DNA of 64,000 nt from the NCBI GenBank assembly GCA_035536915.1, contig DATLNE010000044.1:1-64000 (forward strand). Reading direction: 5' to 3'. Shown piece after piece: positions 1 through 64,000 of this stretch (within the stretch, counting starts at the first letter, position 1; the number at the start of each line of letters is the position of its first letter). The DNA is from Acidimicrobiales bacterium. Its GTDB lineage: Bacteria; Actinomycetota; Acidimicrobiia; Acidimicrobiales; JAHWLA01. The translations under genes were made by a program, and so were the position numbers. The notes beneath the pieces were generated by a model, which ran no database searches, was not told where the DNA came from, and worked only from the letters and a program-made list of their open reading frames with translations.

Positions 1-38
1 CCCCCCCCCACCCCCCCCCACTTCGCTACGGTCGGGGG

Positions 39-128
39 GTGCGCCTTGGGACCACGATCGCCTTGGGGATCCTGCTGCTCCTCATCGTGGGAGCGGCCTT
101 CGTGCAGTTCGTCTTCATGGCTCGCTGA
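39..128 (+). CDS. Possible 29-residue single-span membrane microprotein
   Basis: A GTG codon preceded by a G-rich stretch opens a 29-codon frame ending in TGA. The product is almost entirely hydrophobic: a short basic start (MRLGTT), a run of Leu, Ile, Val and Ala forming one membrane span, and a final Met-Ala-Arg. I recognise no family. The frame stays open to the left window edge, so it could instead be the tail of a longer gene whose start is outside the window; the C-rich bases 1-20 do not look like coding sequence. Its codon-level support is only its hydrophobic pattern and length. Confidence 0.35.
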   Translation: MRLGTTIALGILLLLIVGAAFVQFVFMAR

Positions 129-170
129 GAGTTGTGCCGACAGGTCACCCGCCACCGCCGTAGCTTCGTT

Positions 171-193
171 CTCGGCGGCCTGCGGCCGCCGAG
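171..193. terminator. Strong hairpin in convergent gap
   Basis: A perfect 10-bp inverted repeat (CTCGGCGGCC / GGCCGCCGAG) with a 3-base loop lies in the gap between the small plus-strand frame ending at 128 and the minus-strand gene ending at 247. It has no T tract on either side, so a role as a bidirectional terminator is inferred from position and stem strength. Confidence 0.4.
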
Positions 194-246
194 ACATGCC
201 TGTGCTCATTGGTCGCCTCGCCTGTCGGCTCGGCTCCTGACCGGAC

Positions 247-1059
247 CTAGGCAGGCTCGGCCAGCGACACGCCGTCGCCAGGCCGGATGCGCAGCTGGTC
301 CGACGCCGAGAGCCGGTCGAGGGCGATCGACACCAGCCCGTAGGAATCGACCACCAGCCCCACCTCGCCGGGCTTGAGGTCGCCGTAGGCCACCGCCCGC
401 CGGGCCGTGCGCACCTGGTCGGCCCCCCACCGCAGCGCCACCCGCTCGCCCAACCGGTCGATCTCCTCGGGCGCCACGTTGAGCTGGAGGTTGCCGAAGC
501 GGTCGACCCACAGCACCTCGGCGTGCACCACGCCGTTCTCCTCCCGGGGGATGGGCAGGACGCCGGGGCGCAGGGTGATGGGGTCGACCAGCGGCCCCAG
601 CTCGGTCAGGTCCACCCCGTTGCACAGGTGGGCGGCCACCGGTCCGAAGATGTCGCGGCCCGCGAACGTCGGCCCGGGCGCAGGCAGGTGGTACTCGGGG
701 TTGGTGAGCTCGACCGCTCGGGTAGCGCCGCCCACCATCGACACGGCCGAGGCCAGCAGCCCGTTGTCGGGACCGACGAAGACGGCCTCGCCGTCGGCCA
801 CCTCGACCGCCACGGCGCGCCGCTCGGTGCCCACGCCGGGGTCGACCACGGCCAGCACCACGCCGGGCGCCAGGTACTGCACGCTGCGCACGAGGGCCAA
901 CGACCCGGCCCGCACGTCGTGCGGCGGCAGGTCGTGGGTGACGTCGAGCACCGTGGCGTGGGGCGCGATCGTGCGAATGACCGACTTCACGACCCCGACG
1001 AACTCGTCTACCAGCCCGTAGTCGGACAGGAACGAGACGGTGTCGTGGTGGCGGCTCAG
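247..1059 (-). CDS. SAM hydroxide adenosyltransferase (DUF62 family)
   Basis: This family hydrolyses S-adenosylmethionine to adenosine and methionine and is related to the fluorinase and chlorinase. Family features are visible: the N-terminal segment TVSFLSDYGLVDEFVGVVK, then VVDPGVGTERRAVAV and FVGPDNGLL, and a C-terminal beta domain. No ATG, GTG or TTG lies between the in-frame stop at 1078-1080 and the conserved N-terminus, so the start must be earlier than the first GTG (in VVKSV). The only good candidate is CTG at 1059-1057, preceded by GGAGG with a 4-base spacer and overlapping the stop of the upstream helix-turn-helix gene (CTGA). That gives 270 residues, normal for the family. The product appears complete and is translationally coupled to its neighbour. 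Confidence 0.85.
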   Translation of the reverse strand: MSRHHDTVSFLSDYGLVDEFVGVVKSVIRTIAPHATVLDVTHDLPPHDVRAGSLALVRSVQYLAPGVVLAVVDPGVGTERRAVAVEVADGEAVFVGPDNGLLASAVSMVGGATRAVELTNPEYHLPAPGPTFAGRDIFGPVAAHLCNGVDLTELGPLVDPITLRPGVLPIPREENGVVHAEVLWVDRFGNLQLNVAPEEIDRLGERVALRWGADQVRTARRAVAYGDLKPGEVGLVVDSYGLVSIALDRLSASDQLRIRPGDGVSLAEPA

Positions 1060-1262
1060 CCCGCCTCCGTGTAGCGGTCACCGAGGTACTTGTCGATGTC
1101 CTCTTCCCGTAGGCGATACGACTTGCCCACGCGCACGGCCGGGAGGTCGCCGGCTGAGATCAACCGGTAGACCGTCATGTTCGACACGCGCAGCATGGAA
1201 GCCACCTCGGCCACGGTCAGGAACCGACCCTTGGCGTACTGACTTTGCGACAGTGGAATCAC
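1056..1262 (-). CDS. Excisionase-type helix-turn-helix DNA-binding protein
   Basis: A 68-residue protein made almost wholly of one winged helix-turn-helix of the MerR/excisionase type: FLTVAEVASMLRVSNMTVYR is helix-turn-helix, followed by LPAVRVGKSYRLREEDIDKYL. The GTG start at 1262 is preceded by GGAGAGGG. It lies 62 bases downstream of proC, the same neighbourhood as the small helix-turn-helix gene Rv0500A after proC in mycobacteria, and it resembles BldC-type regulators. Its last four bases (CTGA) form the start of the SAM hydroxide adenosyltransferase gene. Target genes are unknown. Confidence 0.85.
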   Translation of the reverse strand: MIPLSQSQYAKGRFLTVAEVASMLRVSNMTVYRLISAGDLPAVRVGKSYRLREEDIDKYLGDRYTEAG

Positions 1263-1324
1263 CCCTCTCCGCCTGAGAGGACTGTACGCCACTGTGGCCA
1301 AAGAGGGAAGTGGGGCTGGCGGGA

Positions 1325-2077
1325 CTATCCCAGCTCGCGCGAGCGAGCCGTGGCCGCCTGCACCGCCTCGATGAACGCCGAACGCACGGCCCGCGACTCC
1401 AGCGCCCGCAGCCCGGCCGCGGTGGTGCCGCCTGGCGAGGTGACCGCAGCCCGCAGCGCCTCGGGGCCGTCGTCGGACTCGACCAGCAGCCGGGCCGCGC
1501 CCAACAACGTCTGCGACGCCAGTGCCACCGCGGTGTCGCGGGGCAGGCCTGCCACTACGCCGCCTTCGATGAGCGCCTCGGCCACCAGGAACACGTAGGC
1601 CGGGCCCGACCCCGACAGGCCGGTGACGGCGTCGAGCATGGGCTCGGGTACCCGCACCACCGTGCCCACCGCTGCGAGGATCTCCTCGGCCCAGTCGAGG
1701 TCGGCGCCAGGACCGCCTGCGATGGCCGAGGCGCCCGCGCCCACCAACGCGGGCGTGTTGGGCATGGCCCGCACCACCGGGCACGGCAACCACGCCTCCA
1801 GCTTGGCCAGCGGCACGCCCGCGGCGATCGACAACGCCCGGTTCACCGACCCGACCGACCGGCATGCCGCCTCCACGTCGCCGGGCTTCACCGCGATGAC
1901 CACGCCGTCGCAGTCGATCGGCTCGGGCACCGCATTGATGCCCGCCTTGCCCAACTCGTCGCGGCGGGCCGCCAGCTTCTCTACGACGACGATGTCGTCC
2001 CAGCCCGCGGCGGCCAAGCCCGACACCAGCGCCTCGCCCATGCGCCCGCCGCCCATCACCATCAGCCGTGCCGTCAT
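1325..2077 (-). CDS. proC: Pyrroline-5-carboxylate reductase
   Basis: This enzyme reduces pyrroline-5-carboxylate to proline with NAD(P)H in the cytoplasm. The N-terminal Rossmann motif VMGGGRMGEALVSGL, the central VVRAMPNTPALVGAG segment and the C-terminal dimerisation segment (DAVTGLSGSGPAYVFLVAEAL, then VTSPGGTTAAGL) are all intact. With the ATG at 2077 it is about 250 residues, close to the family length. A GTG at 2086, one base after the stop of the upstream YibE/F gene, is an alternative that adds three residues. It sits at the end of a minus-strand run with the M23 peptidase and YibE/F genes, probably co-transcribed. Confidence 0.95.
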   Translation of the reverse strand: MTARLMVMGGGRMGEALVSGLAAAGWDDIVVVEKLAARRDELGKAGINAVPEPIDCDGVVIAVKPGDVEAACRSVGSVNRALSIAAGVPLAKLEAWLPCPVVRAMPNTPALVGAGASAIAGGPGADLDWAEEILAAVGTVVRVPEPMLDAVTGLSGSGPAYVFLVAEALIEGGVVAGLPRDTAVALASQTLLGAARLLVESDDGPEALRAAVTSPGGTTAAGLRALESRAVRSAFIEAVQAATARSRELG

Positions 2078-2087
2078 GGCGGGCACG

Positions 2088-3317
2088 CTATTCGGGCTCG
2101 TCGGCCCAGAACTCCCGCTCCGCTGCGGGCGGGGCCCACGAGGGCGCCGCGGGCTCCACCGCCTCGGGCCGTGTGCGGGCCACCACCACGGCCGCCAGGG
2201 CGGTGGTGATGGGCACCGACGCCACCAGTCCGATGGACCCGACCAAGGTCCGCACCACTTCGGCGGCCACCACCTCCCCGGTCAGCACTGCGCCCGCGGG
2301 CTGCTGGGCCAGCGTGAACAGGAGCAACAACGGCAGCGATGCCCCGGCGTAGGCGAGCACCAAGGTGTTGACGGTCGAGGCGATGTGGTCACGGCCGATG
2401 TGCAGCCCCGAGCGGTACAGGTCGCGCGCGGGCAGGGCCGGGTTGGCCCGGTGCAGTTGCCACACGGCCGACGCCTGGGTCACCGTCACGTCGTCGAGCA
2501 CGCCGAGCGAGCCGATGACGATGCCCGCCAGCAACAGCCCCTGCAGGTCGACCTGGCCCGCGGCCGACTGGAGGAAGCCCGCCTCCTCCGACGCCAAGCC
2601 GGTGAACCGTGATGCAGCCACGAAGACCGACCCCAGCACGCCGGTCACGGCCAGGCTGGTGAGGGTGCCCAGCACGGCCGTGGTGGTCTGGGCGTTGACC
2701 CCGTGGGTCAGGTACAGGGCCAGGAACATGATGGCGGCCGAGCCCACCACGGCCACGGCCAACGGGCTCGACCCTTCCAACAGGGCCGGCAGCACGAACT
2801 TCACGATCACCAGCAGGCTGACGGCCAAGGCGCCCAAGGCGGCGAGCCCCCGCCATCGCCCCAGCAGCACGACGACGACGGCGAAGATCAGCGCCAGCAC
2901 CAGCAGCGGCGCCTTCCGCTGGAAGTCGGCGAAGTAGTAGGTGACCGTGCCGGTGGGATCCGCGTTGCGGCCGAGCACCACGGGATCGCCGTCGTCGACG
3001 GTGGGCGCCCCCGGCCCCTCGCCGATCTCCACGTCGACCCGTTGGCCCTTCTCCGGGCCCTCGGCCAACTTCACGGTGATCGTCACGCAGCGGGCGGGAC
3101 CGTCCTCGGCGCCCAGGCACGGCCGCACCGACAGGTCGGTGACGGTGCCGTTGTGCAGCTCGACGCGCTGGCCGAAGACCTCGTTGCGAGCCACCTTGCC
3201 GGGCCACAGCAGCACAAGGCCGACAAGGGTGGCGATAGCGAAGGGCACCACGGCGAACAGCAGCAGCCGGTTCAGCGGCTCCCGCGGCCCGTGGCCGTGG
3301 GTGTGGTCCCCGGACAT
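2088..3317 (-). CDS. YibE/F family membrane protein
   Basis: A 409-residue integral membrane protein of the YibE/F family. After a His-rich N-terminus (GDHTHGHG) there is one membrane span (about 17-40), an extracytoplasmic segment of roughly 100 residues, then seven or so spans from about residue 130 to 370 and a short acidic tail. The segment GVLDDVTVTQASAVWQL, near residue 270, is the conserved family core. The transport substrate is not known for the family. Its stop lies 1 base before the alternative proC start and its start 12 bases after the M23 peptidase stop, so all three are probably one transcript. Confidence 0.85.
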   Translation of the reverse strand: MSGDHTHGHGPREPLNRLLLFAVVPFAIATLVGLVLLWPGKVARNEVFGQRVELHNGTVTDLSVRPCLGAEDGPARCVTITVKLAEGPEKGQRVDVEIGEGPGAPTVDDGDPVVLGRNADPTGTVTYYFADFQRKAPLLVLALIFAVVVVLLGRWRGLAALGALAVSLLVIVKFVLPALLEGSSPLAVAVVGSAAIMFLALYLTHGVNAQTTTAVLGTLTSLAVTGVLGSVFVAASRFTGLASEEAGFLQSAAGQVDLQGLLLAGIVIGSLGVLDDVTVTQASAVWQLHRANPALPARDLYRSGLHIGRDHIASTVNTLVLAYAGASLPLLLLFTLAQQPAGAVLTGEVVAAEVVRTLVGSIGLVASVPITTALAAVVVARTRPEAVEPAAPSWAPPAAEREFWADEPE

Positions 3318-3328
3318 GCCCGGGGAGG

Positions 3329-4465
3329 CTACGGCAGGTAGTTGCGCGGGTTGCGCGCGCTGCCGTTGACCCGGGTCTCGAAGTGGAGGTGGGGGCCGGT
3401 GGAACGCCCGGTGGAGCCCACGTAGCCGATGACCTGGCCCTGGCTCACCGACTGGCCCTCGCTGGAGCCGATGCGGCTCTGGTGGGCGTAGAGGGTGGTG
3501 AAGCCGCCGCCGTGATCGACGATGACGGTGTTGCCGTAGCCGCTCATGGAGCCGGCGAAGATGACCTCGCCCGCCTTGGCCGCCCGGATGGGCACCCCGG
3601 TGCCTGCCCCGATGTCGATGCCCTGGTGCATGCGGCCCCAGCGGTAGCCGTAGCCCGAGGTCACCGGGCCGTTGACCGGCCAGATGAGCCCGGCGCCCGA
3701 CACGCGGCCGTCGCTCGCCCCGGCGTCGCTGCGAGAGGCCCGCTGGCGCTGCTGGATCAGCGAGGCCAGGCCGGACTCGGTGCGGGCCACCTCGTCGGCC
3801 TCCCGCTGGTACTCGGCCAGGCGGGATTCCAGGGCGTCGCTCAGGCGCTGCTTCTCGGACTGCGCCTGCTGCAGTTCGGACAGCCGGCCGAGCACGGCCT
3901 TGCGCCGTTCGGCGGCCAGGTCACGGGCCTTCTGGGCGGCCTGCTGCTTGAGGGCGAAGTCTTCTCGTGCCGCCCGCAGCTTGTCGATGGCGTCGCTGTT
4001 GCGGTTGGCCACCTCGGCCAGCAGCGAGCTGCGGCGGCTGGCCTCGTTGAGGTCCTTGGCGCCGATGACGCCGGTGAAGGTGTCGTCCTGGGGGCGCACA
4101 TAAGCGGCCACGGCCCGGTTGATCACCGCCTGCTTGAGGTCGTTGATCTGCTTCTCGGTGGCGGCCAGCTCGGCGTCGGCCTTGCTCACGGAGTCGACGG
4201 CGGCCTGCACGGCCTGGCGGGCGGCATCGGCGGCCGCCTGCTGGCCCCGCACCTGCTCGTTGAGGGCCGAGACGGCCTTGTCGAGCTCATCGTCGGAGGC
4301 CTCGAGGGCGTTGATCTTCTTGGCGATCTCGGCCTTCTTGGCGCGCGCAGCCTCGCGCTTTCGGCGCAGGTCAGACGTCGTGTCCCCAGAGGCAGGCGAG
4401 GCAAGGATGCCAAGCACAAGCGCAAGGACAAGCGCCACGATGGTGGGTCTGGAGGTCTTCGGCAT
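3329..4465 (-). CDS. Secreted coiled-coil M23 (LytM) peptidase
   Basis: This is an exported peptidoglycan endopeptidase or its activator. A signal peptide (MPKTSRP, hydrophobic core, cleavage near SPASGD) is followed by a long Ala/Glu/Gln/Lys-rich coiled coil (about residues 35-250) and a C-terminal LytM domain. Zinc ligands are present: HQGIDIG supplies H and D, and HLHFE supplies the third ligand. The architecture is like EnvC/NlpD-type division hydrolases. I chose the ATG at 4465 because it begins the signal peptide; an upstream in-frame extension to 4513 is rich in Arg and unlikely. No ftsE or ftsX gene is adjacent. Confidence 0.9.
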   Translation of the reverse strand: MPKTSRPTIVALVLALVLGILASPASGDTTSDLRRKREAARAKKAEIAKKINALEASDDELDKAVSALNEQVRGQQAAADAARQAVQAAVDSVSKADAELAATEKQINDLKQAVINRAVAAYVRPQDDTFTGVIGAKDLNEASRRSSLLAEVANRNSDAIDKLRAAREDFALKQQAAQKARDLAAERRKAVLGRLSELQQAQSEKQRLSDALESRLAEYQREADEVARTESGLASLIQQRQRASRSDAGASDGRVSGAGLIWPVNGPVTSGYGYRWGRMHQGIDIGAGTGVPIRAAKAGEVIFAGSMSGYGNTVIVDHGGGFTTLYAHQSRIGSSEGQSVSQGQVIGYVGSTGRSTGPHLHFETRVNGSARNPRNYLP

Positions 4466-4525
4466 ACGTCGTTGACAGCAGACTTCGCGCCGCCTGTGGG
4501 CCACGAGGGCCAAGGAAGAAGCTAG

Positions 4526-5728
4526 CTAGGTATTCGCCCGAGGGGCAAGCTTTCCCTCCGCCAGCCACCACGTGGCGGCCACCGAGAGGGCGGCGGCGAG
4601 GGCGCCTGCGGCGAGGAGCGTGGGGGTCACGCCGGGGCCGTCAACCCCCGCTGCGGCGGCCATCGGGCCGGCCGTCTGGCCCAGGCGGGCCACCCCCACC
4701 CACACGGCCACAATGGCGCCGCGGCTGGCCGCCGGGGCGGCTTCCGACACGGCGTCCTGCAGGGTGCCGATGGCCACCCCCTCGGCCGCGCCGTACAGCA
4801 GGGCACCGACGGCCAAGGCCACGAGCGACGACACCGCGCCCATGACCACGAAGCCGAGGGCGAAGCCCGCGAAGGCGCCCGAGAGCAACGTCGAGGTGCG
4901 GAACTTCGACCGCAGGCGGGCCAGGTTCAAGGCGGTGACGGTGGACGACACGCCGGGCACGGCCAGCAACATGCCGCGGGCGCCGGGGCCAAGATCGAAG
5001 GACCGGTCGAGGTACAGCGGCACCACCGTGAGGAACACCCCGAAGATGAGAGCGAAGGCGACAGCCCCCAGCACCACAGGCCCCGACACGGCCCGGCTGC
5101 GCAGCGCCGGGGCGGCGGCCGCCAGGTGGTCGCGGAGCGACCCCTCGCGGCGCACGCTGCCGGGCAGCCGCACCCACACCACAGCAGCGGCGACCACCCC
5201 CAGCCAGTACGGCGCGAACGTCGCCCGCCACCCCCACACCTGGCCCAGCCAGCCCCCGAAGGGCGGGAGCACGACGATGGCGATGGTGAGGCCCGCGGCG
5301 TTGCGCCCGATCATGCGGGCGCGTTCGGTGCCCGACCAGGTGTCGCCGATGAGGGCGATAGCCAGGTTGATGAGGCCCGCAGAGCCGACGCCTTGGAAGA
5401 AGCGCAGCACCAGCAGGGCGTCGTACGACGGCGCCCACGAGGCCAGCCCGCCCGCCACGCCGAACAGGGCCAGGCAGGGAACTACGACGTTGCGCCGGCC
5501 GTGGCGGTCGGCCAGCAAGCCGATGACCGGCGCCAGCAGGATGCCGGGGGCGGTGGTGACGGCCATCAGGAGTCCCGCCCGCGACAACGGCTCGCGGAAG
5601 TCGCGCACGATGTCGGGCACCACCGCGGTGAGCAGGACGTTGCCCATGATCCCGGTGAGCGTGATGCACAGGACGAGCGCGAGGGTGACCCCGGACGCGC
5701 CGGAGCCCGAGGAACCTCGCGACGTCAT
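4526..5728 (-). CDS. MFS transporter
   Basis: A 400-residue major facilitator permease with twelve predicted hydrophobic spans. The loop 2-3 signature is recognisable as GLLADRHGRRNVV near residue 65. The N-terminal half resembles drug:proton antiporters (DHA1 type), but the substrate cannot be read from sequence. The ATG at 5728 starts a short Ser/Gly-rich leader just before the first span; the upstream in-frame extension is Arg-rich and probably not translated. It is separated by 60 bases from the M23 peptidase start and 82 bases from the YbjN gene. Confidence 0.88.
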   Translation of the reverse strand: MTSRGSSGSGASGVTLALVLCITLTGIMGNVLLTAVVPDIVRDFREPLSRAGLLMAVTTAPGILLAPVIGLLADRHGRRNVVVPCLALFGVAGGLASWAPSYDALLVLRFFQGVGSAGLINLAIALIGDTWSGTERARMIGRNAAGLTIAIVVLPPFGGWLGQVWGWRATFAPYWLGVVAAAVVWVRLPGSVRREGSLRDHLAAAAPALRSRAVSGPVVLGAVAFALIFGVFLTVVPLYLDRSFDLGPGARGMLLAVPGVSSTVTALNLARLRSKFRTSTLLSGAFAGFALGFVVMGAVSSLVALAVGALLYGAAEGVAIGTLQDAVSEAAPAASRGAIVAVWVGVARLGQTAGPMAAAAGVDGPGVTPTLLAAGALAAALSVAATWWLAEGKLAPRANT

Positions 5729-5810
5729 TCGCACTTCCCCGAACGAATGTCGCCGGTCCGCCCCTCGGGCCCCACGGCGTTGCTCACGGTACAAGCGGCC
5801 AAGAGCGTGA

Positions 5811-6272
5811 TCAACCCTTGAATCGGCTAGCGAAGCCGATCCGCATTGCGGGCCGGAAGTACTGCTCGCTGTAGGCGTAGGCGGCGCCCAGGATGCGGTC
5901 GAGCTCGTCCTCGTCGACGGCGGACAGAGGCATCTGGCCGACCAGGTAGACGGCGTCCTCCTCGCCCACCGCGAAGCGCATGGCGAACAGGCGGGTGTTG
6001 ACCCGCAGCAGGTACTCGTAGACCTGCTCGACGTTCTCCTCGGGGGCGGGCATGAAGTACGACTCGTAGTGCAGCGTGCGCTGGCCCAGCGTCAGCCACA
6101 CCGTCGACGTTGTCTTCTCCTCGCCCCGCAGGCGCACGTACCAGCGGCGCAGTTCCACGTCTCGGTCGACGGCGGCCACCACCGGGTTGGTGCCGAGCTC
6201 GCGTTGCGCCCAGGCGTCGAGCAGGGCCTCGAAGGCGCGCAATTCGTCGTCGGTGGCGGGACCTACGGGCAC
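5811..6272 (-). CDS. YbjN domain protein downstream of mshA
   Basis: A 153-residue cytoplasmic protein with a YbjN fold (type III secretion chaperone-like). It starts at GTG 6272, inside the last codons of mshA (10-base overlap). Visible elements are WYVRLRGEEKTTSTVWLTL, an aromatic segment, LLRVNTRLFAMRFAVGEEDAVYL and a C-terminal helix ending FRPAMRIGFASRFKG. The order mshA then YbjN matches Rv0486-Rv0487 of mycobacteria, so it is a conserved actinobacterial pair. Its biochemical role is unknown; in other bacteria YbjN proteins are linked to stress tolerance. Confidence 0.85.
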   Translation of the reverse strand: MPVGPATDDELRAFEALLDAWAQRELGTNPVVAAVDRDVELRRWYVRLRGEEKTTSTVWLTLGQRTLHYESYFMPAPEENVEQVYEYLLRVNTRLFAMRFAVGEEDAVYLVGQMPLSAVDEDELDRILGAAYAYSEQYFRPAMRIGFASRFKG

Positions 6273-7474
6273 TCGACGAGGGCGCGGGCGGTGAGCTCGC
6301 CGTAGAGCCGGCGCAGGCCCGAGGCGGCCACCGACCACGTGTACTGCCGGGCCCGCTCGGCCGCCGCTGCGCCCATTTCGGCGGCCGACAGGGGCTGGTC
6401 GAGCAACTGGCCGACGCAGGCAGCGAAGGCGGCGGGGTCGCGGCCTTCTACGAGGAAGCCGGTGCGGCCGTCCTCCACCAAGGTGGTGAGGCCGCCCACG
6501 GCGGCGGCCACCACAGGGGTGCCGCAGGCGGCGGCCTCCAGGGCGACCAGGCCGAACGACTCGGAGCGGCTGGGCACCAGGCAGACGTCGGCGGCCCGGT
6601 AGAAGGTCGAGAGCAGCTCGTGGGGCTGGGGCGGGAGCCACCGCACCCGCTCGGCCACGCCGAGGTCGTGCGCCAGCGCACGGATGCGCTCGATCTCGGC
6701 CTGCCCGTTGGGGCCAGACGGGCCGCCGACCACCACGAGAAAGGCGTCGGGGCGGGAGAGGGCCACCGTGCGCACGGCCACGTCGAGGCCCTTGAGCGGC
6801 TGGATGCGGCCGACGAACAGGAGCATGGGGCCGTCGGGGCCGATGCCCAGCGCCCGGCGGGCCTGGGGGCGGTAGCCGGGCGAGAAGAAGGCGTGGTCGA
6901 CGCCGGGCGCCACGATCTCGATGCGGGCTGGGTCGGCGCCGTAGTAGGCGGTGATCTGGTCGGCCTCCACGCTGCACGAGGCGAGCACGGCGTCGGAACA
7001 GCCGATGATGCGGGCTTCGGCGGCGGCGCGCCGCTCGGGTTCGGAGTCGCCCTCGGCCTTGACCCGGGCCAGCGTGTGGAAGGTGGACACCAGCGGCAGG
7101 TCGAGCTCGTGCTTGATGGCGTGGCCCGCTTCGCCCGACAGCCAGTAGTTGGCGTGGATGGCCTCGGCCGGATAGCCGCCGCGCATGCGGGTGAGCACGC
7201 CCTCGGTGAACTCGGGGACGAGGTCGGGCAGCGCTTCCTTCTCGACCGGCGCCAGTGGGCCTGCCGGGATGTGGTGCACCCGAAGGCCGGGTTCGACGTC
7301 GACCACGGCCGCACGGCGGCTGTCCTCAGCCCGGGTGTAGACGTCGCACTCGACGCCCGCTCGGGCCAGCGCGGCGGCCAGCTCCCGCACGTAGACGTTC
7401 ATCCCGCCGCCGTCGCCGGAGCCCGGCTGCGCCAACGGCGACGTGTGCATGGAGAGGACCGCGAGCGTTCGCAT
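6263..7474 (-). CDS. mshA: D-inositol-3-phosphate glycosyltransferase (mycothiol)
   Basis: This GT4 glycosyltransferase joins N-acetylglucosamine from UDP-GlcNAc to inositol 3-phosphate, the first step of mycothiol synthesis. The N-terminal MHTSPLAQPGSGDGGGMNVY segment is the MshA-specific acceptor and phosphate loop, and SRSESFGLVALEAAACGTPV carries the E-x7-E nucleotide-sugar motif. The start at ATG 7474 (MRTLAVLSMH) fits the family; an ATG five codons upstream is also possible. At 403 residues it is somewhat shorter than mycobacterial MshA. Its presence shows that the organism probably uses mycothiol as its main thiol. Confidence 0.93.
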   Translation of the reverse strand: MRTLAVLSMHTSPLAQPGSGDGGGMNVYVRELAAALARAGVECDVYTRAEDSRRAAVVDVEPGLRVHHIPAGPLAPVEKEALPDLVPEFTEGVLTRMRGGYPAEAIHANYWLSGEAGHAIKHELDLPLVSTFHTLARVKAEGDSEPERRAAAEARIIGCSDAVLASCSVEADQITAYYGADPARIEIVAPGVDHAFFSPGYRPQARRALGIGPDGPMLLFVGRIQPLKGLDVAVRTVALSRPDAFLVVVGGPSGPNGQAEIERIRALAHDLGVAERVRWLPPQPHELLSTFYRAADVCLVPSRSESFGLVALEAAACGTPVVAAAVGGLTTLVEDGRTGFLVEGRDPAAFAACVGQLLDQPLSAAEMGAAAAERARQYTWSVAASGLRRLYGELTARALVECP

Positions 7475-7491
7475 ACCGACGGGGAACAACC

Positions 7492-7908
7492 CTACTCAGC
7501 GGGTGTCTCTTCCCCTTCGTCCACTTTGGGGGTCACAGGCCGGTCGTTGTTCTCGTGCACGAAGGCCCGGTAGACCTGGATCAGCATCTGCTTCTGGTCC
7601 TCGGTGAGGAAGCGGTCGCGCAGGATGTCGCCTTCCAGGTCGTCATCGGCGTCGCGCTCTTCGAGGATGCCCGCCCGCACGTAGAGGGTCTCGGCGGAGA
7701 TGCGCAGGGCCTTGGCGATCTGCTGGAGGATCTCGGCCGACGGCTTGCGCAGGCCGCGCTCGATCTGGCTGAGGTAGGGGTTGGAGATGCCCGCCGCCTC
7801 CGACAGCTTGCGCAGCGACAGGCGGGCACCGTTGCGCTGCTCGCGGATGAACTCGCCGAGGTCGTGCCAGCGGTCGGGCAGCTGCTGCATGGGGTCGATG
7901 TTGGGCAT
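7492..7908 (-). CDS. XRE-family transcriptional regulator
   Basis: A 138-residue DNA-binding protein. The helix-turn-helix spans about residues 18-72 (LGEFIREQRNGARLSLRKL, then AGISNPYLSQIERGLRKPS), followed by an acidic C-terminal region rich in Asp and Glu with a helix KQMLIQVYRAFV. Actinobacteria carry a similar regulator with one N-terminal XRE domain and a short tail. It sits five bases after the stop of the HD-GYP gene, and could be in the same transcript as the signalling genes upstream. Targets are unknown. Confidence 0.85.
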   Translation of the reverse strand: MPNIDPMQQLPDRWHDLGEFIREQRNGARLSLRKLSEAAGISNPYLSQIERGLRKPSAEILQQIAKALRISAETLYVRAGILEERDADDDLEGDILRDRFLTEDQKQMLIQVYRAFVHENNDRPVTPKVDEGEETPAE

Positions 7909-7913
7909 CGCCG

Positions 7914-8612
7914 CTACGCCACCAAGCGCGCGCACAACGGGACGAATGCGGCCACGACATCGGGATCGAACTGGGTGCCCGCCATGCGGGTCAATTCCGC
8001 CTGGGCGTGCTCGATCGACAGGGCCGCCCGGTAGGGGCGGTCGGTGGTCATGGCGTCGAAGGCGTCGACCACGGCGAAAGCCCGGGCGGGCAGGGGGATC
8101 TCTTCGCCTTTGAGTCCCTCCGGGTAGCCGGAGCCGTCGTACATCTCGTGGTGCGAGCGCACCAGCTCGGCGGCGTTCTTGAGGAAGGGGATGGAGGCGA
8201 TCATCTGGTAGCCGATGATCGGGTGGGTGCGCATGACCCGCCACTCGGCCGCGGTGAGGGGGCCGGGCTTGGAGAGGATGCGCTCGGGCACGCCGACCTT
8301 GCCCGCGTCGTGGAGGAGGAAGCCGTACTGGGCGTCGGGGTACTGCTCGGCGATGCCCAGCTCTTGGAGGAGGGCGACGCCGTAGACCCGGCAGCGCTCC
8401 AGGTGCTGGCCCGTGTAGGCGTCCTTGGCCTCGACCACGAAGGCCATGGATCGGATGGTCTCGAGGTAGGCCCGCTTGAGTGTCTCCAGCGCCTCGCTGA
8501 GCTCCCGGGCGCGGGACTTCTCCCGGCGGTAGGCGCTGACCGCGTCCTTGGCGAAGACGTGGAGCTGGCGTTCCATGTCCGCTTCGTTGAGGACCGGATA
8601 CGCATCGCTCAT
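7914..8612 (-). CDS. HD-GYP domain cyclic-di-GMP phosphodiesterase
   Basis: A 232-residue protein with an N-terminal helical segment (about 1-55, probably coiled coil) and a complete HD-GYP domain. The HD motif is LLHDAGKVGVPERIL, followed by MRTHPIIGYQMI and HHEMYDGSGYPEGLKG, so all metal-binding His/Asp and the GYP signature are present; hydrolysis of cyclic di-GMP is the family activity. The start codon shares one base with the stop of the receiver gene (TAATG), so the receiver and the output domain, usually fused in one protein, are here encoded by two coupled genes. Confidence 0.92.
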   Translation of the reverse strand: MSDAYPVLNEADMERQLHVFAKDAVSAYRREKSRARELSEALETLKRAYLETIRSMAFVVEAKDAYTGQHLERCRVYGVALLQELGIAEQYPDAQYGFLLHDAGKVGVPERILSKPGPLTAAEWRVMRTHPIIGYQMIASIPFLKNAAELVRSHHEMYDGSGYPEGLKGEEIPLPARAFAVVDAFDAMTTDRPYRAALSIEHAQAELTRMAGTQFDPDVVAAFVPLCARLVA

Positions 8613-8968
8613 TACGCCGCCAACTCCTCGATCAAGTCGAGGAGGGTGATGGAGGAGAACGGCTTGGTGAGGAAGGCATCCGCGCCCGCCTCTCGGCACG
8701 CTTCTTCCAGGACCGGGTCGTCGCGGGCGGTGAGCATGACGACCTTGACGGTGCTGTGGTCGATCTTGCGGCACACCTCGACGCCGTCCATGCCCGGCAT
8801 CATCACGTCGAGCACGACGACGGACGGGGAGGAAGTGCTGAGTTGCCGAAAGGCCTCGGCACCGTCGCGGGCCTCGATGACCGTCCAGTCGTCGGCTTCG
8901 AGCACGGTGCGAACCAGGCGACGGATCATCTCGTCGTCGTCGACCACCAGCACCAACCGCCCACTCAC
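8612..8968 (-). CDS. Single-domain response regulator (receiver)
   Basis: A 118-residue stand-alone receiver domain. The acidic pocket (VLVVDDDEMIRR), the phospho-acceptor Asp in VVVLDVMMPGMDG, the Thr in VVMLTARDD and the Lys in FLTKPFS are all present. It has no output domain of its own and overlaps the HD-GYP gene by one base, so it most likely controls that phosphodiesterase. No histidine kinase gene lies in the window. Confidence 0.92.
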   Translation of the reverse strand: MSGRLVLVVDDDEMIRRLVRTVLEADDWTVIEARDGAEAFRQLSTSSPSVVVLDVMMPGMDGVEVCRKIDHSTVKVVMLTARDDPVLEEACREAGADAFLTKPFSSITLLDLIEELAA

Positions 8969-9042
8969 GATCGCTCCAGCATCGGCCGAAGGCCGATTCC
9001 GCTAAGCGCCAGCGAGCGGGTGGCAGGTCGGGAGGGGCCCCG

Positions 9043-9078
9043 GCCGGGCGAACGCCCGGGTGGGGTGGGTGCCCGGCC
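9043..9078. terminator. GC-rich hairpins after the RsiG-like gene
   Basis: The gap between the RsiG-like gene and the receiver gene contains overlapping inverted repeats: CCGGGC-GAAC-GCCCGG (9044-9059), and an outer pair GGCCGGGC / GCCCGGCC spanning 9043-9078. Either stem could end the minus-strand transcript of the RsiG-like gene, although no T tract follows. Confidence 0.45.
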
Positions 9079-9098
9079 TGACAGGACCCGTGAGCGCT

Positions 9099-9638
9099 TC
9101 ATTTGAGGAGGGAGTCGACGGTGGCTTCGCCCGACTTGTAGCGGCGGACGATCTCCTCCTGCAGTGTGTTGGCCCGGTTGTGCAGCTCGCCGCGCTGCTC
9201 CGACACCCGCCGCTCCAACTCGGTGAGCTTGTCGGCGATGGCCCGCACCTCGGCCTCGTCGAGCTCGGGCAGCGTGCTCACCTGGGCGGCGCCCATCACC
9301 GTGTCGAGCTCGGCGGCCATCCAGCCGTCGGTCTCGGCAGGCGTGAGGTTGGACGGCAGGCGGCCGAAGCCCGAGGCCCGCGTGCCCTCGCCGATGATCT
9401 CGCCCCGCTTGAGCTGCTCGACCAGGTCGTGCAAGTCGCCGGGCTCGCCGCCCGCCCGTCGGTTGAGGTCGGCGTGCACGATGTCGAGCCGTCCCTGCAC
9501 CATGCGCCGCAGGTACGACAGCTCGTCGGCCGCCTCTTGGCATTCGTCGCGCCGGGCTCGCACATCCGCCAGGGGCAGGCTCTCCAGCCCCTCGACGTAG
9601 TCGGGACTCAGGATGTCGTCGATACGGGAGATCGCCAT
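9099..9638 (-). CDS. RsiG/AmfC-like protein, candidate c-di-GMP-binding anti-sigma factor
   Basis: A 179-residue protein with two long helices. The first carries S41-x2-R44-x3-Q48-x3-D52, which matches most of the E-x3-S-x2-R-x3-Q-x3-D cyclic-di-GMP-binding signature of RsiG; the leading Glu is Ala at the exact spacing. The second helix has E142-x3-S146-x2-R149 followed by His153 and Asn157 where Gln and Asp would stand. The ending EEIVRRYKSGEATVDSLL is typical of proteins labelled aerial mycelium formation protein (AmfC). RsiG holds the sigma factor WhiG in Streptomyces; no WhiG homologue is visible here. The next genes downstream encode an HD-GYP phosphodiesterase and its receiver, which supports a cyclic-di-GMP role. 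Confidence 0.75.
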   Translation of the reverse strand: MAISRIDDILSPDYVEGLESLPLADVRARRDECQEAADELSYLRRMVQGRLDIVHADLNRRAGGEPGDLHDLVEQLKRGEIIGEGTRASGFGRLPSNLTPAETDGWMAAELDTVMGAAQVSTLPELDEAEVRAIADKLTELERRVSEQRGELHNRANTLQEEIVRRYKSGEATVDSLLK

Positions 9639-9685
9639 TCCGCGGAATCGTACCCGTCTTACCGGCCCGTACCCTTGTCGACAAG
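9637..9685. promoter_or_regulatory. Two perfect 12-bp palindromes at the RsiG-like gene start
   Basis: ATTCCGCGGAAT (9637-9648) overlaps the start codon of the RsiG-like gene, and CTTGTCGACAAG (9674-9685) lies 25 bases upstream of it. Both are perfect and their centres are 37 bp apart. They occupy the only promoter space available to the gene, so they could be operators, but the two sequences differ and no regulator is known. Confidence 0.3.
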
Positions 9686-9698
9686 CCGGAGGTTGGTC

Positions 9699-10847
9699 TT
9701 ACAACGACATGCCCTTGGCGATGTAGTCGAGCATGACCTCGTCGGCCCCGGCGCCGATGCGGGCCAGCCGCGAGTCGCGCCAGGCGCGCTGCACCCAGTG
9801 CTCCATCATGTAGCCGAGCCCGCCGTGCAATTGCAGGCACATGTCGGCCACCTCGAAATGGGTGCGGGTGGCCAGCAGCTTGGCCTCGGTGATCTCCCGC
9901 ACCGGGTACCCGCCCAGGTGCACCTTCCACGCCGTCTCGTAGGTCAGCGCTCGGGCCGCGTCGACCATCATCTGGGCATGCGCCAAGTGGTGGCGCACCG
10001 CCTGGAAGTCGACGATGCGCTGCCCGAAGGCCTGGCGTTCGCGCACGTACTCGATGGTGCGGTCGATGCACAGCTGCGCTCCCGCGCACGCGCCCGCCGC
10101 GGCCGACAGCCGTTCGCCTTGCAGCTCCCACATGATGTGGTGGAAGCCCTTGCCCTCGTCGCCCAGCAGGTTCTCGGCGGGCACCCGCATGTCCTCGAAG
10201 CGCAGTTCGGCGGTGTCGGAGGAGTGCATGCCGACCTTGGCCAGCCGCTTCTCCACGTGGAACCCGGGCGTGTCGGTGTCGACGAGGAACAACGAGATGC
10301 CCGTGTGGCGCTGGGTGGGGTCGGTCTTGGCCACCAGCAGCAGGAAGTCGGCCCGGATGCCGTTGGTGATGTAGGTCTTACGCCCGTTGACCACGTACTC
10401 GTCGCCGTCGCGCACGGCTCGGGTGATGATGCCCGCCACGTCGCTGCCCGCATCGGGCTCGGTGATCCCCAACGCGCCGATGCGCTCGCCCCGCACGGCG
10501 GGGCGGAGGTAGCGCTCCTTCTGCGCCTCGGTGCCGAACTTGGCGATCGGCGGCGTGACGTATTCGCACTGCACGCTGACCGCCATGCTCACGCCGCCCG
10601 AGCCGCAGCGCGCCATCTCCTCCGACAGGACGAGCATGGTGAGGTAGTCGCCGCCTTGGCCGCCGTCGGCCGGGTCGAAGTGCAGGCCGAGGAAGCCCAG
10701 CTCGCCCATGCGTGTGAACACCCAGTCGGGGAAGTTGCCCGCGTCCTCCCACTCCTCCGCGTGAGGGGCCAGCTCCTTCTCCACGAACCCCCGCAACGAC
10801 CGGCGCAGCTCCTCGTGGTCGTCGGTGAACAACGGGTGCGATGCCAT
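9699..10847 (-). CDS. Acyl-CoA dehydrogenase
   Basis: A full-length 382-residue FAD flavoenzyme that oxidises acyl-CoA to enoyl-CoA. The N-terminal helical domain, the FAD-binding strand motif IGALGITEPDAGSDVAGI and the YITNG element are present. The C-terminal helices contain RQAFGQRIVDFQAVRHHLA and LHGGLGYMMEHWVQRAWRD, and the catalytic Glu is probably that in IGAGADEVML. Substrate chain length cannot be told. No electron-transfer flavoprotein gene is nearby; it stands as a single gene between the RsiG-like gene and sodX. Confidence 0.93.
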   Translation of the reverse strand: MASHPLFTDDHEELRRSLRGFVEKELAPHAEEWEDAGNFPDWVFTRMGELGFLGLHFDPADGGQGGDYLTMLVLSEEMARCGSGGVSMAVSVQCEYVTPPIAKFGTEAQKERYLRPAVRGERIGALGITEPDAGSDVAGIITRAVRDGDEYVVNGRKTYITNGIRADFLLLVAKTDPTQRHTGISLFLVDTDTPGFHVEKRLAKVGMHSSDTAELRFEDMRVPAENLLGDEGKGFHHIMWELQGERLSAAAGACAGAQLCIDRTIEYVRERQAFGQRIVDFQAVRHHLAHAQMMVDAARALTYETAWKVHLGGYPVREITEAKLLATRTHFEVADMCLQLHGGLGYMMEHWVQRAWRDSRLARIGAGADEVMLDYIAKGMSL

Positions 10848-10862
10848 GGTCGGACTGTAGGG

Positions 10863-11150
10863 CTAGCGAATTCGTTCGGCTCGGCCGGCCGGCCCGTAGC
10901 GGTACACCGCCCGCCCCAGCACGGCGCTGCGGGGCAGCGGTCCCACGGGGCCGCTGTTGTCGCCGACGACCGTCACGGTCGAGCGGGTGAGCGACGCCAC
11001 CCGCTTCACCAAGGGCCGGGTGCCGTCGTGCACCACCACGATGTGGCCGGCCTGCAGCCACCACGGCGGGACGAGCAGCAAGCGGTCGCCGGGCAGGAGC
11101 GTCGGCGCCATGCTGTGCCCTCGGACGAGCCAGCGGGTATGACGGGGCAC
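10863..11150 (-). CDS. sodX: Nickel superoxide dismutase maturation protease
   Basis: A 95-residue S26/S24-like peptidase that removes the leader of nickel superoxide dismutase. The catalytic Ser lies in VRGHSMAPTLLPGD and the catalytic Lys in PLVKRVASL. It must begin upstream of the Ser motif, so GTG 11150 (MPRHTRWLV) is the best start. In Streptomyces sodX follows sodN on the same strand; here the two are divergent, and this start codon directly abuts the sodN ATG at 11151. Confidence 0.87.
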   Translation of the reverse strand: MPRHTRWLVRGHSMAPTLLPGDRLLLVPPWWLQAGHIVVVHDGTRPLVKRVASLTRSTVTVVGDNSGPVGPLPRSAVLGRAVYRYGPAGRAERIR

Positions 11151-11570
11151 ATGCCGATTCTCCCCGCATTGCTCCGCCTTGCCGATCGCGTCCGCCCGCC
11201 CGCCGAGGCGTTCGCCCACTGCGACCTGCCTTGCGGGGTGTACGACCCGGCCCAGGCCCGCATCGAAGCGGAGTCCGTGCGCAACTGCATGGAGAAGCAC
11301 AACGAGTCCGACGACGCCGTGTTCAGGCAACGGGCCGTCCTCATCAAGGAGGAGCGGGCCGACCTGGTGAAGCACCACCTCTGGGTGCTGTGGACCGACT
11401 ACTTCACGCCCGAGCACCTCGAGGCGCACGCCGGCCTGCACGACCTGTTCTGGCGGGCCACCAAGCTCGCCGGCGAGGCGAAGCAGACGACCGACGTTGC
11501 CGTCGCCGAGGCCCTGTTGGAGGCCATCGGGGAAGTCGACCGCATCTTCAAGGAGACGCAGGCCGCCTGA
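11151..11570 (+). CDS. sodN: Nickel-type superoxide dismutase
   Basis: This enzyme dismutates superoxide with a nickel centre bound by the mature N-terminus. The nickel hook HCDLPCGVYDP is exact: His1, Cys2 and Cys6 of the mature protein. It follows a 22-residue leader ending in EAFA, which sodX would cut off. The rest of the four-helix protein (ARIEAESVRNCMEKHN, VIKEERADLVKHHLWVLWTDYF) matches family members. ATG 11151 is chosen; an in-frame ATG at 11139 would add four residues and overlap sodX. Nickel supply probably comes from the transporter at 31.2 kb. Confidence 0.95.
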   Translation: MPILPALLRLADRVRPPAEAFAHCDLPCGVYDPAQARIEAESVRNCMEKHNESDDAVFRQRAVLIKEERADLVKHHLWVLWTDYFTPEHLEAHAGLHDLFWRATKLAGEAKQTTDVAVAEALLEAIGEVDRIFKETQAA

Positions 11571-11610
11571 TAGGTTCGGCGCAGATTCGCATGAACCACA
11601 GGAGGATTGC

Positions 11611-12330
11611 ATGGAGATCTTCACCCAGACCGGCGGGGAGATGCTCTCCCGGTGGGGTCATTACCTGGCAGGCGTGACCTGGATCGGGCTCCTCTACTAC
11701 TTCAACTTCGTCCAGACCCCGTCGTTCGCAACCTTCGAGGCGGGGCCGCGCACCGAGTCGGTGCGCAAGCTGGTCCCCCGGGCGCTGTGGTGGTTCCGCT
11801 GGGGCGCGCTGCTCACCCTGCTCACCGGCCTGTCGATCCTGGCCTTCCAAGACCGGCTCAACGACGGCGACTTCTACAAGTCGGCGCAAGGCATCAGCAT
11901 CTCCACCGGCATCCTGCTGGCGCTGGTCATGTTCCTCAACGTGTGGCTGGTCATCTGGCCCAACCAGAAGATCTTCATCGCCAACGCCGAAGCCACGGCC
12001 GGCGGCGGCGAAGCGCTGCCCAACGCGGCCACAGCGGCTCGTAAGGCGGCATGCGCATCGCGGACCAACACCTTGTTCTCGATCCCGATGCTCTTCTTCA
12101 TGGGCGCCACGTCGCACTTCGCGCCGCGGTTCGACGCCACGGAAGGCGGCGACCGGGCCATTTACTGGCTGGTGACGCTGCTGCTCGTGATCGTCTTCGA
12201 GGGCATCGCCCTGAAGGCGCCGGCGGCCGGTGCAGGCATCGCCAAGCACATCGACGACCACCGCAACACCATCATCGTGGGCTTCGTCTTCTGGGCGATC
12301 CTGATGGTGCTGTGGGAAGTCCTCTTCTAG
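11611..12330 (+). CDS. PuuD-like membrane protein (urate hydroxylase N-terminal domain)
   Basis: A 239-residue membrane protein with about six spans, matching the membrane domain of urate hydroxylase PuuD. It begins with HYLAGVTWIGLLYYFNFVQT and includes RALWWFRWGALLTLLTGL and VMFLNVWLVIWPNQK. A strong AGGAGG lies just before the ATG. The C-terminal cytochrome c domain of proteobacterial PuuD is absent, which is usual in short relatives. Whether it acts on urate is not certain, since no purine genes adjoin it. Its stop overlaps the stop of the opposing gene (CTAG). Confidence 0.8.
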   Translation: MEIFTQTGGEMLSRWGHYLAGVTWIGLLYYFNFVQTPSFATFEAGPRTESVRKLVPRALWWFRWGALLTLLTGLSILAFQDRLNDGDFYKSAQGISISTGILLALVMFLNVWLVIWPNQKIFIANAEATAGGGEALPNAATAARKAACASRTNTLFSIPMLFFMGATSHFAPRFDATEGGDRAIYWLVTLLLVIVFEGIALKAPAAGAGIAKHIDDHRNTIIVGFVFWAILMVLWEVLF

Positions 12331-13349
12331 AGGACGACAAGGCTCGCGGCGGCGAACAGCGGCCCCGCCACCAGCAGTGAATCGATGCGTCGGAGGACCG
12401 GGACGTGGGCGTCCCGGTCCCCGAGCAGCCGGGTAGCAATGCGCTCGCCCACCGGAGCGGTGACGGCGACCAGCGCGGCGAACACCCACGGCCACGCCCC
12501 TTCGAACGGAGGGGCGAACACCACGGCCACGGCCAGGCTGACGGCGAAGATCGACGCGATGCCGGCCACCGGTCCCTCCCAGCGGTTGCCTGCGCCGGTA
12601 CCCACCACGTAGTTGCCCGAGTCGTAGGCCCACAGCAGGGCGAGCAGCACGAAGGCGTGGGCGAACCCGTCGGTGCGCAGCACCACCGGAGCGGCGGCGG
12701 CCACCCCGACGGGGGCGGAGACCGTCAGGGTGCGCAGCGGCACCACGTGCTTGCCCGTGCGGGCGAAGGCAACCGCGGCGGCGGCCACCAGGCCTGCAGC
12801 CGTGCCGAGGGGGCCGCCGACACTGCCGACGACCACCAGCGCAGCACCGGCCGTGGCCGCCGCGATGTCGGGGCGTTGGGGCTTCTTGCGACTGGTCCGA
12901 GCCACTTGCGCGGCGGCCACGCCCGCGGTGGGCGCCAGCCACAACGCCAGCGGGACAGGGCCTGCGGTGAGGGCGACGGTCGTGACGGCCGCCCACGCCA
13001 AGCCGAGGCGCACGTGGGGGCCGTCAGGGACGTCGTTCGCCGCCGCCGCCGAAGTTGCGGAGGAATCGCGCCGTTTTCCGGCACGTTTCGCCGGCAACTT
13101 CCGGGCGGGGCCGGCGCCGCCCGAGACCGGGGGAAGCACCGCCACTTCGTCGCCGTCGCCCACGGCGTCGGCGTCGGCTGCGGGCTCGCCGTTGAGCCAG
13201 ACGCGACTGCCAGCCAACACGGCCGTGAAGTGCTCGCCGTAGCGGGCGCGCGCCTCGGCCAAGACGTCCCCGACCGTCGCCCCGGGCACCTCGTCGCGTG
13301 CGGTGCCCGCCGCTTCCCGGGCGGCGGCGAACAGCCGAAGGACCGCCAA
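12327..13349 (-). CDS. MoaD/ThiS-like domain fused to a CdsA-like membrane domain
   Basis: A 340-residue fusion. Residues 1-78 are a ubiquitin-like sulfur-carrier domain (LRLFAAAREAAGTARDEVPG, ending VAVLPPVSGG with the diglycine that must be a free C-terminus for thiocarboxylation). Residues 82-105 are a basic and Ser/Ala-rich linker encoded by a 51-bp palindromic element. The remainder is a membrane domain of about seven spans whose end (VLRRIDSLLVAGPLF) resembles the phosphatidate cytidylyltransferase signature, although the usual Lys-Asp metal motif is not clear. The fused state is unusual; the two parts may be separate genes in relatives, with a GTG near 13014 as a possible independent start of the membrane part. 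Confidence 0.75.
   Translation of the reverse strand: MAVLRLFAAAREAAGTARDEVPGATVGDVLAEARARYGEHFTAVLAGSRVWLNGEPAADADAVGDGDEVAVLPPVSGGAGPARKLPAKRAGKRRDSSATSAAAANDVPDGPHVRLGLAWAAVTTVALTAGPVPLALWLAPTAGVAAAQVARTSRKKPQRPDIAAATAGAALVVVGSVGGPLGTAAGLVAAAAVAFARTGKHVVPLRTLTVSAPVGVAAAAPVVLRTDGFAHAFVLLALLWAYDSGNYVVGTGAGNRWEGPVAGIASIFAVSLAVAVVFAPPFEGAWPWVFAALVAVTAPVGERIATRLLGDRDAHVPVLRRIDSLLVAGPLFAAASLVVL
13051..13101 (-). repeat. 51-bp palindromic element, copy 1 (inside a gene)
   Basis: The element has two 23-base arms (GAAGTTGCGG... / ...GCAACTTC, 18 of 23 positions complementary) around a 5-base loop TTTTC. A second copy lies at 63658-63708 with 41 of 51 positions identical in the best orientation. 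In this copy the element is inside the MoaD-CdsA fusion gene, directly after the MoaD diglycine, and is read on the minus strand as KL-PAK-RA-GKR-RDSSA-T-S. Its length is 17 codons, so it keeps the reading frame. Confidence 0.8.
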
Positions 13350-13352
13350 GGG

Positions 13353-14192
13353 CTACAGATCGATCTCGGCTCGGCCGTTGGAGATGACCAAAGCGCCCGC
13401 ACTGTGCGCCTCGAAGGCGTAGATGCGGCGGCCGTTCTCCTGGCCTGCGTCGTAGATCGTGGTTGTCACGTCGTTGCCCGGGAAGACGTTCTTGGAGAAG
13501 CGCACGGCCAGGCGGCGCAGGCGGGCGGGGTCGCCGTCGGCCACCGTCTTGATGACCGCTTGGCTGGTCATGGCCATGGTGCAGAGGCCGTGGTTGATGA
13601 TGCCGGGCAGGCCCACGCTCTTGGCGAAGTCGTCGTCGACGTGGATGGGGTTGGTGTCGCCCGAGGCGTCGCGGTAGCGGAAGGTCTGGTCGTCGTCGAC
13701 GGAGGTGGTGAACTCGCCGACCAGGCGGCCGCGGGCGTCGCCGGGGTACGTGTGGTCGGGCTTGTCGGGGCCGCCGCTGTCGCTGTCGGTGAAGCCGCGG
13801 ATGAAGACCGTGTTGTAGATCTCCATGACCTGATCGCCGGAGTCGGCGTCGGCCGAGTTCAGATGCGCTGTGATGCGGGTGCCGGAGCTGCCGACCCGCA
13901 CACTGTGGGCCGTCGGGGTGCTCGTGAGCGAGCGGCCGGGGACGAGCGGCTGGTGGAAGTGCATGTCCTGCTCGCCGTGCACGAGCATCAGGAACATGTC
14001 GGGCGTGAGCAGCTCGGCCATGCCCACGGCCAGCGCTTCCCACGTGGGCACGACACCGAAGACCGGCGGGGCGTACTTGCCCGATTCGTAGGCGGGGTTG
14101 TCGTCGTTGGTGGCCGCCGCGTACGCCTTGGCCCGCTCGGGGTCGATGACGGCGGTGCGGCTGTCGTAGCTGGTGCCCAACTTGTCGAGCAT
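13353..14192 (-). CDS. MaoC-family dehydratase, double hot dog
   Basis: A 279-residue protein with two hot-dog folds. The N-terminal half (about 1-140) is of the FAS1-like dehydratase type and the C-terminal half carries the active-site segment YRDASGDTNPIHVDDDFAKS with the catalytic Asp and His, followed by GLPGIINHGLCTMAM. It probably hydrates enoyl-CoA or dehydrates 3-hydroxyacyl-CoA. It lies three bases upstream of the MoaD-CdsA fusion gene and is likely co-transcribed. Its start ATG at 14192 follows GGGGAGGAGCC. Confidence 0.88.
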   Translation of the reverse strand: MLDKLGTSYDSRTAVIDPERAKAYAAATNDDNPAYESGKYAPPVFGVVPTWEALAVGMAELLTPDMFLMLVHGEQDMHFHQPLVPGRSLTSTPTAHSVRVGSSGTRITAHLNSADADSGDQVMEIYNTVFIRGFTDSDSGGPDKPDHTYPGDARGRLVGEFTTSVDDDQTFRYRDASGDTNPIHVDDDFAKSVGLPGIINHGLCTMAMTSQAVIKTVADGDPARLRRLAVRFSKNVFPGNDVTTTIYDAGQENGRRIYAFEAHSAGALVISNGRAEIDL

Positions 14193-14279
14193 CGTTCGGC
14201 TCCTCCCCAGTCGTGACGGGCGGAGGCTACCCGTCCACTTGGCCGGACGGCCAAGGCGCGCGCTCTACTGTGCCCGGCA

Positions 14280-14867
14280 ATGGCTCGACTGCTCCTGTTC
14301 CGTCACGGCCAGTCCACGTGGAACGCCGAGGGGCGTTGGCAGGGCTGGGCCGACCCGCCCCTGTCGTCGTTGGGCGAGGAGCAGGCTCGGGCCGCCGCCG
14401 ACCGCTTGGCCGGGTCCGGGCTCACCGCCGTGGTCTCGTCGGACCTCCTTCGGGCCCGCCAGACGGCGGCGATCATCGCCGAGCGGTTGGGCCTCGACGT
14501 GCTCGACGTGGAGCCCGACCTGCGCGAGCGCAACATCGGCGACTGGTCGGGGCTGACGACGGCCGAGATCGAACAGGGGTGGCCGGGGGCGCTGGCCGCG
14601 TGGCGGGCCGGGGCCTTCGAGAGCCCGCCCAACGGCGAGGCCCATTCCGACATCCTCGCTCGGGTCATGGCCGTGCTGGAGCGCTTGTCCGTGTTGGACG
14701 GGACGCTGCTGGTCGTGACCCATGGCGGCGTGATCCACCTGGTGCAGGGCCACCTCGGCTGCACCACGCCGCGCATGGGGAACCTGTGCGGGCGGTGGCT
14801 GGAGACCGGGCTGGCGCCGGGCGAGCTGGTGCTGGTCGACGACGCCCCCGCGGGCATCGCCCTGTAG
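14280..14867 (+). CDS. Histidine phosphatase superfamily protein
   Basis: A 195-residue phosphoglycerate-mutase-like phosphatase. The catalytic His is in LLLFRHGQSTWNAEGRWQG; the second Arg (SSDLLRARQTA), the Glu in LRERNIGDWSGL and the second His in LLVVTHGGVIHLVQG complete the active site. The substrate is unknown. It is divergent from the MaoC gene with an 87-base gap between them, and is followed after 11 bases by the peptidase gene. Confidence 0.9.
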   Translation: MARLLLFRHGQSTWNAEGRWQGWADPPLSSLGEEQARAAADRLAGSGLTAVVSSDLLRARQTAAIIAERLGLDVLDVEPDLRERNIGDWSGLTTAEIEQGWPGALAAWRAGAFESPPNGEAHSDILARVMAVLERLSVLDGTLLVVTHGGVIHLVQGHLGCTTPRMGNLCGRWLETGLAPGELVLVDDAPAGIAL

Positions 14868-14878
14868 CTGATGCGGCT

Positions 14879-15394
14879 GTGGCACGTTCGTCGGAGATGC
14901 AACAGGCATTGAGCTTCGAGGGGCCGCTGGTCGAGGTCGTGCGCAGCCGCAAGCGGCGCAAGACCATCTCGGCGCGCGAGGTCGACGGGGTGATCCGGGT
15001 GTCGATCCCGGCCACCATGTCGAAGGCCGACGAAGCCAAGTGGGTCGACGAGATGGTGCGTCGGTTCCAGCGCAAAGCGTCGTCGTCGGAGGTCGACCTG
15101 GCCGAACGGGCCGCCGCCTTGGCCACCCGCTACCGCCTGCCGCAGCCCGAGTCCATCCGCTGGGTGTCGAACCAGGCGTCACGTTGGGGGTCGTGCACGC
15201 CGGTCGACCGGTCGGTGCGCATCTCCGACCGGCTGTCCGAGTTCCCGTTGTGGGTCCTCGACTACGTGTTGGTGCACGAGTTGGCGCACCTGGTCGTGCC
15301 CAGCCACAACGCCGAGTTCAAGGCGTTGGTGAACCGGTACCCGAAGGCGGAGCGGGCGCTGGGCTACTTGATGGCCAAGGGCCTCGAAGGATGA
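14879..15394 (+). CDS. YgjP-like metallopeptidase (DUF45)
   Basis: A protein of about 171 residues of the YgjP/SprT-like family. The zinc motif VLVHELAHLVVPSHNAEF gives HELAH plus a third His. The upstream element RWGSCTPVDRSVRISDRL is family-typical. The start is uncertain: GTG 14879 (MARSSEMQQ) or ATG 14897; neither has a clear ribosome binding site. Its 3' end overlaps the opposing alpha/beta hydrolase gene by 77 bases. Confidence 0.87.
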   Translation: MARSSEMQQALSFEGPLVEVVRSRKRRKTISAREVDGVIRVSIPATMSKADEAKWVDEMVRRFQRKASSSEVDLAERAAALATRYRLPQPESIRWVSNQASRWGSCTPVDRSVRISDRLSEFPLWVLDYVLVHELAHLVVPSHNAEFKALVNRYPKAERALGYLMAKGLEG

Positions 15395-16151
15395 GGTCGG
15401 CCAGCTCGTCGGTGAGCAGGTCGGTGCCGTGGCCTTGGCCGGGCCGCCACCACAGGTCTTTGGGCGGTCGCGCCCGCTCGTAGAGCGCAGTGGCGTGGCT
15501 GCCGTCGAAGTAGTGGTCGTCGGGGTCGTGTACGAACAGGGTGGGTGAGCCGATGTCGGCCACGGCATCGACGGGGTCGACGCGGCCGGTGCAGTCGTCG
15601 GCCACCCGGGTGCGCACGGCCCGGGCCAGGAGGCGGCGACGAGTGGCGGAGTTAACCCACTGCCCTACCCGTTGGGCGCCCGTACCGCCTGCGGCCTCCC
15701 ACCAGGCGGGAGCGCTCACGGCGACGACGCCTGCCACGGGGTTGCGAGCGGCGTGCACGAGCACGGCGGCGGCACCGAGCGACACGCCAACGGTGACGAC
15801 GGTCGGCGTGGGGGCTGCAGCAACGGCGGCGGCCACGTCGAGCGGCTCGTCGCGGCCGAGGGTGCAGCGCCCCTGCGAGCGGCCGTGGCCGCGCAGGTCA
15901 GGGACGACGACATGGGACGCGCGGCTGAGGCGGGTGGCGAAGGCGTGGATGCGGGGGTTGCGCGACCAGTTGGCGAAGCCGTGCACGACCACGAACGTGG
16001 TGGTGGCCTCCGGTGGGCCGGGCAGCAGGTAGGCGGCAAGGGCAACGCCGTCAGCCGTGCGCAGCGTGAGCCGCCTGCTGGTGTAGCGGGGCGAGACGAC
16101 GTAGTTGCGGAGGTAGTTCGTTACGGCGTGGTTGCGTGGGTTTCCCACCAT
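15318..16151 (-). CDS. Alpha/beta hydrolase
   Basis: A 277-residue serine hydrolase-fold protein. The oxyanion segment VVVHGFANWSRNP, the RGHGRSQG turn, the nucleophile elbow VTVGVSLGAAAVLVHAA (Ser in GVSLG), the Asp in FVHDPDDHYFDG and the His in PGQGHGTDLL are visible. Substrate unknown. The start ATG at 16151 overlaps the end of the UbiB-like gene by 31 bases; a later start is possible but would shorten the N-terminal strand region. The Pro/Ser-rich tail runs antisense across the end of the YgjP-like gene. Confidence 0.82.
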   Translation of the reverse strand: MVGNPRNHAVTNYLRNYVVSPRYTSRRLTLRTADGVALAAYLLPGPPEATTTFVVVHGFANWSRNPRIHAFATRLSRASHVVVPDLRGHGRSQGRCTLGRDEPLDVAAAVAAAPTPTVVTVGVSLGAAAVLVHAARNPVAGVVAVSAPAWWEAAGGTGAQRVGQWVNSATRRRLLARAVRTRVADDCTGRVDPVDAVADIGSPTLFVHDPDDHYFDGSHATALYERARPPKDLWWRPGQGHGTDLLTDELADLILRGPWPSSSPAPAPPSGTGSPTP

Positions 16152-17566
16152 GTGGCCTCCACCCGGCCGAGCTCGGTGCACGGCGGCGTGCCGTGGGCGT
16201 ACTCGCGCAGGATGCCCCGCCAGTTGTTGGTGGCGTGCAAGCGGCCGAGGAGGGCGCTCACCCCCCACACCACGCGGTCGAGGATGACGTAGGAGGTCGG
16301 CATGTTCAGCTGTTGGATGACCTTGCCGTAGCGGCCCTGGATGTCGATGACCGTCTGCAGCGCCTTGGCCGTCCAGTCGCGGGTGTAGGTGAAGCGGTCG
16401 ACCATGAACGGCTCGTACGGGCCTCGGATGAACTCGAAGACGAAGTCGGGGTCGGAGCCGTGGTCGGCGGGGAGGAAGTTGGCCTCGACGGCGGCGGCCA
16501 CCGCGGCGGAGGCGTCGTTGGCCAGGATGGCGTCGAGCACGGGCGTCAGCACGTCGAACTCGCCGGGCGCCCACCGTTTGACCAGGCCGAAGTCGAGGAA
16601 CGTGACCGAGCCGTCGTCGTGGAAGCGGTAGTTGCCGGGGTGGGGGTCGCCGTTGAACACGCCGAAGCGGCGGATGGAGCCCTGGGCGAAGCGCATGAGC
16701 ACCTCGCCCGCGTGGTCGCGCTTGGCCTGGCTGGCTGTGGCCAGGAAGTCGGCCCAGCGGTAGCCGTCGACCCACTCGCTGGTGAGCACGCGGCGGGCGC
16801 TGCGCTCGGGGATGACCTTGGGGATGCGGACGAAGGGATGGCCCTCGTAGCGGGCGGCGAACTCGGCCTGGCAGCGGGCTTCCAGGCGGTAGTCGAGCTC
16901 GTCGCTCATGCGGTCGCGCAGCTCGTCGACCAGGGCGTGCACGTCGAGGTTCTTGAGGGCGAACTGGGCGAACAGGCCGTAGAGCAGCTCGGCGTTGTCG
17001 AGGTCGCTCTTGATGGCGGTGTCGACGCCGGGGTACTGCACCTTCACGGCCACGATGCGGCCGTCGGGCATGACGGCGCGGTGCACCTGGCCGATGGAGG
17101 CGGCGGCCACGGGGATGGGATCCCAGTCGAGGAACAGGTGGTTGGGGTCGGCGCCCAACTCGTCGCAGATGACCTGCTCGGCCAGGCTCGGGGCCATCGG
17201 GGGGACATCGGCCTGAAGGGTGGCGAGGGCAGCCTGGGCTTCGGGCGGGAGGCCGTCGGCAATGAACGACAGCATCTGCCCGGCCTTCATGATGGCGCCC
17301 TTCATGCCGCCGAGGACCTGGGCGACGTCTTCGGCCGTCTTGATGGCGAACTGCTCTTCCAACTTGGCGCGCTCGGCCTGGCTGGCGTTGCGGCCCTTGA
17401 GGCGCAGGAGGGCAAAGTGGGCGGACCGGCGGGCGGTCAGGCGCCAGACCCGAGCCTGGCGATCGAGGCGATTGCGACGGTCGGGGTTGCGCAGCACCGC
17501 TGCGGTCGCCCCGCCTGCTGCCGCCACGGCGCCGGCAGCGATGCCGAGCGGCACCCGCTTGCGCAT
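16121..17566 (-). CDS. ABC1/UbiB-family atypical kinase
   Basis: A 481-residue AarF/UbiB/Coq8-type protein. The family-specific KxGQ motif (AIMKAGQMLSF), the Ala-rich nucleotide loop (VAAASIGQVHRAV), the ATP-binding Lys in RIVAVKVQYPG, the catalytic loop GDPHPGNYRFHDDG and the metal motif FLDFGLVKRW are all intact. The N-terminus has a hydrophobic stretch (PLGIAAGAVAAAGG), so it may be membrane-bound. It probably supports isoprenoid-quinone or lipid metabolism. It starts one base before the stop of the DksA-like gene and is likely co-transcribed with it. Confidence 0.9.
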   Translation of the reverse strand: MRKRVPLGIAAGAVAAAGGATAAVLRNPDRRNRLDRQARVWRLTARRSAHFALLRLKGRNASQAERAKLEEQFAIKTAEDVAQVLGGMKGAIMKAGQMLSFIADGLPPEAQAALATLQADVPPMAPSLAEQVICDELGADPNHLFLDWDPIPVAAASIGQVHRAVMPDGRIVAVKVQYPGVDTAIKSDLDNAELLYGLFAQFALKNLDVHALVDELRDRMSDELDYRLEARCQAEFAARYEGHPFVRIPKVIPERSARRVLTSEWVDGYRWADFLATASQAKRDHAGEVLMRFAQGSIRRFGVFNGDPHPGNYRFHDDGSVTFLDFGLVKRWAPGEFDVLTPVLDAILANDASAAVAAAVEANFLPADHGSDPDFVFEFIRGPYEPFMVDRFTYTRDWTAKALQTVIDIQGRYGKVIQQLNMPTSYVILDRVVWGVSALLGRLHATNNWRGILREYAHGTPPCTELGRVEATWWETHATTP

Positions 17567-17962
17567 CTACTCGCCTGCGTTGTTGGAGGCGCGGGCCTCG
17601 CGTTCGGCGACCGCCTGGTCCTCCACGCAGAAGCGGGCGGCGGGCATCGCCTCCAGGCGGGCGTCGTCGATGGGCTTGCTGCAGGCCTCGCAGGTGCCGT
17701 AGGTGCCCTCGTCGAGGCGGCGGATGGCGTGTTCGATGTCGGCCAGCTCGGCTTCGACGTTCTCGAGGATGGCGAGGTCCTTCTCGCGCTCGAAGGTCTC
17801 GGTGCCGACGTCGGCCGGGTGCTGGTCGAGGGACGACAGCTCGGCCAGGCTCTCTTCCTGCGACTCGGCGTTGAGGTCAGCGAAGCCTTGGCGCAGCGCG
17901 TCCAGGCGTTCGCGCTCTTCAGCGAGTCGGGTGCGGGCCTCGTCGGCGTCCATGAACGTCAT
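17567..17962 (-). CDS. DksA/TraR-type protein with three-cysteine zinc site
   Basis: A 131-residue protein with an N-terminal coiled coil (about 1-85) and a C-terminal DksA-type zinc region (DEGTYGTCEACSKPIDDARL, then PAARFCVEDQ). The first pair is C-x2-C, but the second pair has only one Cys, with Asp-Gln at the end, a degenerate form often seen in actinobacteria. DksA-like proteins bind the RNA polymerase secondary channel; whether this one does is unknown. It is immediately upstream of the UbiB-like gene. Confidence 0.85.
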   Translation of the reverse strand: MTFMDADEARTRLAEERERLDALRQGFADLNAESQEESLAELSSLDQHPADVGTETFEREKDLAILENVEAELADIEHAIRRLDEGTYGTCEACSKPIDDARLEAMPAARFCVEDQAVAEREARASNNAGE

Positions 17963-18057
17963 CTTAGGAAACTTCGGTGCTCGGTCACGGGGGCGCGTCC
18001 AGCCTTCCCCCGATCCCCGGGAGGTAACCGGGCGGCGCCGGTAGGCTGCCGGGTCGC

Positions 18058-18130
18058 GGGCCGCTAGCTCATCGGGTAGAGCAGGGGACTTTTAATCCCA
18101 AGGTGCAGGGTTCGAGACCCTGGCGGCCCA
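18058..18130 (+). tRNA. tRNA-Lys (anticodon TTT)
   Basis: A 73-nt cloverleaf is complete: acceptor GGGCCGC paired with GCGGCCC and discriminator A, D arm GCTC/GAGC, anticodon loop CTTTTAA, variable AGGTG, and T arm CAGGG-TTCGAGA-CCCTG. Position 27-43 of the anticodon stem is a G-A mismatch, the other four pairs are good. CCA is not encoded. Confidence 0.95.
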
Positions 18131-18202
18131 CACTCTGCGTGCCATTTCTCCAATGCGCCGGCGCGGTTGGTGGGGAATTTCCTGTTTCTTGCTGCTTCGT
18201 TC

Positions 18203-18238
18203 GGTGACGGAGGACGGGTGTCACCCGTTTGGGTGGCA
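18203..18238. promoter_or_regulatory. GGTGAC / TGTCACC / GGGTGGC half-site trio upstream of the sigma-fusion gene
   Basis: Three related half-sites, GGTGACG (18203-18209), TGTCACC (18219-18225) and GGGTGGC (18231-18237), lie about 100 bases before the ATG at 18338. The last two form the inverted repeat TGTCACCC-GTTT-GGGTGGCA with one mismatch. A very similar trio occurs in the moxR/solute-binding-protein gap at 52909-52938, at almost the same distance from its start codon. Confidence 0.4.
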
Positions 18239-18337
18239 TGAAAAGGAGACGGGACGCCCAACATCGAATACACTCCATAGCTAAGGGGGTGTTGCGGCGG
18301 ACTCCTGACCGGGTGGAGCCAGCGCAATCGGAGAACC

Positions 18338-20260
18338 ATGGCGATCCGAGCAAGATCAGACAATCTTTCGCTCGACATCCCGGCAGCGCCGGAAGGCGTT
18401 GCTGCCCCGGTTACCGACTTCGCCGAGGTGTGGGCGCACCGTGAGGCGTTGCGCCAGGCGTGCGTGCGCATGATCGGCGACGTGTCCCGAGCCGAGGACC
18501 TCGTGCAGGACACGTTCGTGAGCGCCCTCAAATGCAACCGGCGGTTGGACGAAGGAATGCCGGTCGCGCCGTGGCTGAAGACGGTTGCCCGACGGCGCTC
18601 GATCGACGAATTGCGGGGGCGCGAGCGCGTCTCCCTCATGGCCGATCCGCCGGAGCCGTGGGGGGTAACGGTCGAAGACCCGGCTGACCATGTGGTGAGC
18701 CAGGAGTTGGTACACGCCTTGCGCAGCGCCATTGCCGAATTGAGCGTGCGCGAGCGCCAGTTGTTGTTGCGCCAGGCCAGCTACGGCATGTCGTTGGCCG
18801 AGTTGGCAGCAGAGGAGGCAACGAGCATCGCCTCGGTCCGCTCGGTGCTCGCCCGTGCCCGTCAGAAGCTGCGCGTGTCGCTCGAACGTGGCGGCGTGTT
18901 CGGCGTGCTGCCGCTCCCCCGTTACCTGGTGACGCTGCGCGAGCGCTTGTTCCGGTGGGGCTCGCAGTTGGAGCCGACGCTGCCCGCCATGACCGGCGCC
19001 GGCGCCCGCTTCGGCGAGGCCATGGCCGCCGTCATCACCGCCATCGCCATGTTCCTCGTCGGCGGCGGGCTCCCCAGCTTTGGCGGGTCGTCGACACTGA
19101 CGACCGACCTCGCTTCGGCGGAGTCGTCCCCGTGGACGGATTCCACCGCAGCATTCGGAGGAGGGATGCCCTCCGGCGGGGGTGCGGCAACGACGACGCC
19201 TCCGAGGGTGGGGCCACCAGGGGTCGCGCCGTTGGCACCGCTCCCTCCCGGGATAGACGCCCCGACGTTTCCGAACGACGGCACCACGTCCCCCGACAAC
19301 TCCGGGGTCGTCCACCTGGCGGCGTCGGAAGACGGGCAAGCCATCTTGATGTCGGCCCTGTCGGGGTCATCGAGCGAGGCGACGATCTTCCGGTCTCTCG
19401 ACGGTGGGCGGTCGTGGGCCCGCCTCACCGACGACTCGATCGACCATCTCCAGCGACACCACACGTTCCTCGGCGGTGACCTGACCGTGGCGCCTACGTA
19501 CCCGGCGGACCCTCGGGTCTATACCACGACGACAGAAGGGCTCGTCCTGCGATCCGAAGACGGCGGGCTGAGTTTCGCTCCGATCGTTGGTGCCCGTGGC
19601 GCCGTCGCGCTCTCGCCCGACTTCACCACCGACGACAAGCTTTTCATTGCCGGGCCGCCCCCTGGGGTCTACGACGACGAGAACGACAAGGTGGAGCCGT
19701 TTTCAGTGCTGCCGCCTTCTCGGGGGCGGGGCGGCATCGCCATCGGCCCCGATTATGCCGACACCGGTGAGATCCTGGTGGGAGGCACGGTCGACAACGG
19801 CATCACGCCGGTCAGCGCCGTATTCACGTGTGTCGCGACGGGGTGTACCAAGCGGGCAGAGGTCACAGGTCTGACAGGAAGCATCAAGGTGCACACCTCC
19901 CGTACGGCACCCGGCACCGTCTTCGTCTGGAACGATCCCAAGTTGTTCAGGTCGACCGACGGCGGCTACACGTTCAGCGAGGTGACATTTCCCGGCGACT
20001 TCTTCTTCAGCAACCTCATCGAAGACGAGGACCGGATCATCGCCTACGGGCTCACCTTTTCGAGTACGGCTCCGATGTACGTTTCCACCGACGGTGGGGC
20101 CACCTGGAACGGTCGGGGGGGGGGCTCGTTGCTGCACAGGGGACTCATCGCTGCGATCACGTTCGACGACGGCCGGATCATCGCCAGCGGCAGCTACATG
20201 ACCGGCGTGCACTGCTCGGTCGACGAGGGCATCACCTGGGCTCGTAGCTGTCCTCCGTAA
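18338..20260 (+). CDS. Sigma-70 family protein with membrane span and extracytoplasmic Asp-box domain
   Basis: A 640-residue fusion. Residues about 28-100 are a sigma region 2 (FAEVWAHREALRQACVRMI, AEDLVQDTFVSAL, WLKTVARRRSIDELR) and 125-183 a region 4 (LRSAIAELSVRERQLLL, helix-turn-helix near LAELAAEEATSIASVRS). A basic linker leads to one strong span (about 228-246), then a Ser/Gly/Pro/Thr-rich stretch and a domain with five Asp-box repeats: SLDGGRSW (353), SEDGGLSF (406), STDGGYTF (538), STDGGATW (582) and SVDEGITW (627). These are typical of sialidase-like beta-propellers. The layout implies a membrane-held sigma factor sensing something outside the cell. ATG 18338 follows GGAG. No anti-sigma gene adjoins it. 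Confidence 0.85.
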   Translation: MAIRARSDNLSLDIPAAPEGVAAPVTDFAEVWAHREALRQACVRMIGDVSRAEDLVQDTFVSALKCNRRLDEGMPVAPWLKTVARRRSIDELRGRERVSLMADPPEPWGVTVEDPADHVVSQELVHALRSAIAELSVRERQLLLRQASYGMSLAELAAEEATSIASVRSVLARARQKLRVSLERGGVFGVLPLPRYLVTLRERLFRWGSQLEPTLPAMTGAGARFGEAMAAVITAIAMFLVGGGLPSFGGSSTLTTDLASAESSPWTDSTAAFGGGMPSGGGAATTTPPRVGPPGVAPLAPLPPGIDAPTFPNDGTTSPDNSGVVHLAASEDGQAILMSALSGSSSEATIFRSLDGGRSWARLTDDSIDHLQRHHTFLGGDLTVAPTYPADPRVYTTTTEGLVLRSEDGGLSFAPIVGARGAVALSPDFTTDDKLFIAGPPPGVYDDENDKVEPFSVLPPSRGRGGIAIGPDYADTGEILVGGTVDNGITPVSAVFTCVATGCTKRAEVTGLTGSIKVHTSRTAPGTVFVWNDPKLFRSTDGGYTFSEVTFPGDFFFSNLIEDEDRIIAYGLTFSSTAPMYVSTDGGATWNGRGGGSLLHRGLIAAITFDDGRIIASGSYMTGVHCSVDEGITWARSCPP

Positions 20261-20864
20261 GCGGCGCGCCGCTTGTAGGCGGGGTGATGTCAGCTGTGGC
20301 AACGAAGGCGACCACCCCTTCCCATGTCGTCGTCGCCAACCCGTTCACTGCCGTCGGGCACGACAGTGAATCTGTCGGGGATTGCACGAAGTCGCCCGTT
20401 GCGGTGACCCGGTTGTCGTTGGAATGCAAGGTCACGGTGCCAACGGAGCCCGCCAGAGAGATGACCGCTCGTCCCGAGGCATTGTTCGGGAACGAAGGGG
20501 CCGACAAATTGAAGTGACCTGTACCTACGACGACGCCCCCTGCGCACGTGAAGGTGCTTACCGTTGTCGACATCACTGTCACCGGTGTCGCCGTCCCAGC
20601 TGCAGAGAGCGTGCCCCAGTGTGTCCCTGTCGTCGTGCCGACGGCCGTGCATGGGCCGCCGCCGTTTACCGTCACGGTTGTCGCCGATGTGAGGATCGAT
20701 GGCCTCAACGGCGGCGCGTACGTCACCTGAAGGTCCATTTCGCACACGCCGGAAACGACGACGGCAGCAGCCGCGCGAGGTGCCCACACCGTCGATGACA
20801 GGAGCACCGACACGACGACTACCCACCTCGCACCGCCTTTCGTGATTCCCCCCAATTTCTTCAT
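20232..20864 (-). CDS. Secreted protein of unknown function
   Basis: A 210-residue exported protein. The signal peptide has MKKLGG then a basic stretch, hydrophobic VVVVSVLLSSTVW and Ala-rich cleavage region (RAAAAVV). The mature part is rich in Thr, Ser, Gly and Val, with about four Cys that could form two disulfides, and looks all-beta. I recognise no family. Its 3' end overlaps the convergent sigma-fusion gene by 29 bases. It could be a partner or ligand of the extracytoplasmic domain next door, but only position suggests this. Confidence 0.7.
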   Translation of the reverse strand: MKKLGGITKGGARWVVVVSVLLSSTVWAPRAAAAVVVSGVCEMDLQVTYAPPLRPSILTSATTVTVNGGGPCTAVGTTTGTHWGTLSAAGTATPVTVMSTTVSTFTCAGGVVVGTGHFNLSAPSFPNNASGRAVISLAGSVGTVTLHSNDNRVTATGDFVQSPTDSLSCPTAVNGLATTTWEGVVAFVATADITPPTSGAPLTEDSYEPR

Positions 20865-21011
20865 GCCTGTAATACGGCAGGGTCAAAAAAAGGTCGCGCT
20901 ATACGTGTTGGCACCCGCCAAAGGTGTCCGGATGACCGAAGGAATCGCCTGGGTGGCGGCGGGGCCACCCCGGCCGGGAAGTACGCACCCTTCCCGCCTA
21001 GAGTTCGCAGC

Positions 21012-21764
21012 GTGACGACGGGCGTGGTGGTGACGGGTGGGGGCTCGGGCATCGGCCGGGCGACGTGCTTTGCCGTGGCCGAGACAGGGCGGCCGGTGGC
21101 GGCGTGGGACATCGACGCCGCCGGGGCGGAGGAAACCGCGGCCCGCTGCCGAGACGACTACAACGTCGAAGCCGTCGCCTTTACGGTCGACGTCCGGAAC
21201 AAAGCGAGCATCGACGAGGCGGCCAAGGCCACCACAGCGGCACTTCCCAGCGTCGGCGGCCTGGTGCACGCGGCGGGCGTAGCCGGTCCCATGCCCGTCG
21301 ACTTTCTCGACGAGGAGTCGTGGGACGCCGTCCTCGACGTCAACCTCCGGGGCCAGGCCTTCGCCGTGCAGGCCCTTCTCCCCGCCCTCAAGGCCGCCAA
21401 CCCGGGCTCAGCGGTGGTGGGCATCGCCTCGGTCGAGGCCATCATCGGCAACGGCATGGTGCCCGCCTACTGCTCGTCGAAGGCAGGAGTGCTCGGCCTC
21501 ACCCGCTCCCTCTGCCAGCGCCTCGGCCTCGACGGGATCAGAGTGAACGCCGTGTGCCCCGGCGCCGTCGACACGCCCATGCTCGCCCCGCTCCTCAACA
21601 TCGCCGAGGCTCGCAAGCGCATGGAGGAACGCATCCCCCTCAGCCGGGTGGCCGACCCTGCCGACATCGCCGCCGTCATCCGCTTCCTGCTGTCCGACGA
21701 CGCCCGCTACGTGCACGGCGCATCGATCGTCGTCGACGGCGGCATGACAGCGATCCTCGCCTGA
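21012..21764 (+). CDS. Short-chain dehydrogenase/reductase
   Basis: A 250-residue classical SDR. The NAD(P)-binding motif is VVVTGGGSGIGRATCF, the Asp in AAWDIDAAGA suggests NAD preference, and the catalytic residues appear as GIASVEAIIG (Ser), AYCSSKAGVLGL (Tyr and Lys). The C-terminal VHGASIVVDGGM is typical. Start GTG 21012. The substrate is unknown; it precedes the convergent dehalogenase gene by 11 bases and may belong to the same catabolic cluster. Confidence 0.9.
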   Translation: MTTGVVVTGGGSGIGRATCFAVAETGRPVAAWDIDAAGAEETAARCRDDYNVEAVAFTVDVRNKASIDEAAKATTAALPSVGGLVHAAGVAGPMPVDFLDEESWDAVLDVNLRGQAFAVQALLPALKAANPGSAVVGIASVEAIIGNGMVPAYCSSKAGVLGLTRSLCQRLGLDGIRVNAVCPGAVDTPMLAPLLNIAEARKRMEERIPLSRVADPADIAAVIRFLLSDDARYVHGASIVVDGGMTAILA

Positions 21765-21775
21765 CCGAAGGGGTA

Positions 21776-22663
21776 CTACCCCCAGTCGATCACCACCCGG
21801 GCGAGCTCTTCGCCCTTGTCCTCCTGCAGGAAGTGGCCGCCGCCTTCGATTGTCGTATGGGGCTGGCCCGCTGTGCCCGGCACCCGTTCGAGGAACACCC
21901 GCTCGCCGCCCCGGGTAATGGCGTCGCCGTCGGAGAAGGCGCACAGGAACGGCTTTTCCCACTGCCCCAGCACCTCCCACGCCGCCCGGTTGGCGGGCGC
22001 CGCAGGGTCGTCGGGTGTCGTGGGCACCAGGACCGGGAACTGCCGCGCCCCCTCCTTGTACGACTCGTCGGGGAACGGTGCGTCGTAGGCCGCCACCACC
22101 TCGTCGGGCACCGGCGACACGCACCCGCCCGCCACGATGCGCCCCACCGGCAGCACCGGCACCTCCTGCGAGAACTGCTGCCAGGCCCGGAAGGCATCGG
22201 TCAGCGGCTGGTCGCCCGTCGGCAGCCCCGTGTTGGCCACCACCACCCGGTCGAAGCGGCCCGAATGCTCGGCCGCCAGTCGCAGCCCCAGCAGCCCGCC
22301 CCAGTCCTGGCCCACCAACGTGATCCGCGACATGCCGAGCCCGTCGAACAGTGCCGAGCGCAGCCACTCGACGTGCCGCTCGTACGAATAGTCGGCCCGA
22401 TCGGCGGGCTTGTCGGACCGGCCGAAGCCCACCAGGTCGGGCACCACCACCCGGAACCCGCCGTCGACCAGCGGGGCCACCATCTTCCGGTACAGGTACG
22501 ACCACGAGGGCTCGCCGTGCAGCAGCAGCACCACCTCGGCATCCGAGGGGCCTTCATCCACGTAGTGCACCCGCAGGCCGTCGCCGACCTCCACGTAGTG
22601 GGGCGAGAAGTCGTAGCCCGGTAGCCCGACGAAGCGCTCGTCGGGCGTGCGCAGCGCGTCCAT
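21776..22663 (-). CDS. Haloalkane dehalogenase-like alpha/beta hydrolase
   Basis: A 295-residue hydrolase of the haloalkane dehalogenase family. [13 protein letters not shown] matches the oxyanion segment, [13 protein letters not shown] supplies the nucleophilic Asp followed by the halide-binding Trp, and [10 protein letters not shown] the catalytic His. [13 protein letters not shown] carries the acid region. Real dehalogenase activity is an inference, since related epoxide hydrolases and esterases share much of this pattern. It overlaps the LLM oxidoreductase stop by one base (TGATG) and is in the TetR operon. Confidence 0.82.
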
Positions 22664-23535
22664 CAGCCGCCCGCTTTGGCGATGACCTCGTCGGCGAAGC
22701 GGGCCACCTGTGTGCGCAGCGTCTCCACGTCGAAGCCGAGGGGCGGGACGACGATCCGCGACACGCCGAGATCCTCCAGGCGACGAATGGCGTCGATGTC
22801 GGTGGAGCCGGCCATCGAGGTCGTGATCTCGATGGCGTCGGGGTCGCGCCCCGCTTCCTCGGCAGCCGCTCGCATGACCTTGATGAGCCCCGGCACCTTC
22901 TCGGGGTCACGGCCCGCCGGGAAGAACCCGTCGCCCAGGCGACCCGCTCGCCGCGCCGCCGCTTCGCTGTGGCCGCCCACGGCGATCGGCACGCCGCCGG
23001 GCCGCACCGGCTTGGGGAAGCTCTTGGCCCGAGAGAACGACGAGAAACGTCCCTCGAACGTGGGCTCCTGCTGCGTCCACAACGCCCGCAGGGCCTGGAT
23101 GCCTTCGTCGGTGCGCGCCCCCCGCTCCTCGAACGGCACGCCGAGGGCGTCGAACTCCTCGCGGAGCCACCCCACGCCCACCCCGAGGATCAGGCGGCCG
23201 CCGCACAGGACGTCGAGGGTGGCGGCCTCCTTGGCCAACACCACGGGGTTGCGCTGGGGGAGGATGAGGATGCCGGTGCCCAACGTGATGCGTGTCGTGT
23301 GGGCGGCGACGAAGGCCAGCCAGACGACCGGGTCGGGGATGGGGGTGTCCTCGCCGCCGGGCATCCGCCCGTCACGGGAGTAGGGGTACTGCGACTCGTA
23401 GCCGGCGGGGACGACGGCATGCTCCACCGTCCACAACGACTCCAGCCCGGCCTCCTCGGCGATCTGCCCGAGGGCGGCCGCATGGTCGGGCTGGGCAGCA
23501 GGCCCGGCGTTGGCAAATATCATCCCGAACTTCAC
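22663..23535 (-). CDS. LLM-class F420-dependent oxidoreductase
   Basis: A 290-residue luciferase-like TIM barrel protein. It begins [17 protein letters not shown] (GTG 23535) and includes [33 protein letters not shown] and [18 protein letters not shown], all typical of the F420-dependent group; FMN cannot be excluded. Its start overlaps the TetR stop (GTGA), and its stop overlaps the dehalogenase start. This gene order, TetR-LLM-hydrolase, suggests one catabolic operon. Confidence 0.9.
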
Positions 23536-24146
23536 GGCCTGCTCCCTGTCGTCAGCAGCGCACACATCGTGCGGTGCATCACTCGTTCTACTTCGTCTAC
23601 CGACAGCCCGGTCGTGCGCAGGTGCTCCCACGCCGACCAGCCCGACGCCGCCTCCAGCGCGGCGTGCACCTCGCGGCGGTCGGCCCCGGGCACGGCATCG
23701 AGCTCCGAGCCGAACACCCGGGCCACCTCCGCCCGGCCCAACGCCTCCATGCGCCGCCTGCTCTCGCGCAGCTGGACGGAGAACGGCTCTTGCAGCAGCG
23801 CAGCCCGCCGCACCGGGGTCATGGCCTCGAGGATGCGCCCCCGCTGCCGCGTGAACAGCTGCAGGCGCTGGACGAGCGGGCCGTTCGGGTCGATGGGTGT
23901 GGCCATCGACAAGACCCGCTCTGTGTAGAGCGTCGACGCCGCCCCGAACAGCGCTTCGAGGTCTTCGAAATGCTGGTAGATCGAACGCAGTGACACGCCG
24001 GCGCGCCCGGCGATGCGCGGCGCCGTGGGCGCCAAGTCGCCGTCTTCGATGAGAGCCAGCAAGGCGTCCACGATGGCCCGCCGGGTGCGTTGGGCGCGCG
24101 CCGTGCGACCGTCGATGGATGGGTCGGTCACGGACACGCTCCGCAT
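23532..24146 (-). CDS. TetR-family transcriptional regulator
   Basis: A 204-residue repressor. The N-terminal helix-turn-helix is RTRRAIVDALLALIEDG, APRIAGRAGVSLRSIYQHFED; the C-terminal helical ligand domain follows. Start ATG 24146. It is the first gene of the minus-strand operon and diverges from the MBL-fold gene with only 33 bases between starts, so it probably represses both directions from one operator in or near that gap. Confidence 0.9.
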   Translation of the reverse strand: MRSVSVTDPSIDGRTARAQRTRRAIVDALLALIEDGDLAPTAPRIAGRAGVSLRSIYQHFEDLEALFGAASTLYTERVLSMATPIDPNGPLVQRLQLFTRQRGRILEAMTPVRRAALLQEPFSVQLRESRRRMEALGRAEVARVFGSELDAVPGADRREVHAALEAASGWSAWEHLRTTGLSVDEVERVMHRTMCALLTTGSRP

Positions 24147-24179
24147 GCTAGGAGGCGACGACTGGAGTAGAAAGCGAGC

Positions 24180-25448
24180 ATGGGAGGCAGCCTGCTGGAC
24201 CTGGTCGATCGGCTGTGGGACGGACGAGCCGACATCGCCTCCCACCACCCGGTCACCTCGATCGGCGAGTTGGAAGCGATGGCCGACGACATCGCCTTCT
24301 TGCCCTCCTTCGCCAATGTGTCGGCCTTTCGCACGGGCGACGGCCTCGTCCTCGTCGACACCGGCAGCCTCCCCTTGGCCCAGGTCGTCCATTCCTCCAT
24401 CCGCTCGTGGACGCCCGCCCCGCTGCACACCGCCGTCTACTCCCACGGCCACATCGACCACGTCTTCGGCGTACCTGCCTTCGAGGAGGAGGCGGCGGCC
24501 AACGGCTGGCGCCCGCCTCACGTCGTGGCCCACGAAGCGCTGCCGCACCGCTTCGACCGCTACGTGCTGACCACGGGCTACAACGAGATCGTCAACCAGC
24601 GGCAGTTCGGCCTGCCCAACCTGCGCTGGCCCCGGGAGTACCGCTATCCCGACGAGACCTACCGCGACCGCCACGACCTCGACGTCGGCGGAGTGCGCTT
24701 CGAGTTGCACCACGCCCGGGGCGAGACCGACGACCACACGTGGACCTGGGTGCCCGACCAGCGCGTGCTGTGCTGTGGGGACCTGTTCATCTGGGCCTCG
24801 CCCAACGCAGGCAACCCCCAGAAGGTGCAGCGCTACGCCAAGGAGTGGGCCGTCGCCCTGCGGGAGATGGCCGGCCTCGACGCCGAGCTGCTGCTGCCCG
24901 GCCACGGCCTGCCCATCGCCGGGGCCGAACGCATCCGCACGGCGCTGAGCGAGACGGCAGAACTGCTCGAGCACCTGCACGACGAGACGGTGGCGATGAT
25001 GAACGAGGGCGCCACCCTCGACGACGTCGTGCACACCGTCCGGGTGCCCGCCCACCTGGCCGACCGGCCGTACCTGCAGCCCGTCTACGACGAGCCCGAG
25101 TTCGTGGTGCGCAACGTGTGGCGCCTGTACGGCGGTTGGTACGACGGGGAGCCCTCGCGGCTCAAGCCCGCCCCCGACGCGGCGCTAGCAGCCGAGGTCG
25201 CCGCCCTGGCGGGCGGCGCCCACAGGCTGGCCGAACGGGCCGCAACACTGGCCGACCAAGGCGACTTCCGCCTGGCCTGCCACGTGGCCGACTTGGCAGC
25301 GCACGCCGCGCCCGACGACGCTGCCGTGCACGGGGTGCGGGGCGACATCTACGAACGCCGCATGGAGGACGAGACGTCCACCATGGCGAAAGGCATCTTC
25401 CGCTGGGCTGCATCGCAGTCCAGACAACGAGCAGGGGGAACACCGTGA
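24180..25448 (+). CDS. Metallo-beta-lactamase-fold hydrolase with alkyl-sulfatase-like C-terminus
   Basis: A 422-residue protein. The MBL metal site is visible: VYSHGHIDHVFG (H-x-H-x-D-H), HHARGETDDHTW, CCGDLFIWAS (Asp) and LLLPGHGLPI (His). After about residue 260 a helical domain (ETAELLEHLHDETVAMMNEG, PYLQPVYDEPEFVVRNVWRLYGGWY) resembles the dimerisation domain of alkyl sulfatases (SdsA1 type). A sulfatase or related hydrolase role is inferred. It overlaps the acyl-CoA ligase gene (GTGA). Confidence 0.87.
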   Translation: MGGSLLDLVDRLWDGRADIASHHPVTSIGELEAMADDIAFLPSFANVSAFRTGDGLVLVDTGSLPLAQVVHSSIRSWTPAPLHTAVYSHGHIDHVFGVPAFEEEAAANGWRPPHVVAHEALPHRFDRYVLTTGYNEIVNQRQFGLPNLRWPREYRYPDETYRDRHDLDVGGVRFELHHARGETDDHTWTWVPDQRVLCCGDLFIWASPNAGNPQKVQRYAKEWAVALREMAGLDAELLLPGHGLPIAGAERIRTALSETAELLEHLHDETVAMMNEGATLDDVVHTVRVPAHLADRPYLQPVYDEPEFVVRNVWRLYGGWYDGEPSRLKPAPDAALAAEVAALAGGAHRLAERAATLADQGDFRLACHVADLAAHAAPDDAAVHGVRGDIYERRMEDETSTMAKGIFRWAASQSRQRAGGTP

Positions 25449-27058
25449 TCGACGTCAAGGCCGTGCTGGGCAACGCAAGCCACCAACTGCAGGTGATGCG
25501 CGTGCTCTCGGGCGCAGGGATAATCGGGTTGGAGCGCCCCGACCGCCTGCTCGCCGTGGGCAAGGCCATGGCGAAGTGGGGGGCCACCGCAGCGGGCGGC
25601 TACACCGCCGCAGCGGTGCGCTTCGACACGGCGACAGCGCTGATCGACGAGGAGGGCTCGCTCACCTTCGCCGAACTCGACCGCCGCACCAACGCCATGG
25701 CCCGGGGACTGCGTGAGCTGGGAGTGCGAGAAGACACGCCCGTCGGCATCCTGTGCCGCAACGGCCGAGGGTTCGTGGAGGCCACCGTCGCCGTCTCCAA
25801 GCTCGGCGCCCACGCCCTCTACCTCAACACCGGCTTCGCCGGGCCGCAGCTGGCGGAGGTCGTGGAACGCGAGGGCGCCACCGCCGTCGTCTACGACGCC
25901 GACTTCTCCGACCTGGTGGAGGGCTGCGCCGCCGAACGGCCCCAGGTCGTGGCCTGGCACGACGGCCTCACGCCGCACCCGACGCTCGCCGAGTTGGCCG
26001 ACAAGCACAGCGACGCCTCGCTGACGCCGCCGACCAAGCCGGGCCGCGTGGTCATCCTCACCTCGGGCACCACGGGCACGCCCAAGGGGGCCAACCGGCG
26101 TCCGCCCAAGGGCCCCGGCGCCGCCGCGGCGATCATCTCCCGCATCCCCCTGCGCAGCCGCGAGACCACCGTCATCGCCGCACCCCTGTTCCATTCGTGG
26201 GGCCTGGCCCACTTCACGTTGGGAACCGTCCTGGGCTCCACCATCGTGTTGCAGCGGCGCTTCGACCCCGAGGCCACGCTGCGAGCCATCGCCGAGAACA
26301 AGGCGTCCACGCTCGTCGTCGTGCCCGTCATGCTCCAGCGCATGCTGGCGCTCCCGAAGGAGGTGACCGACCGCTACGACACCTCTAGCCTGCGCATCGT
26401 GGCCGCCAGCGGCTCGGCCCTCACCGGGGAGCTGGCCACCGAGTGGATGGACCGCTTCGGCGACAACCTCTACAACCTCTACGGCTCGACCGAGGTGGCA
26501 TGGGCCAGCATCGCCATGCCGGAAGACCTGCGAGCCGCGCCCGGCACCGCGGGCAAGCCGCCCCTCGGCACCACCGTGCGGGTGGTCGACGCCAAGGGCC
26601 GAGACGTGCCGACGGGTGAGACAGGGCGCATCTTCGTGGGCAACGAACTGCCCTTCGAGGGCTACACGGGCGGCGGTACCAAGCCCATGCTCGACGGCCT
26701 GCTGTCGGTGGGCGACGTCGGCCACTTCGACGAAGGCGGTCGCTTGTTCGTCGACGGCCGGGAAGACGACATGATCGTCTCCGGCGGCGAGAACGTGTTC
26801 CCCACAGAGGTGGAGGACCTGTTGGCCCGCCACCCCGCGGTCGCCGACGTGGCCGTGGTGGGCGTGCCCGACGACGAGTTCGGGCAACGCCTCAAGGCCT
26901 TCGTGGTGACGGCGCCGGGGGCGGCCCTCACCGAGGAAGAGGCCAAGGGCTACGTGAAGCAGCACCTGGCTCGTTACAAGGTCCCACGGGAGGTGGCGTT
27001 CCTCGACGAACTGCCGCGGAACACCACCGGCAAGGTCCTGCGCAGAGAACTGCGCTGA
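25445..27058 (+). CDS. Acyl-CoA synthetase (AMP-binding)
   Basis: A 537-residue ANL-superfamily ligase activating a carboxylic acid as acyl-AMP, then acyl-CoA. The P-loop ILTSGTTGTPKGANR, the GSTEVAW motif, the hinge region REDDMIVSGGENVFPTEVE and the C-terminal catalytic Lys in NTTGKVLRREL are intact. The start GTG 25445 overlaps the MBL gene's TGA. Alongside the hydrolases and LLM enzyme it completes a plausible route from an ester, sulfate or halide to an acyl-CoA. Confidence 0.92.
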   Translation: MIDVKAVLGNASHQLQVMRVLSGAGIIGLERPDRLLAVGKAMAKWGATAAGGYTAAAVRFDTATALIDEEGSLTFAELDRRTNAMARGLRELGVREDTPVGILCRNGRGFVEATVAVSKLGAHALYLNTGFAGPQLAEVVEREGATAVVYDADFSDLVEGCAAERPQVVAWHDGLTPHPTLAELADKHSDASLTPPTKPGRVVILTSGTTGTPKGANRRPPKGPGAAAAIISRIPLRSRETTVIAAPLFHSWGLAHFTLGTVLGSTIVLQRRFDPEATLRAIAENKASTLVVVPVMLQRMLALPKEVTDRYDTSSLRIVAASGSALTGELATEWMDRFGDNLYNLYGSTEVAWASIAMPEDLRAAPGTAGKPPLGTTVRVVDAKGRDVPTGETGRIFVGNELPFEGYTGGGTKPMLDGLLSVGDVGHFDEGGRLFVDGREDDMIVSGGENVFPTEVEDLLARHPAVADVAVVGVPDDEFGQRLKAFVVTAPGAALTEEEAKGYVKQHLARYKVPREVAFLDELPRNTTGKVLRRELR

Positions 27059-27070
27059 ACCGGTTTCTCG

Positions 27071-27130
27071 TTATGTGAGAAGCAGGATCAGCAAGATGAC
27101 GAGGATGAGGGTTCCGATGCCGATGTACAT
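27071..27130 (-). CDS. 19-residue membrane microprotein
   Basis: An ATG at 27130 with a clear ribosome binding site (AAAGGGAG, 4 bases before it) starts a 19-codon frame: MYIGIGTLILVILLILLLT, then TAA. It is a single hydrophobic helix with no charged residues. The good binding site in a short gap is the main support. Function unknown. Confidence 0.55.
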   Translation of the reverse strand: MYIGIGTLILVILLILLLT

Positions 27131-27213
27131 GTCGCTCCCTTTCGTAGCCGGAGGTCTGTGAGGCCACCCGTGCCCGTCGGTGTGGGCGGGCAAACATGGG
27201 TAGGAGCGCTGGC

Positions 27214-27888
27214 ATGGCTCCTCGCAGCGGTGTGATCTTCGACATCGACGGCACCCTCGTCGACACCACCTACCTCCACACCGCAGCGTGGCGACGGGCA
27301 TTCCTCGACCACGACCTCGACGTGTCCACGGTCGACATCCACCGCCGCATCGGCATGGGCTCGGGCTTGTTGCTGGAGGAGCTCACAGGCGAAAGGCGCG
27401 ACGACCTCAAGGACTCCTGGCGCAAGCACTTCGAGGCGATGAAGCCCGAGATCCGTGCCTTTCCCGGCGCGCCGGAACTGCTGCGGGCGGTGGCCGACAG
27501 CGGTGCTGCGGTGGTGCTGGCGTCGTCGTCGGAAGAGGAGGACGTGGGCGACCTGCTCGACGCCCTCGGCGTCGACGACGTGCTCGACGTGGTCACCAGC
27601 TCGGGCGACGTCGACGAGGCCAAGCCCGACCCCGAGGTGTTCGAAGTGGCCATGGGCAAGGCGGGCCTCGACGCCGAGCACGCCGTCGTGGTGGGTGACG
27701 CCGTGTGGGATGTCGAGGCAGCCAAGCGCTGCGGCCTCCCGTGCGTCGGCGTGCTCACCGGTGGCATCAGCGAGGCCGAGCTGCGGGAAGCGGGCGCCGT
27801 CGCCGTCTACCGCACCCCGCGTGACTTGCTCGACGACTTGGAGGACGGGCCTTTGGCGCCCTTCCTCGGCTCCACCACGCCGCGGTAG
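27214..27888 (+). CDS. HAD-family phosphatase
   Basis: A 224-residue HAD hydrolase (beta-phosphoglucomutase/Gph-like). The nucleophile motif VIFDIDGTLVDTTYLH, motif II in VLASSSEEED, the Lys in AKPDPEVFEVAM and VVVGDAVWDVEAAKRCGL are intact. The ATG at 27214 is preceded by AGGAG with an 8-base spacer and is preferred over ATG 27196. Its last 82 bases overlap the opposing YihY gene. Confidence 0.88.
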   Translation: MAPRSGVIFDIDGTLVDTTYLHTAAWRRAFLDHDLDVSTVDIHRRIGMGSGLLLEELTGERRDDLKDSWRKHFEAMKPEIRAFPGAPELLRAVADSGAAVVLASSSEEEDVGDLLDALGVDDVLDVVTSSGDVDEAKPDPEVFEVAMGKAGLDAEHAVVVGDAVWDVEAAKRCGLPCVGVLTGGISEAELREAGAVAVYRTPRDLLDDLEDGPLAPFLGSTTPR

Positions 27889-28625
27889 CCGACCAGGAGG
27901 AGGCCGTTGGCCAAGAAGAGCCACACGGCCAGCAGCACCACGGCGGCCAGGCCACTGGTCACGTAGCGGCTGCCGAAGTCGGCGCCGAAGCGCAGGTACC
28001 CGGCGTAGGCCAGCGACAGCACGGTCACGCCGACCGACGCCAGCACTGCCCCTTGCAACAGGTCGCGGCCCTTGGGCGGCCGGGGGGCGAACACCCGGTA
28101 GATGAGGGCGTGCAGTCCGGTCAGCATGGCAAAGGCGATCACCACGCCGAGCACCCACCCCACCACGGCGGCAGCCGTCCCTTCGCCCAGCACGCGCGGG
28201 GCGACGGCGATGACGCCCAAGGTCACCAGCACCAGGACGGGCAGGACGCCGAGCAGCGACAACGACAGGAGGCGGCCGCGCAAGCCCTTGTTCTGGCGTT
28301 TGGCGCCGGTCAGCCGGTCAAAGGCCCGCACCAGTCCGGACCCGTAGGCCGAGGCAGGCCACAGTGCGGTGAGCGCAGCGGTGAAGCCGATGCCGGTGCC
28401 CGCTTGGGCCACTGCCCCGAACATCTTGTCGATCCCCAGCTTCTCGGGCGCCAAGCGGGCCAGCTCGTCGCCGGTGCGCCGCACGGCGTCGTCGCCCACG
28501 ACCAGCGCGGCAAGGCGCAACGACAGCACCACCAGCGGCGCCACCGAGACAAGGGCGTAGAAGGCCAGTCCTGCTGCCGAGAGCACCACGTCTTCGTCTC
28601 GCAGCCGGTCGATGAGATCGCGCAC
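27807..28625 (-). CDS. YihY/BrkB family membrane protein
   Basis: A 272-residue protein with about six spans. It begins LSAAGLAFYALVSVAPLVVL, the characteristic YihY family segment, and includes TALWPASAYGSGLVRAFDRL. The tail is basic and Ser-rich (SSKSSSKSRG). GTG 28625 is used as the start. The molecular function of the family is unsettled; it was once named as RNase BN, which is not supported for YihY. Confidence 0.87.
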   Translation of the reverse strand: MRDLIDRLRDEDVVLSAAGLAFYALVSVAPLVVLSLRLAALVVGDDAVRRTGDELARLAPEKLGIDKMFGAVAQAGTGIGFTAALTALWPASAYGSGLVRAFDRLTGAKRQNKGLRGRLLSLSLLGVLPVLVLVTLGVIAVAPRVLGEGTAAAVVGWVLGVVIAFAMLTGLHALIYRVFAPRPPKGRDLLQGAVLASVGVTVLSLAYAGYLRFGADFGSRYVTSGLAAVVLLAVWLFLANGLLLVGYRGVVEPRKGAKGPSSKSSSKSRGVR

Positions 28626-28666
28626 CCTGTCGTTTGTGCCCCGAACCGGCCGGGAACACCGCGACC

Positions 28667-28882
28667 ATGATCACCTTCTTCATTCTCCTGGTGGTCCTCA
28701 TGGTGCTGGTGGTCGCTGCCGGCTCGTGGGTGGCCGGTCCCCGTCGGCGCGTGTACTACGAGCGCGGCCCCATCGTCAGAGACCGCGGCACTGAGGTTCT
28801 CGAAGAGGAGTACGTGGAGGAGCCGCAGCTCCGGCCGATCAGTTCGTCCCGTCGCATCATCCGCCGCCGGCGGTCCTACTGA
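28667..28882 (+). CDS. Small membrane protein with basic cytoplasmic tail
   Basis: A 71-residue product: a single N-terminal span (MITFFILLVVLMVLVVAAG), then a charged region with VYYERGPIVRDRG, an acidic stretch (EVLEEEYVEE) and an Arg-rich end (RRIIRRRRSY). It is divergent from YihY with 41 bases between starts. No family recognised. Confidence 0.6.
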   Translation: MITFFILLVVLMVLVVAAGSWVAGPRRRVYYERGPIVRDRGTEVLEEEYVEEPQLRPISSSRRIIRRRRSY

Positions 28883-28954
28883 CAGCCGAACGCAACGACG
28901 AGGGCGCCGCTCCAGGCGGCCGACGCCGAATCGAGTAGTGCCAGACTCGGCGTC

Positions 28955-29821
28955 GTGCTCTTCGGCGCCCACGTCAAGCAGACCGGTGGCCTGGAGGCGG
29001 CGGTGGCCCTCGGTGAGGCGCGTGGGCTGGAAGTCATCCAGGTCTTCACCCAAAGCCCGCGCCGATGGGCGCCGACCTCACGCGACACCGAGGCTCTGTC
29101 CGCCATTGCCGCACGCCGGCGCCGCAGCCCGGTGGTACAGGCGTGGCTGTGCCACGCCACCTACCTGATCAACCTGGCCGCGCCTGACCCGCAGGTCTAC
29201 GGGCGCTCCCGCAGTTGCCTGGTGGAGAACCTCAAGGTGGCCACGGCCATCGGCTCCGAGGGGCTGGTCCTCCACATCGGCAGCCACGTGGGCGCGGGCT
29301 TCGAGGCCCGCCTCCCCGCCGTCGCCACCGCTCTGCGCGATGCCCTCGACGAAGTGGAGGGCTGTCCGCGGATCCTGCTGGAGAACGCGGCCGGGGCGGG
29401 GGGCACGGTAGGCCGCACGTTCGACGAGTTGGCGCGGGTGGTCGACGCCCTCGACGGCGACGAACGCCTCGGCGTGTGCCTCGACAGCCAGCACCTGTGG
29501 GCGTCGGGCATCGCCTTCGGCGACGCCGAGGAAATGAACGCCGTGGTCGAGTCCCTCGACACGTTGGTCGGCGTGGAGCGGTTGCGGTGCCTGCACGTCA
29601 ACGATTCCAAGGTGCCGTTCGGCTCCAACCGCGACCGCCACGCCAACCTCGGCGACGGCGACATGGGCGAAGCGCCGCTGCGAGCCTTCCTCGGCCACCC
29701 CGCCTTCGAGGGGCTTCCCGCCCTGTTGGAGATGGAGGGGTTCGGCGGCGACGGGGCCGACCAAGCCGACATGGAAGTGGCCCGCCGGCTGCACGAAGAA
29801 GGACGGGCGCTTTACCGATAG
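28955..29821 (+). CDS. nfo: Endonuclease IV (AP endonuclease 2 family)
   Basis: A 288-residue TIM-barrel DNA repair enzyme cutting at abasic sites. Metal-binding segments are in order: FGAHVKQTGGL, LVLHIGSHVGAG, ILLENAAGAGGT, VCLDSQHLWASG, CLHVNDSKVPFGSNRDRHAN and LLEMEG. Start GTG 28955. No ribosome binding site is obvious. It precedes the hemerythrin gene by 23 bases. Confidence 0.92.
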   Translation: MLFGAHVKQTGGLEAAVALGEARGLEVIQVFTQSPRRWAPTSRDTEALSAIAARRRRSPVVQAWLCHATYLINLAAPDPQVYGRSRSCLVENLKVATAIGSEGLVLHIGSHVGAGFEARLPAVATALRDALDEVEGCPRILLENAAGAGGTVGRTFDELARVVDALDGDERLGVCLDSQHLWASGIAFGDAEEMNAVVESLDTLVGVERLRCLHVNDSKVPFGSNRDRHANLGDGDMGEAPLRAFLGHPAFEGLPALLEMEGFGGDGADQADMEVARRLHEEGRALYR

Positions 29822-29844
29822 GCAGAAGGGGAAGGAACGCACCC

Positions 29845-30411
29845 ATGAATGCGCTGACCCTTTTGAAGCAGGACCATGCCAACGTCGAGGCCCTCTTCGC
29901 ACGATTCGAGAAGGTCGGCGCCGACGACGTCGAGGAAAAGACGCGAGTGGCGGAACTGGTCATCGAGCACCTGGCCACACATGCAGTGATCGAGGAGCAA
30001 GTCCTCTACCCCGCCTTGCGTGATCGGCTGCCGGAAGACGAGTTCACCGTCCTCGAAGCGTTGGAAGAGCACCACGCCGCCAAGATGATGCTCAAGGAGC
30101 TGGAGAAGACGCCCGCCACCCACGAGCGCTTCGACGCCAAGTTCACCGTGCTCATCGAGAACGTGCGCCACCACGTGCAGGAGGAAGAGGACGAGCTCTT
30201 CGCCAAGGCACGCGACGCCTTCACCGTGCAGGAGCTGGAGGAGATGGGCGACGCCTTGGCCCAGGCCAAGGAAGCGGCCCCCACCCGGCCCCATCCGTTC
30301 GCCCCCGACACCCCGCCGCTCAACATCATCGTGGGGCTGCCCGTGGCCATCCTCGACCGGGTGATCACCACTGGGAAGCGAGCCGTCACCTCGGTGCTCA
30401 CCCGGCGCTGA
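29845..30411 (+). CDS. Hemerythrin HHE-domain protein
   Basis: A 188-residue protein with a four-helix di-iron domain (about 1-135). Ligands are visible: KQDHANVEALF, HLATHAVIEEQVLYPAL, LEEHHAAKMML and VRHHVQEEEDELF. The C-terminal 50 residues (PHPFAPDTPPLNIIVGLPVA) form a possible amphipathic or membrane-peripheral tail. ATG 29845 has a GGGGAAGGA site. Likely oxygen, nitric oxide or redox stress related, as for other small HHE proteins. Confidence 0.9.
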   Translation: MNALTLLKQDHANVEALFARFEKVGADDVEEKTRVAELVIEHLATHAVIEEQVLYPALRDRLPEDEFTVLEALEEHHAAKMMLKELEKTPATHERFDAKFTVLIENVRHHVQEEEDELFAKARDAFTVQELEEMGDALAQAKEAAPTRPHPFAPDTPPLNIIVGLPVAILDRVITTGKRAVTSVLTRR

Positions 30412-30412
30412 C

Positions 30413-31186
30413 GTGCCCGTCCTGATCGGGACGTCGGGCTGGCAGTACCGCGACTGGCGCGGCACCTTCTACCCGGGCGACCTGCCGCAGGCCAACTGGC
30501 TGGAGTACTACGCCGAGCGGTTCCAGACCCAGGAGGTGAACAACGCGTTCTACCGCTTGCCGGAGGCGTCGACGTTCACCGCCTGGGCGGAACGCGCGCC
30601 CGACGACTTCGTCATGGTGGTGAAGGCCAGCCGGTTCCTCACCCACATCAAGCGGCTGAAGGACCCCGAGGAGCCGGTGCAGCGCTTCGTGGAGCGGGCG
30701 TCGTGCCTGGGCTCGAAGCTGGGGCCGGTGCTTCTGCAGTTGCCGCCCACGATGAAGGCCGACAACGAACGGCTCGACGCCGCGCTGTCGCTGTTCCCGT
30801 CCGACTGGCGGCTGGCCGTCGAGTTCCGGCACGAGACGTGGCACACAGCCGAGACGTGCGATGTGCTGCGCTCGCACGGCGCCGCGTGGTGCATGGCCGA
30901 CAGCACAAAGCGCACGGTCCCCGCCTGGACGACGGCCGAATGGGGCTACCTGCGCTTCCACGACGGCACCGGCACGCCGCGGCCCTGCTACACCAAGGGC
31001 CGGCTCGACCGGTGGGTGGGCACGCTGGCCGAGCTGTTTCCGCCCGAGGCCGACGTGTTCGTGTTCTTCAACAACGACCCCCGCGGGTGCGCCGTCTACG
31101 ACGCCCGGGTGTTCGCCGCCTTGTGCGCCAAGCACGGCTTGGAGCCGACCCGGGTGCCGGGCGAGAAGATCTCGGTCGTGCGCTGA
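30413..31186 (+). CDS. DUF72 domain protein
   Basis: A 257-residue TIM-barrel-like protein of the DUF72 family (YecE type). IGTSGWQYRDWRGTFYPG, VNNAFYRLPEASTFTAWA, FVMVVKASRFLTHIKRL and FFNNDPRGCAVYDA are family segments. Its function is unknown; catalysis near DNA or sugar has been suggested for the fold. It begins with GTG one base after the hemerythrin stop, so the two are co-translated. Confidence 0.9.
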   Translation: MPVLIGTSGWQYRDWRGTFYPGDLPQANWLEYYAERFQTQEVNNAFYRLPEASTFTAWAERAPDDFVMVVKASRFLTHIKRLKDPEEPVQRFVERASCLGSKLGPVLLQLPPTMKADNERLDAALSLFPSDWRLAVEFRHETWHTAETCDVLRSHGAAWCMADSTKRTVPAWTTAEWGYLRFHDGTGTPRPCYTKGRLDRWVGTLAELFPPEADVFVFFNNDPRGCAVYDARVFAALCAKHGLEPTRVPGEKISVVR

Positions 31187-31189
31187 TCC

Positions 31190-31209
31190 TATACTGCGAG
31201 TGATTCGCA
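31190..31209 (+). promoter_or_regulatory. Nur-box-like operator at the nickel transporter promoter
   Basis: TATACT (31190-31195) is a good -10 sequence, and directly on it begins the inverted repeat TGCGA-GTGAT-TCGCA (31195-31209), close to the Streptomyces Nur box tTGCaa-N5-ttGCAA. It lies 14 bases before the nickel transporter GTG. Binding by the Fur-family protein encoded two genes downstream would block the promoter when nickel is plentiful. Confidence 0.65.
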
Positions 31210-31222
31210 ACAAGGAGCGCTG

Positions 31223-32065
31223 GTGGAAGAAGGCTTCCATATTGGGCTGCTGGCCACCGCCTTCGGGTTCGGCCTGCGCCACGGCGTCGACTGGGACCAC
31301 TTGGCGGCCATCGCCGACCTCACCTCGGCCCAGTCGGACCGTCGCCGCTCGATGCTGCTGGCCACGTTGTACGCCCTGGGCCACGCGGCGGTCGTGTTCG
31401 TGCTCGGCGTGGCCGCCATCGTGGCGGGCGACCGCTTGCCCGAAGGCCTCGACGCCGCCATGGGCCGCGTGGTGGGCGCCACCCTGGTCGTGCTCGGGGT
31501 CTACGTCTTCTGGTCGCTGGCCCGCCACGGCCGCGACTTCCGCCTGCGCAGCCGGTGGACGCTGCTCTTCTCCGGCATCAGGCGCCTGCGCGACCGCCAC
31601 CTGGTGGTCGAACACGATCACCCCCACGACGACGACCACCACGGTTCCGAGCCCCGCCCGGTGGCAGCCGGCGCCCCCGTGCAGGTCGCCCACCGTCACG
31701 CCCATCGCCACATCGGCACCCTGCCCCCCGATCCCTTCGACGGCTACGGCACCCGCACGGCGCTGGGCATCGGCGCCCTCCACGGCGTCGGCGCCGAAAC
31801 GCCGACCCAAGTGGTCCTGTTCGTCACTGCGGCAGGCGTGGCGGGCGCCGCGGGCGGGGTGGCCATGCTGGTCGCCTTCGTGATCGGACTGGTAGCCACC
31901 AACACCGCCATCGCCTTGGCCTCGACCTTCGGGTTCCTCCACGCCGAACGGCACTGGCGCATCTACGTCGCCGTCGCCGTGGTCACCGGCGCCGCCAGCC
32001 TGGTGCTCGGCACGCTCTTCGTGCTCGGCCAGGAGAGCCTGCTGCCCGCCTTCTTCGGTGGCTGA
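31223..32065 (+). CDS. NiCoT-family nickel/cobalt transporter
   Basis: A 280-residue membrane permease. The family metal-recognition motif is present as LRHGVDWDHLAAI (H-x4-D-H), with GHAAVVFVLGV and GTRTALGIGALHGVGAETPT further along. A His/Asp-rich cytoplasmic loop (HDHPHDDDHHG and HRHAHRH) is in the middle. It is a likely nickel importer serving sodN. Start GTG 31223. The last 8 bases overlap the Fur-family gene. Confidence 0.88.
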   Translation: MEEGFHIGLLATAFGFGLRHGVDWDHLAAIADLTSAQSDRRRSMLLATLYALGHAAVVFVLGVAAIVAGDRLPEGLDAAMGRVVGATLVVLGVYVFWSLARHGRDFRLRSRWTLLFSGIRRLRDRHLVVEHDHPHDDDHHGSEPRPVAAGAPVQVAHRHAHRHIGTLPPDPFDGYGTRTALGIGALHGVGAETPTQVVLFVTAAGVAGAAGGVAMLVAFVIGLVATNTAIALASTFGFLHAERHWRIYVAVAVVTGAASLVLGTLFVLGQESLLPAFFGG

Positions 32066-32474
32066 CCCCGAGCGCATCCTCGAGCGCATCCGTGCTGCGG
32101 GCGGACGGGTGACCGGCGCGCGCCGCCAGTTGGTGACCGCCCTGCTGGAGGCCGACGACCACGTCACCGCCGAAGACCTGGCCGCCGCCGTGGGCGAGCC
32201 CCACCTGTCGACCGTCTACCGCACGCTCGACGCCCTCGAGGAGTTGGGGGTGGTCGACCACGTGCACCTGGGCCACGGCCGGGCCGTGTACCACCTGACC
32301 GAAGCGACGCACCAGCACCTGGTGTGCGAGGCGTGCGGGGAGGTCACCGAGGTGCCGGAGCGCTTGTTCGCCTCAGTGGCCCGCAAGCTGCAGGCCGACT
32401 ACGGCTTCCGCATGCGGCCCAACCACTTCGCCGTGCTGGGCCGCTGCGCGGCGTGTCAGTCGATGCCGGCGTAG
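32058..32474 (+). CDS. Fur-family regulator, probable Nur
   Basis: A 138-residue Fur-type repressor. The winged helix is in VTGARRQLVTALLEADDHVT and LSTVYRTLDALEELG; the metal region has HQHLVCEACGEV and a final CAACQSMPA (two C-x2-C pairs). Overlap with the nickel transporter and the Nur-box-like site upstream make nickel-responsive Nur the best guess; Fur or Mur cannot be excluded. Its end overlaps the opposing sdhD gene by 19 bases. Confidence 0.85.
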   Translation: MADPERILERIRAAGGRVTGARRQLVTALLEADDHVTAEDLAAAVGEPHLSTVYRTLDALEELGVVDHVHLGHGRAVYHLTEATHQHLVCEACGEVTEVPERLFASVARKLQADYGFRMRPNHFAVLGRCAACQSMPA

Positions 32475-32857
32475 GCGACGATGGTGAAGGTGCCGTAGGC
32501 GAACAGGGCGCCCGACACGCTGTAGAGCACCGCCTTCACCGTGGCCCGCCGACCGGGCGAGCGCACGTAGTCGTCGATGATCCAGCGCAGGCCGTTGAGG
32601 CCGTGGAGCATGGCGAGGGTCAGCAGCACCCAGTCGAACATCCGCCACATCGGGTTGTCCCAGCGCTGGGCCACGAAGTGGGCGTCGGTCTCGACCACGT
32701 CGTTGATGATGTGGGTGATGGCGAAGTGGAGCAACGACAGGAAGATGAGGATGAGCCCCGAGATCCGCATGAAGAACCACGACCACGTCTCGAAGTTCTG
32801 ACGGGGCCGTCGCTGCAGCTTCTGCCCGCCTCGGGGGCGTTCTGTGACGGTGGGCAC
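32456..32857 (-). CDS. sdhD: Succinate dehydrogenase membrane subunit D
   Basis: A 133-residue membrane anchor with three spans. FETWSWFFMRISGLILIF starts the first span, HFAITHIIND gives the haem-side His and MLHGLNGLRWIIDDY is the conserved C/D-subunit motif. Start GTG 32857 overlaps the sdhC stop (TAGTG). The sdhA and sdhB genes do not follow on this strand, because the next gene is the convergent Fur gene. Confidence 0.87.
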   Translation of the reverse strand: MPTVTERPRGGQKLQRRPRQNFETWSWFFMRISGLILIFLSLLHFAITHIINDVVETDAHFVAQRWDNPMWRMFDWVLLTLAMLHGLNGLRWIIDDYVRSPGRRATVKAVLYSVSGALFAYGTFTIVAYAGID

Positions 32858-33234
32858 TAAAGGATGCGTCCTTCGATGAACGGCCACATGATCACGGTGC
32901 CGCCGAGGATCGTCAGCACCACCGAGAGGATGGCCACGCCCCACAGCACTTCCTTCTCCCGACGGATGACGCCGGGGAAGAAGTCGATCAGCACGATGCG
33001 CAGGCCGTTGAGCGAGTGGTACACGAGGCCGAACAGCAGGCCCACCTCGAACAGCCGCAGCACCACGTTGCCGTAGAGCTGGTGCACCTCGTCGTAGAGC
33101 CGGGGCCGCGCGATCAACGACACGTCGATGATGTGGAGCAGCAGGAAGAAGAAGACGAGGAAGCCGGTGATGCGGTGGGTCACGAAGGCCCACTGTCCCG
33201 ACTTCCCTTTGTAAACCGTCCCCCGAGGGCTCAT
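32857..33234 (-). CDS. sdhC: Succinate dehydrogenase cytochrome b556 subunit
   Basis: A 125-residue three-span protein. HRITGFLVFFFLLLHIIDVS and VYHSLNGLRIVLIDF hold the expected haem-ligand His and the Ser/Arg quinone-site residues. ATG 33234 has GGAGGGGC and overlaps the stop of the 41-residue microprotein (ATGA). The pair sdhC-sdhD is intact but flavoprotein and iron-sulfur subunits must be elsewhere. Confidence 0.88.
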   Translation of the reverse strand: MSPRGTVYKGKSGQWAFVTHRITGFLVFFFLLLHIIDVSLIARPRLYDEVHQLYGNVVLRLFEVGLLFGLVYHSLNGLRIVLIDFFPGVIRREKEVLWGVAILSVVLTILGGTVIMWPFIEGRIL

Positions 33235-33356
33235 CGGCCCCTCCGGATCCACCGGTCGGCCCACACCGTGCTCGACAGCACGTAGAGGGCGAAGCCGGTG
33301 ACAAGGAGGGTGATGGCGCCGAGGGCGATGGAGAACACGATTTGCGCCGTGGTCAC
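33231..33356 (-). CDS. 41-residue single-span protein coupled to sdhC
   Basis: GTG 33356 opens a 41-codon frame (MTTAQIVFSIALGAITLLVT, ending VWADRWIRRGR) whose TGA overlaps the sdhC ATG. It has one hydrophobic helix and a basic C-terminus. The coupling suggests a small succinate dehydrogenase subunit or an assembly peptide, similar in size to single-helix SdhF of mycobacteria, but I cannot show homology. It is eleven bases from znuB. Confidence 0.6.
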   Translation of the reverse strand: MTTAQIVFSIALGAITLLVTGFALYVLSSTVWADRWIRRGR

Positions 33357-33367
33357 GGCCGGGCACC

Positions 33368-34192
33368 CTACCTCCGGTGCGCGCCGCGATCCCAACTCCG
33401 CACCGACACGACGGCGAAGAGGACGGCGGCGACGAGCACGACGGTGCCTCCGGGGGGCAGCCCGCCGTGGCGGGCGACGGCCAATCCGACCACCACCGAG
33501 ACGACGCCGATGACCGCCGCCAGCCGCATGGTGCCGCGGAACGAGCCGGCCACCAACTGGGCGGTGGCCACCGGCAGGACCATGAGGGCAGCGACGAGGA
33601 GGACGCCCACCACCCGCATGGCGGCCACGATGGCCACGGCGGCCAAGGCGGCCAGGGCGGCGTTGAGGGCGTCGACGGGCAGGCCCGCCACCCGGGCCGA
33701 CTCCTCGTCGAGCACCACGGCGAACAGGGCGCGTCCGATCACTGCGACCACGGCGATGATGGCGAGGCCGAGGCCCACCACCGTCCACGCGTCGGCGGGC
33801 GAGACGGTGAGGATGGAGCCGAAGAGGTAGGTGAGCAGGCCCGCGTCGAAGTTGTCGGACGCCCCCACCAGCACCACGCCCGCGGCGATGCCGGAGTAGA
33901 AGAACAGGGCCAGGGCGAGGTCACCCGAAGCTTGGCCCCTCGCCCGCAGCCGCTCGATGGCCAGGGCGCCGGCCACGGCGACGACGAGAGCGGTGGCGAT
34001 GGGCGCAGTGCCGAGCAGGAGGCCCGCGGCGACGCCTGCAAAGGCGAGGTGGCCGATGCCGTCGCCCATGAGGGCCAGGCGCTTCTGCACCAGGAAGGCG
34101 CCGATGAGTGGGGCCGAAGCGCCGACGGCCAGGCCCGCCAGAAGGGCCAACTGCATGTACTCGCGGTCGAACGGATACGGCAGCGGGATCAT
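33368..34192 (-). CDS. znuB: Zinc ABC transporter permease
   Basis: A 274-residue ABC-3 permease with seven or eight spans. ASAPLIGAFLVQKRLALMGDGIGHLAFAG is split by a predicted loop; LDEESARVAGLPVDALN and VGVLLVAALMVLPVATAQ are family-typical. The ATG at 34192 overlaps the znuC stop (ATGA). It forms the metal channel of the zinc importer. Confidence 0.9.
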   Translation of the reverse strand: MIPLPYPFDREYMQLALLAGLAVGASAPLIGAFLVQKRLALMGDGIGHLAFAGVAAGLLLGTAPIATALVVAVAGALAIERLRARGQASGDLALALFFYSGIAAGVVLVGASDNFDAGLLTYLFGSILTVSPADAWTVVGLGLAIIAVVAVIGRALFAVVLDEESARVAGLPVDALNAALAALAAVAIVAAMRVVGVLLVAALMVLPVATAQLVAGSFRGTMRLAAVIGVVSVVVGLAVARHGGLPPGGTVVLVAAVLFAVVSVRSWDRGAHRR

Positions 34193-34935
34193 CGGTCGCC
34201 GAGGCCTTCCAGCCACAGCGGCAGGTCTTCCTCGTGCACGCCGAGGCTGACGCCGGTGGCCCGCAGGTCGGCGGGCGGCCCGTCGAAGAACACCTTGCCG
34301 TGGCGCAGGACGATGACCCGGTCGAGGTCTTCGGCCACCGCACCCAGCTCGTGGGAGACGAGGAGCACGGCGGCTTGGTGCTCGGCCACCAGGTGCACGA
34401 GGGAGTCGCGGAAGCGGCGCTGCGACTCCAGGTCGACGCCCGCCACCGGCTCGTCGAGCACCAGCAGTTCGGGCTGGGCGGCCAGCGCCTTGGCGATGAA
34501 GGCCCGCTGCTGCTGGCCTCCCGACAGCTCGCGCACGCGGCGGTGGCGCAGGTCGTGGAGGGCGACCGCTCGCATGGCGTGGTCGATCTCCTCGCGGTCG
34601 GCCGCCCGCAGCCTGCGCCGCCAGCCGGTGCGGGCCAGGCGCCCGGCGGCTACCACCTCTTCCACCGAGGCGGGCAGTTCGCGGGCCAGGGCGGGGCGCT
34701 GGGGCACGTAGCCGATGCGCCACCGGTCGTGCAGGCGGTCGGGCGCCTCACCGAACAGCGTGACCTCGCCTCGGGTCGGGCGCAGGAGGCCGAGCAGGAT
34801 GCGCAACAGCGTCGACTTGCCCGAGCCGTTGGGACCGACGAGGGCGACGAACTCGCCCGGGTCGACGGCGAAGGTCACGTCGTCGAGCACTACGTCGGTG
34901 CCGTAAGAGAACGAGATGCCCTCGGCCTTCAGCAC
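34189..34935 (-). CDS. znuC: Zinc ABC transporter ATPase
   Basis: A 248-residue ABC ATPase. Walker A LVGPNGSGKSTLLRIL, signature VRELSGGQQQRAFIAKAL, Walker B LLVLDEPVAGVD and the switch His in LLVSHELGAVAED are complete. It overlaps znuA by 7 bases and znuB by 4. Confidence 0.92.
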   Translation of the reverse strand: MLKAEGISFSYGTDVVLDDVTFAVDPGEFVALVGPNGSGKSTLLRILLGLLRPTRGEVTLFGEAPDRLHDRWRIGYVPQRPALARELPASVEEVVAAGRLARTGWRRRLRAADREEIDHAMRAVALHDLRHRRVRELSGGQQQRAFIAKALAAQPELLVLDEPVAGVDLESQRRFRDSLVHLVAEHQAAVLLVSHELGAVAEDLDRVIVLRHGKVFFDGPPADLRATGVSLGVHEEDLPLWLEGLGDR

Positions 34936-35729
34936 TGCAGTGCCTGCGTCAGGGTGTCGAGGTTGCGGCGCATGCCGGCGATGTACCCGCCGTCGACGGG
35001 CTGCTCCAAGGTCGACAACACGGCGGTACGCACGCCCGCTTCACGGGCCAAGGCTTCGGCCGCCTTGGCGTCGTCGGTGCCCTCGGTGAAGACGGTGGTG
35101 ACGCCCCGGGCACGGACCAGGTCGGCCAGTTCGGCCAGGCGCTTGGGGTCGGGCTCGGCGTCGGGCGTGATGCCGGTCAACGGCTGCTGTTCGAGGTTGT
35201 AGCGCCGGGCCAGGTGGCCGAAGGCGTCATGGGTGGTGACGATGACCCGACTGCGGCACGGCGCCAGGCGGCGGCGGTACTCGTCGTCGAGGTCGCGCAA
35301 CGCTCGACGGAAGTCGCCCGCGTGGTCGACGCCCACGGCGCGAGCGACCACGTCGACCCAGGCCACCATGGCGGTGGGGTCGAGCCACAGGTGGGGGTCG
35401 CCGTCGGCCCGCGCCGAGGCCAAGAGGTCGACGGCCTTCTGGGCCCGGCCTGCAGTGCGTTCGATGGCAGGCTGGAAGCCGCCCCCGAGGTAGAGCACCA
35501 CGTCGGCATCCTCGATGCGATCGATGTCGCGGGTGCTGGGCTCGTAGTCGTGGCTCTCGACGCCCGGCGGGGTGAGGTCGTGGACGACCACGTCGGCGCC
35601 GCCCACGGCCCGGGCCAGTTCGGCCAGGGGGAAGAACGAGGCGACCACCGTTGGCCGGCCGTCGTCGTTGCCCCGGTTGTCACCGCAGGCGGCGAACACG
35701 ACGAGCACGGCGAGAACGATCCGGCGCAT
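34929..35729 (-). CDS. znuA: Zinc-binding lipoprotein
   Basis: A 266-residue cluster A-I solute-binding protein. Signal peptide with lipobox VVFAACGDN (acylated Cys16). Zinc-site His residues are in VHDLTPPGVESHDYEPS, DPHLWLDPTAM and VTTHDAFGHLARRY. The His-rich loop of enterobacterial ZnuA is absent. Start ATG 35729 is 33 bases after the zur stop, and the Zur-type box sits across that junction. Confidence 0.92.
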   Translation of the reverse strand: MRRIVLAVLVVFAACGDNRGNDDGRPTVVASFFPLAELARAVGGADVVVHDLTPPGVESHDYEPSTRDIDRIEDADVVLYLGGGFQPAIERTAGRAQKAVDLLASARADGDPHLWLDPTAMVAWVDVVARAVGVDHAGDFRRALRDLDDEYRRRLAPCRSRVIVTTHDAFGHLARRYNLEQQPLTGITPDAEPDPKRLAELADLVRARGVTTVFTEGTDDAKAAEALAREAGVRTAVLSTLEQPVDGGYIAGMRRNLDTLTQALQC

Positions 35730-35750
35730 GTCCGCACTCTAGCCCGGAGT

Positions 35751-35765
35751 TGAGAATGATTCTTA
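35751..35765. promoter_or_regulatory. Zur-type box
   Basis: TGAGAATGATTCTTA, with the perfect core AGAAT-G-ATTCT, matches the actinobacterial Zur-box pattern (TGAAAATCATTTTCA-like). It overlaps the zur stop codon (35763-35765) and is 22 bases from the znuA start, so it can repress znuABC expression and would lie in the transcript end of zur. Confidence 0.75.
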
Positions 35766-36209
35766 GTTGCTTAGTCTCGCGCACTGAGCGCAGACGCCGA
35801 CCAGGTCGAGGCGGTGGTTCTGCACGGTGAAGCCGGTCTCGTGGCCCACGCTGTCGATGGCTCGGTCGAGGGTCTGCTCCAGCGAGGGCGACATGGTGAA
35901 GTCGGCCACCGAGCCGCACGACACGCACACCAGGTGGTGGTGGTGCTCGGTGAGGTCTTCGTCGAGCTCGAAGCGGGCGAACTCGTCGGCGGCCAGCACC
36001 CGGCGCACCACGCCCGCCTGTTCGAGCACCGCGATGTTGCGGTAGACGGAGCTCTGCGGCAGGCCGTGGCCCGCCGCCTGCACCTCGGCGATGGTCAGGG
36101 GCCGGCCCGCGTCGGCCAGGATGCCGACGATGCGGCGGCGGCTCTCGGTGTAACGCTGGTCGCTGTCGCGTAGGCGGGCCGCCGCGGTGGCGTCGAGCTC
36201 GGCCGTCAC
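35763..36209 (-). CDS. zur: Fur-family zinc uptake regulator
   Basis: A 148-residue Fur-type repressor. Winged helix: ITDAGRPLTIAEVQAAGHGL region and LPQSSVYRNIAVLEQAG; metal sites: HHHHLVCVSCGSVADF and CAQCAR. Its location directly before znuABC and the zinc box between them identify it as Zur. The start ATG 36209 overlaps the serS stop by 4 bases. Confidence 0.9.
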   Translation of the reverse strand: MTAELDATAAARLRDSDQRYTESRRRIVGILADAGRPLTIAEVQAAGHGLPQSSVYRNIAVLEQAGVVRRVLAADEFARFELDEDLTEHHHHLVCVSCGSVADFTMSPSLEQTLDRAIDSVGHETGFTVQNHRLDLVGVCAQCARLSN

Positions 36210-37492
36210 GACGGCCCGATCACCTCGGCGCCCCGCATGTACGGACGCAGGGCGTCGGGGATGCGCACGGTGCCGTCGGGCCGGCGATGGGTCTCCACCA
36301 ACGCCGCCCAGACCCGGGGCACGGCGAGGGCTGAGCCGTTGAGGGTGTGGGCCATGGTGGTGCCGCCGCCGGCCTGCGGGCGGTAGCGCAGGTTGGCCCG
36401 GCGGGCCTGGAAGTCACCGAACCACGACACCGAGCTGGCCTCCAGCCACAGGTCGCAGCCGGGGGCGTAGATCTCGATGTCGAAGCAGCGGGCGGCGCTG
36501 AACGACAGGTCGCCCGCGGCCAGGTCGACGACCCGGTAGGCCAGGCCGAGGGCGGCGAGGGTGCCTGTGGCGCGGTCCACCAGTTCCTCGTGCAGCGCGT
36601 GGGCTTGGGCCTCGGTGCACAGAGCGAGGATCTCCACCTTGTCGAACTCGTGGACCCGCAACAGGCCGCGGGTGTCGCGCCCCGCCGAGCCTGCTTCCCG
36701 GCGGAAGCACGGCGTGTAGGCCATGACCCGCATCGGCAGGTCGGCCTCGTCGAGGATCTCGTCGCGGGCCAGCGAGGTCAGCGGCACCTCGGCGGTGGGG
36801 ATGGCCCACAGGTCGTCGCGTTCGAGGTGGTACGCCTCCTCCTCGAACTTGGGGAGGTGGCCGGTCGACACCATGGTTTCGGTGCGCACCAGGGTGGGCG
36901 GGCGGATCTCCTCGAAGGCATCGGCGTTGCGGTCGAGGGCCAGTTGGCACAAGGCGCGGGCCAAGGTGGCGCCTTGCTTACGGAACATCACGAACATCGA
37001 GCCGGAGAGCTTCGCCCCCCGTTCGAGGTCGAGGATGCCGAGGTCGGCGCCGATGTCCCAGTGGGGCACCCGCTGGTGGGCGGCGTAGGTGGCAGTGTCG
37101 TAACCGACGGTGCGCACGACCACGTTGTCGTCGGCCGTGAGCCCCTCGGGAGCGTCGGGCGAGGGCGTGTTGGCCGTCGTCAGCAGGATCTCGCGCAGGC
37201 GGGCTTCGGCCGCCTCGGCCTCGGCGGCCAGCGTGCGTTCCTCCTCGCCGAGGGTGCGGCTCTCGGTGGCGAGGGCTTCGGCCTTGTCCTCCTCGCCGTG
37301 GCGGTGGGCTTGGCCGACCTCCTTGGAGAGGGCCTTGATGCGGCCCCGCATGTCGTCGCGTTTGGTAGCCAGGTCGCGCACCCGGGCGTCGAGGGCGGCG
37401 GCCACGTCGAGCACGGTGGCGTCGACCCCTTTGCGCGCCAGCGCCGCCTTGGTCGCTTCCAGGTCGGTACGAAGGCGGCGGACATCGAGCAT
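36206..37492 (-). CDS. serS: Seryl-tRNA synthetase
   Basis: A 428-residue class II synthetase charging tRNA-Ser. N-terminal coiled coil (MLDVRRLRTDLEATKAAL) and class II motifs (motif 2 in PCFRREAGSAGRDTRGLLR, motif 3 in TMAHTLNGSALAVPRVWAA) are complete. ATG 37492 is the family-typical start; a further upstream in-frame ATG is not supported. Diverges from the ABC-2 gene with 25 bases between starts. Confidence 0.95.
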   Translation of the reverse strand: MLDVRRLRTDLEATKAALARKGVDATVLDVAAALDARVRDLATKRDDMRGRIKALSKEVGQAHRHGEEDKAEALATESRTLGEEERTLAAEAEAAEARLREILLTTANTPSPDAPEGLTADDNVVVRTVGYDTATYAAHQRVPHWDIGADLGILDLERGAKLSGSMFVMFRKQGATLARALCQLALDRNADAFEEIRPPTLVRTETMVSTGHLPKFEEEAYHLERDDLWAIPTAEVPLTSLARDEILDEADLPMRVMAYTPCFRREAGSAGRDTRGLLRVHEFDKVEILALCTEAQAHALHEELVDRATGTLAALGLAYRVVDLAAGDLSFSAARCFDIEIYAPGCDLWLEASSVSWFGDFQARRANLRYRPQAGGGTTMAHTLNGSALAVPRVWAALVETHRRPDGTVRIPDALRPYMRGAEVIGPS

Positions 37493-37517
37493 GGTTCGAG
37501 AACGGTAGCGTCCGGCC

Positions 37518-38414
37518 GTGCCCGCCATCGATGTGTCGTCGCTCGTCGTGCGTTACGGCGACGTGGTGGCCGTCGACGGCGTGTCGTTCACCGCCTCGGC
37601 CGGGGAGGTGCTGGCGTTGCTGGGGCCCAACGGCGCAGGCAAGACGACCACCGTGGAGGCGCTGGAGGGCTACCGCAAGCCGTCGTCGGGGACCGTGCGG
37701 GTGTTGGGCATGGCGCCGGGGTCGCGGGAACTGTTGCCCCGCATCGGGGTGATGCTGCAGAAGGGCGGGGTGTACCCGTCGATGCACGCCCGCGACGCGC
37801 TGCGGCTGTTCGCGGCGTACTACGACGACCCTGTGCCCGCCGAGGAACTGCTGGCGACGGTGGGCCTGGAAGGCCGGGCGGCGACCACGCCGTGGCGGCG
37901 GTTGTCGGGGGGCGAACAGCAGCGGTTGTCGCTGGCTTTGGCGTTGGTGGGGCGACCGTCGGTGGCGTTCCTCGACGAGCCCACGGCGGGCGTCGACCCG
38001 CACGGGCGGGTGCTGATCCGCTCGGTGATCCGGTCGCTGCGCGACGCGGGCGTGTGCGTGCTGCTGACGACGCACGAGCTGGACGAGGCGGAGAAGCTGG
38101 CCGACCGGGTGGTGATCGTCGACCGGGGCCGGGTGGTGGCCGAGGGCACGCCCGACTCGCTGATGCGCGGCGGCGAGGGCGTGCGGTTCGGGGCACCGGC
38201 GGGGCTCGATGTGGGTGCGCTTTCGGCGGCGTTGGGCGTGGCCGTGGTGGAGGAGCAGCCGGGCGAGTACCGGGTCGAGGGGACGTCGTCGCCGCAGTTG
38301 GTGGCGGCGCTGACGGCGTGGTTGGCCGAGCGCGACCTGCCGTTGGCCGACCTGCGGGTGGGGCGGCACACGTTGGAGGACGTGTTCCTGCGGCTGACTG
38401 GCGGGCAGTCGTGA
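37518..38414 (+). CDS. ABC-2 type transporter ATPase
   Basis: A 298-residue ATPase of the DrrA/daunorubicin type. Walker A LLGPNGAGKTTTVEAL, signature RLSGGEQQRLSLALAL, Walker B VAFLDEPTAGVDP and switch LLTTHELDEAEKLADR are complete. The permease gene overlaps its stop (GTGA). The substrate is unknown; drug, lipid or polymer export are typical roles. Confidence 0.9.
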   Translation: MPAIDVSSLVVRYGDVVAVDGVSFTASAGEVLALLGPNGAGKTTTVEALEGYRKPSSGTVRVLGMAPGSRELLPRIGVMLQKGGVYPSMHARDALRLFAAYYDDPVPAEELLATVGLEGRAATTPWRRLSGGEQQRLSLALALVGRPSVAFLDEPTAGVDPHGRVLIRSVIRSLRDAGVCVLLTTHELDEAEKLADRVVIVDRGRVVAEGTPDSLMRGGEGVRFGAPAGLDVGALSAALGVAVVEEQPGEYRVEGTSSPQLVAALTAWLAERDLPLADLRVGRHTLEDVFLRLTGGQS

Positions 38415-39115
38415 GCATGGTGGTGGCCCAGGCGCGGGCCGAGGTGTTGATGACGTTGCGGCGGGGCGAGTCGGTGCTGCTGGCGCTGGGGATCCCCGTG
38501 GTGCTGCTGGTGTTCTTCTCCTCGGTCGACGTGCTCGACGTCGACGTCGACTTCGTGGCCCCGGGCATCCTGGCGTTGGCGGTCATGTCCACGGCCATGG
38601 TGAGCCTGGGCATCGCCACCGGGTTCGAGCGGCAGTACCTGGTGCTCAAGCGGCTGGGCACGACGCCGCTGGGGCGGCCTGCGTTGCTGGCGGCCAAGAC
38701 CGCTGCGGTGCTGGCGGTGGAGGTGGTGCAGGTGGCGGTGCTGGTGGGGGTGGCCCGACTGTTGGGGTGGGCGCCGGGCGGCGAGCCGTTGCAGGCGGCG
38801 GCTGCGCTGTTGTTGGGCACGGTGGCCTTCGCCGGGCTGGGCCTGCTGATGGCAGGCTCGCTCAAGGCCGAGGTGACGTTGGCGGCCGCCAACGGGCTCT
38901 ACCTCGTGCTGTTGCTGCTGGGCGGCATGGTGGTGCCCCTCGACAAGCTGCCCGGGCCGCTGCAGGCCGCCTCGCGGGTGCTGCCTGCCGGTGCCCTGTC
39001 GGACGCCGTGCACGGCGCCTTCGGCAGCGGCGTGCCCGGGCGGGCGTGGCTGGTGCTGGCCGTGTGGGCCGTGCTCGCACCGGCCGCGGCGGCCGCCACC
39101 TTCAAGTGGGAGTAG
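38411..39115 (+). CDS. ABC-2 type transporter permease
   Basis: A 234-residue permease with about six spans; the conserved region is LKRLGTTPLGRPALLAAKT and the final LSDAVHGAFGSG. It is cotranslated with the ATPase. GTG 38411 is the start; ATG 38417 is an alternative. It ends six bases before the convergent operon end. Confidence 0.87.
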   Translation: MSMVVAQARAEVLMTLRRGESVLLALGIPVVLLVFFSSVDVLDVDVDFVAPGILALAVMSTAMVSLGIATGFERQYLVLKRLGTTPLGRPALLAAKTAAVLAVEVVQVAVLVGVARLLGWAPGGEPLQAAAALLLGTVAFAGLGLLMAGSLKAEVTLAAANGLYLVLLLLGGMVVPLDKLPGPLQAASRVLPAGALSDAVHGAFGSGVPGRAWLVLAVWAVLAPAAAAATFKWE

Positions 39116-39121
39116 CGCCGC

Positions 39122-39529
39122 TCAACCCACGATCTCGCGCACTGTGAGGCGGTCCGCGGTGACCGTGCCGAGGAAGGCGATGGGCTCGGTCGACCACACC
39201 ACGCCTTTGGCTTCGCGCACGGGCACGCGGGACGGGTCGAGGTTCTCCAGCACGAGGTACGGCCCGACACAGTCGGCGGGCGAGCCGGTGCGCAGGCCGG
39301 TGCAGAGACGGGCCGGGAAGCCGCCGCCGGCAAAGACGTAGCCGCGGACGACCGTCTCCTTGGTGGGCCGCCGATAGAAGGCGTCCTGTGCGGTCATCTC
39401 ACCGGGGCGGACCTGCACCGTGCGCTCTCGTGTCGGCGGGCTGAACAACTGCCACGCCCGCACCGCCACCAGTCCGACCAGCACCACGGCGACCACCGCG
39501 AGCACGGCGATGCCGATGCGGTCTTTCAC
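39122..39529 (-). CDS. Membrane-anchored protein of unknown function (operon end)
   Basis: A 135-residue protein with a single N-terminal span (IGIAVLAVVAVVLVGLVAV) and an extracytoplasmic beta-type domain with two Cys (ARLCTGLRTGSPADCVGP) that could form a disulfide. I recognise no family. The start overlaps the upstream lipoprotein stop (ATGA). It is the last gene of the ten-gene moxR-to-39 kb operon. Confidence 0.75.
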   Translation of the reverse strand: MKDRIGIAVLAVVAVVLVGLVAVRAWQLFSPPTRERTVQVRPGEMTAQDAFYRRPTKETVVRGYVFAGGGFPARLCTGLRTGSPADCVGPYLVLENLDPSRVPVREAKGVVWSTEPIAFLGTVTADRLTVREIVG

Positions 39530-40602
39530 CCCGACGGCGCAGAGGTCGTGGTCGTCGACGTCTCGCCGCCGCCTCCGCCGCCGACGGACTCGGCACGGGC
39601 GCGAGCGGCCACTAGCTGCACCCCCGCGGTCAGGGCGTCCGGCGGCAGCTCGATCTTCTCGACCTTGCCGAGGTCGGTGAGCCGCAGCGACATCGACCGA
39701 ACCCGCATGGGCTCTTTGCCTTGGCCGCGGCGCAGGGCATTGATGGCGTCGACGGCCACAGCCGCGGCCTGGCCGGGCGCCACGTCGCCGAAGTTGACGT
39801 CGTAGATGCGCCCCAGCTCGCGGAGGCGCGTCTCCACGTCGATCGCCTCGAACATCTCCACGATGAGCCCGTCTTTCACGTAGACGGACAGACGACGGAA
39901 ATGCCGGAGGTCGGGGACGGCCTCGTTCCCGCCCGCCGCCGCGTCGGCCCGCCGGGGGAGCGGGGGGCGCTGGTAGTCGAACCGCTGTATGCCGGAGCCC
40001 TCCGGCGGGTGCGGGAAGGGGTCCTCGGCCGGCTTGTAGTCGAGCGCCTCGGGGTTGAAGCGCCGGACGAACGGCACCTCGCCGATGGCCCGCTCCGCGT
40101 ACCGCAGCGCCGTCAGCGCGTCGAAGCTGGGGTCGACGCCCAGCCGATCGGTGTCCTTGTCACTGGGCTCGATGGTGGGAGCCCCGCGGCGGTCGACGAT
40201 CCAACGGCCAAGCCCGAGCGCTTCCGAGACAGGCACGGTCACTGTGGCGTTGCCTGTGCCGGTGGGGACGGCAACGGTGTCGGGCCCACCGGCGACCAAT
40301 CGCGAGACGAACTCCTTCTTGAAGACGCGGACGGCGATGGCGTCGTCGTTGACGACCTGCTCGATCACCGGCTCCTGGTTGAGGCTGAGGCGGGCCCGGT
40401 AGCGGAAGTCGTCCTCGACCACACCTTGCACAAGCACGCCTTGGGACCCCGACTGGTCCGTGTACTGGAACCGACGAGCCATCTTCTCGGTGCGTCGAAT
40501 GGCCTCACGAACCTCGGCCGCGGCGTCCTCGCTCTCGCCGCACCCGGGCAGCATGGCCGCCACGGTGGCCAGGCCGGCGACCAGCAACCAGCGGCGCTTC
40601 AC
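39526..40602 (-). CDS. Lipoprotein of unknown function
   Basis: A 358-residue lipoprotein. Signal peptide ends in the lipobox AMLPGCGES (acyl Cys21). The mature protein begins with a helix (EVREAIRRTEKMARRFQYTD), is mainly beta in the middle, and has a Thr/Ser-rich tail (GGGGETSTTTTSAPSG). No known family is recognised. Overlaps of 4 bases with both neighbours show translational coupling. Confidence 0.8.
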   Translation of the reverse strand: MKRRWLLVAGLATVAAMLPGCGESEDAAAEVREAIRRTEKMARRFQYTDQSGSQGVLVQGVVEDDFRYRARLSLNQEPVIEQVVNDDAIAVRVFKKEFVSRLVAGGPDTVAVPTGTGNATVTVPVSEALGLGRWIVDRRGAPTIEPSDKDTDRLGVDPSFDALTALRYAERAIGEVPFVRRFNPEALDYKPAEDPFPHPPEGSGIQRFDYQRPPLPRRADAAAGGNEAVPDLRHFRRLSVYVKDGLIVEMFEAIDVETRLRELGRIYDVNFGDVAPGQAAAVAVDAINALRRGQGKEPMRVRSMSLRLTDLGKVEKIELPPDALTAGVQLVAARARAESVGGGGGGETSTTTTSAPSG

Positions 40603-41105
40603 GGCTTCGTCCCCAACAGCGAGCGGAGCAGGGCGCGCGGTTGTTCAAAGTCGTCGCGCACGGCGAGCACGAACATGAAGCGCTCGTCGAACCACACCGA
40701 GATCTGCTGCTTGGTGCCACGAGTCAAGTGGACGACGAAGTCCCCCACCTTGGCTTCACGGGCCTTGGCGTTGCCGATCTGCTGGATCATCCGGGCTTGG
40801 AAGTCGGCGTCGCCGTAACGAGCGTCGTCACCGAATCGGCTCACCTGCAAGGTCGCTTCGAGGAGGTCGCCGCGCCGCATGCTGAACAGGCCGAGCCCAT
40901 CGAGATAGCTGCGGTCGACGTCGGTGAGGACCTCGGTCATGTCTTCCTTGGCGATGCGAAGGCCCAGCAATTCGGGCGGAAGGAACGAAGGCTCGATCGA
41001 CTCGATCGACTCCCCTGCCTTGCCCGCAGGCTGGGTTTCTCCGCCGCACGCCGACAAGGCCAGCGCGCCCGCCAGCAGTGCCCCGGCGAAACGCCGAGCG
41101 ATCAC
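40599..41105 (-). CDS. Small lipoprotein of unknown function
   Basis: A 168-residue lipoprotein with lipobox LALSACGGE. The mature domain is compact alpha/beta, with GLGLFSMRRGDLLEATLQVS and QQISVWFDERFMFVLAVRDD as notable segments. It has no other Cys. Family unknown. Coupled at both ends by ATGA overlaps to the two neighbouring lipoprotein genes. Confidence 0.8.
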   Translation of the reverse strand: MIARRFAGALLAGALALSACGGETQPAGKAGESIESIEPSFLPPELLGLRIAKEDMTEVLTDVDRSYLDGLGLFSMRRGDLLEATLQVSRFGDDARYGDADFQARMIQQIGNAKAREAKVGDFVVHLTRGTKQQISVWFDERFMFVLAVRDDFEQPRALLRSLLGTKP

Positions 41106-41614
41106 CGATTCACCACTTCCAACGACGCCACCGCATAGGGACGGGTGCCGTCGTGGTAGTTGATCTGACCCGCTGTGGAGACGCGGTATGTGTATGTGCC
41201 ACCGGGCGGAATGGGAGGCGAGGCGAAGCGCCCCCCGTCAGCTTCGACGGACCGGTTCACGGTGTCCTTGTTCACCCAGCGGACAACGGTGCCCACGAAG
41301 ACGCGAGCCGACGGCGGGTCGAACTGGCTGCTGCCCCCTTGGTCGCTGTTGATGGCGATGTCGAAGGTGACGGCCGCCGTGGTGGTGGTCGCACGCGCAG
41401 GCGCGGTCGTGGTGGCGCCGACGCCGGCCTTGCCGCCCGCCACCGTGGTCGGCGGCGCAGTGGTCGCCGTCGGCGCCGTGGTGGTGGTCGCCCCCAAGCG
41501 CTGCTGGGTCTGGTCCTTGAAGTTGAGCAGCGACTCGTCGCCGACCTTGTTCTTGTCGCCACAGGCCGACAACAACAGGGCTGCCGCCGCCAGCACGCCG
41601 ATGATCCGTCTCAT
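41102..41614 (-). CDS. Cupredoxin-fold lipoprotein without copper ligands
   Basis: A 170-residue lipoprotein (LLLSACGDK), a Thr/Ala/Pro-rich linker, and a C-terminal cupredoxin-like domain from about residue 85: PPSARVFVGTVVRWVNKDTV, PPIPPGGTYTYRVSTAGQI, then NYHDGTRPYAVASLEVV. In copper proteins the segments hold His, Cys, His and Met; here the first His position is Arg and the Cys is missing, so copper is not expected. ATG 41614 follows GGGAG. Confidence 0.8.
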   Translation of the reverse strand: MRRIIGVLAAAALLLSACGDKNKVGDESLLNFKDQTQQRLGATTTTAPTATTAPPTTVAGGKAGVGATTTAPARATTTTAAVTFDIAINSDQGGSSQFDPPSARVFVGTVVRWVNKDTVNRSVEADGGRFASPPIPPGGTYTYRVSTAGQINYHDGTRPYAVASLEVVNR

Positions 41615-44600
41615 ACCAAGCTCCCTGAACGTCGCACCGCTTCTTGGCTGGTGCCGAGGTAGGACTCGATGACGGCCTCGTCGTTGAGGACGTCGTCGGG
41701 CAGGCCGCGTCGCAACACGCGGCCCTGGGCCATAGCCACCAACTCGTCGGAGATCGACGAGATGAGCGGCATGTCGTGCTCGATCACCAGGATCGAGCAA
41801 CCGGTCTCGAAGCGCACCCGCCGTAGCAGCGGGCCCAAGCCCTCAGCCTCGGCTTGGGCGATTCCGGTCGAAGGCTCGTCGAGCAGCAGCACTCGGGGCT
41901 CGGCTCCGAGTACGCAGGCCAGGTCGACGACGCGGCGCAGGCCGGTCGACAGTTCTTTCACGAACTTGTCGCGGTATGCGCCCAACTCCAGCAGCTCGAC
42001 CAAGCGGTCGGCGCGCGCTCGCAGGCGCCGTTCCGCCCGCCGGGCATGCGGCATCCCCACGGCGCTCATCAAGGTGTTGCGCACCTCGACCTGCTGCTCC
42101 AAGGCCACGAGGAGCGTCTCGTACACGGTGAGCGAGGGGAAGAGACGGGCGTCCTGAAACCGCCGCACGAGCTTGCGTTTGGCCCGTTCCTCCGGGCCCA
42201 ACGTCGTCACGTCGACCCCTTCGTAGCTGATGGTGCCCCCGTCGGGCGCCTGGTAGCCGCTGATGACGTCGAACAGGGTGGTCTTGCCTGACCCGTTGGG
42301 GCCGATGATGCCGAGCACTTCGCCGTCGCGGAGGTCGAAGGTGACGTCGTCGAGGGCGGTCACGCCGCCGAAGCGCTTCACGATGTCGCGCACTTCCAGA
42401 ACGGGGGCGGCGATGCCCAGCTCGAGGGCGCGGCGGTCGCGCTCGCTGCGCATGGCCGACGCCGGGCCGTCGGTAAGGGCGCCGGTGCCCTTGACGTAGA
42501 CGGCTCGCAGGATGTCGGGGCGCCGCAGCAACTCGGCCGTCTCGCCGAAGAAGCGCACCTCGCCCTTCTCCATGAACACCGCCCGCTGCGCGAGCGTGAG
42601 GGCCACGTTCACCGATTGCTCGACCACCACGATGGTGGTCCCCCGGGCGTGGATGGCCCGCACGATCTCCAACAGCTCCCCCACCACGGCGGGCGAAAGC
42701 CCGAGCGACAACTCGTCGATGAGCAGCAGGCGCGGCCCGGCCAGGAACGCCTGCGCCAACGACACCATCTGCTGCTCGCCGCCGGAGAGATCGCCGGCGA
42801 GCACGTCCGCACGACGAGCCAGCACCGGGAACATCTCGAAGACCTCGGCGACCCTGGCCTTGACGACGTTCTCGTCGTCGGTCATCCAATTGCCGAGCAC
42901 GAGGTTCTCGCGCACGCTCAGGCCGGGGAAGACACCGCGCCCGCCCGGCATGGAGATGACGCCACGGTGGGCGATCTCGTCGGGCGGCATGTGGGTGATG
43001 TCGCGGCCGTCGAACACGATGGCGCCATTGGATGCCTCCTGGGTGCCGCTGATGGCGCGCAGAAGGGTCGACTTGCCCGCCCCGTTGGTGCCGAGGAGGG
43101 CGAGGATCTCGCCCTCCTCCAAGTCGAAGTCGACGTCGAAGAGCACCTGCACGCCGTCGTATTCGACCTCGACGTTGCGGCACACCAGCAACTTGGTGCT
43201 TCCCGCCTCCTTGGCCCGGCGCCACTCGTCGGCCGCCACCGATGCAGCAAGCGCAGCCCGCCGGTCGAGGGCGAAGAACCCACCCGCACTGGCGGCCAGA
43301 GCGGCGCCGATCAAGGCGAAGGGGATGAGGCCGAAGAAGACGGAGTCGTAGCCGTACTCGTAGCGGATGGTGCCGAAGACGGGCAGGGCGATGATGGTGG
43401 TCGGCAGGGCCGCCAAGCCGAAGATCTGCAAGCCCTGGGTGCGCACAGCGGGCGGGATGACCTGGCTGTAGACCGAGTTCGCCGCCGGGCCGCTCAACGA
43501 CAGGCCGAAGGCGTTGATCCCGTAGAACACCACCAGGATCACCAGCGGAGGCTGGAAAGCCGCAGCCAGCAGGCCGAGGGTGGAGATGACTTCGAGCAGG
43601 CCCCGGGCGGTGAGCACCCGGCCCGGGTTGCGACGGATGAAGGTGTCGACCAGCCCGCCACCGATGTAGGCGCCGAAGACGCTGAGCAGCGCGCCAGGGG
43701 CGAGGATGAACCCGCGCTCCAAGGCGCTCAGGCCGTAGTGCTCGGCCAGGAACACCGGGAACAGGATGGTGAAGACACCGTCGTAGACGTTGGTGAACAC
43801 GTCGGCCAGCAGCGTTCGCCGCAGGGTGCGCACGGCCATGACCGAGCGCCATGCCTCGCCGAACGACTGGGGCTCGTCTTCGGTGCGGGCCACGGCGTCG
43901 TCGGCTCCTGCCTCGACGCGCTCCATGTAGCCGCGCACCGGCTCCCGAAGGAACACCAAGGTCAGCACCCCGGTCACGGCGATGCCGAAGCCGATGAAAG
44001 CGAACGTCCATCGCCAGCCCAGCCACACGATGAGGCCGCCGGCGATGAGCGGCGCCAAGACGGTGGCCACTCGCGCCAACCCGCCGACGATGGCGAACAC
44101 CTTGCCTCGTACCGTCGACGGGTAGTAGTCGGCCAACAAGGCGAACCGGGGGACTTGGCTGGCGGTGTCGCTCACGTCGTCGAAGACGCGCGGGGCGCCG
44201 AAGGTGAACGAACTGCGAGCGCGCGCGGTGAGCATGGCAGCCAGGCCGGAGAAGATGCAGCCGATGGCCACCAGCGGCACTCGGGGATGGCGGTCGGCCC
44301 AGTAGCCGATGAACAGGCCCGCGATGATCGAGATCGTCCCGACCGTGGCGATGATGCCGATGATGTTGCCGTACTCGATGTTGAGGTCGCGGGTGATCTC
44401 GAACTGGGCCAGGTAAAAGGTCCTGGTGTCGAACGTCTGGAAGAACGTCATAAGCCCGATGATCAAGACGGGCGTCAAGCCGTAGGGCGTGCGGCGCAAC
44501 TCCTTCCAGTTGCCCGCCTCACGCAGGGCACGGCGCAGCCCACCGCCCGAGCCTGGAGGTGCGACCGGCGCGCCGAGCGCCGATGCCCCACCCGACAGTC

Positions 44601-44790
44601 CGGCGGGAGCCACCTCGGCGGGCAGTGCCACCTCGTCGAGCTCGGGCTCGGCGTCGGCCGCCAAGCGCCCGTCGTCGAGCTGTGTCGTCGTGGGCGCGTC
44701 GGCCGGACGTCGGCGCCGACCCGTCGACCCGTTCCCGTTCCCGTTCCCGTTCCCGTTCCCGTTCCCGTTCCCGTTCCCGTTGGCTGCCAT
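41611..44790 (-). CDS. MFS permease fused to LivF- and LivG-type ABC ATPases
   Basis: A 1059-residue fusion not seen in standard transporters. Residues 4-21 are Asn-Gly repeats, then a Pro/Ala-rich linker to about 85. Residues about 90-500 are a twelve-span MFS domain (LIIGLMTFFQTFDTRTFYLA, YWADRHPRVPLVAIG). From about 530 comes a LivF-type ATPase (Walker A LLGTNGAGKSTLL, signature LSGGEQQMVSLAQAF, Walker B LLLIDELSLGLSP) and from about 795 a LivG-type one (GPNGSGKTTLFDVISGY, LSTGLRRVVDLA, LLLDEPSTG). The permease gene LivHM is directly upstream (TGATG overlap). The two ATPases should drive LivHM; why an MFS domain is attached is unknown. Confidence 0.9.
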   Translation of the reverse strand: MAANGNGNGNGNGNGNGNGNGSTGRRRRPADAPTTTQLDDGRLAADAEPELDEVALPAEVAPAGLSGGASALGAPVAPPGSGGGLRRALREAGNWKELRRTPYGLTPVLIIGLMTFFQTFDTRTFYLAQFEITRDLNIEYGNIIGIIATVGTISIIAGLFIGYWADRHPRVPLVAIGCIFSGLAAMLTARARSSFTFGAPRVFDDVSDTASQVPRFALLADYYPSTVRGKVFAIVGGLARVATVLAPLIAGGLIVWLGWRWTFAFIGFGIAVTGVLTLVFLREPVRGYMERVEAGADDAVARTEDEPQSFGEAWRSVMAVRTLRRTLLADVFTNVYDGVFTILFPVFLAEHYGLSALERGFILAPGALLSVFGAYIGGGLVDTFIRRNPGRVLTARGLLEVISTLGLLAAAFQPPLVILVVFYGINAFGLSLSGPAANSVYSQVIPPAVRTQGLQIFGLAALPTTIIALPVFGTIRYEYGYDSVFFGLIPFALIGAALAASAGGFFALDRRAALAASVAADEWRRAKEAGSTKLLVCRNVEVEYDGVQVLFDVDFDLEEGEILALLGTNGAGKSTLLRAISGTQEASNGAIVFDGRDITHMPPDEIAHRGVISMPGGRGVFPGLSVRENLVLGNWMTDDENVVKARVAEVFEMFPVLARRADVLAGDLSGGEQQMVSLAQAFLAGPRLLLIDELSLGLSPAVVGELLEIVRAIHARGTTIVVVEQSVNVALTLAQRAVFMEKGEVRFFGETAELLRRPDILRAVYVKGTGALTDGPASAMRSERDRRALELGIAAPVLEVRDIVKRFGGVTALDDVTFDLRDGEVLGIIGPNGSGKTTLFDVISGYQAPDGGTISYEGVDVTTLGPEERAKRKLVRRFQDARLFPSLTVYETLLVALEQQVEVRNTLMSAVGMPHARRAERRLRARADRLVELLELGAYRDKFVKELSTGLRRVVDLACVLGAEPRVLLLDEPSTGIAQAEAEGLGPLLRRVRFETGCSILVIEHDMPLISSISDELVAMAQGRVLRRGLPDDVLNDEAVIESYLGTSQEAVRRSGSLV
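44731..44780. repeat. GTTCCC hexamer tandem repeat
   Basis: Eight and one third copies of GTTCCC in perfect array, in frame at the start of the MFS-LivF-LivG fusion. On the coding strand they encode Asn-Gly pairs. Slipped-strand changes would alter the linker by whole dipeptides without breaking the frame. Confidence 0.9.
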
Positions 44791-47090
44791 CAGCTTCCCT
44801 CCGCCGCAGCACCGATGGCCGCCGCCTCGGCGGTCGACTTGGCGCCCTGCACCTTGTCGACGAGCCGAGCACCCCGCCCTTCGTACAGGTCGGACGCCAA
44901 GGCGAACCGCTGCTCCGGCGCCAACGCCGCCAGGCCGCCGCCTTCCAGGGGATCGGCCAGCACGACGAGGCGCTTCTCCAGGGCCTCGGGGTCGTAGTCG
45001 GCGAACAGGCTGGGCACCACGATCTGGCGGCGCTGGGCCACGATGCGCAGCATCGAGTCGCGCACCTGCGTGAACAAGGACACCAACCCTCCCGGCGCCG
45101 CGTAGAGCACGATCAAGGGCAGCAGCGCCAGGATCGACAAGAAGATCTGGTTGTTCTCGAAGATGCGGTCGAGCACCTCGGCATAGGTGGCGCCGATCAC
45201 CGCCCCGCCAATGGAGCCGATGCCGCCGATGACGGCGACCACGAAGAGCTCGACGCTGGTGGCGGGAAAGAAGAAGTCGGAGCTCAGCCCCCGCTGGTGG
45301 TGGATGATGACCGCGCCGGCGAAGCCGGCCAACGACCCGGATACCGCGAAGGCGAGCAACTTGGTACGCACGGCGTTGACACCGAACGACTGGAGGTTCG
45401 CTTCGTTCTCGCGAGAGGCGATGAGGATGCGGCCCACGCGGCTGCGGCGCATGTTCGCCACCGCGACCATGGCGATCACCAAGCACGCCACCGAGAGGAA
45501 GTACATGCTGCGTTCGTCGTCGAAGTCGACGAACAACAACGACGGGCGCTCGACGTCGCGCGGGAGCAGCTCGCCGAAGTAACGAGGGCTCGACACCACC
45601 GCATAGACAGCGGCGGCGAAGGCGAAGGTGGTAATCCCGAGGAACAAGCCGCGGATGCGCAGGGCGGGCAGCCCGATGAGCACGGCGAAGGCTCCTGCCA
45701 CCGCGGCTCCGAGCGGTGCTGCGAACCAGAACGGCACGCCCGCCTGGGAGAAGCTCCCGCCCGCGATGGCACCGACGGCCACGAAGCCGAACTGGCCCAG
45801 GCTGACCTGGCCCGCCCAGCCGGTGAGCACCACCAGCGAGAGCAGGACGATGCCGTTGAGGGCGATCAACCCGCCCGTATGGCTCGCTCCTGCGGACACG
45901 GTGAAGGGGAACACGAGAACGGCAAGGAGGCCGACGCCGATGAACCCCCAACGGGTGTAGCGCACGACGCCGATGTCGGCGAGCTCGCGCGGGATGCCGC
46001 GAGGCTCCCTGCTCGCCTCCCAGGAGGCCTCCACACCGGACTCGCTGCGACCGCGGCGGCGACGCTGCACGAACAAGGCGCCGCACACGAGCACGAACAG
46101 GCCGATGCTGACAAAGTCGCCCCCGTCACGGATCGACCACGCCGTGGCTTCCGACAGCACGGCGATGCCCACCGCAGCGGCGACGGTGATCGGGAAGCTG
46201 CGCAAACGGCCCACCACGGCAGCGGCCAGGGCAGGCAGCAGGACAGCAGGTGCGACGCCTTGGGCCGCCGCGGGCGTGGTCAGCAGGCCGGTGGTCGTCA
46301 CGCTGGCCGCGGAGAGGACGCCGGCGATGACCCACACCAGGGTGGAGAGCATGCCCACGTTGATGCCGAGCAAGGACGCTCGCTCGGAGTTCTCGGCCAT
46401 GGCCCGCAGGGCGATGCCTGCCTTGGTGAAGCGAAAGAAGACGAACAGGCCGACCAGGGCGACGACGGCGACCTCGATGGCGAAGAGGTGCACGAACCCG
46501 AAGGGCTGGGAGAAGCCGCCGATGTGGAACCTGAACCCCCGCAGCGGGAGGTCGGCGAGGAGGGCAACACTGTTGAACGTCTCTTCCACCGAGCGTGACT
46601 CCAGCGGCGGGAAGAACGGGAGACGGCGCACGAACTCGGCGCTGGAGCCGAGGAAGGCGGCTGCCGCGATGGTCACCACGGTGAGCACCAGCCGGGGGGC
46701 ATTGAAGAAGCGACGGCCGAAGGCGAGGTCGAACAGCAGGCCGACGATCCCGCCGAGCAGCAACCCGAGGGCGAAAGCGATGGGGAACGGGACCGAGCTG
46801 TAGCGAATGAGTTCGAAGACGAGCACCGCCCCCGCGGCACCGACTGCGGTCTGGGCGAAGTTGATGATGCGCAACGTGCGGTAGACGAGGATGATCCCCG
46901 CCGCCGTCAACGAACTGACCATGCCGAGGACCACGCCTCGGAAGAGGATCCCCACGGGCGTGCCCCGCCCTGCGCTGGCTGCCCCCGGCATCAGGAGCTG
47001 GGTGTACACGAGTACGGCGACGAAGGCGGCGGCGCCGATGGCGGCGTTGCGCCGCGTACTGCCCGGCGGGAGCAAGCTGTCGAGGTTCAC
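44790..47090 (-). CDS. LivH-LivM fused branched-chain-type ABC permease
   Basis: A 766-residue fusion of two permease subunits normally made as separate proteins. LivH-like residues about 40-330 (TLRIINFAQTAVGAAGA, GLLTTPAAAQGVAPAVLLPA), linker with ESGVEASWEASREPRG, LivM-like residues about 370-680 (GWAGQVSLGQFGFVAVGAIA, FVVAVIGGIGSIGGAVIGA). A soluble C-terminal tail of about 80 residues follows (ALEKRLVVLADPLEGGGL). Its gene couples to the MFS-ABC fusion downstream and to a lipoprotein gene upstream (ATGA). The substrate is probably an amino acid or small hydrophobic compound, by family only. Confidence 0.9.
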   Translation of the reverse strand: MNLDSLLPPGSTRRNAAIGAAAFVAVLVYTQLLMPGAASAGRGTPVGILFRGVVLGMVSSLTAAGIILVYRTLRIINFAQTAVGAAGAVLVFELIRYSSVPFPIAFALGLLLGGIVGLLFDLAFGRRFFNAPRLVLTVVTIAAAAFLGSSAEFVRRLPFFPPLESRSVEETFNSVALLADLPLRGFRFHIGGFSQPFGFVHLFAIEVAVVALVGLFVFFRFTKAGIALRAMAENSERASLLGINVGMLSTLVWVIAGVLSAASVTTTGLLTTPAAAQGVAPAVLLPALAAAVVGRLRSFPITVAAAVGIAVLSEATAWSIRDGGDFVSIGLFVLVCGALFVQRRRRGRSESGVEASWEASREPRGIPRELADIGVVRYTRWGFIGVGLLAVLVFPFTVSAGASHTGGLIALNGIVLLSLVVLTGWAGQVSLGQFGFVAVGAIAGGSFSQAGVPFWFAAPLGAAVAGAFAVLIGLPALRIRGLFLGITTFAFAAAVYAVVSSPRYFGELLPRDVERPSLLFVDFDDERSMYFLSVACLVIAMVAVANMRRSRVGRILIASRENEANLQSFGVNAVRTKLLAFAVSGSLAGFAGAVIIHHQRGLSSDFFFPATSVELFVVAVIGGIGSIGGAVIGATYAEVLDRIFENNQIFLSILALLPLIVLYAAPGGLVSLFTQVRDSMLRIVAQRRQIVVPSLFADYDPEALEKRLVVLADPLEGGGLAALAPEQRFALASDLYEGRGARLVDKVQGAKSTAEAAAIGAAAEGS

Positions 47091-48157
47091 GTTTGGTTCG
47101 CTAACGGAGTCGGGACGAGCTGGCCCAGCTCGAAGCGGAGGTCGTGGGTACCGAACGCGTCGCTGAACTTGTACTGCTCCTCGATGATCATGGCGCCGAG
47201 CTGCGTGGCCACGAGGATGTTGTAGGCGGTGGTGAACCCGGGCTGCTGCATCTTGCCCTCGACGCGATAGCCCTCGACGATGTCGCCGCAGGCGTCAATG
47301 CGTTCCTTGGCCTTGATGGTGCCGTCGAACCGAGCGGCGCCTTGGCGGGTCATGTCGGAACGAAGGCCCACGGTGGACACCTCCGACGTCGATGTGAACT
47401 GCTCACCCGGCGATATGGGAAGCGGGAGGATCAACAGCGCCGGGACGAACCTTCGCTCCTCCCTCCCGCCGTCGGGGGTGTTGTAGACCTCCCCGACGAT
47501 GGCCAAGCCACGTTCCGGGTCGCCGGCGCGCACGCGGGGATCGCCTGTCACCGGCTTCACCTCGCGTTGCGCCTCGGCATTCGTCTTCACTTGGTATGTC
47601 GTGCGCAAAGTGCCTTTGCCATAGGGCTGCACCGTGTCGTAGCGGTACACGAAGTTGCGCTTGTCCGGGTAGTCGGTGGCCGGGTTCGTCGATTCCGATG
47701 TCAAGGTGACGTTCTCGATGACGCGCACCTCGAAGCCCGTGATCCGCACCTCTTGTCCTTGCAGTGCCGCCAGCTTTGTCGTGCCGCCTCGCTGCCACCG
47801 GTAGCGCCCGGGCGCAGGCTGTTCGGACACCTGCTCGGTGCTGGCTTCTTTGGGAAAGGCGTTGATGCTGGCCTCCGGGCACGGCTCCGAGCGCTGCACC
47901 TCTTGGCGGAAGCTGCGCGGTCCGCCTGGTTGCACCGTGTCCTCGGCCACGAGCGCGATCTCTTCGTCGGGGGCGAGCTGGTCCGGCGCGGCACCGGGCG
48001 CCTGGGTGCCTGCCTTGTTCTTGACCCCGAAGACGACGTCGGCGTCGAGGCCTTTGACGTTGACGCCAGGCTCGCCCTGCGACCCACAGGCCGCGACCAT
48101 CGCCAAAGCCATCAGGGCTGCCGTCCTACGCGGGAGCCGATGCAGGTGCCAGCGCAC
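47087..48157 (-). CDS. Lipoprotein of unknown function
   Basis: A 356-residue lipoprotein. GTG 48157 follows GGGAGG with a 6-base spacer and begins a signal peptide ending in MVAACGSQG. The mature part is largely beta, with two or three Cys (SEPCPEAS, DACGDIVEGY). No family recognised. It overlaps the transglutaminase-like gene by 32 bases and the LivHM gene by 4, so it probably acts in the same envelope complex. Confidence 0.8.
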   Translation of the reverse strand: MRWHLHRLPRRTAALMALAMVAACGSQGEPGVNVKGLDADVVFGVKNKAGTQAPGAAPDQLAPDEEIALVAEDTVQPGGPRSFRQEVQRSEPCPEASINAFPKEASTEQVSEQPAPGRYRWQRGGTTKLAALQGQEVRITGFEVRVIENVTLTSESTNPATDYPDKRNFVYRYDTVQPYGKGTLRTTYQVKTNAEAQREVKPVTGDPRVRAGDPERGLAIVGEVYNTPDGGREERRFVPALLILPLPISPGEQFTSTSEVSTVGLRSDMTRQGAARFDGTIKAKERIDACGDIVEGYRVEGKMQQPGFTTAYNILVATQLGAMIIEEQYKFSDAFGTHDLRFELGQLVPTPLANQT

Positions 48158-50441
48158 GGCGTTCCTCCCTTCCTTGGCGGACGTCGGTCTCAGGTGCATA
48201 CGGGCGCCGGACGGAGATGCGCGAGACGGCAGCCACGGCCCGCGCCGTGCCGGGCTGGCTCTGCGACAGCCGGCGGCGCAAGGCGCGCGACAGCTCTTCG
48301 GCCGCTTCGGCCAACTCCGGGGTGAGCTCGTGTTGCAGGTCGCCCCACAGGCCGCGGGTGACGAGCCACGCCAGCTCGGTGTGTTCGTCGTCGGCCACGA
48401 ACCGGTCGAGGAACATCAGCGGCGTGTCGCTGCGGTGGGCGTAGCCGAAGTCGGCGGCATGGTCGCGCCACTCCGCGTACGCCAAGGCGATACGCGCTCG
48501 CGGGCCCGCAGCCCGCGCCGCCGAGCGCCGCCGCGACCGGCGGTACGCCTTTTGCAACGCCGGGAAGGTGGCGTACGCTAAGGCCAGCAAAAGCAGCATG
48601 GGGACCACGAGAAGCAAGGTCGAGCGCACCCGGTCTGCGAGTTGGCTTTCGCCCTCGACGACCACCGGCATGAACAGGCGCACCGAGACCTCGTCGCTCG
48701 GGAGGATCGATGGGTCGAACTGCTGCTGCGATTCGGTGCCGACCGTGGGCCGGGCGGTGCGCGGTGTGCCGATCACCGGCAGCCACTTGTAGCCCGGAAA
48801 GTAGACCTCCACGAAGTTGGCGCCGTGCTTGGGCCGGATCTGGAGGGTGCCTTCCTTGCCCTCCACCGGATCGCCGCCGTCGAAGCCGTAGCCGATGCGC
48901 GAGGGGATGCCCGCCCAGCGACCGAGCATGGCCTGGGTGGCCACGATCTCGAAGGGCGTGCCCTCCTTGGCACCGGTGAGCATGTCCTGCACCCGCTCGG
49001 GGGTGATCTCCTTGGGCACGCCCGGCCCGGCGGCAGTGACGTTGTCGAGCACGTAACGGCGGAGAAAGTCGAATGTTTCCCACTTCGAACCTTGCGGCGC
49101 CTGGTTGAGGAGGTCGACGACCACGGGAGGCGGGTCGGGGATGTCCAGGAACTGCGCCATCTCGCCTTCGTCGGGAACCGGTGCCTGTGCCTGCAGCGCA
49201 TCGACGGTGGGCAGGGCGGCGGCGGTCACCGTGTACGACAGGCCCGCCTGCACTTGGCCCTCGGCAACGCGGATGTTGCCGTTGCGGCTGTCGTAGGCCA
49301 GGCGAGGACCCTCGGCGATGATGCCGACGCTGTTGGGCAGGGTGGGAACGACGGCGCCGCCGAGGCCCGCCACCGTGAAGCGCGCCCGCACGCCGGGGGC
49401 GAGGTCGGGATCCACGACGCCGCTCTCGGGCACGTCTTCCAAGCGGTTGTCGGCAAACGGCGGGAGGCGCCAGTCTTTGCCGTCGTACACGTCGAGGTTG
49501 CCGATCCGCCACGGTCCGGTGATGGTCGACTCGACGGTGAACAGGGCACGGTCCTCGACCTCGGAGAGGGGGACGGTGCGCGGCCGCTGGGGCTCTTCGG
49601 TCGGGTCGATGTAGGGGTCGGGGAAGAGGAAGTCGGTCTGCGAGAGCACCACGAGGGCCACGGTGATGAAAGCGATGAGCGGGATGGCCCGCAGGGCGCG
49701 GCGCACCTCGTAGGCCCGTGACGGGCGCTCGTCGCCCTCCCCTGCGGTCTGGGCGCTCGACAACACGGCGAGGGCGATGGCGAACAGGACCAAGGCGACG
49801 ATGCCGCTCACGACCTGCTGGTCGTCGGGCACGCTGATGGCGGGAATGGCGGCCAACGGCAACGGCAGCATCAGGGCCAGGGCGGGCCGTCGCAGCACCA
49901 GGGCGATCCAGGCGGCGGCGAAGCCGACGATGCCCATCAGCCACCCGATGATGGCCTGCCACCCCGTGCGCAACCCGATGGGAGGCCGGAGCACGTCGGC
50001 CGTCTTGGCCGCCTCGGAGACGAGGGCCCGCACGCGCGTGAGGTTCTCGATGCCGCCGGGCACCACCATCAACAGGCCGATGGCGAACAAGCCGCCGACG
50101 ATGGCGAGATTGGCCACGACCGGCCTGCGCTGGCGACGAACGAGCACCGCCAGGCCGATGCCGAGCAGTCCGCCTGCGGCGGCGTAGAGGCGAGCGCCGA
50201 CCCCGGTGAACACGGCACCGACCATGACGGCCAAGGCGATGGTGGGGCAGGCGACGGCGAAGGCCAGGCGGCCGACGGGACCAGGCGGGTCCTCGATCTC
50301 GGGGAGCGCCCCCCCGTCGTCGCCCGCGTCGGCGGCCGCATCGAGGTCGGCCTCGACCCGGCCCTCCTCGTCGGCCAGGTTCTCGAGCACCTCGCCTTCG
50401 AGACGGACGAGTTCCGACTGCTCGGGCAGCGTGGTCGACAT
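48126..50441 (-). CDS. Transglutaminase-like (TgpA/DUF3488 type) membrane protein without catalytic residues
   Basis: A 771-residue protein: acidic N-terminus, about six spans between residues 60 and 290, an extracytoplasmic domain, one further span (about 600-620) and a cytoplasmic DUF4129-type tail (YAEWRDHAADFGYAHRSDTP). The transglutaminase core is recognisable by AGIPSRIGYGF and FVEVYFPGYKWLPV, but the catalytic Cys is Phe or Pro, the His position is Ala and the Asp after LPV is Ile. So the usual triad is gone and it cannot be a standard transglutaminase or protease. TGATG overlap with DUF58. Confidence 0.85.
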   Translation of the reverse strand: MSTTLPEQSELVRLEGEVLENLADEEGRVEADLDAAADAGDDGGALPEIEDPPGPVGRLAFAVACPTIALAVMVGAVFTGVGARLYAAAGGLLGIGLAVLVRRQRRPVVANLAIVGGLFAIGLLMVVPGGIENLTRVRALVSEAAKTADVLRPPIGLRTGWQAIIGWLMGIVGFAAAWIALVLRRPALALMLPLPLAAIPAISVPDDQQVVSGIVALVLFAIALAVLSSAQTAGEGDERPSRAYEVRRALRAIPLIAFITVALVVLSQTDFLFPDPYIDPTEEPQRPRTVPLSEVEDRALFTVESTITGPWRIGNLDVYDGKDWRLPPFADNRLEDVPESGVVDPDLAPGVRARFTVAGLGGAVVPTLPNSVGIIAEGPRLAYDSRNGNIRVAEGQVQAGLSYTVTAAALPTVDALQAQAPVPDEGEMAQFLDIPDPPPVVVDLLNQAPQGSKWETFDFLRRYVLDNVTAAGPGVPKEITPERVQDMLTGAKEGTPFEIVATQAMLGRWAGIPSRIGYGFDGGDPVEGKEGTLQIRPKHGANFVEVYFPGYKWLPVIGTPRTARPTVGTESQQQFDPSILPSDEVSVRLFMPVVVEGESQLADRVRSTLLLVVPMLLLLALAYATFPALQKAYRRSRRRSAARAAGPRARIALAYAEWRDHAADFGYAHRSDTPLMFLDRFVADDEHTELAWLVTRGLWGDLQHELTPELAEAAEELSRALRRRLSQSQPGTARAVAAVSRISVRRPYAPETDVRQGREERRALAPASAPA

Positions 50442-51784
50442 CAGCGGCTCCCGGCACCGGCGCCGAGAGCGCCGTACAGGGCGGTGGCCAGGTCTTGGCC
50501 GGGGTGGACGCCGGCCACCGCGCAACCCAGGCCTGCGGCAGTGCCGATGGTCTCGGCGTCGGCTTCGTCCCACACCAAGGCGACGACGAGCACGGACACG
50601 CCGCGGTTCACCAACATGCGCAACTGCGTGGCCTCGGTCGCATGCAGCCGCGGCGTGATGATCACGTGGTGGGCGTCGCGTGCCGGCCGGATGAGCAGGC
50701 GCATCAGCGCGTTGGAGAGCGAGTCGCGCGAGTGCTCGAGGCGGGCCAAGCCGTCGAGCAGCATCATCTGGCTGGCGGGGCCGCGCAGGGGCCGGGTGAG
50801 CGGCCCACCGCTGGTCTCGCAGCGCACTTCGTAGCCCTCGCGCAGGTGGCCGACGCCGATGGACGCGGCCACGCGGATGCCAGCTTCGAACGACTCGGAG
50901 TACCCCTCGCCGTCGCGGCTGTGGGCGGCCCGATCGGTGTTGAGGACCATCATGATCTTGTCGGTGATGCCCTGCTCGGCCTCGCGCACCATGATCGTGC
51001 CGGTGCGGGCGGACGCCCGCCACACGATGCGGCGAAGGTCGTCACCGGGCGTGTACTCGCGCATCCCGTAGAACTCCAGCCCCGACGGCCACGGCTTCGA
51101 CACGGGTGGCCGGACGGGCGGGTCCTCGAACTGGCGGGTGAGGGGGCGGTCGTTGACCAGCTCGACACGGGGGTGCACGAGCAGCTCGAAGGGCTCGGCC
51201 ACCACGGTCTCGCGCTGCGAAAGCCCGAGGGGGTCACCGGCGATGGCCACCAACGGGCCTACCTGGTAGACGCCGCGGCGACCGCAGCGCAGGCCGTAGC
51301 GGTGCTCGACCGCGGCCCCCGACGAGAGCTTGGCGATGGGCACCCGCACCGGGTTGCCGAGGCGCTCGGGCACGCGCTCTTCGAGGATGAAGGTGCTGAC
51401 GGTGCGAGTGGCAGTGAGCCGCACGCGCACGTCGAGGCGGTCGCCTTCCTGTGCCCGCGGGAACAGGCCCTCGCGCTCGCCGGTGAGGCGCAGGCGTCGC
51501 GGCGCGATGGCGTAGCTCACGATGACGAGAAGGGCGGCGCCGTAGGCGAAGAGGTACATGGCGGTGCCTGCCACCACCCGGGCGGCGATCCAGAGCCCGA
51601 CCGCAGCCAAGAGCGCCATCTGCCCGGCGCGGGTGATGCCGAGCCGGCGTTGCAGGTCGTCGAGGCGGCGCTTGACGGCACGCGGCGACCAGTTCTCGGC
51701 CACCGCATCGAGACGCGTCCGCCAGGCCGACGACGACCCAGGGGCCAACGCCTTCGGTGACCTCCGCCGCGTGGGACCCGCCAT
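50441..51784 (-). CDS. DUF58 domain protein
   Basis: A 447-residue protein with two spans near residues 55-90 and a DUF58 domain. The signature LEFYGMREYTPGDDLRR and WRASARTGTIMVREAEQ is clear; a von Willebrand A-like fold follows. DUF58 proteins usually accompany MoxR ATPases and transglutaminase-like membrane proteins, which is exactly the arrangement here. Start ATG 51784 is 13 bases after the moxR stop. Confidence 0.9.
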   Translation of the reverse strand: MAGPTRRRSPKALAPGSSSAWRTRLDAVAENWSPRAVKRRLDDLQRRLGITRAGQMALLAAVGLWIAARVVAGTAMYLFAYGAALLVIVSYAIAPRRLRLTGEREGLFPRAQEGDRLDVRVRLTATRTVSTFILEERVPERLGNPVRVPIAKLSSGAAVEHRYGLRCGRRGVYQVGPLVAIAGDPLGLSQRETVVAEPFELLVHPRVELVNDRPLTRQFEDPPVRPPVSKPWPSGLEFYGMREYTPGDDLRRIVWRASARTGTIMVREAEQGITDKIMMVLNTDRAAHSRDGEGYSESFEAGIRVAASIGVGHLREGYEVRCETSGGPLTRPLRGPASQMMLLDGLARLEHSRDSLSNALMRLLIRPARDAHHVIITPRLHATEATQLRMLVNRGVSVLVVALVWDEADAETIGTAAGLGCAVAGVHPGQDLATALYGALGAGAGSR

Positions 51785-51797
51785 TCCCGCTCTGCCC

Positions 51798-52802
51798 TCA
51801 GCGCCCGTTACGGGCGGAGAGCGGCGGCTTTACTGCTCCGGTGATCCGCTCCAAGGCGGCCTCCACGGTGTCGCCGCGGAGCATGGCATCAGGATGCAGG
51901 ACGAGACGGTGTGCCATCACCGGGCGCAGGACGGTGCGCACGTCGTCGGGGTAGACGTCGTCGCGGCCGTCGGATGCGGCCAGGACGCGCGCCGCCCGTA
52001 GAAGGGAGATCGAGGCTCGGGGGCTGCCGCCCATGGCGACGGCCGGGTCGGTGCGCGACGCCTGCACGAGGTCGACGATGTAGTAGCCCACCTCGGGCGC
52101 CACCGACAGCGTGGCGGCGTAGTTGATCATCGCCTGCACGTCGACGGTGCTGACGACGGAGCCGAGGTCCTCGATCGACAGCTGCACCGAGTTGTCGAAC
52201 ATGACCTCGAACTCGTGCTCGCGGGCCATGTAGCCCATCGACAACTTGAACAGGAACCGGTCGAGCTGGGCCTCAGGAAGCGGGAAGGTACCGGCCTGCT
52301 CGACGGGGTTCTGGGTGGCGAGCACGAGGAACGGCCGGGGCAGGTCGTAGGTGGTCCCGTCGGCGGACACGCGGCGTTCGGCCATGGCCTCGAGGAGGGC
52401 CGACTGCGTCTTGGGGGTGGCCCGGTTGATCTCGTCGGCCAGCAGCACGTTGGTGAAGATGGGGCCGGGCCGGAACTCGAACTGGCCCCGCTTCTGGTCG
52501 AGGATCGACGAGCCGGTGATGTCGCCGGGGAGCATGTCGGGGGTGCACTGCACGCGGGTGGTGAGCGCCTCCATCGACTGCCCCAGCGCTCGGGCCAACA
52601 TCGACTTGCCGGTGCCGGGCACGTCCTCGAACAGGATGTGGCCCTCGCAGAGGATGGCCACCAGGGCGAGGCGCACGACGTCGCTCTTGCCCTTGATGAC
52701 CGTCTCGACGTTCTCGGCGATCAGGTCGAACTGCTTCTTGAAGCGCTCGGTCGTCAGTTGGTTCCTTGAGGACCGGACCGGACGGGTGGTGGCAACAGCC
52801 AT
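51798..52802 (-). CDS. moxR: MoxR-family AAA+ ATPase
   Basis: A 334-residue AAA+ ATPase. Walker A LFEDVPGTGKSMLARAL, Walker B VLLADEINRATPKTQSALLE, sensor 1 LATQNPVEQAGTFPLPEAQ and the arginine finger in QLDRFLFK are complete. MoxR proteins act as chaperones that fit cofactors or assemble partners. ATG 52802 with GGGAGAAG is chosen over an in-frame upstream extension. It heads the ten-gene operon, with its promoter in the 228-base divergent gap. Confidence 0.93.
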   Translation of the reverse strand: MAVATTRPVRSSRNQLTTERFKKQFDLIAENVETVIKGKSDVVRLALVAILCEGHILFEDVPGTGKSMLARALGQSMEALTTRVQCTPDMLPGDITGSSILDQKRGQFEFRPGPIFTNVLLADEINRATPKTQSALLEAMAERRVSADGTTYDLPRPFLVLATQNPVEQAGTFPLPEAQLDRFLFKLSMGYMAREHEFEVMFDNSVQLSIEDLGSVVSTVDVQAMINYAATLSVAPEVGYYIVDLVQASRTDPAVAMGGSPRASISLLRAARVLAASDGRDDVYPDDVRTVLRPVMAHRLVLHPDAMLRGDTVEAALERITGAVKPPLSARNGR

Positions 52803-52907
52803 GGAGCGCTTCTCCCGTTGTAGAAGGGGGCTCAAACGGCGCGAATTGCCTGTCGCCGCCGATATCGTTGAGTGACTTCGCCGCCGCGCTCCGTTTGTCC
52901 TCCCTAC

Positions 52908-52938
52908 GGGTGACACGGTCTTGTCACCTTTGGGTGAC
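52908..52938. promoter_or_regulatory. GGTGACA-N6-TGTCACC inverted repeat and third half-site
   Basis: The divergent gap between moxR and the solute-binding protein holds the perfect inverted repeat GGTGACA (52909-52915) and TGTCACC (52922-52928), with a third half-site GGGTGAC (52932-52938). This is a good operator candidate for both directions and resembles the trio upstream of the sigma-fusion gene. The remainder of the 52803-53029 gap shows nothing else I can identify. Confidence 0.5.
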
Positions 52939-53029
52939 GCACGGACAGGGATCGTGGCTGACGGTCGAGAATACAAGCGATAGGGCACGAATCGGACGGG
53001 AGTCCGAGATTTCGTGCCACGGAGGCTGC

Positions 53030-54859
53030 ATGGCGGCGGTAGCTGAAACGACCCGAGGACGGCCCACCGAGTGGGCCCGCAAGTATCCGCCGCTGCTGGC
53101 AGTCATCGCCGCGGCACTCATCGTCCTCGGGGTGCTCCCCTCGTCGCTCAACCTCCCGCAGGCCAACCCCAGCCAGACGTTGGAGTTCGCACCGGTCCCG
53201 CCTGACGACGACACTCCGCCGCCCGCCATGTCGGGGAACCTGTCGTCGCTCGGCCTCGCCGGCAGTTCCAGCCTCGAATCGCTGGCCGCCACCACCACGA
53301 CCATGCTGGATAACCTGATCACCCCCGGCCGTAAGAACCGCAGCACGGCGACCGGTATCAAGAACTGCGTCGGCGACCCGCCCAAGCAGACCGAGGACCC
53401 GTTGGCGCCGCCCTGTGTGTCGAACTTCGAGGGCGACAACTTCGGCGCCACCTACCAGGGCGTCACCGGCGAAGAGATCCGCATCCTCGTCTACTTCGAG
53501 GGCTTTACATCGTACACCCAGTGCAGCAAAGGAGCCGAGAGCACCCCGGACGGCAAGCTCTTCGACCTGTGGGAGGAGCCCGACCCCGGGGGCGAGCACT
53601 GCATGGTGCGGGTACTGCGCGGCTGGCAGAAGTATTTCAACACCCGCTACCAGACCTACAAGCGCGACGTGCACTTCTTCGCCTTCTTCGCCACCGGGGG
53701 GCTGCACCCGACCGCTGCGTCGCGCAAGGCCGACGCCGCCGACAACTATTCGAAGGTCAAGCCGTTTGCCGTCCTCAGCTATGGGGTGGAGAACAACGAC
53801 GCCTACCTGGAGTCGATGGCTCGCAAGGGCGTGTTGAACTTCGGCGCCTTTGTGGGCCGTCCGGCCGCCTTCTTCGCCAAGTACCCGAAGCTGGTCTGGG
53901 GCTTCTACCCGTCGCTTGAGCAGCAGGCCCGCATGTTCACGACCTACGTCTGCAAGAAGGCGGTCGACCGCCCGGTGAGCTTCAGCGGCAACCCGGAGAA
54001 CAACGACGACGGTCGGATCTACGGCATGTGGTCCAGCAAAGACAAGGACCGGCCGGACCTCCAGCTCTTCGCCGACCTGGTCAAGCAGCAGCTCGAGGCG
54101 TGCGGCGTGACATTCAAGGCGCACCTGTTCTTCCCCACCTCGCAATACGTGCAGGACAACAGCACGACACCCCAGTACGCCGCCGACGCCGCTACCCAGT
54201 TCCGAGACGCCGGGGTCACCACCCTGATCTGGCCGGGCGGGTTGGAGACCAACCTCAGCAAGTCCGCGGGCGAATGGCGGCCCGAGATCGTGGCCGCCGG
54301 CGACCTCTTCCTCGACGGCAACAGCGAAGGCCATTACCAGCAGCAAGACTTCTGGCGGAACGCCTGGATCGTGTCGAACACCACCTTCACCCCGCTGTTC
54401 GAGCAGACCCTGTGCGCCAAGGCGCTCGCCGAGGCGCAGCCCACCGCGCCGAGAGACGACGTGCGCTACAGCTGTGACCTCGGGCTCTACAACGACCTGC
54501 GCCAGCTCTTCACCGGCATCCAGGTGGCGGGCCCCCGCCTCGGGCCGACCTCCGTCGACAAGGGCTACCGGGCCATCCCTAAGGGGCCGAGCGGCAACCG
54601 TGAGGTGCCCGCCTGCTTCTACGAGCCGGGCGACTACACGTGCACCAAGGACGCCGTAGCCCAATGGTGGGACCCGACCGGGGACTCCCCCAACAACGAT
54701 CAAGCGGGCTGCTGGCGCATGACCGAGAACGGCAAGCGCTACCTGAGCGGCACGTGGCCCGACGGCAACGTCACAAGCCAGCGGTCTGGCAGCGACCCCT
54801 GCAACGGCTTCAACGGTGGTGGCCTGACCAACCCCAACCCCCCGAGCCCCGGCGCATGA
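53030..54859 (+). CDS. Membrane-anchored type-1 periplasmic-binding-like protein
   Basis: A 609-residue solute-binding-like protein, presumed partner of the LivHM/MFS-ABC transporter. A cytoplasmic N-tail is followed by one span (LLAVIAAALIVLGVLPSSLN) without lipobox, a disordered Pro/Ser/Thr linker, and a type-1 periplasmic-binding-protein domain from about residue 140 (GATYQGVTGEEIRILVYFEG). KPFAVLSYGVENNDAYLES and KYPKLVWGFYPSLEQQARMF are in the ligand-binding half. Several Cys may form disulfides. ATG 53030 follows GGAGG. It overlaps the downstream gene by a possible ATGA. Confidence 0.87.
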   Translation: MAAVAETTRGRPTEWARKYPPLLAVIAAALIVLGVLPSSLNLPQANPSQTLEFAPVPPDDDTPPPAMSGNLSSLGLAGSSSLESLAATTTTMLDNLITPGRKNRSTATGIKNCVGDPPKQTEDPLAPPCVSNFEGDNFGATYQGVTGEEIRILVYFEGFTSYTQCSKGAESTPDGKLFDLWEEPDPGGEHCMVRVLRGWQKYFNTRYQTYKRDVHFFAFFATGGLHPTAASRKADAADNYSKVKPFAVLSYGVENNDAYLESMARKGVLNFGAFVGRPAAFFAKYPKLVWGFYPSLEQQARMFTTYVCKKAVDRPVSFSGNPENNDDGRIYGMWSSKDKDRPDLQLFADLVKQQLEACGVTFKAHLFFPTSQYVQDNSTTPQYAADAATQFRDAGVTTLIWPGGLETNLSKSAGEWRPEIVAAGDLFLDGNSEGHYQQQDFWRNAWIVSNTTFTPLFEQTLCAKALAEAQPTAPRDDVRYSCDLGLYNDLRQLFTGIQVAGPRLGPTSVDKGYRAIPKGPSGNREVPACFYEPGDYTCTKDAVAQWWDPTGDSPNNDQAGCWRMTENGKRYLSGTWPDGNVTSQRSGSDPCNGFNGGGLTNPNPPSPGA

Positions 54860-54879
54860 CGACCGGCAGGAGGACGCAG

Positions 54880-55806
54880 ATGCCGAAGCTGCGAAGCGTG
54901 GCCCTCGGCGGCGTGCTCGCCGTCGTCACCGGCCTGGTGCCGGGCGTGGTGCTCGCCCCTACGCCGTCGGAGGCGATGTCGCACACGGCAGTGACGATCG
55001 GGGAAGGGGAGAGCTTCGAGGTCTCCTATCCGAGGATCGTCGGCAACAACCCGGCGGGCCTGGGGCACCGTCCCGATGCGTGTACAGCGTCGGTCTACTG
55101 CGACGTCGTCCGGCTCACAATCAAGCCGCCCACCTCTGACCCCACTGCCAGCTACTTCGTGCGCATCAGGATGTCGTGGCTGACGCGTGCGCAGACACCG
55201 GCGCCGCTGCTCGGGGAAGTGACCAACAACGACATGGACATGTACGTGTACGACGTGCCCTTCGTGCCCCCGCCCACGGGGGAGGACGACGAGTACGCCG
55301 CCACGGGAGCCACGGGCGCTCAGCCGGAACACGCCTATCTCGACAGGGCAGACGACTACGACGTGGTCATCGTGAACTTCTACGGGGCGAACGAGGAGGG
55401 GTACCGACTGGGGTTCACGTACGTGATGGAGACCGACTTCACACCCTTCGAGTCGCTCGACGACGGCGTTCGGCCGGTCATCGACACGAGCGGCGACCCG
55501 GTGCCCGCTCCGGCGGCACCGTCGTTGCCGGGGATTGGCTCGTCCCCCTTCATCCAGCCGCCGGTCGACCTCAACCCGTTGACGAACTTCGACGACCCGT
55601 TCGGGTTGGGGCGGCCCATCTCCAGCGTGGCGCAGGCGGGCGACATCCTCCGGCGGGCCGACGAGGCACGGGCAATCGCTGCGGCCAAGCCGGTGTCGGC
55701 GGCCACGGCGATCTTCTGGCTGGTGGTCTTCCCACTGCTGTTGGTGGGGCTGGCGGGCGCCTTCTTCATGCGCCGCCGCAGTACCGCGCTGCGCCTCGAC
55801 GCCTGA
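54880..55806 (+). CDS. Secreted protein with C-terminal membrane anchor
   Basis: A 308-residue protein: signal peptide (MPKLRSVALGGVLAVVTG), a beta-rich domain (VTIGEGESFEVSYPRIVGNN, two Cys in DACTASVYCDVV), a Pro-rich stretch and a C-terminal span (FWLVVFPLLLVGLAGAFFM) followed by basic residues. ATG 54880 has AGGAGG; an in-frame ATG at 54856, overlapping the previous stop (ATGA), adds eight residues. It probably works with the binding protein. Family unknown. Confidence 0.75.
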   Translation: MPKLRSVALGGVLAVVTGLVPGVVLAPTPSEAMSHTAVTIGEGESFEVSYPRIVGNNPAGLGHRPDACTASVYCDVVRLTIKPPTSDPTASYFVRIRMSWLTRAQTPAPLLGEVTNNDMDMYVYDVPFVPPPTGEDDEYAATGATGAQPEHAYLDRADDYDVVIVNFYGANEEGYRLGFTYVMETDFTPFESLDDGVRPVIDTSGDPVPAPAAPSLPGIGSSPFIQPPVDLNPLTNFDDPFGLGRPISSVAQAGDILRRADEARAIAAAKPVSAATAIFWLVVFPLLLVGLAGAFFMRRRSTALRLDA

Positions 55807-56025
55807 CACGTCGGCGCCGCGTATAAGGGCGAGCGTGTGGTCGTCACCAGGAACGGTCGGCCCGCCGCCGTACTCGTCAGTCCCGAAGACCTCGAAGCGC
55901 TAGAGGAAACGCTCTCGGTCCTCGCGGACGCGGTTCGCGAACTGGCGGAAGCGGAAGCAGCGGTGAGTGCCGCTGACGTCGTCCGCGGCGTCGAAGCGCT
56001 ACGGGCGCTTCGCCGTCAGGCGTGA
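55807..56025 (+). pseudogene. Truncated Phd/YefM antitoxin
   Basis: The frame after the previous stop encodes GERVVVTRNGRPAAVLVSP and EDLEALEETLSVLADAVREL, the middle and C-terminal part of a Phd/YefM antitoxin. The N-terminal DNA-binding 30 or so residues are missing; the frame begins immediately after the upstream stop with no methionine before residue 55837 (GTG). It may be an inert relic or a shortened protein from GTG 55837. Confidence 0.7.
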
Positions 56026-56122
56026 ACCGGGAGCGCTGCGAGTTGGTCGTCGCCGGCGCGACAACACCAAGATCGTGACGGTTCTCCGGATCGACCGTCG
56101 TGCCGACGTGTACCGCAGTTGA
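56024..56122 (+). pseudogene. Remnant of a RelE-type toxin
   Basis: The frame ending TGA at 56120-56122 reads LRVGRRRRDNTKIVTVLRI followed by DRRADVYRS, resembling the C-terminal strand and end of RelE/ParE toxins (VTVLRVGHRRDVYR). The N-terminal two thirds and the segment containing the usual GDYRVIYE are gone. It directly follows the antitoxin fragment, so the pair is a decayed toxin-antitoxin locus. Bases 56123-56161 contain nothing I can identify. Confidence 0.6.
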
Positions 56123-56161
56123 GACCATGTTCCATAGCCAGGAAATTCGCTCCGTTCCGAG

Positions 56162-56641
56162 TCACCTCGTAGCGCCGACCAAGGCCTCGACGTCTGCCTC
56201 CTTGAGCAGGCCGAGGTGGCGGGCGCGGGCCACGCCGTCCCGGTCGACGAGCCACGTCACCGGGATGCCGGGTTTCTTGGCCACGCCGTAGGCGTCGGCG
56301 ATCTGGTGGTCGGGGTCGACCACGCTCGCCCACGTCGCGCCCTGCTTGCGCACGAAGTCGCGGGCCGCCTCGGCGCTGTCGTCGAAGACCACGCCGAGCA
56401 CCACCACGTCGTCGCCGTGCGCCGCCTTCAGCCGGGGGAACTCCTCTGTGCACGGCCCGCACCACGACGCCCAGAAGTTGAGCAGCACGACCCGGCCTCG
56501 GAAGTCCTCCAGCCGCACCTGCTTGCCGTCGAGGTCGACCGAGGTGAACGTCGGCGCTCGCTCCCCCACCTCGGCCCTCGGCGTGTCGGACGAGTTGCAC
56601 GCCGCCAGCGCCAACAGCAGCACCGCCACCGCTCGCCTCAG
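56162..56641 (-). CDS. TlpA-like thioredoxin-fold lipoprotein
   Basis: An envelope thiol-disulfide protein with lipobox LLALAACNSS and a thioredoxin fold: FRGRVVLLNFWASWCGPCTE (CxxC), then VVFDDSAEAARDFVRKQG and KPGIPVTWLVDRDG. Best start is CTG 56641: it gives an Arg-Arg signal start (MRRAVAVLLLALAAC), overlaps the ctaG stop (CTGA) and has AAGGAG upstream. GTG 56629 would give a signal peptide with no basic residue. Located after ctaG, it probably reduces copper-site or haem-related Cys in cytochrome oxidase assembly. Confidence 0.85.
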   Translation of the reverse strand: MRRAVAVLLLALAACNSSDTPRAEVGERAPTFTSVDLDGKQVRLEDFRGRVVLLNFWASWCGPCTEEFPRLKAAHGDDVVVLGVVFDDSAEAARDFVRKQGATWASVVDPDHQIADAYGVAKKPGIPVTWLVDRDGVARARHLGLLKEADVEALVGATR

Positions 56642-57480
56642 GGCGCCGGCTCCTTGGGCGCAGCCGTGCGGGCCAGCTCGCGCTCCACATCGTCCCAACT
56701 CAGCGTCGAGGCCCGCTGGTCCTTGGCGTACCACCGGAAGAAGATCACGATGATCGTCCCCCACAACAACGACCCGGCGTAGATCTTCATGAGCGCCCCG
56801 GCCAACTGCTGGTCGTCGACGGCCGACAGGTCGAACACCCGCGGCGCCGCTTCGTAGACCCGGTAGATGACCCCGTCGGCAAACGTCAGGAACGACGCTG
56901 GCACGGTGGGCAGCACCGACTGCAGGAACAGGTACACCATGCGACCGGCGTCACCGAGTTGCGGCAGCTCCGGCGCTCGGCCCAGGTTCAGCACCGGCAG
57001 CCACATGATCACCGCGACGGTGAACAGCACCACATGCACGAAGAAGTGGAACAAGTGGTTCTCCACCGACGTGTTCACGATGCCCGGCGCGTGGGTCACC
57101 GCCGTCACCACATTGAACAGCAGCCCCGCCACCAGCGGCCGCGTCACCAAGCGCATGCCCGGCCGCACGAACAGCCGCCGGAACAGCGACGTGGGCAGCC
57201 CCAGCAACAGCAACGGCGCGGCGATCAACTGGTACCCGGCGTGCTGCACCATGTGCACCGAGAACAGGTACTTCTCGGCGATCTCGTGCAGAGGCCACTC
57301 GCTGTGCAGCCACAGGGCAGCGAGCCCGCAGCCGAACAGCACGACCTGGCGCCGCGTCACGTCGGTGCCCCGCACCCCCCGCCAGTAGGCCACGCCGAGC
57401 ACGGCCACCAGCAGCCAGACGTCGGGATGGGCGTGGAAGGCCCACGGAGACTCGACCGGCGAGCCGTGGGCCAGCAGCAT
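56638..57480 (-). CDS. ctaG: Cytochrome c oxidase assembly protein CtaG
   Basis: A 280-residue caa3-type CtaG with about seven spans. LHSEWPLHEIAEKYLFSVHMVQH carries His residues of the core, followed by LIAAPLLLLGLPTSLFRRLF and VENHLFHFFVHVVLF. It helps assemble the copper centre of subunits I and II. ATG 57480 overlaps the ctaF stop (TGATG). Confidence 0.9.
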   Translation of the reverse strand: MLLAHGSPVESPWAFHAHPDVWLLVAVLGVAYWRGVRGTDVTRRQVVLFGCGLAALWLHSEWPLHEIAEKYLFSVHMVQHAGYQLIAAPLLLLGLPTSLFRRLFVRPGMRLVTRPLVAGLLFNVVTAVTHAPGIVNTSVENHLFHFFVHVVLFTVAVIMWLPVLNLGRAPELPQLGDAGRMVYLFLQSVLPTVPASFLTFADGVIYRVYEAAPRVFDLSAVDDQQLAGALMKIYAGSLLWGTIIVIFFRWYAKDQRASTLSWDDVERELARTAAPKEPAP

Positions 57481-57794
57481 CAGATGAAGACGCCGAGGGT
57501 CATCAGGTAGGCGATGTAGACGCTCACCGCCAACACGAAGCCGCTGATGAACAACCGCCGCAGGATGCGGCTGTCGAAGCGCAGGTGCATGAAGTACGCC
57601 GCCACCATCACGAACTTGATGGCCGCCAGTGCAATGAGCACGACGTTGTTCAGCTTCTCCTCGAAGCTCCAGTAGTACAGCGCCACCTCGACGGCGGTGA
57701 CGAGCGCCAGGATCGCCGCGATCTTGATGTAGAAGATCTCGGTGGGATGCGCCCCGTGGCCGTGCTCTGCGTTGGTGTCGTGCAGGTCGCTCAT
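57480..57794 (-). CDS. ctaF: Cytochrome c oxidase subunit IV
   Basis: A 104-residue protein with three spans; N-terminus has a His-rich segment (NAEHGHGAHP) and the family segments VEVALYYWSFEEKLNNVVLI and KFVMVAAYFMHLRFDS are clear. It is the small structural subunit of the actinobacterial aa3-type oxidase. Confidence 0.88.
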   Translation of the reverse strand: MSDLHDTNAEHGHGAHPTEIFYIKIAAILALVTAVEVALYYWSFEEKLNNVVLIALAAIKFVMVAAYFMHLRFDSRILRRLFISGFVLAVSVYIAYLMTLGVFI

Positions 57795-57802
57795 CGGCAG
57801 TC

Positions 57803-58426
57803 CTAAGGGATCAGGTAGATGACGGTGAAGATCACGATCCACACGACATCGACGAAGTGCCAGTAGAGGCCGGCGATCTCGACCACTTCCGTGCGATCGG
57901 TGCCGAGCTTGCCCCGCATCGACAGGTTCCACAGCGACAGCAGCATGACGATGCCGAGGGTGACGTGGACGCCGTGGAAGCCGGTCAACGTGTAGAACGC
58001 GGACGACGCCGGGTTGGTCTTCATCGTCATGCCTTCGCGGATGAACGAGGTGAACTCGTAGATCTGCCCGGCGATGAAGCTGGCACCGAGGAAGGCGGTG
58101 GCCAGCAACCAGATGCGCAGCCGCCGGTGGTCGCCCCGCTGGATGGCCGCCAGCCCCAGCACCATGGTCAGCGAGCTCATCAGCAGCACGAACGAGCTGA
58201 CCGAGGTGTAGGGGATGTCGTAGAGCTCGGACGGGTTGACGCCCTCGAAGTGCTTGCCCCGGTAGAGGAAGTACGCCGAGATCAAGGCGCCGAACAGCAG
58301 GCACTCCGAGCCCAGGAACGTCCACATGGCCAGCTTCTCGTTGGAGAGGCCGGTGTTGGTGACGCCGTGGGCGCTGTGGTCGCCGCCGTCCTGGTGCGCG
58401 GTCGCGGGGGTGGTCGTGGCCGCCAT
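57803..58426 (-). CDS. ctaE: Cytochrome c oxidase subunit III
   Basis: A 207-residue five-span subunit III. NEKLAMWTFLGSECLLFGAL is the start of the typical fold and TGFHGVHVTLGIVMLLSLWN and FVDVVWIVIFTVIYL the end. Its N-terminus is short, as in actinobacterial enzymes. It overlaps ctaD by one base (TGATG). Confidence 0.93.
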   Translation of the reverse strand: MAATTTPATAHQDGGDHSAHGVTNTGLSNEKLAMWTFLGSECLLFGALISAYFLYRGKHFEGVNPSELYDIPYTSVSSFVLLMSSLTMVLGLAAIQRGDHRRLRIWLLATAFLGASFIAGQIYEFTSFIREGMTMKTNPASSAFYTLTGFHGVHVTLGIVMLLSLWNLSMRGKLGTDRTEVVEIAGLYWHFVDVVWIVIFTVIYLIP

Positions 58427-60432
58427 CAGGCTTCCTCTCCGTCGCCCGTTGTCGCGGGCTCCAGCGCGGGCACCACCTCGGCTTCGGCGTGCTCGTCGTG
58501 GTGGTCGTCATGGGGCTCGGTCGACGGCTCGAGCGCCCAGGCGTACAGGCCGCCGAGCAGCACGATGGCGCCGAGCACCGCCAGGGAGTAGTTCTGCCCC
58601 GAGGTGCGGCCGTAGACCATGCCGTAGGCGATCAGCGGCAGGCCCGCCGAGGCCACCAGCGGGTAGTACGACGGCGACGGGATGTGGATGGCACTCGCGT
58701 CGACGTCGCCCATCTCCGACGCCAGCCCCGATCCCGCCGGGGGCGCCGTGTCGCGACGCACCGGGCGGCCTTCGGCGTCCTCGTCGTACTTCTCGTGCCA
58801 GAAGGCGTCGACGGCGTGCACGGTCGGGACCTCGGCGAAGTTGTAGGCGGGCACCGGCGAGGGGATGGCCCACTCCAGGGTGCGGCCGTCCCACGGGTCG
58901 GCCGACGCCACCACCCGCTCACGCTTCGACTTGGCCACATTCCACATGAAGATCAGCACCGACACGGCGATGAGAAAGGCGCCGACGGTCGACACTGTGT
59001 TCCAGAAGTTGAGGCCCAGCTCTTCGCCGTAGGTGTAGATGCGTCGCGGCATGCCCTGCAGGCCGAGCAGGTGCATGGGACCGAAGGCCACGTTGAAGCC
59101 GATCAGCCAGGTCCAGAAGTTCCACTTGCCCAGCTTCTCGTTGAGCATCCAGCCGAAGATCTTCGGCCACCAGAAGTAGATGCCGCCCATGATGCCGAAC
59201 AGGGCGCCGCCGAAGAGCACGTAGTGGAAGTGGGCGACGACGTAGTAGGTGTCGGTCTGCTGGCGGTCGTGCGGCGACACCGCGTGGGTCACCCCCGACA
59301 GGCCGCCGATGGTGAACATGCCGACGAAGCCGATGGCGAAGAGCATGGCCGTGGTGAACTTCAACGACCCGCCCCACATGGTGCCGATCCAGTTGAAGAT
59401 CTTCACGCCGGTGGGCACGGCGATGAACATCGTCGATATCGAGAAGGCCGAGATGGCGACCGGCCCGAGGCCGGTGGCGAACATGTGGTGCACCCACACG
59501 CCCCAGCCCATGAAGCCGATGGCGATGGAGGCGAACACCATCACCGGGTAGCCGAACAGCGGCTTCTTGGAGAAGACCGGGATGATCTCGGAGACCATGC
59601 CCATGGCCGGGAGGATGAGGATGTACACCTCGGGGTGGCCGAACAGCCAGAACAGGTGCTGCCACAACAGCGGGTTGCCGCCGCCCGCCGGGTCGAAGAA
59701 CTGCGAGCCGAAGTTCCGGTCGAACATCAGCATGAACAAGGCGATGGTGATGATCGGCATGGCGAACAGCAGCAGGAACGACGAGATCAAGGTCATCCAG
59801 GTGAAGATCGGCATGCGCATCAAGGTCATGCCGGGGGCCCGGAGGTTGAGGATCGTCGTGATGAAGTTCACAGCGCCCACGGTCGAGGCGATGCCCAGGA
59901 TCTGCAGGCCCAGCACCCAGAAGTCGATGTTGTGGCCGGGGCTGAAGGTCACCGAGGTGTTGGGGGCGTAGCCGAACCAGCCGCCGTTGGGCGCCCCGCC
60001 CAGCAGGAAGCTGGAGTACAGGAACAGCCCGCCGAACAGGAAGGTCCAGTAGCTGAAGGCGTTCAGCCGCGGGAAGGCCACGTCGCGGGCGCCGATCTGG
60101 ATCGGCATGAGGAAGTTGAAGAACGCCGTCGACAGCGGCATGACGACGAGGAAGATCATCGTCGTGCCGTGCATGGTGAAGACCTGGTTGTAGGCATCGG
60201 CCGACAGGATGGTGCCGTCGGGCTGGGCCAGCTGCAGGCGGATCAGCAGCGCCTCGATGCCACCCAGCAGGAAGAACACGAACGACGTGACGCCGTACAT
60301 GATGCCGATGCGCTTGTGGTCGATCGTGGTGATCCAGCCCCAGACGCCCGTGGTCTCGGTGGGGCGCTTGAAGAGCGCCGGCTCCTCCGGGGGAGGCGGC
60401 GGGGCCAGAGACGGCTCGAGAACGGTGGCCAT
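58426..60432 (-). CDS. ctaD: Cytochrome c oxidase subunit I
   Basis: A 668-residue haem-copper oxidase subunit I. The haem a ligand His is in FTMHGTTMIFLVVMPL, the CuB ligands in LFWLFGHPEVYILILPA and GVWVHHMFATGL, and the haem a3 and a ligands in YYVVAHFHYVLFG. After twelve spans there is a C-terminal extension with two additional spans and an acidic His-rich tail (HDDHHDEHAEAEVV), typical for actinobacteria. Confidence 0.96.
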   Translation of the reverse strand: MATVLEPSLAPPPPPEEPALFKRPTETTGVWGWITTIDHKRIGIMYGVTSFVFFLLGGIEALLIRLQLAQPDGTILSADAYNQVFTMHGTTMIFLVVMPLSTAFFNFLMPIQIGARDVAFPRLNAFSYWTFLFGGLFLYSSFLLGGAPNGGWFGYAPNTSVTFSPGHNIDFWVLGLQILGIASTVGAVNFITTILNLRAPGMTLMRMPIFTWMTLISSFLLLFAMPIITIALFMLMFDRNFGSQFFDPAGGGNPLLWQHLFWLFGHPEVYILILPAMGMVSEIIPVFSKKPLFGYPVMVFASIAIGFMGWGVWVHHMFATGLGPVAISAFSISTMFIAVPTGVKIFNWIGTMWGGSLKFTTAMLFAIGFVGMFTIGGLSGVTHAVSPHDRQQTDTYYVVAHFHYVLFGGALFGIMGGIYFWWPKIFGWMLNEKLGKWNFWTWLIGFNVAFGPMHLLGLQGMPRRIYTYGEELGLNFWNTVSTVGAFLIAVSVLIFMWNVAKSKRERVVASADPWDGRTLEWAIPSPVPAYNFAEVPTVHAVDAFWHEKYDEDAEGRPVRRDTAPPAGSGLASEMGDVDASAIHIPSPSYYPLVASAGLPLIAYGMVYGRTSGQNYSLAVLGAIVLLGGLYAWALEPSTEPHDDHHDEHAEAEVVPALEPATTGDGEEA

Positions 60433-60466
60433 TAGCGATTCAGCTCCAGACGCAAGGTGATGGTCG

Positions 60467-61477
60467 TCACTTCAGCGTGTTGAGGTAGGCGATGAGCTTG
60501 GTGATCTCATCTTCGGTGAGCTCCAGGTTGGGCATCAGCGAGCCCGGCTTCTCACCCGGGGGATCGCGCAGCCAACGGCGCAGGTTGCGGTCGTCCAACT
60601 CGAACATGGCGCCTGCGAACGTGTCGCGCTGCTGGAGGTGGGTGAGGTTGGGGCCGAACTCGCCCGCCGAGTAGCCCTCGACCACGTGGCAGCTGGCGCA
60701 GCCCTTGGTGCGGAACAGGCCGGCGCCTGCGGCGGCGTCGCCCGTCAGGGTGGAGACGTCGGCAGGCCGCGTGCGGTTGGCGGCGTACCAGCGCTCGAAG
60801 TCGGCGGGCTCGTGGGCCACCACCCGCAGGAGCATGTTGGCGTGGGAGAACCCGCAGAACTCGGCGCACTGGCCGTAGTAGATGCCGGGTTCGTCGGCCT
60901 GCACTGTCATGTGGTTGGTGCGGCCGGGGATGGCGTCGACCTTGCCCGACAGCTTGGGCGGCCAGAAGCTGTGCACCACGTCGGCTGCTTCCAGGTCGAT
61001 CGACACCACGCGGCCGACGGGGATGTGCAGCTCGTTGGCGGTCACGATGGCGTCGCCGTCGTAGCGGTACTCCCACCACCACTGGTGGCCGATGACCCGC
61101 ACCTTGAGGGCGTCGGCCGGGGGCTTGGCGTTGATGTCGGCGATGGTGCCGAGGGTGGCGACGCCAATGACGGCGAGGATGACGGCCGGGGCGATGGTCC
61201 AGCCCAGTTCCAGCTTGGCGTTGCCGTGCACCTGCTTGGGAGCGTCGTCGTCGGAGCGGCGGCGGAACTTCACCACGGCCACCACGATGAGCACGTTGAC
61301 GAGCACGAAGATGGCCCCGGCAACCCAGAAGACCGGGTTGATGAGGTCGTCGAGCTGCCGGGCTTCAGGGCCGCGGGGGTCGAATGTGTTCTGGGGCTGC
61401 GACGAGTCGCCGCACGCCGTCGCAACGACAGCGAGCAGGCCGGTGAGCGCGGCGAGACGGGTCTTCCGGGAGGTCAA
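60467..61477 (-). CDS. ctaC: Cytochrome c oxidase subunit II with fused cytochrome c
   Basis: A 336-residue lipoprotein subunit. TTG 61477 follows AAGGAAG and begins a signal peptide with lipobox VATACGDSS. Two spans come next, then the CuA domain (VVHSFWPPKLSGK, QCAEFCGFSHANM) and a C-terminal cytochrome c domain (KGCASCHVVEG with CxxCH; distal Met probably in GSLMPNLEL). It accepts electrons from cytochrome bc and hands them to subunit I. Confidence 0.93.
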   Translation of the reverse strand: MTSRKTRLAALTGLLAVVATACGDSSQPQNTFDPRGPEARQLDDLINPVFWVAGAIFVLVNVLIVVAVVKFRRRSDDDAPKQVHGNAKLELGWTIAPAVILAVIGVATLGTIADINAKPPADALKVRVIGHQWWWEYRYDGDAIVTANELHIPVGRVVSIDLEAADVVHSFWPPKLSGKVDAIPGRTNHMTVQADEPGIYYGQCAEFCGFSHANMLLRVVAHEPADFERWYAANRTRPADVSTLTGDAAAGAGLFRTKGCASCHVVEGYSAGEFGPNLTHLQQRDTFAGAMFELDDRNLRRWLRDPPGEKPGSLMPNLELTEDEITKLIAYLNTLK

Positions 61478-61550
61478 CGTGGCTTCCTTGGGATGGTCTG
61501 GTGCGCCAGTTCGGGCGTCAGCATTTCGCATGGGCCGAAGCAGTGCCAAG

Positions 61551-62054
61551 TCAGGCCGCCTCTCGCAGTCGTTCGACCCATTCGTCGAGTTTCTTCGCGG
61601 TCAACGGGCCTCGCACCGTTCCGGCCACCCGGCCGTCGGCGGCGACGAACACCGTGGTCGGCATGCCGGTGAGGCGATAGGCGTCGGCCACCTTGCGATG
61701 GGGGTCGTAGCCCGCCGGGAAACCGATGCCCAGCTCGTCGAGCAGGTCGGTGGCCTTGGTGCGCGAGTCGGCCACGTCGATGCCCACGAAGGCCACCTGG
61801 CTGCCGTGGCGGGCCGAGGCGCGTTGCAGGATGGGGAGCTCCTCCCGGCACGGGGCGCACCAGGTGGCAAAGAAGTTCACCACGGAGGGGCGGCCTGCGG
61901 GCAGGGCCACGGTGGCGGCGGGGTTGCGGACATCTTCCACGGAGAACGCAGGGGCGACGAGGGGGGACGGGTCGGAAGCGCCGTCACTCCGGCCGACGAG
62001 CAGGAGCGCGGCCACGGCGACGACGCCGAGCGGCGCAAGCCAAAGCCGGCCCAT
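61551..62054 (-). CDS. TlpA-like thioredoxin-fold protein
   Basis: A 167-residue membrane-anchored thiol-disulfide protein. One N-terminal span (LAPLGVVAVAALLLVG), then VVNFFATWCAPCREELPILQ with CxxC and LTGMPTTVFVAADGRV. ATG 62054 overlaps the cupredoxin gene stop (TGATG). It precedes ctaC by 73 bases and probably keeps copper-binding Cys reduced during oxidase assembly. Confidence 0.88.
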   Translation of the reverse strand: MGRLWLAPLGVVAVAALLLVGRSDGASDPSPLVAPAFSVEDVRNPAATVALPAGRPSVVNFFATWCAPCREELPILQRASARHGSQVAFVGIDVADSRTKATDLLDELGIGFPAGYDPHRKVADAYRLTGMPTTVFVAADGRVAGTVRGPLTAKKLDEWVERLREAA

Positions 62055-63052
62055 CACTCGACGACGAACTGCCCTCTCATGTTGACGTGGAAGTCGCACA
62101 CGAAGATGTAGGTGCCGGGCGGCGGGGGCTTGAGCTCGTATGTCTGGTTGTCGATGCCGGTGAAGCCCACGCCGTTGAACAGGGGCTTGGCGTCGGCGTC
62201 GACCCCGTCGTAGATGGCGACGTTGTGGTAGATGCCGGGGTCGCTGTTGGTGAAGTCGATCTTCACCTTCTCTGCGTTGCCGGGGACCACCAGTTCGGCC
62301 TCAGCGAAGGCCGTGTCCTTGGCGGTGACATGCACCTCGGGCACTGCATGGCCGTGGTGCTCGAAGTGGCGTTCGCCTTGGGCGGCGCCCGCCACGCCGG
62401 CGCCGAAGGTGGCGATGGCGCCCACGACGGCGGTCGCGCTCAGCACGCGGGGGCTGACGCGGGGCTTGAGGGCGAACACGGCGAAGACAGCCACCAGGGC
62501 GATGGCCACCACCATGGCGATGACGGTGGCGAGGTCCTTGTCGACGGCCAGGAGCACCCGGGAGAAGCTGGCCGCCAGGGCCAACACGAGCAGGAGCATG
62601 AGGATGGGCAGCGACGCGGGGACGAGGAAGCGGTAGTCGACCCGCTCGCGCACCCGGGGAGTCCAGTTGGGGTGCTCGCTCCAGGCCCGGCCGAACCAGC
62701 CCATGCCCACGACCACGGTGAGTCCGATGCCGAGGGCGACCAGCGGTGCCCCGACGGCGGCGCCCACGGCGACCACGCCCACGGCGAGTGCGGTGAGCAG
62801 GGGGAAGATCGAACCCCGGGCGGCGGCGCCCGGCGTGGTGGCCCGGGGGTCGGGGGGCGGGGCGTCGGGGGCCACGAAGGGCTCGTCGTCGCGGGCGACC
62901 AGCATGGCGAGCCCGGCGACCGAGGCGGCCACGGCCAGGCTCAAGAAGATGCCGATGCCGGCGCGTTCGCCGACCGACACGCCGTAGCCGGCGGCGCCCA
63001 CGAGGGCCAGGCCGGCGAGGGCGAACAGCAGCTTGGTGGGCAGGCTGAGCAA
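62054..63052 (-). CDS. Membrane protein with C-terminal cupredoxin domain
   Basis: A 332-residue protein with seven or so spans in the first 230 residues (after an N-terminal TTG 63052 preceded by AGGAG) and a periplasmic cupredoxin domain. The copper ligands are intact: GIYHNVAIY (His), TYIFVCDFHVNM (Cys, His, Met). The position within a cytochrome oxidase operon suggests an electron carrier or copper chaperone. The segment EHPNWTPRVRERVDYRFLVP resembles actinobacterial oxidase-associated membrane proteins. Confidence 0.83.
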   Translation of the reverse strand: MLSLPTKLLFALAGLALVGAAGYGVSVGERAGIGIFLSLAVAASVAGLAMLVARDDEPFVAPDAPPPDPRATTPGAAARGSIFPLLTALAVGVVAVGAAVGAPLVALGIGLTVVVGMGWFGRAWSEHPNWTPRVRERVDYRFLVPASLPILMLLLVLALAASFSRVLLAVDKDLATVIAMVVAIALVAVFAVFALKPRVSPRVLSATAVVGAIATFGAGVAGAAQGERHFEHHGHAVPEVHVTAKDTAFAEAELVVPGNAEKVKIDFTNSDPGIYHNVAIYDGVDADAKPLFNGVGFTGIDNQTYELKPPPPGTYIFVCDFHVNMRGQFVVE

Positions 63053-63060
63053 CGCAGCTC

Positions 63061-63642
63061 CTACTTGAGGACGACGACCGTGTACCACACGGCGACGGTC
63101 GCGACGACGGTGAACTGCCAGTACCAGCCGAGGGCACGGGCCTGGTCGGGGTCGGCGGCGGAGACCTGCGAGCCCGCCAACCGGAAGAGCGTGAGGACGA
63201 CGAAGGCGATCCCGATGGCCACGGCGACGGCAAGGGCCAGGACCATGGCGGTCACCACCGTGCCGTAGGCGTGGGTGGACGCCCCGTAGTCGGCGTGGTT
63301 GGCGGTGAAGGCCAGCAGGTTGAGGAAGGCGAGGCCGAAGCCGACGGTGATGCCGAAGGCGGCGGCGGCCTGCTTGCCGATCCCCCGGCGCACGGCCGAG
63401 ATGCCCCACTCCACGGTGGCCGAGCTCAGCAGCATGGTGATGACGAGCATGTTGCCGAGGTACTGGTCGAGGGTGGCGTCCTCGGGCGGGAACGGGTGCA
63501 CGCGGGAGCGCAGCAGCACGTAGACGGCGATGAGGGTGCCGAACAGCATGAACCCGCCTGCGCCGACCAGCAGGGCGGCCAGGGAGAGGGTGCTGCGGTG
63601 GCGGGCGCCGCCGCCGGCGGGGAGGGCGAGGGGCGCCGTCAT
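63061..63642 (-). CDS. Haem-copper oxidase subunit III-like
   Basis: A 193-residue five-span protein of the subunit III family, second set (RSTLSLAALLVGAGGFMLF, VEWGISAVRRGIGKQAAAA, GWYWQFTVVATVAVWYTVVV). ATG 63642 follows GGAGGTG and is part of an ATGA overlap with a 31-codon ORF. It is shorter than ctaE and diverged, suggesting a different oxidase. Confidence 0.85.
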   Translation of the reverse strand: MTAPLALPAGGGARHRSTLSLAALLVGAGGFMLFGTLIAVYVLLRSRVHPFPPEDATLDQYLGNMLVITMLLSSATVEWGISAVRRGIGKQAAAAFGITVGFGLAFLNLLAFTANHADYGASTHAYGTVVTAMVLALAVAVAIGIAFVVLTLFRLAGSQVSAADPDQARALGWYWQFTVVATVAVWYTVVVLK

Positions 63643-63734
63643 CGGGCCACCTCCGGCGAACATGCGGAGGAATCGCGCTGGAAAACGGCGCGATTCGTAC
63701 GCAACTTCGGCATGGGGGCGGGGAGAGCAGCCAT
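63639..63734 (-). CDS. 31-codon ORF largely made of the palindromic element
   Basis: The ATG at 63734 shares one base with the oxidase subunit I stop (TGATG) and the TGA at 63641-63639 overlaps the subunit III ATG (ATGA). The product is 31 residues; residues 9-25 are encoded by the 51-bp element and read KL-RTN-RA-VFQ-RDSSA-C-S. This may be translated as a bridge that couples the two oxidase genes. Whether the peptide itself has a role is unknown. Confidence 0.45.
   Translation of the reverse strand: MAALPAPMPKLRTNRAVFQRDSSACSPEVAR
63658..63708 (-). repeat. 51-bp palindromic element, copy 2 (between oxidase genes)
   Basis: Arms of 23 bases (18 of 23 complementary) around a 5-base loop GAAAA. 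Sequence matches copy 1 at 13051-13101 with 41 of 51 positions when one copy is reversed. It lies 16 bases upstream of the subunit III-like gene start. Confidence 0.8.
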
Positions 63735-64000
63735 CAGTTCGACCCTCCGGAGGTGCGCAGGTCGTAGAGCGGGTACGGGGAGCGGACCTCGGGCACGGCC
63801 ACGAAGTTCTCAGGCGGCGGGGGTGACGCCGCGGCCCACTCCAAGGTCAAGCCCTCGTAGGGGTCGGCCTCGCTTGTGGCCTCGCCCCGTCCGGCCAGCG
63901 CCCGCACCACTTCGAGCACCAGCAGGGCCACGCCGACCAGCACCAGCACACCGCCCGCCGCAGCCAGGCGGCTGTAGTTGAGCTGGGTGGTGTCGGTGTA
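63734..64000 (-). CDS. Haem-copper oxidase subunit I, 3' end (partial)
   Basis: The last 88 codons of a subunit I gene whose 5' part lies beyond the right edge of the window. Visible: YTDTTQLNYSRLAAAGGVLV (end of last span region), VALLVLEVVRALAGRGE and a C-terminal tail (PYEGLTLEWAAASPPPPENF, then VRSPYPLYDLRTSGGSN). The LEWAAASPPPPENF segment is typical for subunit I C-termini. Together with the subunit III-like gene this is a second cytochrome oxidase. Confidence 0.8.
   Translation of the reverse strand, partial: YTDTTQLNYSRLAAAGGVLVLVGVALLVLEVVRALAGRGEATSEADPYEGLTLEWAAASPPPPENFVAVPEVRSPYPLYDLRTSGGSN

Follow-up and report, generated by a model that had tools for sequence, protein, structure and literature searches.

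MFS carriers and ABC transporters constitute the two great transporter superfamilies, and the two are usually regarded as distinct energy regimes. The LIV/HAAT ABC importer (TC 3.A.1.4) is represented by E. coli LivKHMGF. MFS proteins joined to other domains have also been described: LplT-Aas consists of an MFS lysophospholipid flippase and an acyltransferase and is encoded by one ORF in some bacteria (PMC11416262), and sensor kinase-MFS fusions form the family TC 2.A.1.34 (PMC3924187). In the window, i.e. the whole 64,000-nt stretch of contig DATLNE010000044.1 (Acidimicrobiales bacterium) analysed here, a single gene encoded an MFS domain followed by LivF- and LivG-type ATPases. The locus was like the LIV/HAAT importer in possessing two BPD_transp_2 permeases, both ATPases and, by fold, a type-I binding protein, but differed from E. 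coli LivKHMGF in that LivH was fused to LivM and LivF to LivG, the MFS was added to LivF, and the binding protein was membrane-anchored and very divergent. As in LplT-Aas, an MFS carrier was joined to a soluble partner of the same pathway, although the partner here was the ATPases of a second transporter instead of an acyltransferase; as in the sensor kinase-MFS family, the MFS was fused to a nucleotide-using domain, whereas that family has neither an ABC ATPase nor a partner ABC permease. No paper describing an MFS-ABC ATPase fusion was found in the open-access literature searched, where such a fusion appears to be undescribed; the domain combination may already be listed in sequence databases, and many genes of this kind are likely annotated merely as MFS or ABC protein.

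The fusion gene was one open frame on the minus strand, from the ATG at 44790 to a stop ending at 41611, with 1059 codons and no internal stop, in agreement with the original prediction of a continuous frame of this length; the twelve-span MFS domain and the two ABC domains of the branched-chain type that it had proposed were likewise borne out. Pfam placed MFS_1 at residues 112-459 (6e-37) in addition to two ABC_tran domains, and in NCBIfam the first ATPase best matched LivF/UrtE-like models and the second best matched LivG/UrtD-like ones. In an AlphaFold2 model built on a 20-row family alignment (mean pLDDT 79, pTM 0.63), 12 long helices were observed between residues 106 and 501, a helix at 503-528 extended TM12 to the first LivF strand (residue 533), and two ABC folds were present. 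Since the number of MFS spans is even, LivF and LivG are predicted to be cytosolic. A Foldseek search against PDB returned, among the matches listed, tandem ATPases (DppD, OppD) and ABC exporters, and no MFS-ABC chain. An internal translation start yielding a separate LivFG was considered and rejected, there being no ribosome-binding site comparable to that of the true start. Positions of the features are given in Table 1.

Table 1. Features of the fusion gene and its neighbours in the window
Feature	Position	Strand	Remarks
Probable MoxR-type AAA ATPase	51798..52802	minus	First gene of the cluster; conserved neighbour
DUF58 protein	50441..51784	minus	Same operon
TgpA-type transglutaminase membrane protein	48126..50441	minus	Same operon
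Lipoprotein lip370	47087..48112	minus	Conserved neighbour; no family
LivH-LivM fused permease, 766 aa	44790..47090	minus	Overlaps fusion start by 1 nt
GGAGG ribosome-binding site of fusion gene	44798..44802	minus	Sequence; 7 bases 5' of ATG
MFS-LivF-LivG fusion gene, 1059 aa	41611..44790	minus	Frame, Pfam domains, AlphaFold2 model
N-terminal tail, residues 1-83	44542..44790	minus	Disordered (pLDDT ~30); Asn-Gly repeat
Spinster-like MFS domain, 12 TM helices, residues 106-501	43288..44475	minus	Pfam, profile match, model
Linker helix TM12 to LivF, residues 503-528	43207..43284	minus	Near-constant length across family; model, junction counts
LivF-type ATPase domain, residues 533-769	42484..43194	minus	Pfam, NCBIfam, E. 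coli comparison
LivG-type ATPase domain, residues 797-1048	41647..42402	minus	Pfam, NCBIfam, E. coli comparison
Cupredoxin-like lipoprotein	41102..41614	minus	Overlaps fusion stop by 4 nt; fold by inspection only
Lipoprotein lip168	40599..41105	minus	Conserved neighbour
Lipoprotein lip358	39526..40602	minus	Conserved neighbour
Type-I substrate-binding protein, membrane-anchored, 609 aa	53030..54859	plus	Divergent gene; fold match

Ten minus-strand genes, from 52802 to 39122, were tightly packed with overlaps of 1-4 nt or short gaps. The product of the first is presumably of the MoxR type, a name given by reading the sequence and from family knowledge, without an HMM search; the last gene, past lip358, encoded a small membrane protein. 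Two BPD_transp_2 stretches (Pfam, 5.9e-50) were found in the 766-aa permease, and the LivHM partner presumed in the original prediction was thus present, as a fused LivH-LivM gene adjoining MFS-LivF-LivG in the same operon. The product of the divergent gene had no match in Pfam or NCBIfam; its model (pLDDT 72) matched LIV-class binding proteins (3eaf, 5.5e-12, and many leucine/aromatic-acid binders), and the binding proteins neighbouring other family members matched Peripla_BP_6, up to 8.5e-16. Because the LivHM partner, the binding protein and both ATPases are found together, the locus encodes all parts of a LIV-type importer, with one MFS per importer. LivHM lay directly upstream of the triple fusions in loci with enough flank read, and the gene order recurred both in further families of the order and in further classes of the phylum (loci L047, L049-L052 and L217-L219). 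As regards the lipoproteins, lip370 matched sterol carrier protein 2 at chance level only (E 0.12), and the candidate assignment of lip358 as an LppX/LprG-type lipid carrier found no support when tested.

The LivF and LivG halves shared 38% and 36% identity, respectively, with their E. coli counterparts. The LivF half possessed the Walker A motif GTNGAGKS at residues 567-574, LSGGE, DELSLG and VEQ, with Gln in place of the switch-His; DELSLG replaced DEPSLG in LivF of most family members (51/56). The LivG half possessed the Walker A motif GPNGSGKT, the signature LSTG replacing LSGG, and IEH. It had been proposed that both ATPase sites may work since their motifs are intact. Walker A and Walker B were indeed intact in both halves, but LivG had LSTG and LivF had Gln at the switch-His. 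The E. coli proteins are asymmetric in like manner (AYGD in LivG, VEQ in LivF), and the case for two working sites is therefore no stronger than that for ordinary LivFG.

A total of 61 distinct MFS-family proteins were read in DNA, 42 being MFS-LivF-LivG (triple fusions), 14 MFS-LivF and 5 MFS only, with three of the last group as distant outgroups. In locus L224, the MFS ends at a stop in the linker and the next stretch consists of Ns; on the tree it was about 97% like the fused L022. MFS-LivF chains were paired with a LivH-LivM-LivG chain, so that there is one MFS per importer in both arrangements.

The best solved relative of the MFS profile was HnSpns (6e8j, 6.7e-31), followed by human SPNS1 and DgoT. 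Residues of the cytosolic charge relay and gate of HnSpns were taken from PMC9440201. Among the 42 triple fusions, the equivalents of HnSpns D41 (window D121, TM1) and R122 (R201, TM4) were kept in 40 and 41, respectively, and those of D87 (D166), R91 (R170), D142 (D221, TM4) and the Arg-Gly pair of loop 6-7, R233/G234 (R286/G287), in all. Motif A, D-R-x-x-R, was present in loop 2-3 (D166, R167, R170). At the R42 site the window protein carried T, followed by R at the next residue; this site held R in 28/42, and the R was shifted or replaced in several relatives. The site of the proton-switch residue E129 (window D208, TM4) was acidic in 7/42 and R or K in 25/42, and proton coupling in the triple-fusion MFS may be different or absent. 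The MFS domain thus resembles Spinster proteins (HnSpns 6e8j and human SPNS1/2) in the TM1 Asp, the D/R of motif A, the R and D of TM4 and the R-G of loop 6-7, but differs from them in its fusion to ABC ATPases, in the mostly replaced proton-switch Glu and in its distant sequence similarity; given the E129 site, it is best regarded as Spinster-like and not classed as a Spns member. Standalone MFS relatives kept the gate residues without any ATPase, whereas the equivalents of D41, R42, D87, R122 and R233 were mostly lost in the 14 MFS-LivF proteins. R325, R359, R450 and D509 were dropped as candidate ATPase contacts, because standalone MFS relatives have them too.

Trees were quick ones without bootstrap, and the number of fusion and loss events read from them is approximate. 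In the LivF tree, all family members grouped together (SH-aLRT 99), apart from ordinary LivF sequences that mainly came from the same genomes, and LivFG chains lacking the MFS were nested among the fused ones; a single clade of the MFS-bearing rows was rejected (p-AU 1.2e-4). These MFS-less paralogues (LivHM plus LivFG, or LivH-LivM-LivF-LivG chains) have the same permease, ATPases and binding protein in a similar gene order and differ from the fusion systems by the absent MFS. Since several such systems are nested within the fused clade, absence of the MFS there represents loss. In the MFS tree, standalone MFS proteins grouped at least four times with a different fused relative (L017, L020, L023 and within a large fused clade), and in L223 a standalone MFS was divergent to a binding protein and a 1245-aa LivH-LivM-LivF-LivG chain. 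Distances in the MFS and LivF trees were correlated (r = 0.62; as high in 0 of 1000 permutations), in keeping with co-inheritance of the two modules. The trees are most simply explained if the fusion arose early and one half or the other was then lost repeatedly, and repeated loss of each shows that neither half strictly needs the other; such losses indicate dispensability over evolution, not independence within the fused protein.

The MFS-LivF linker was 16-17 residues long in 51/56 proteins and was modelled as a helix, and the LivF-LivG gap varied from 18 to 93 residues. The near-fixed length and the modelled helix argue that the MFS is docked on LivF at a fixed place and angle, not on a loose tether. 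The original prediction had suggested that the fused chain could couple import by LivHM to export or exchange by the MFS, or that the MFS could be a regulator; the complete importer and the carrier-type gate residues support this interpretation in part. The LivH-LivM fusion, the Spinster-like character of the MFS, the paralogues with a degenerate MFS and the frequency of the fusion go beyond that prediction. Tentatively, with a probability of about 0.45, the locus is read as a LIV importer bearing a covalently docked carrier that probably still works, the fusion helping two transport steps of one pathway to assemble together. A single LivHM chain and a single MFS-LivFG chain would make one importer plus one carrier, in which the ATPases would drive LivHM in the ordinary way and the MFS of the triple fusions would transport a substrate, a co-substrate or a product of that pathway. 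What the fusion would enforce is 1:1 co-assembly and side-by-side placement; the MFS would not be driven by ATP. Most of the gate network was lost in the sister lineage with MFS-LivF, where the MFS may have become no more than a scaffold or an allosteric element. Substrates can be given as leads only: by analogy, the binding-protein fold is close to leucine/aromatic-acid binders and the MFS to lipid/drug carriers.

Alternatively, the MFS would not transport at all and would act as a membrane anchor, an assembly platform or a ligand sensor that sets LivHM/LivFG activity through the helical linker. Such a role, possible at less than even odds, is nearly as likely as that of a working carrier and may already hold for the MFS-LivF lineage, in which the fusion persists in 14 paralogues mostly without gate residues. 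The basic residue at the E129 site in most triple fusions and the nearly fixed linker length are also consistent with it, as is the faster evolution of the MFS, about twice that of LivF (mean patristic distance 2.38 versus 1.25). However, the gate charge network is almost invariant in the triple fusions and retained by standalone descendants that have no ATPase, so that a carrier fits better than a passive scaffold, and importers survive without an MFS.

The conserved linker would also fit mechanical coupling, in which the rigid helix would pass the nucleotide-driven motion of LivF on to the MFS and the ATPases would drive both pathways, giving an ATP-driven MFS or an import/export exchanger. 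Such a single engine for two pathways would be a hybrid primary/secondary transporter in which import by LivHM is stoichiometrically coupled to exchange or export by the MFS. The near-constant helical junction between TM12 and LivF is topologically like that from the last TM helix to the ATPase in ABC exporters, and the proton-switch acid was lost in most members. Nevertheless, importers without an MFS and MFS proteins without ATPases both occur, each with its own motifs kept, no solved structure combining MFS and ABC was present among the Foldseek PDB matches listed, and we know of no ATP-driven MFS; both the coupled mechanism and the hybrid transporter are thus improbable. With a junction of fixed length and each half alone in nature, the family permits a direct test of mechanical or allosteric primary-secondary coupling, so that the idea of two transporters constructed as a single machine can be put to the test.

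Joining of separate genes by a frameshift, an assembly chimera or a database artefact can be dismissed as next to impossible, for 56 fused relatives in independent genomes were colinear with a conserved junction, and the good ribosome-binding site of the fusion start had no comparable signal at the junctions. A joining frameshift or sequencing error, and relatives in which MFS and ABC are always separate, had been named as the findings that would speak against the original prediction; the relatives were mostly fused, and when the 59 nearest genomes of the order were searched, full-length colinear homologues (41-66% identity) were obtained from many of them, several per genome and nearly all stop-free inside, which excludes sequencing error or a chimera. 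This is an old fusion, widespread among related bacteria. With the MFS profile at strict thresholds, the family was detected in 94 of the 198 genomes from the order (up to nine matches per genome) and in 21 of 396 from the phylum; the named matches with a fusion were Acidimicrobiales and Actinomycetota. The cultured streptomycete Embleya sp. NBC_00888 possesses MFS-LivF and LivHM-LivG chains together with a Peripla_BP_6 protein.

A standalone MFS protein of the family type was encoded at L223, a locus read in the DNA of a relative, divergent from an adjoining binding protein and four-domain LIV importer, and the parts of the MFS-ATPase fusion occur there side by side. In two genomes of one genus, the MFS stopped at a TAG within the linker to LivF in one (L224), whereas it continued into LivFG in the other (L022); the sequence 3′ of the TAG consisted of Ns, and a recent MFS/LivFG split at L224 is a candidate only.

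Importers lacking an MFS were also found as LivH-LivM-LivF-LivG single chains of 1009 to 1245 aa. LIV systems were numerous in the genome of the window organism, and its ordinary ones were fused too, with a LivH-LivM-LivG chain and a separate LivF (L171, L173, L175, and L177).

The window importer shared an operon with a probable MoxR-DUF58-TgpA transglutaminase module and several lipoproteins of unknown family, and the grouping of this probable module with a LIV importer was kept as far as other classes (L217-L219). Many of these importers were followed by a secreted protein, Trp-rich at the start of its mature part, for which Pfam gave no match in the two examples tested.

At the N terminus of the window fusion, a six-base tandem repeat encoded about 10 Asn-Gly pairs, absent from the aligned relatives. 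Family LivF possessed DELSLG, versus DEPSLG in E. coli LivF, a Pro to Leu change after Walker B.

Coordinates of features in the window and at loci of relatives
Feature	Locus	Position (nt)
Standalone MFS	L223	7959-9347
Binding protein and four-domain importer	L223	10745-16098
MFS ending at linker TAG	L224	8364-9881
MFS continuing into LivFG	L022	1264-4446
LivH-LivM-LivF-LivG chain	L223	12361-16098
LivH-LivM-LivF-LivG chains	L027, L028, L030, L034	
Secreted protein, Trp-rich at start of mature part (examples)	L038	7196-8203
	L039	11455-12552
	L185	10116-11246
	L057	11756-12631
Operon with probable MoxR-DUF58-TgpA module, LIV importer, lipoproteins	window	39122-52802
Six-base tandem repeat	window	44731-44790
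DELSLG motif, LivF domain	window	42700-42715
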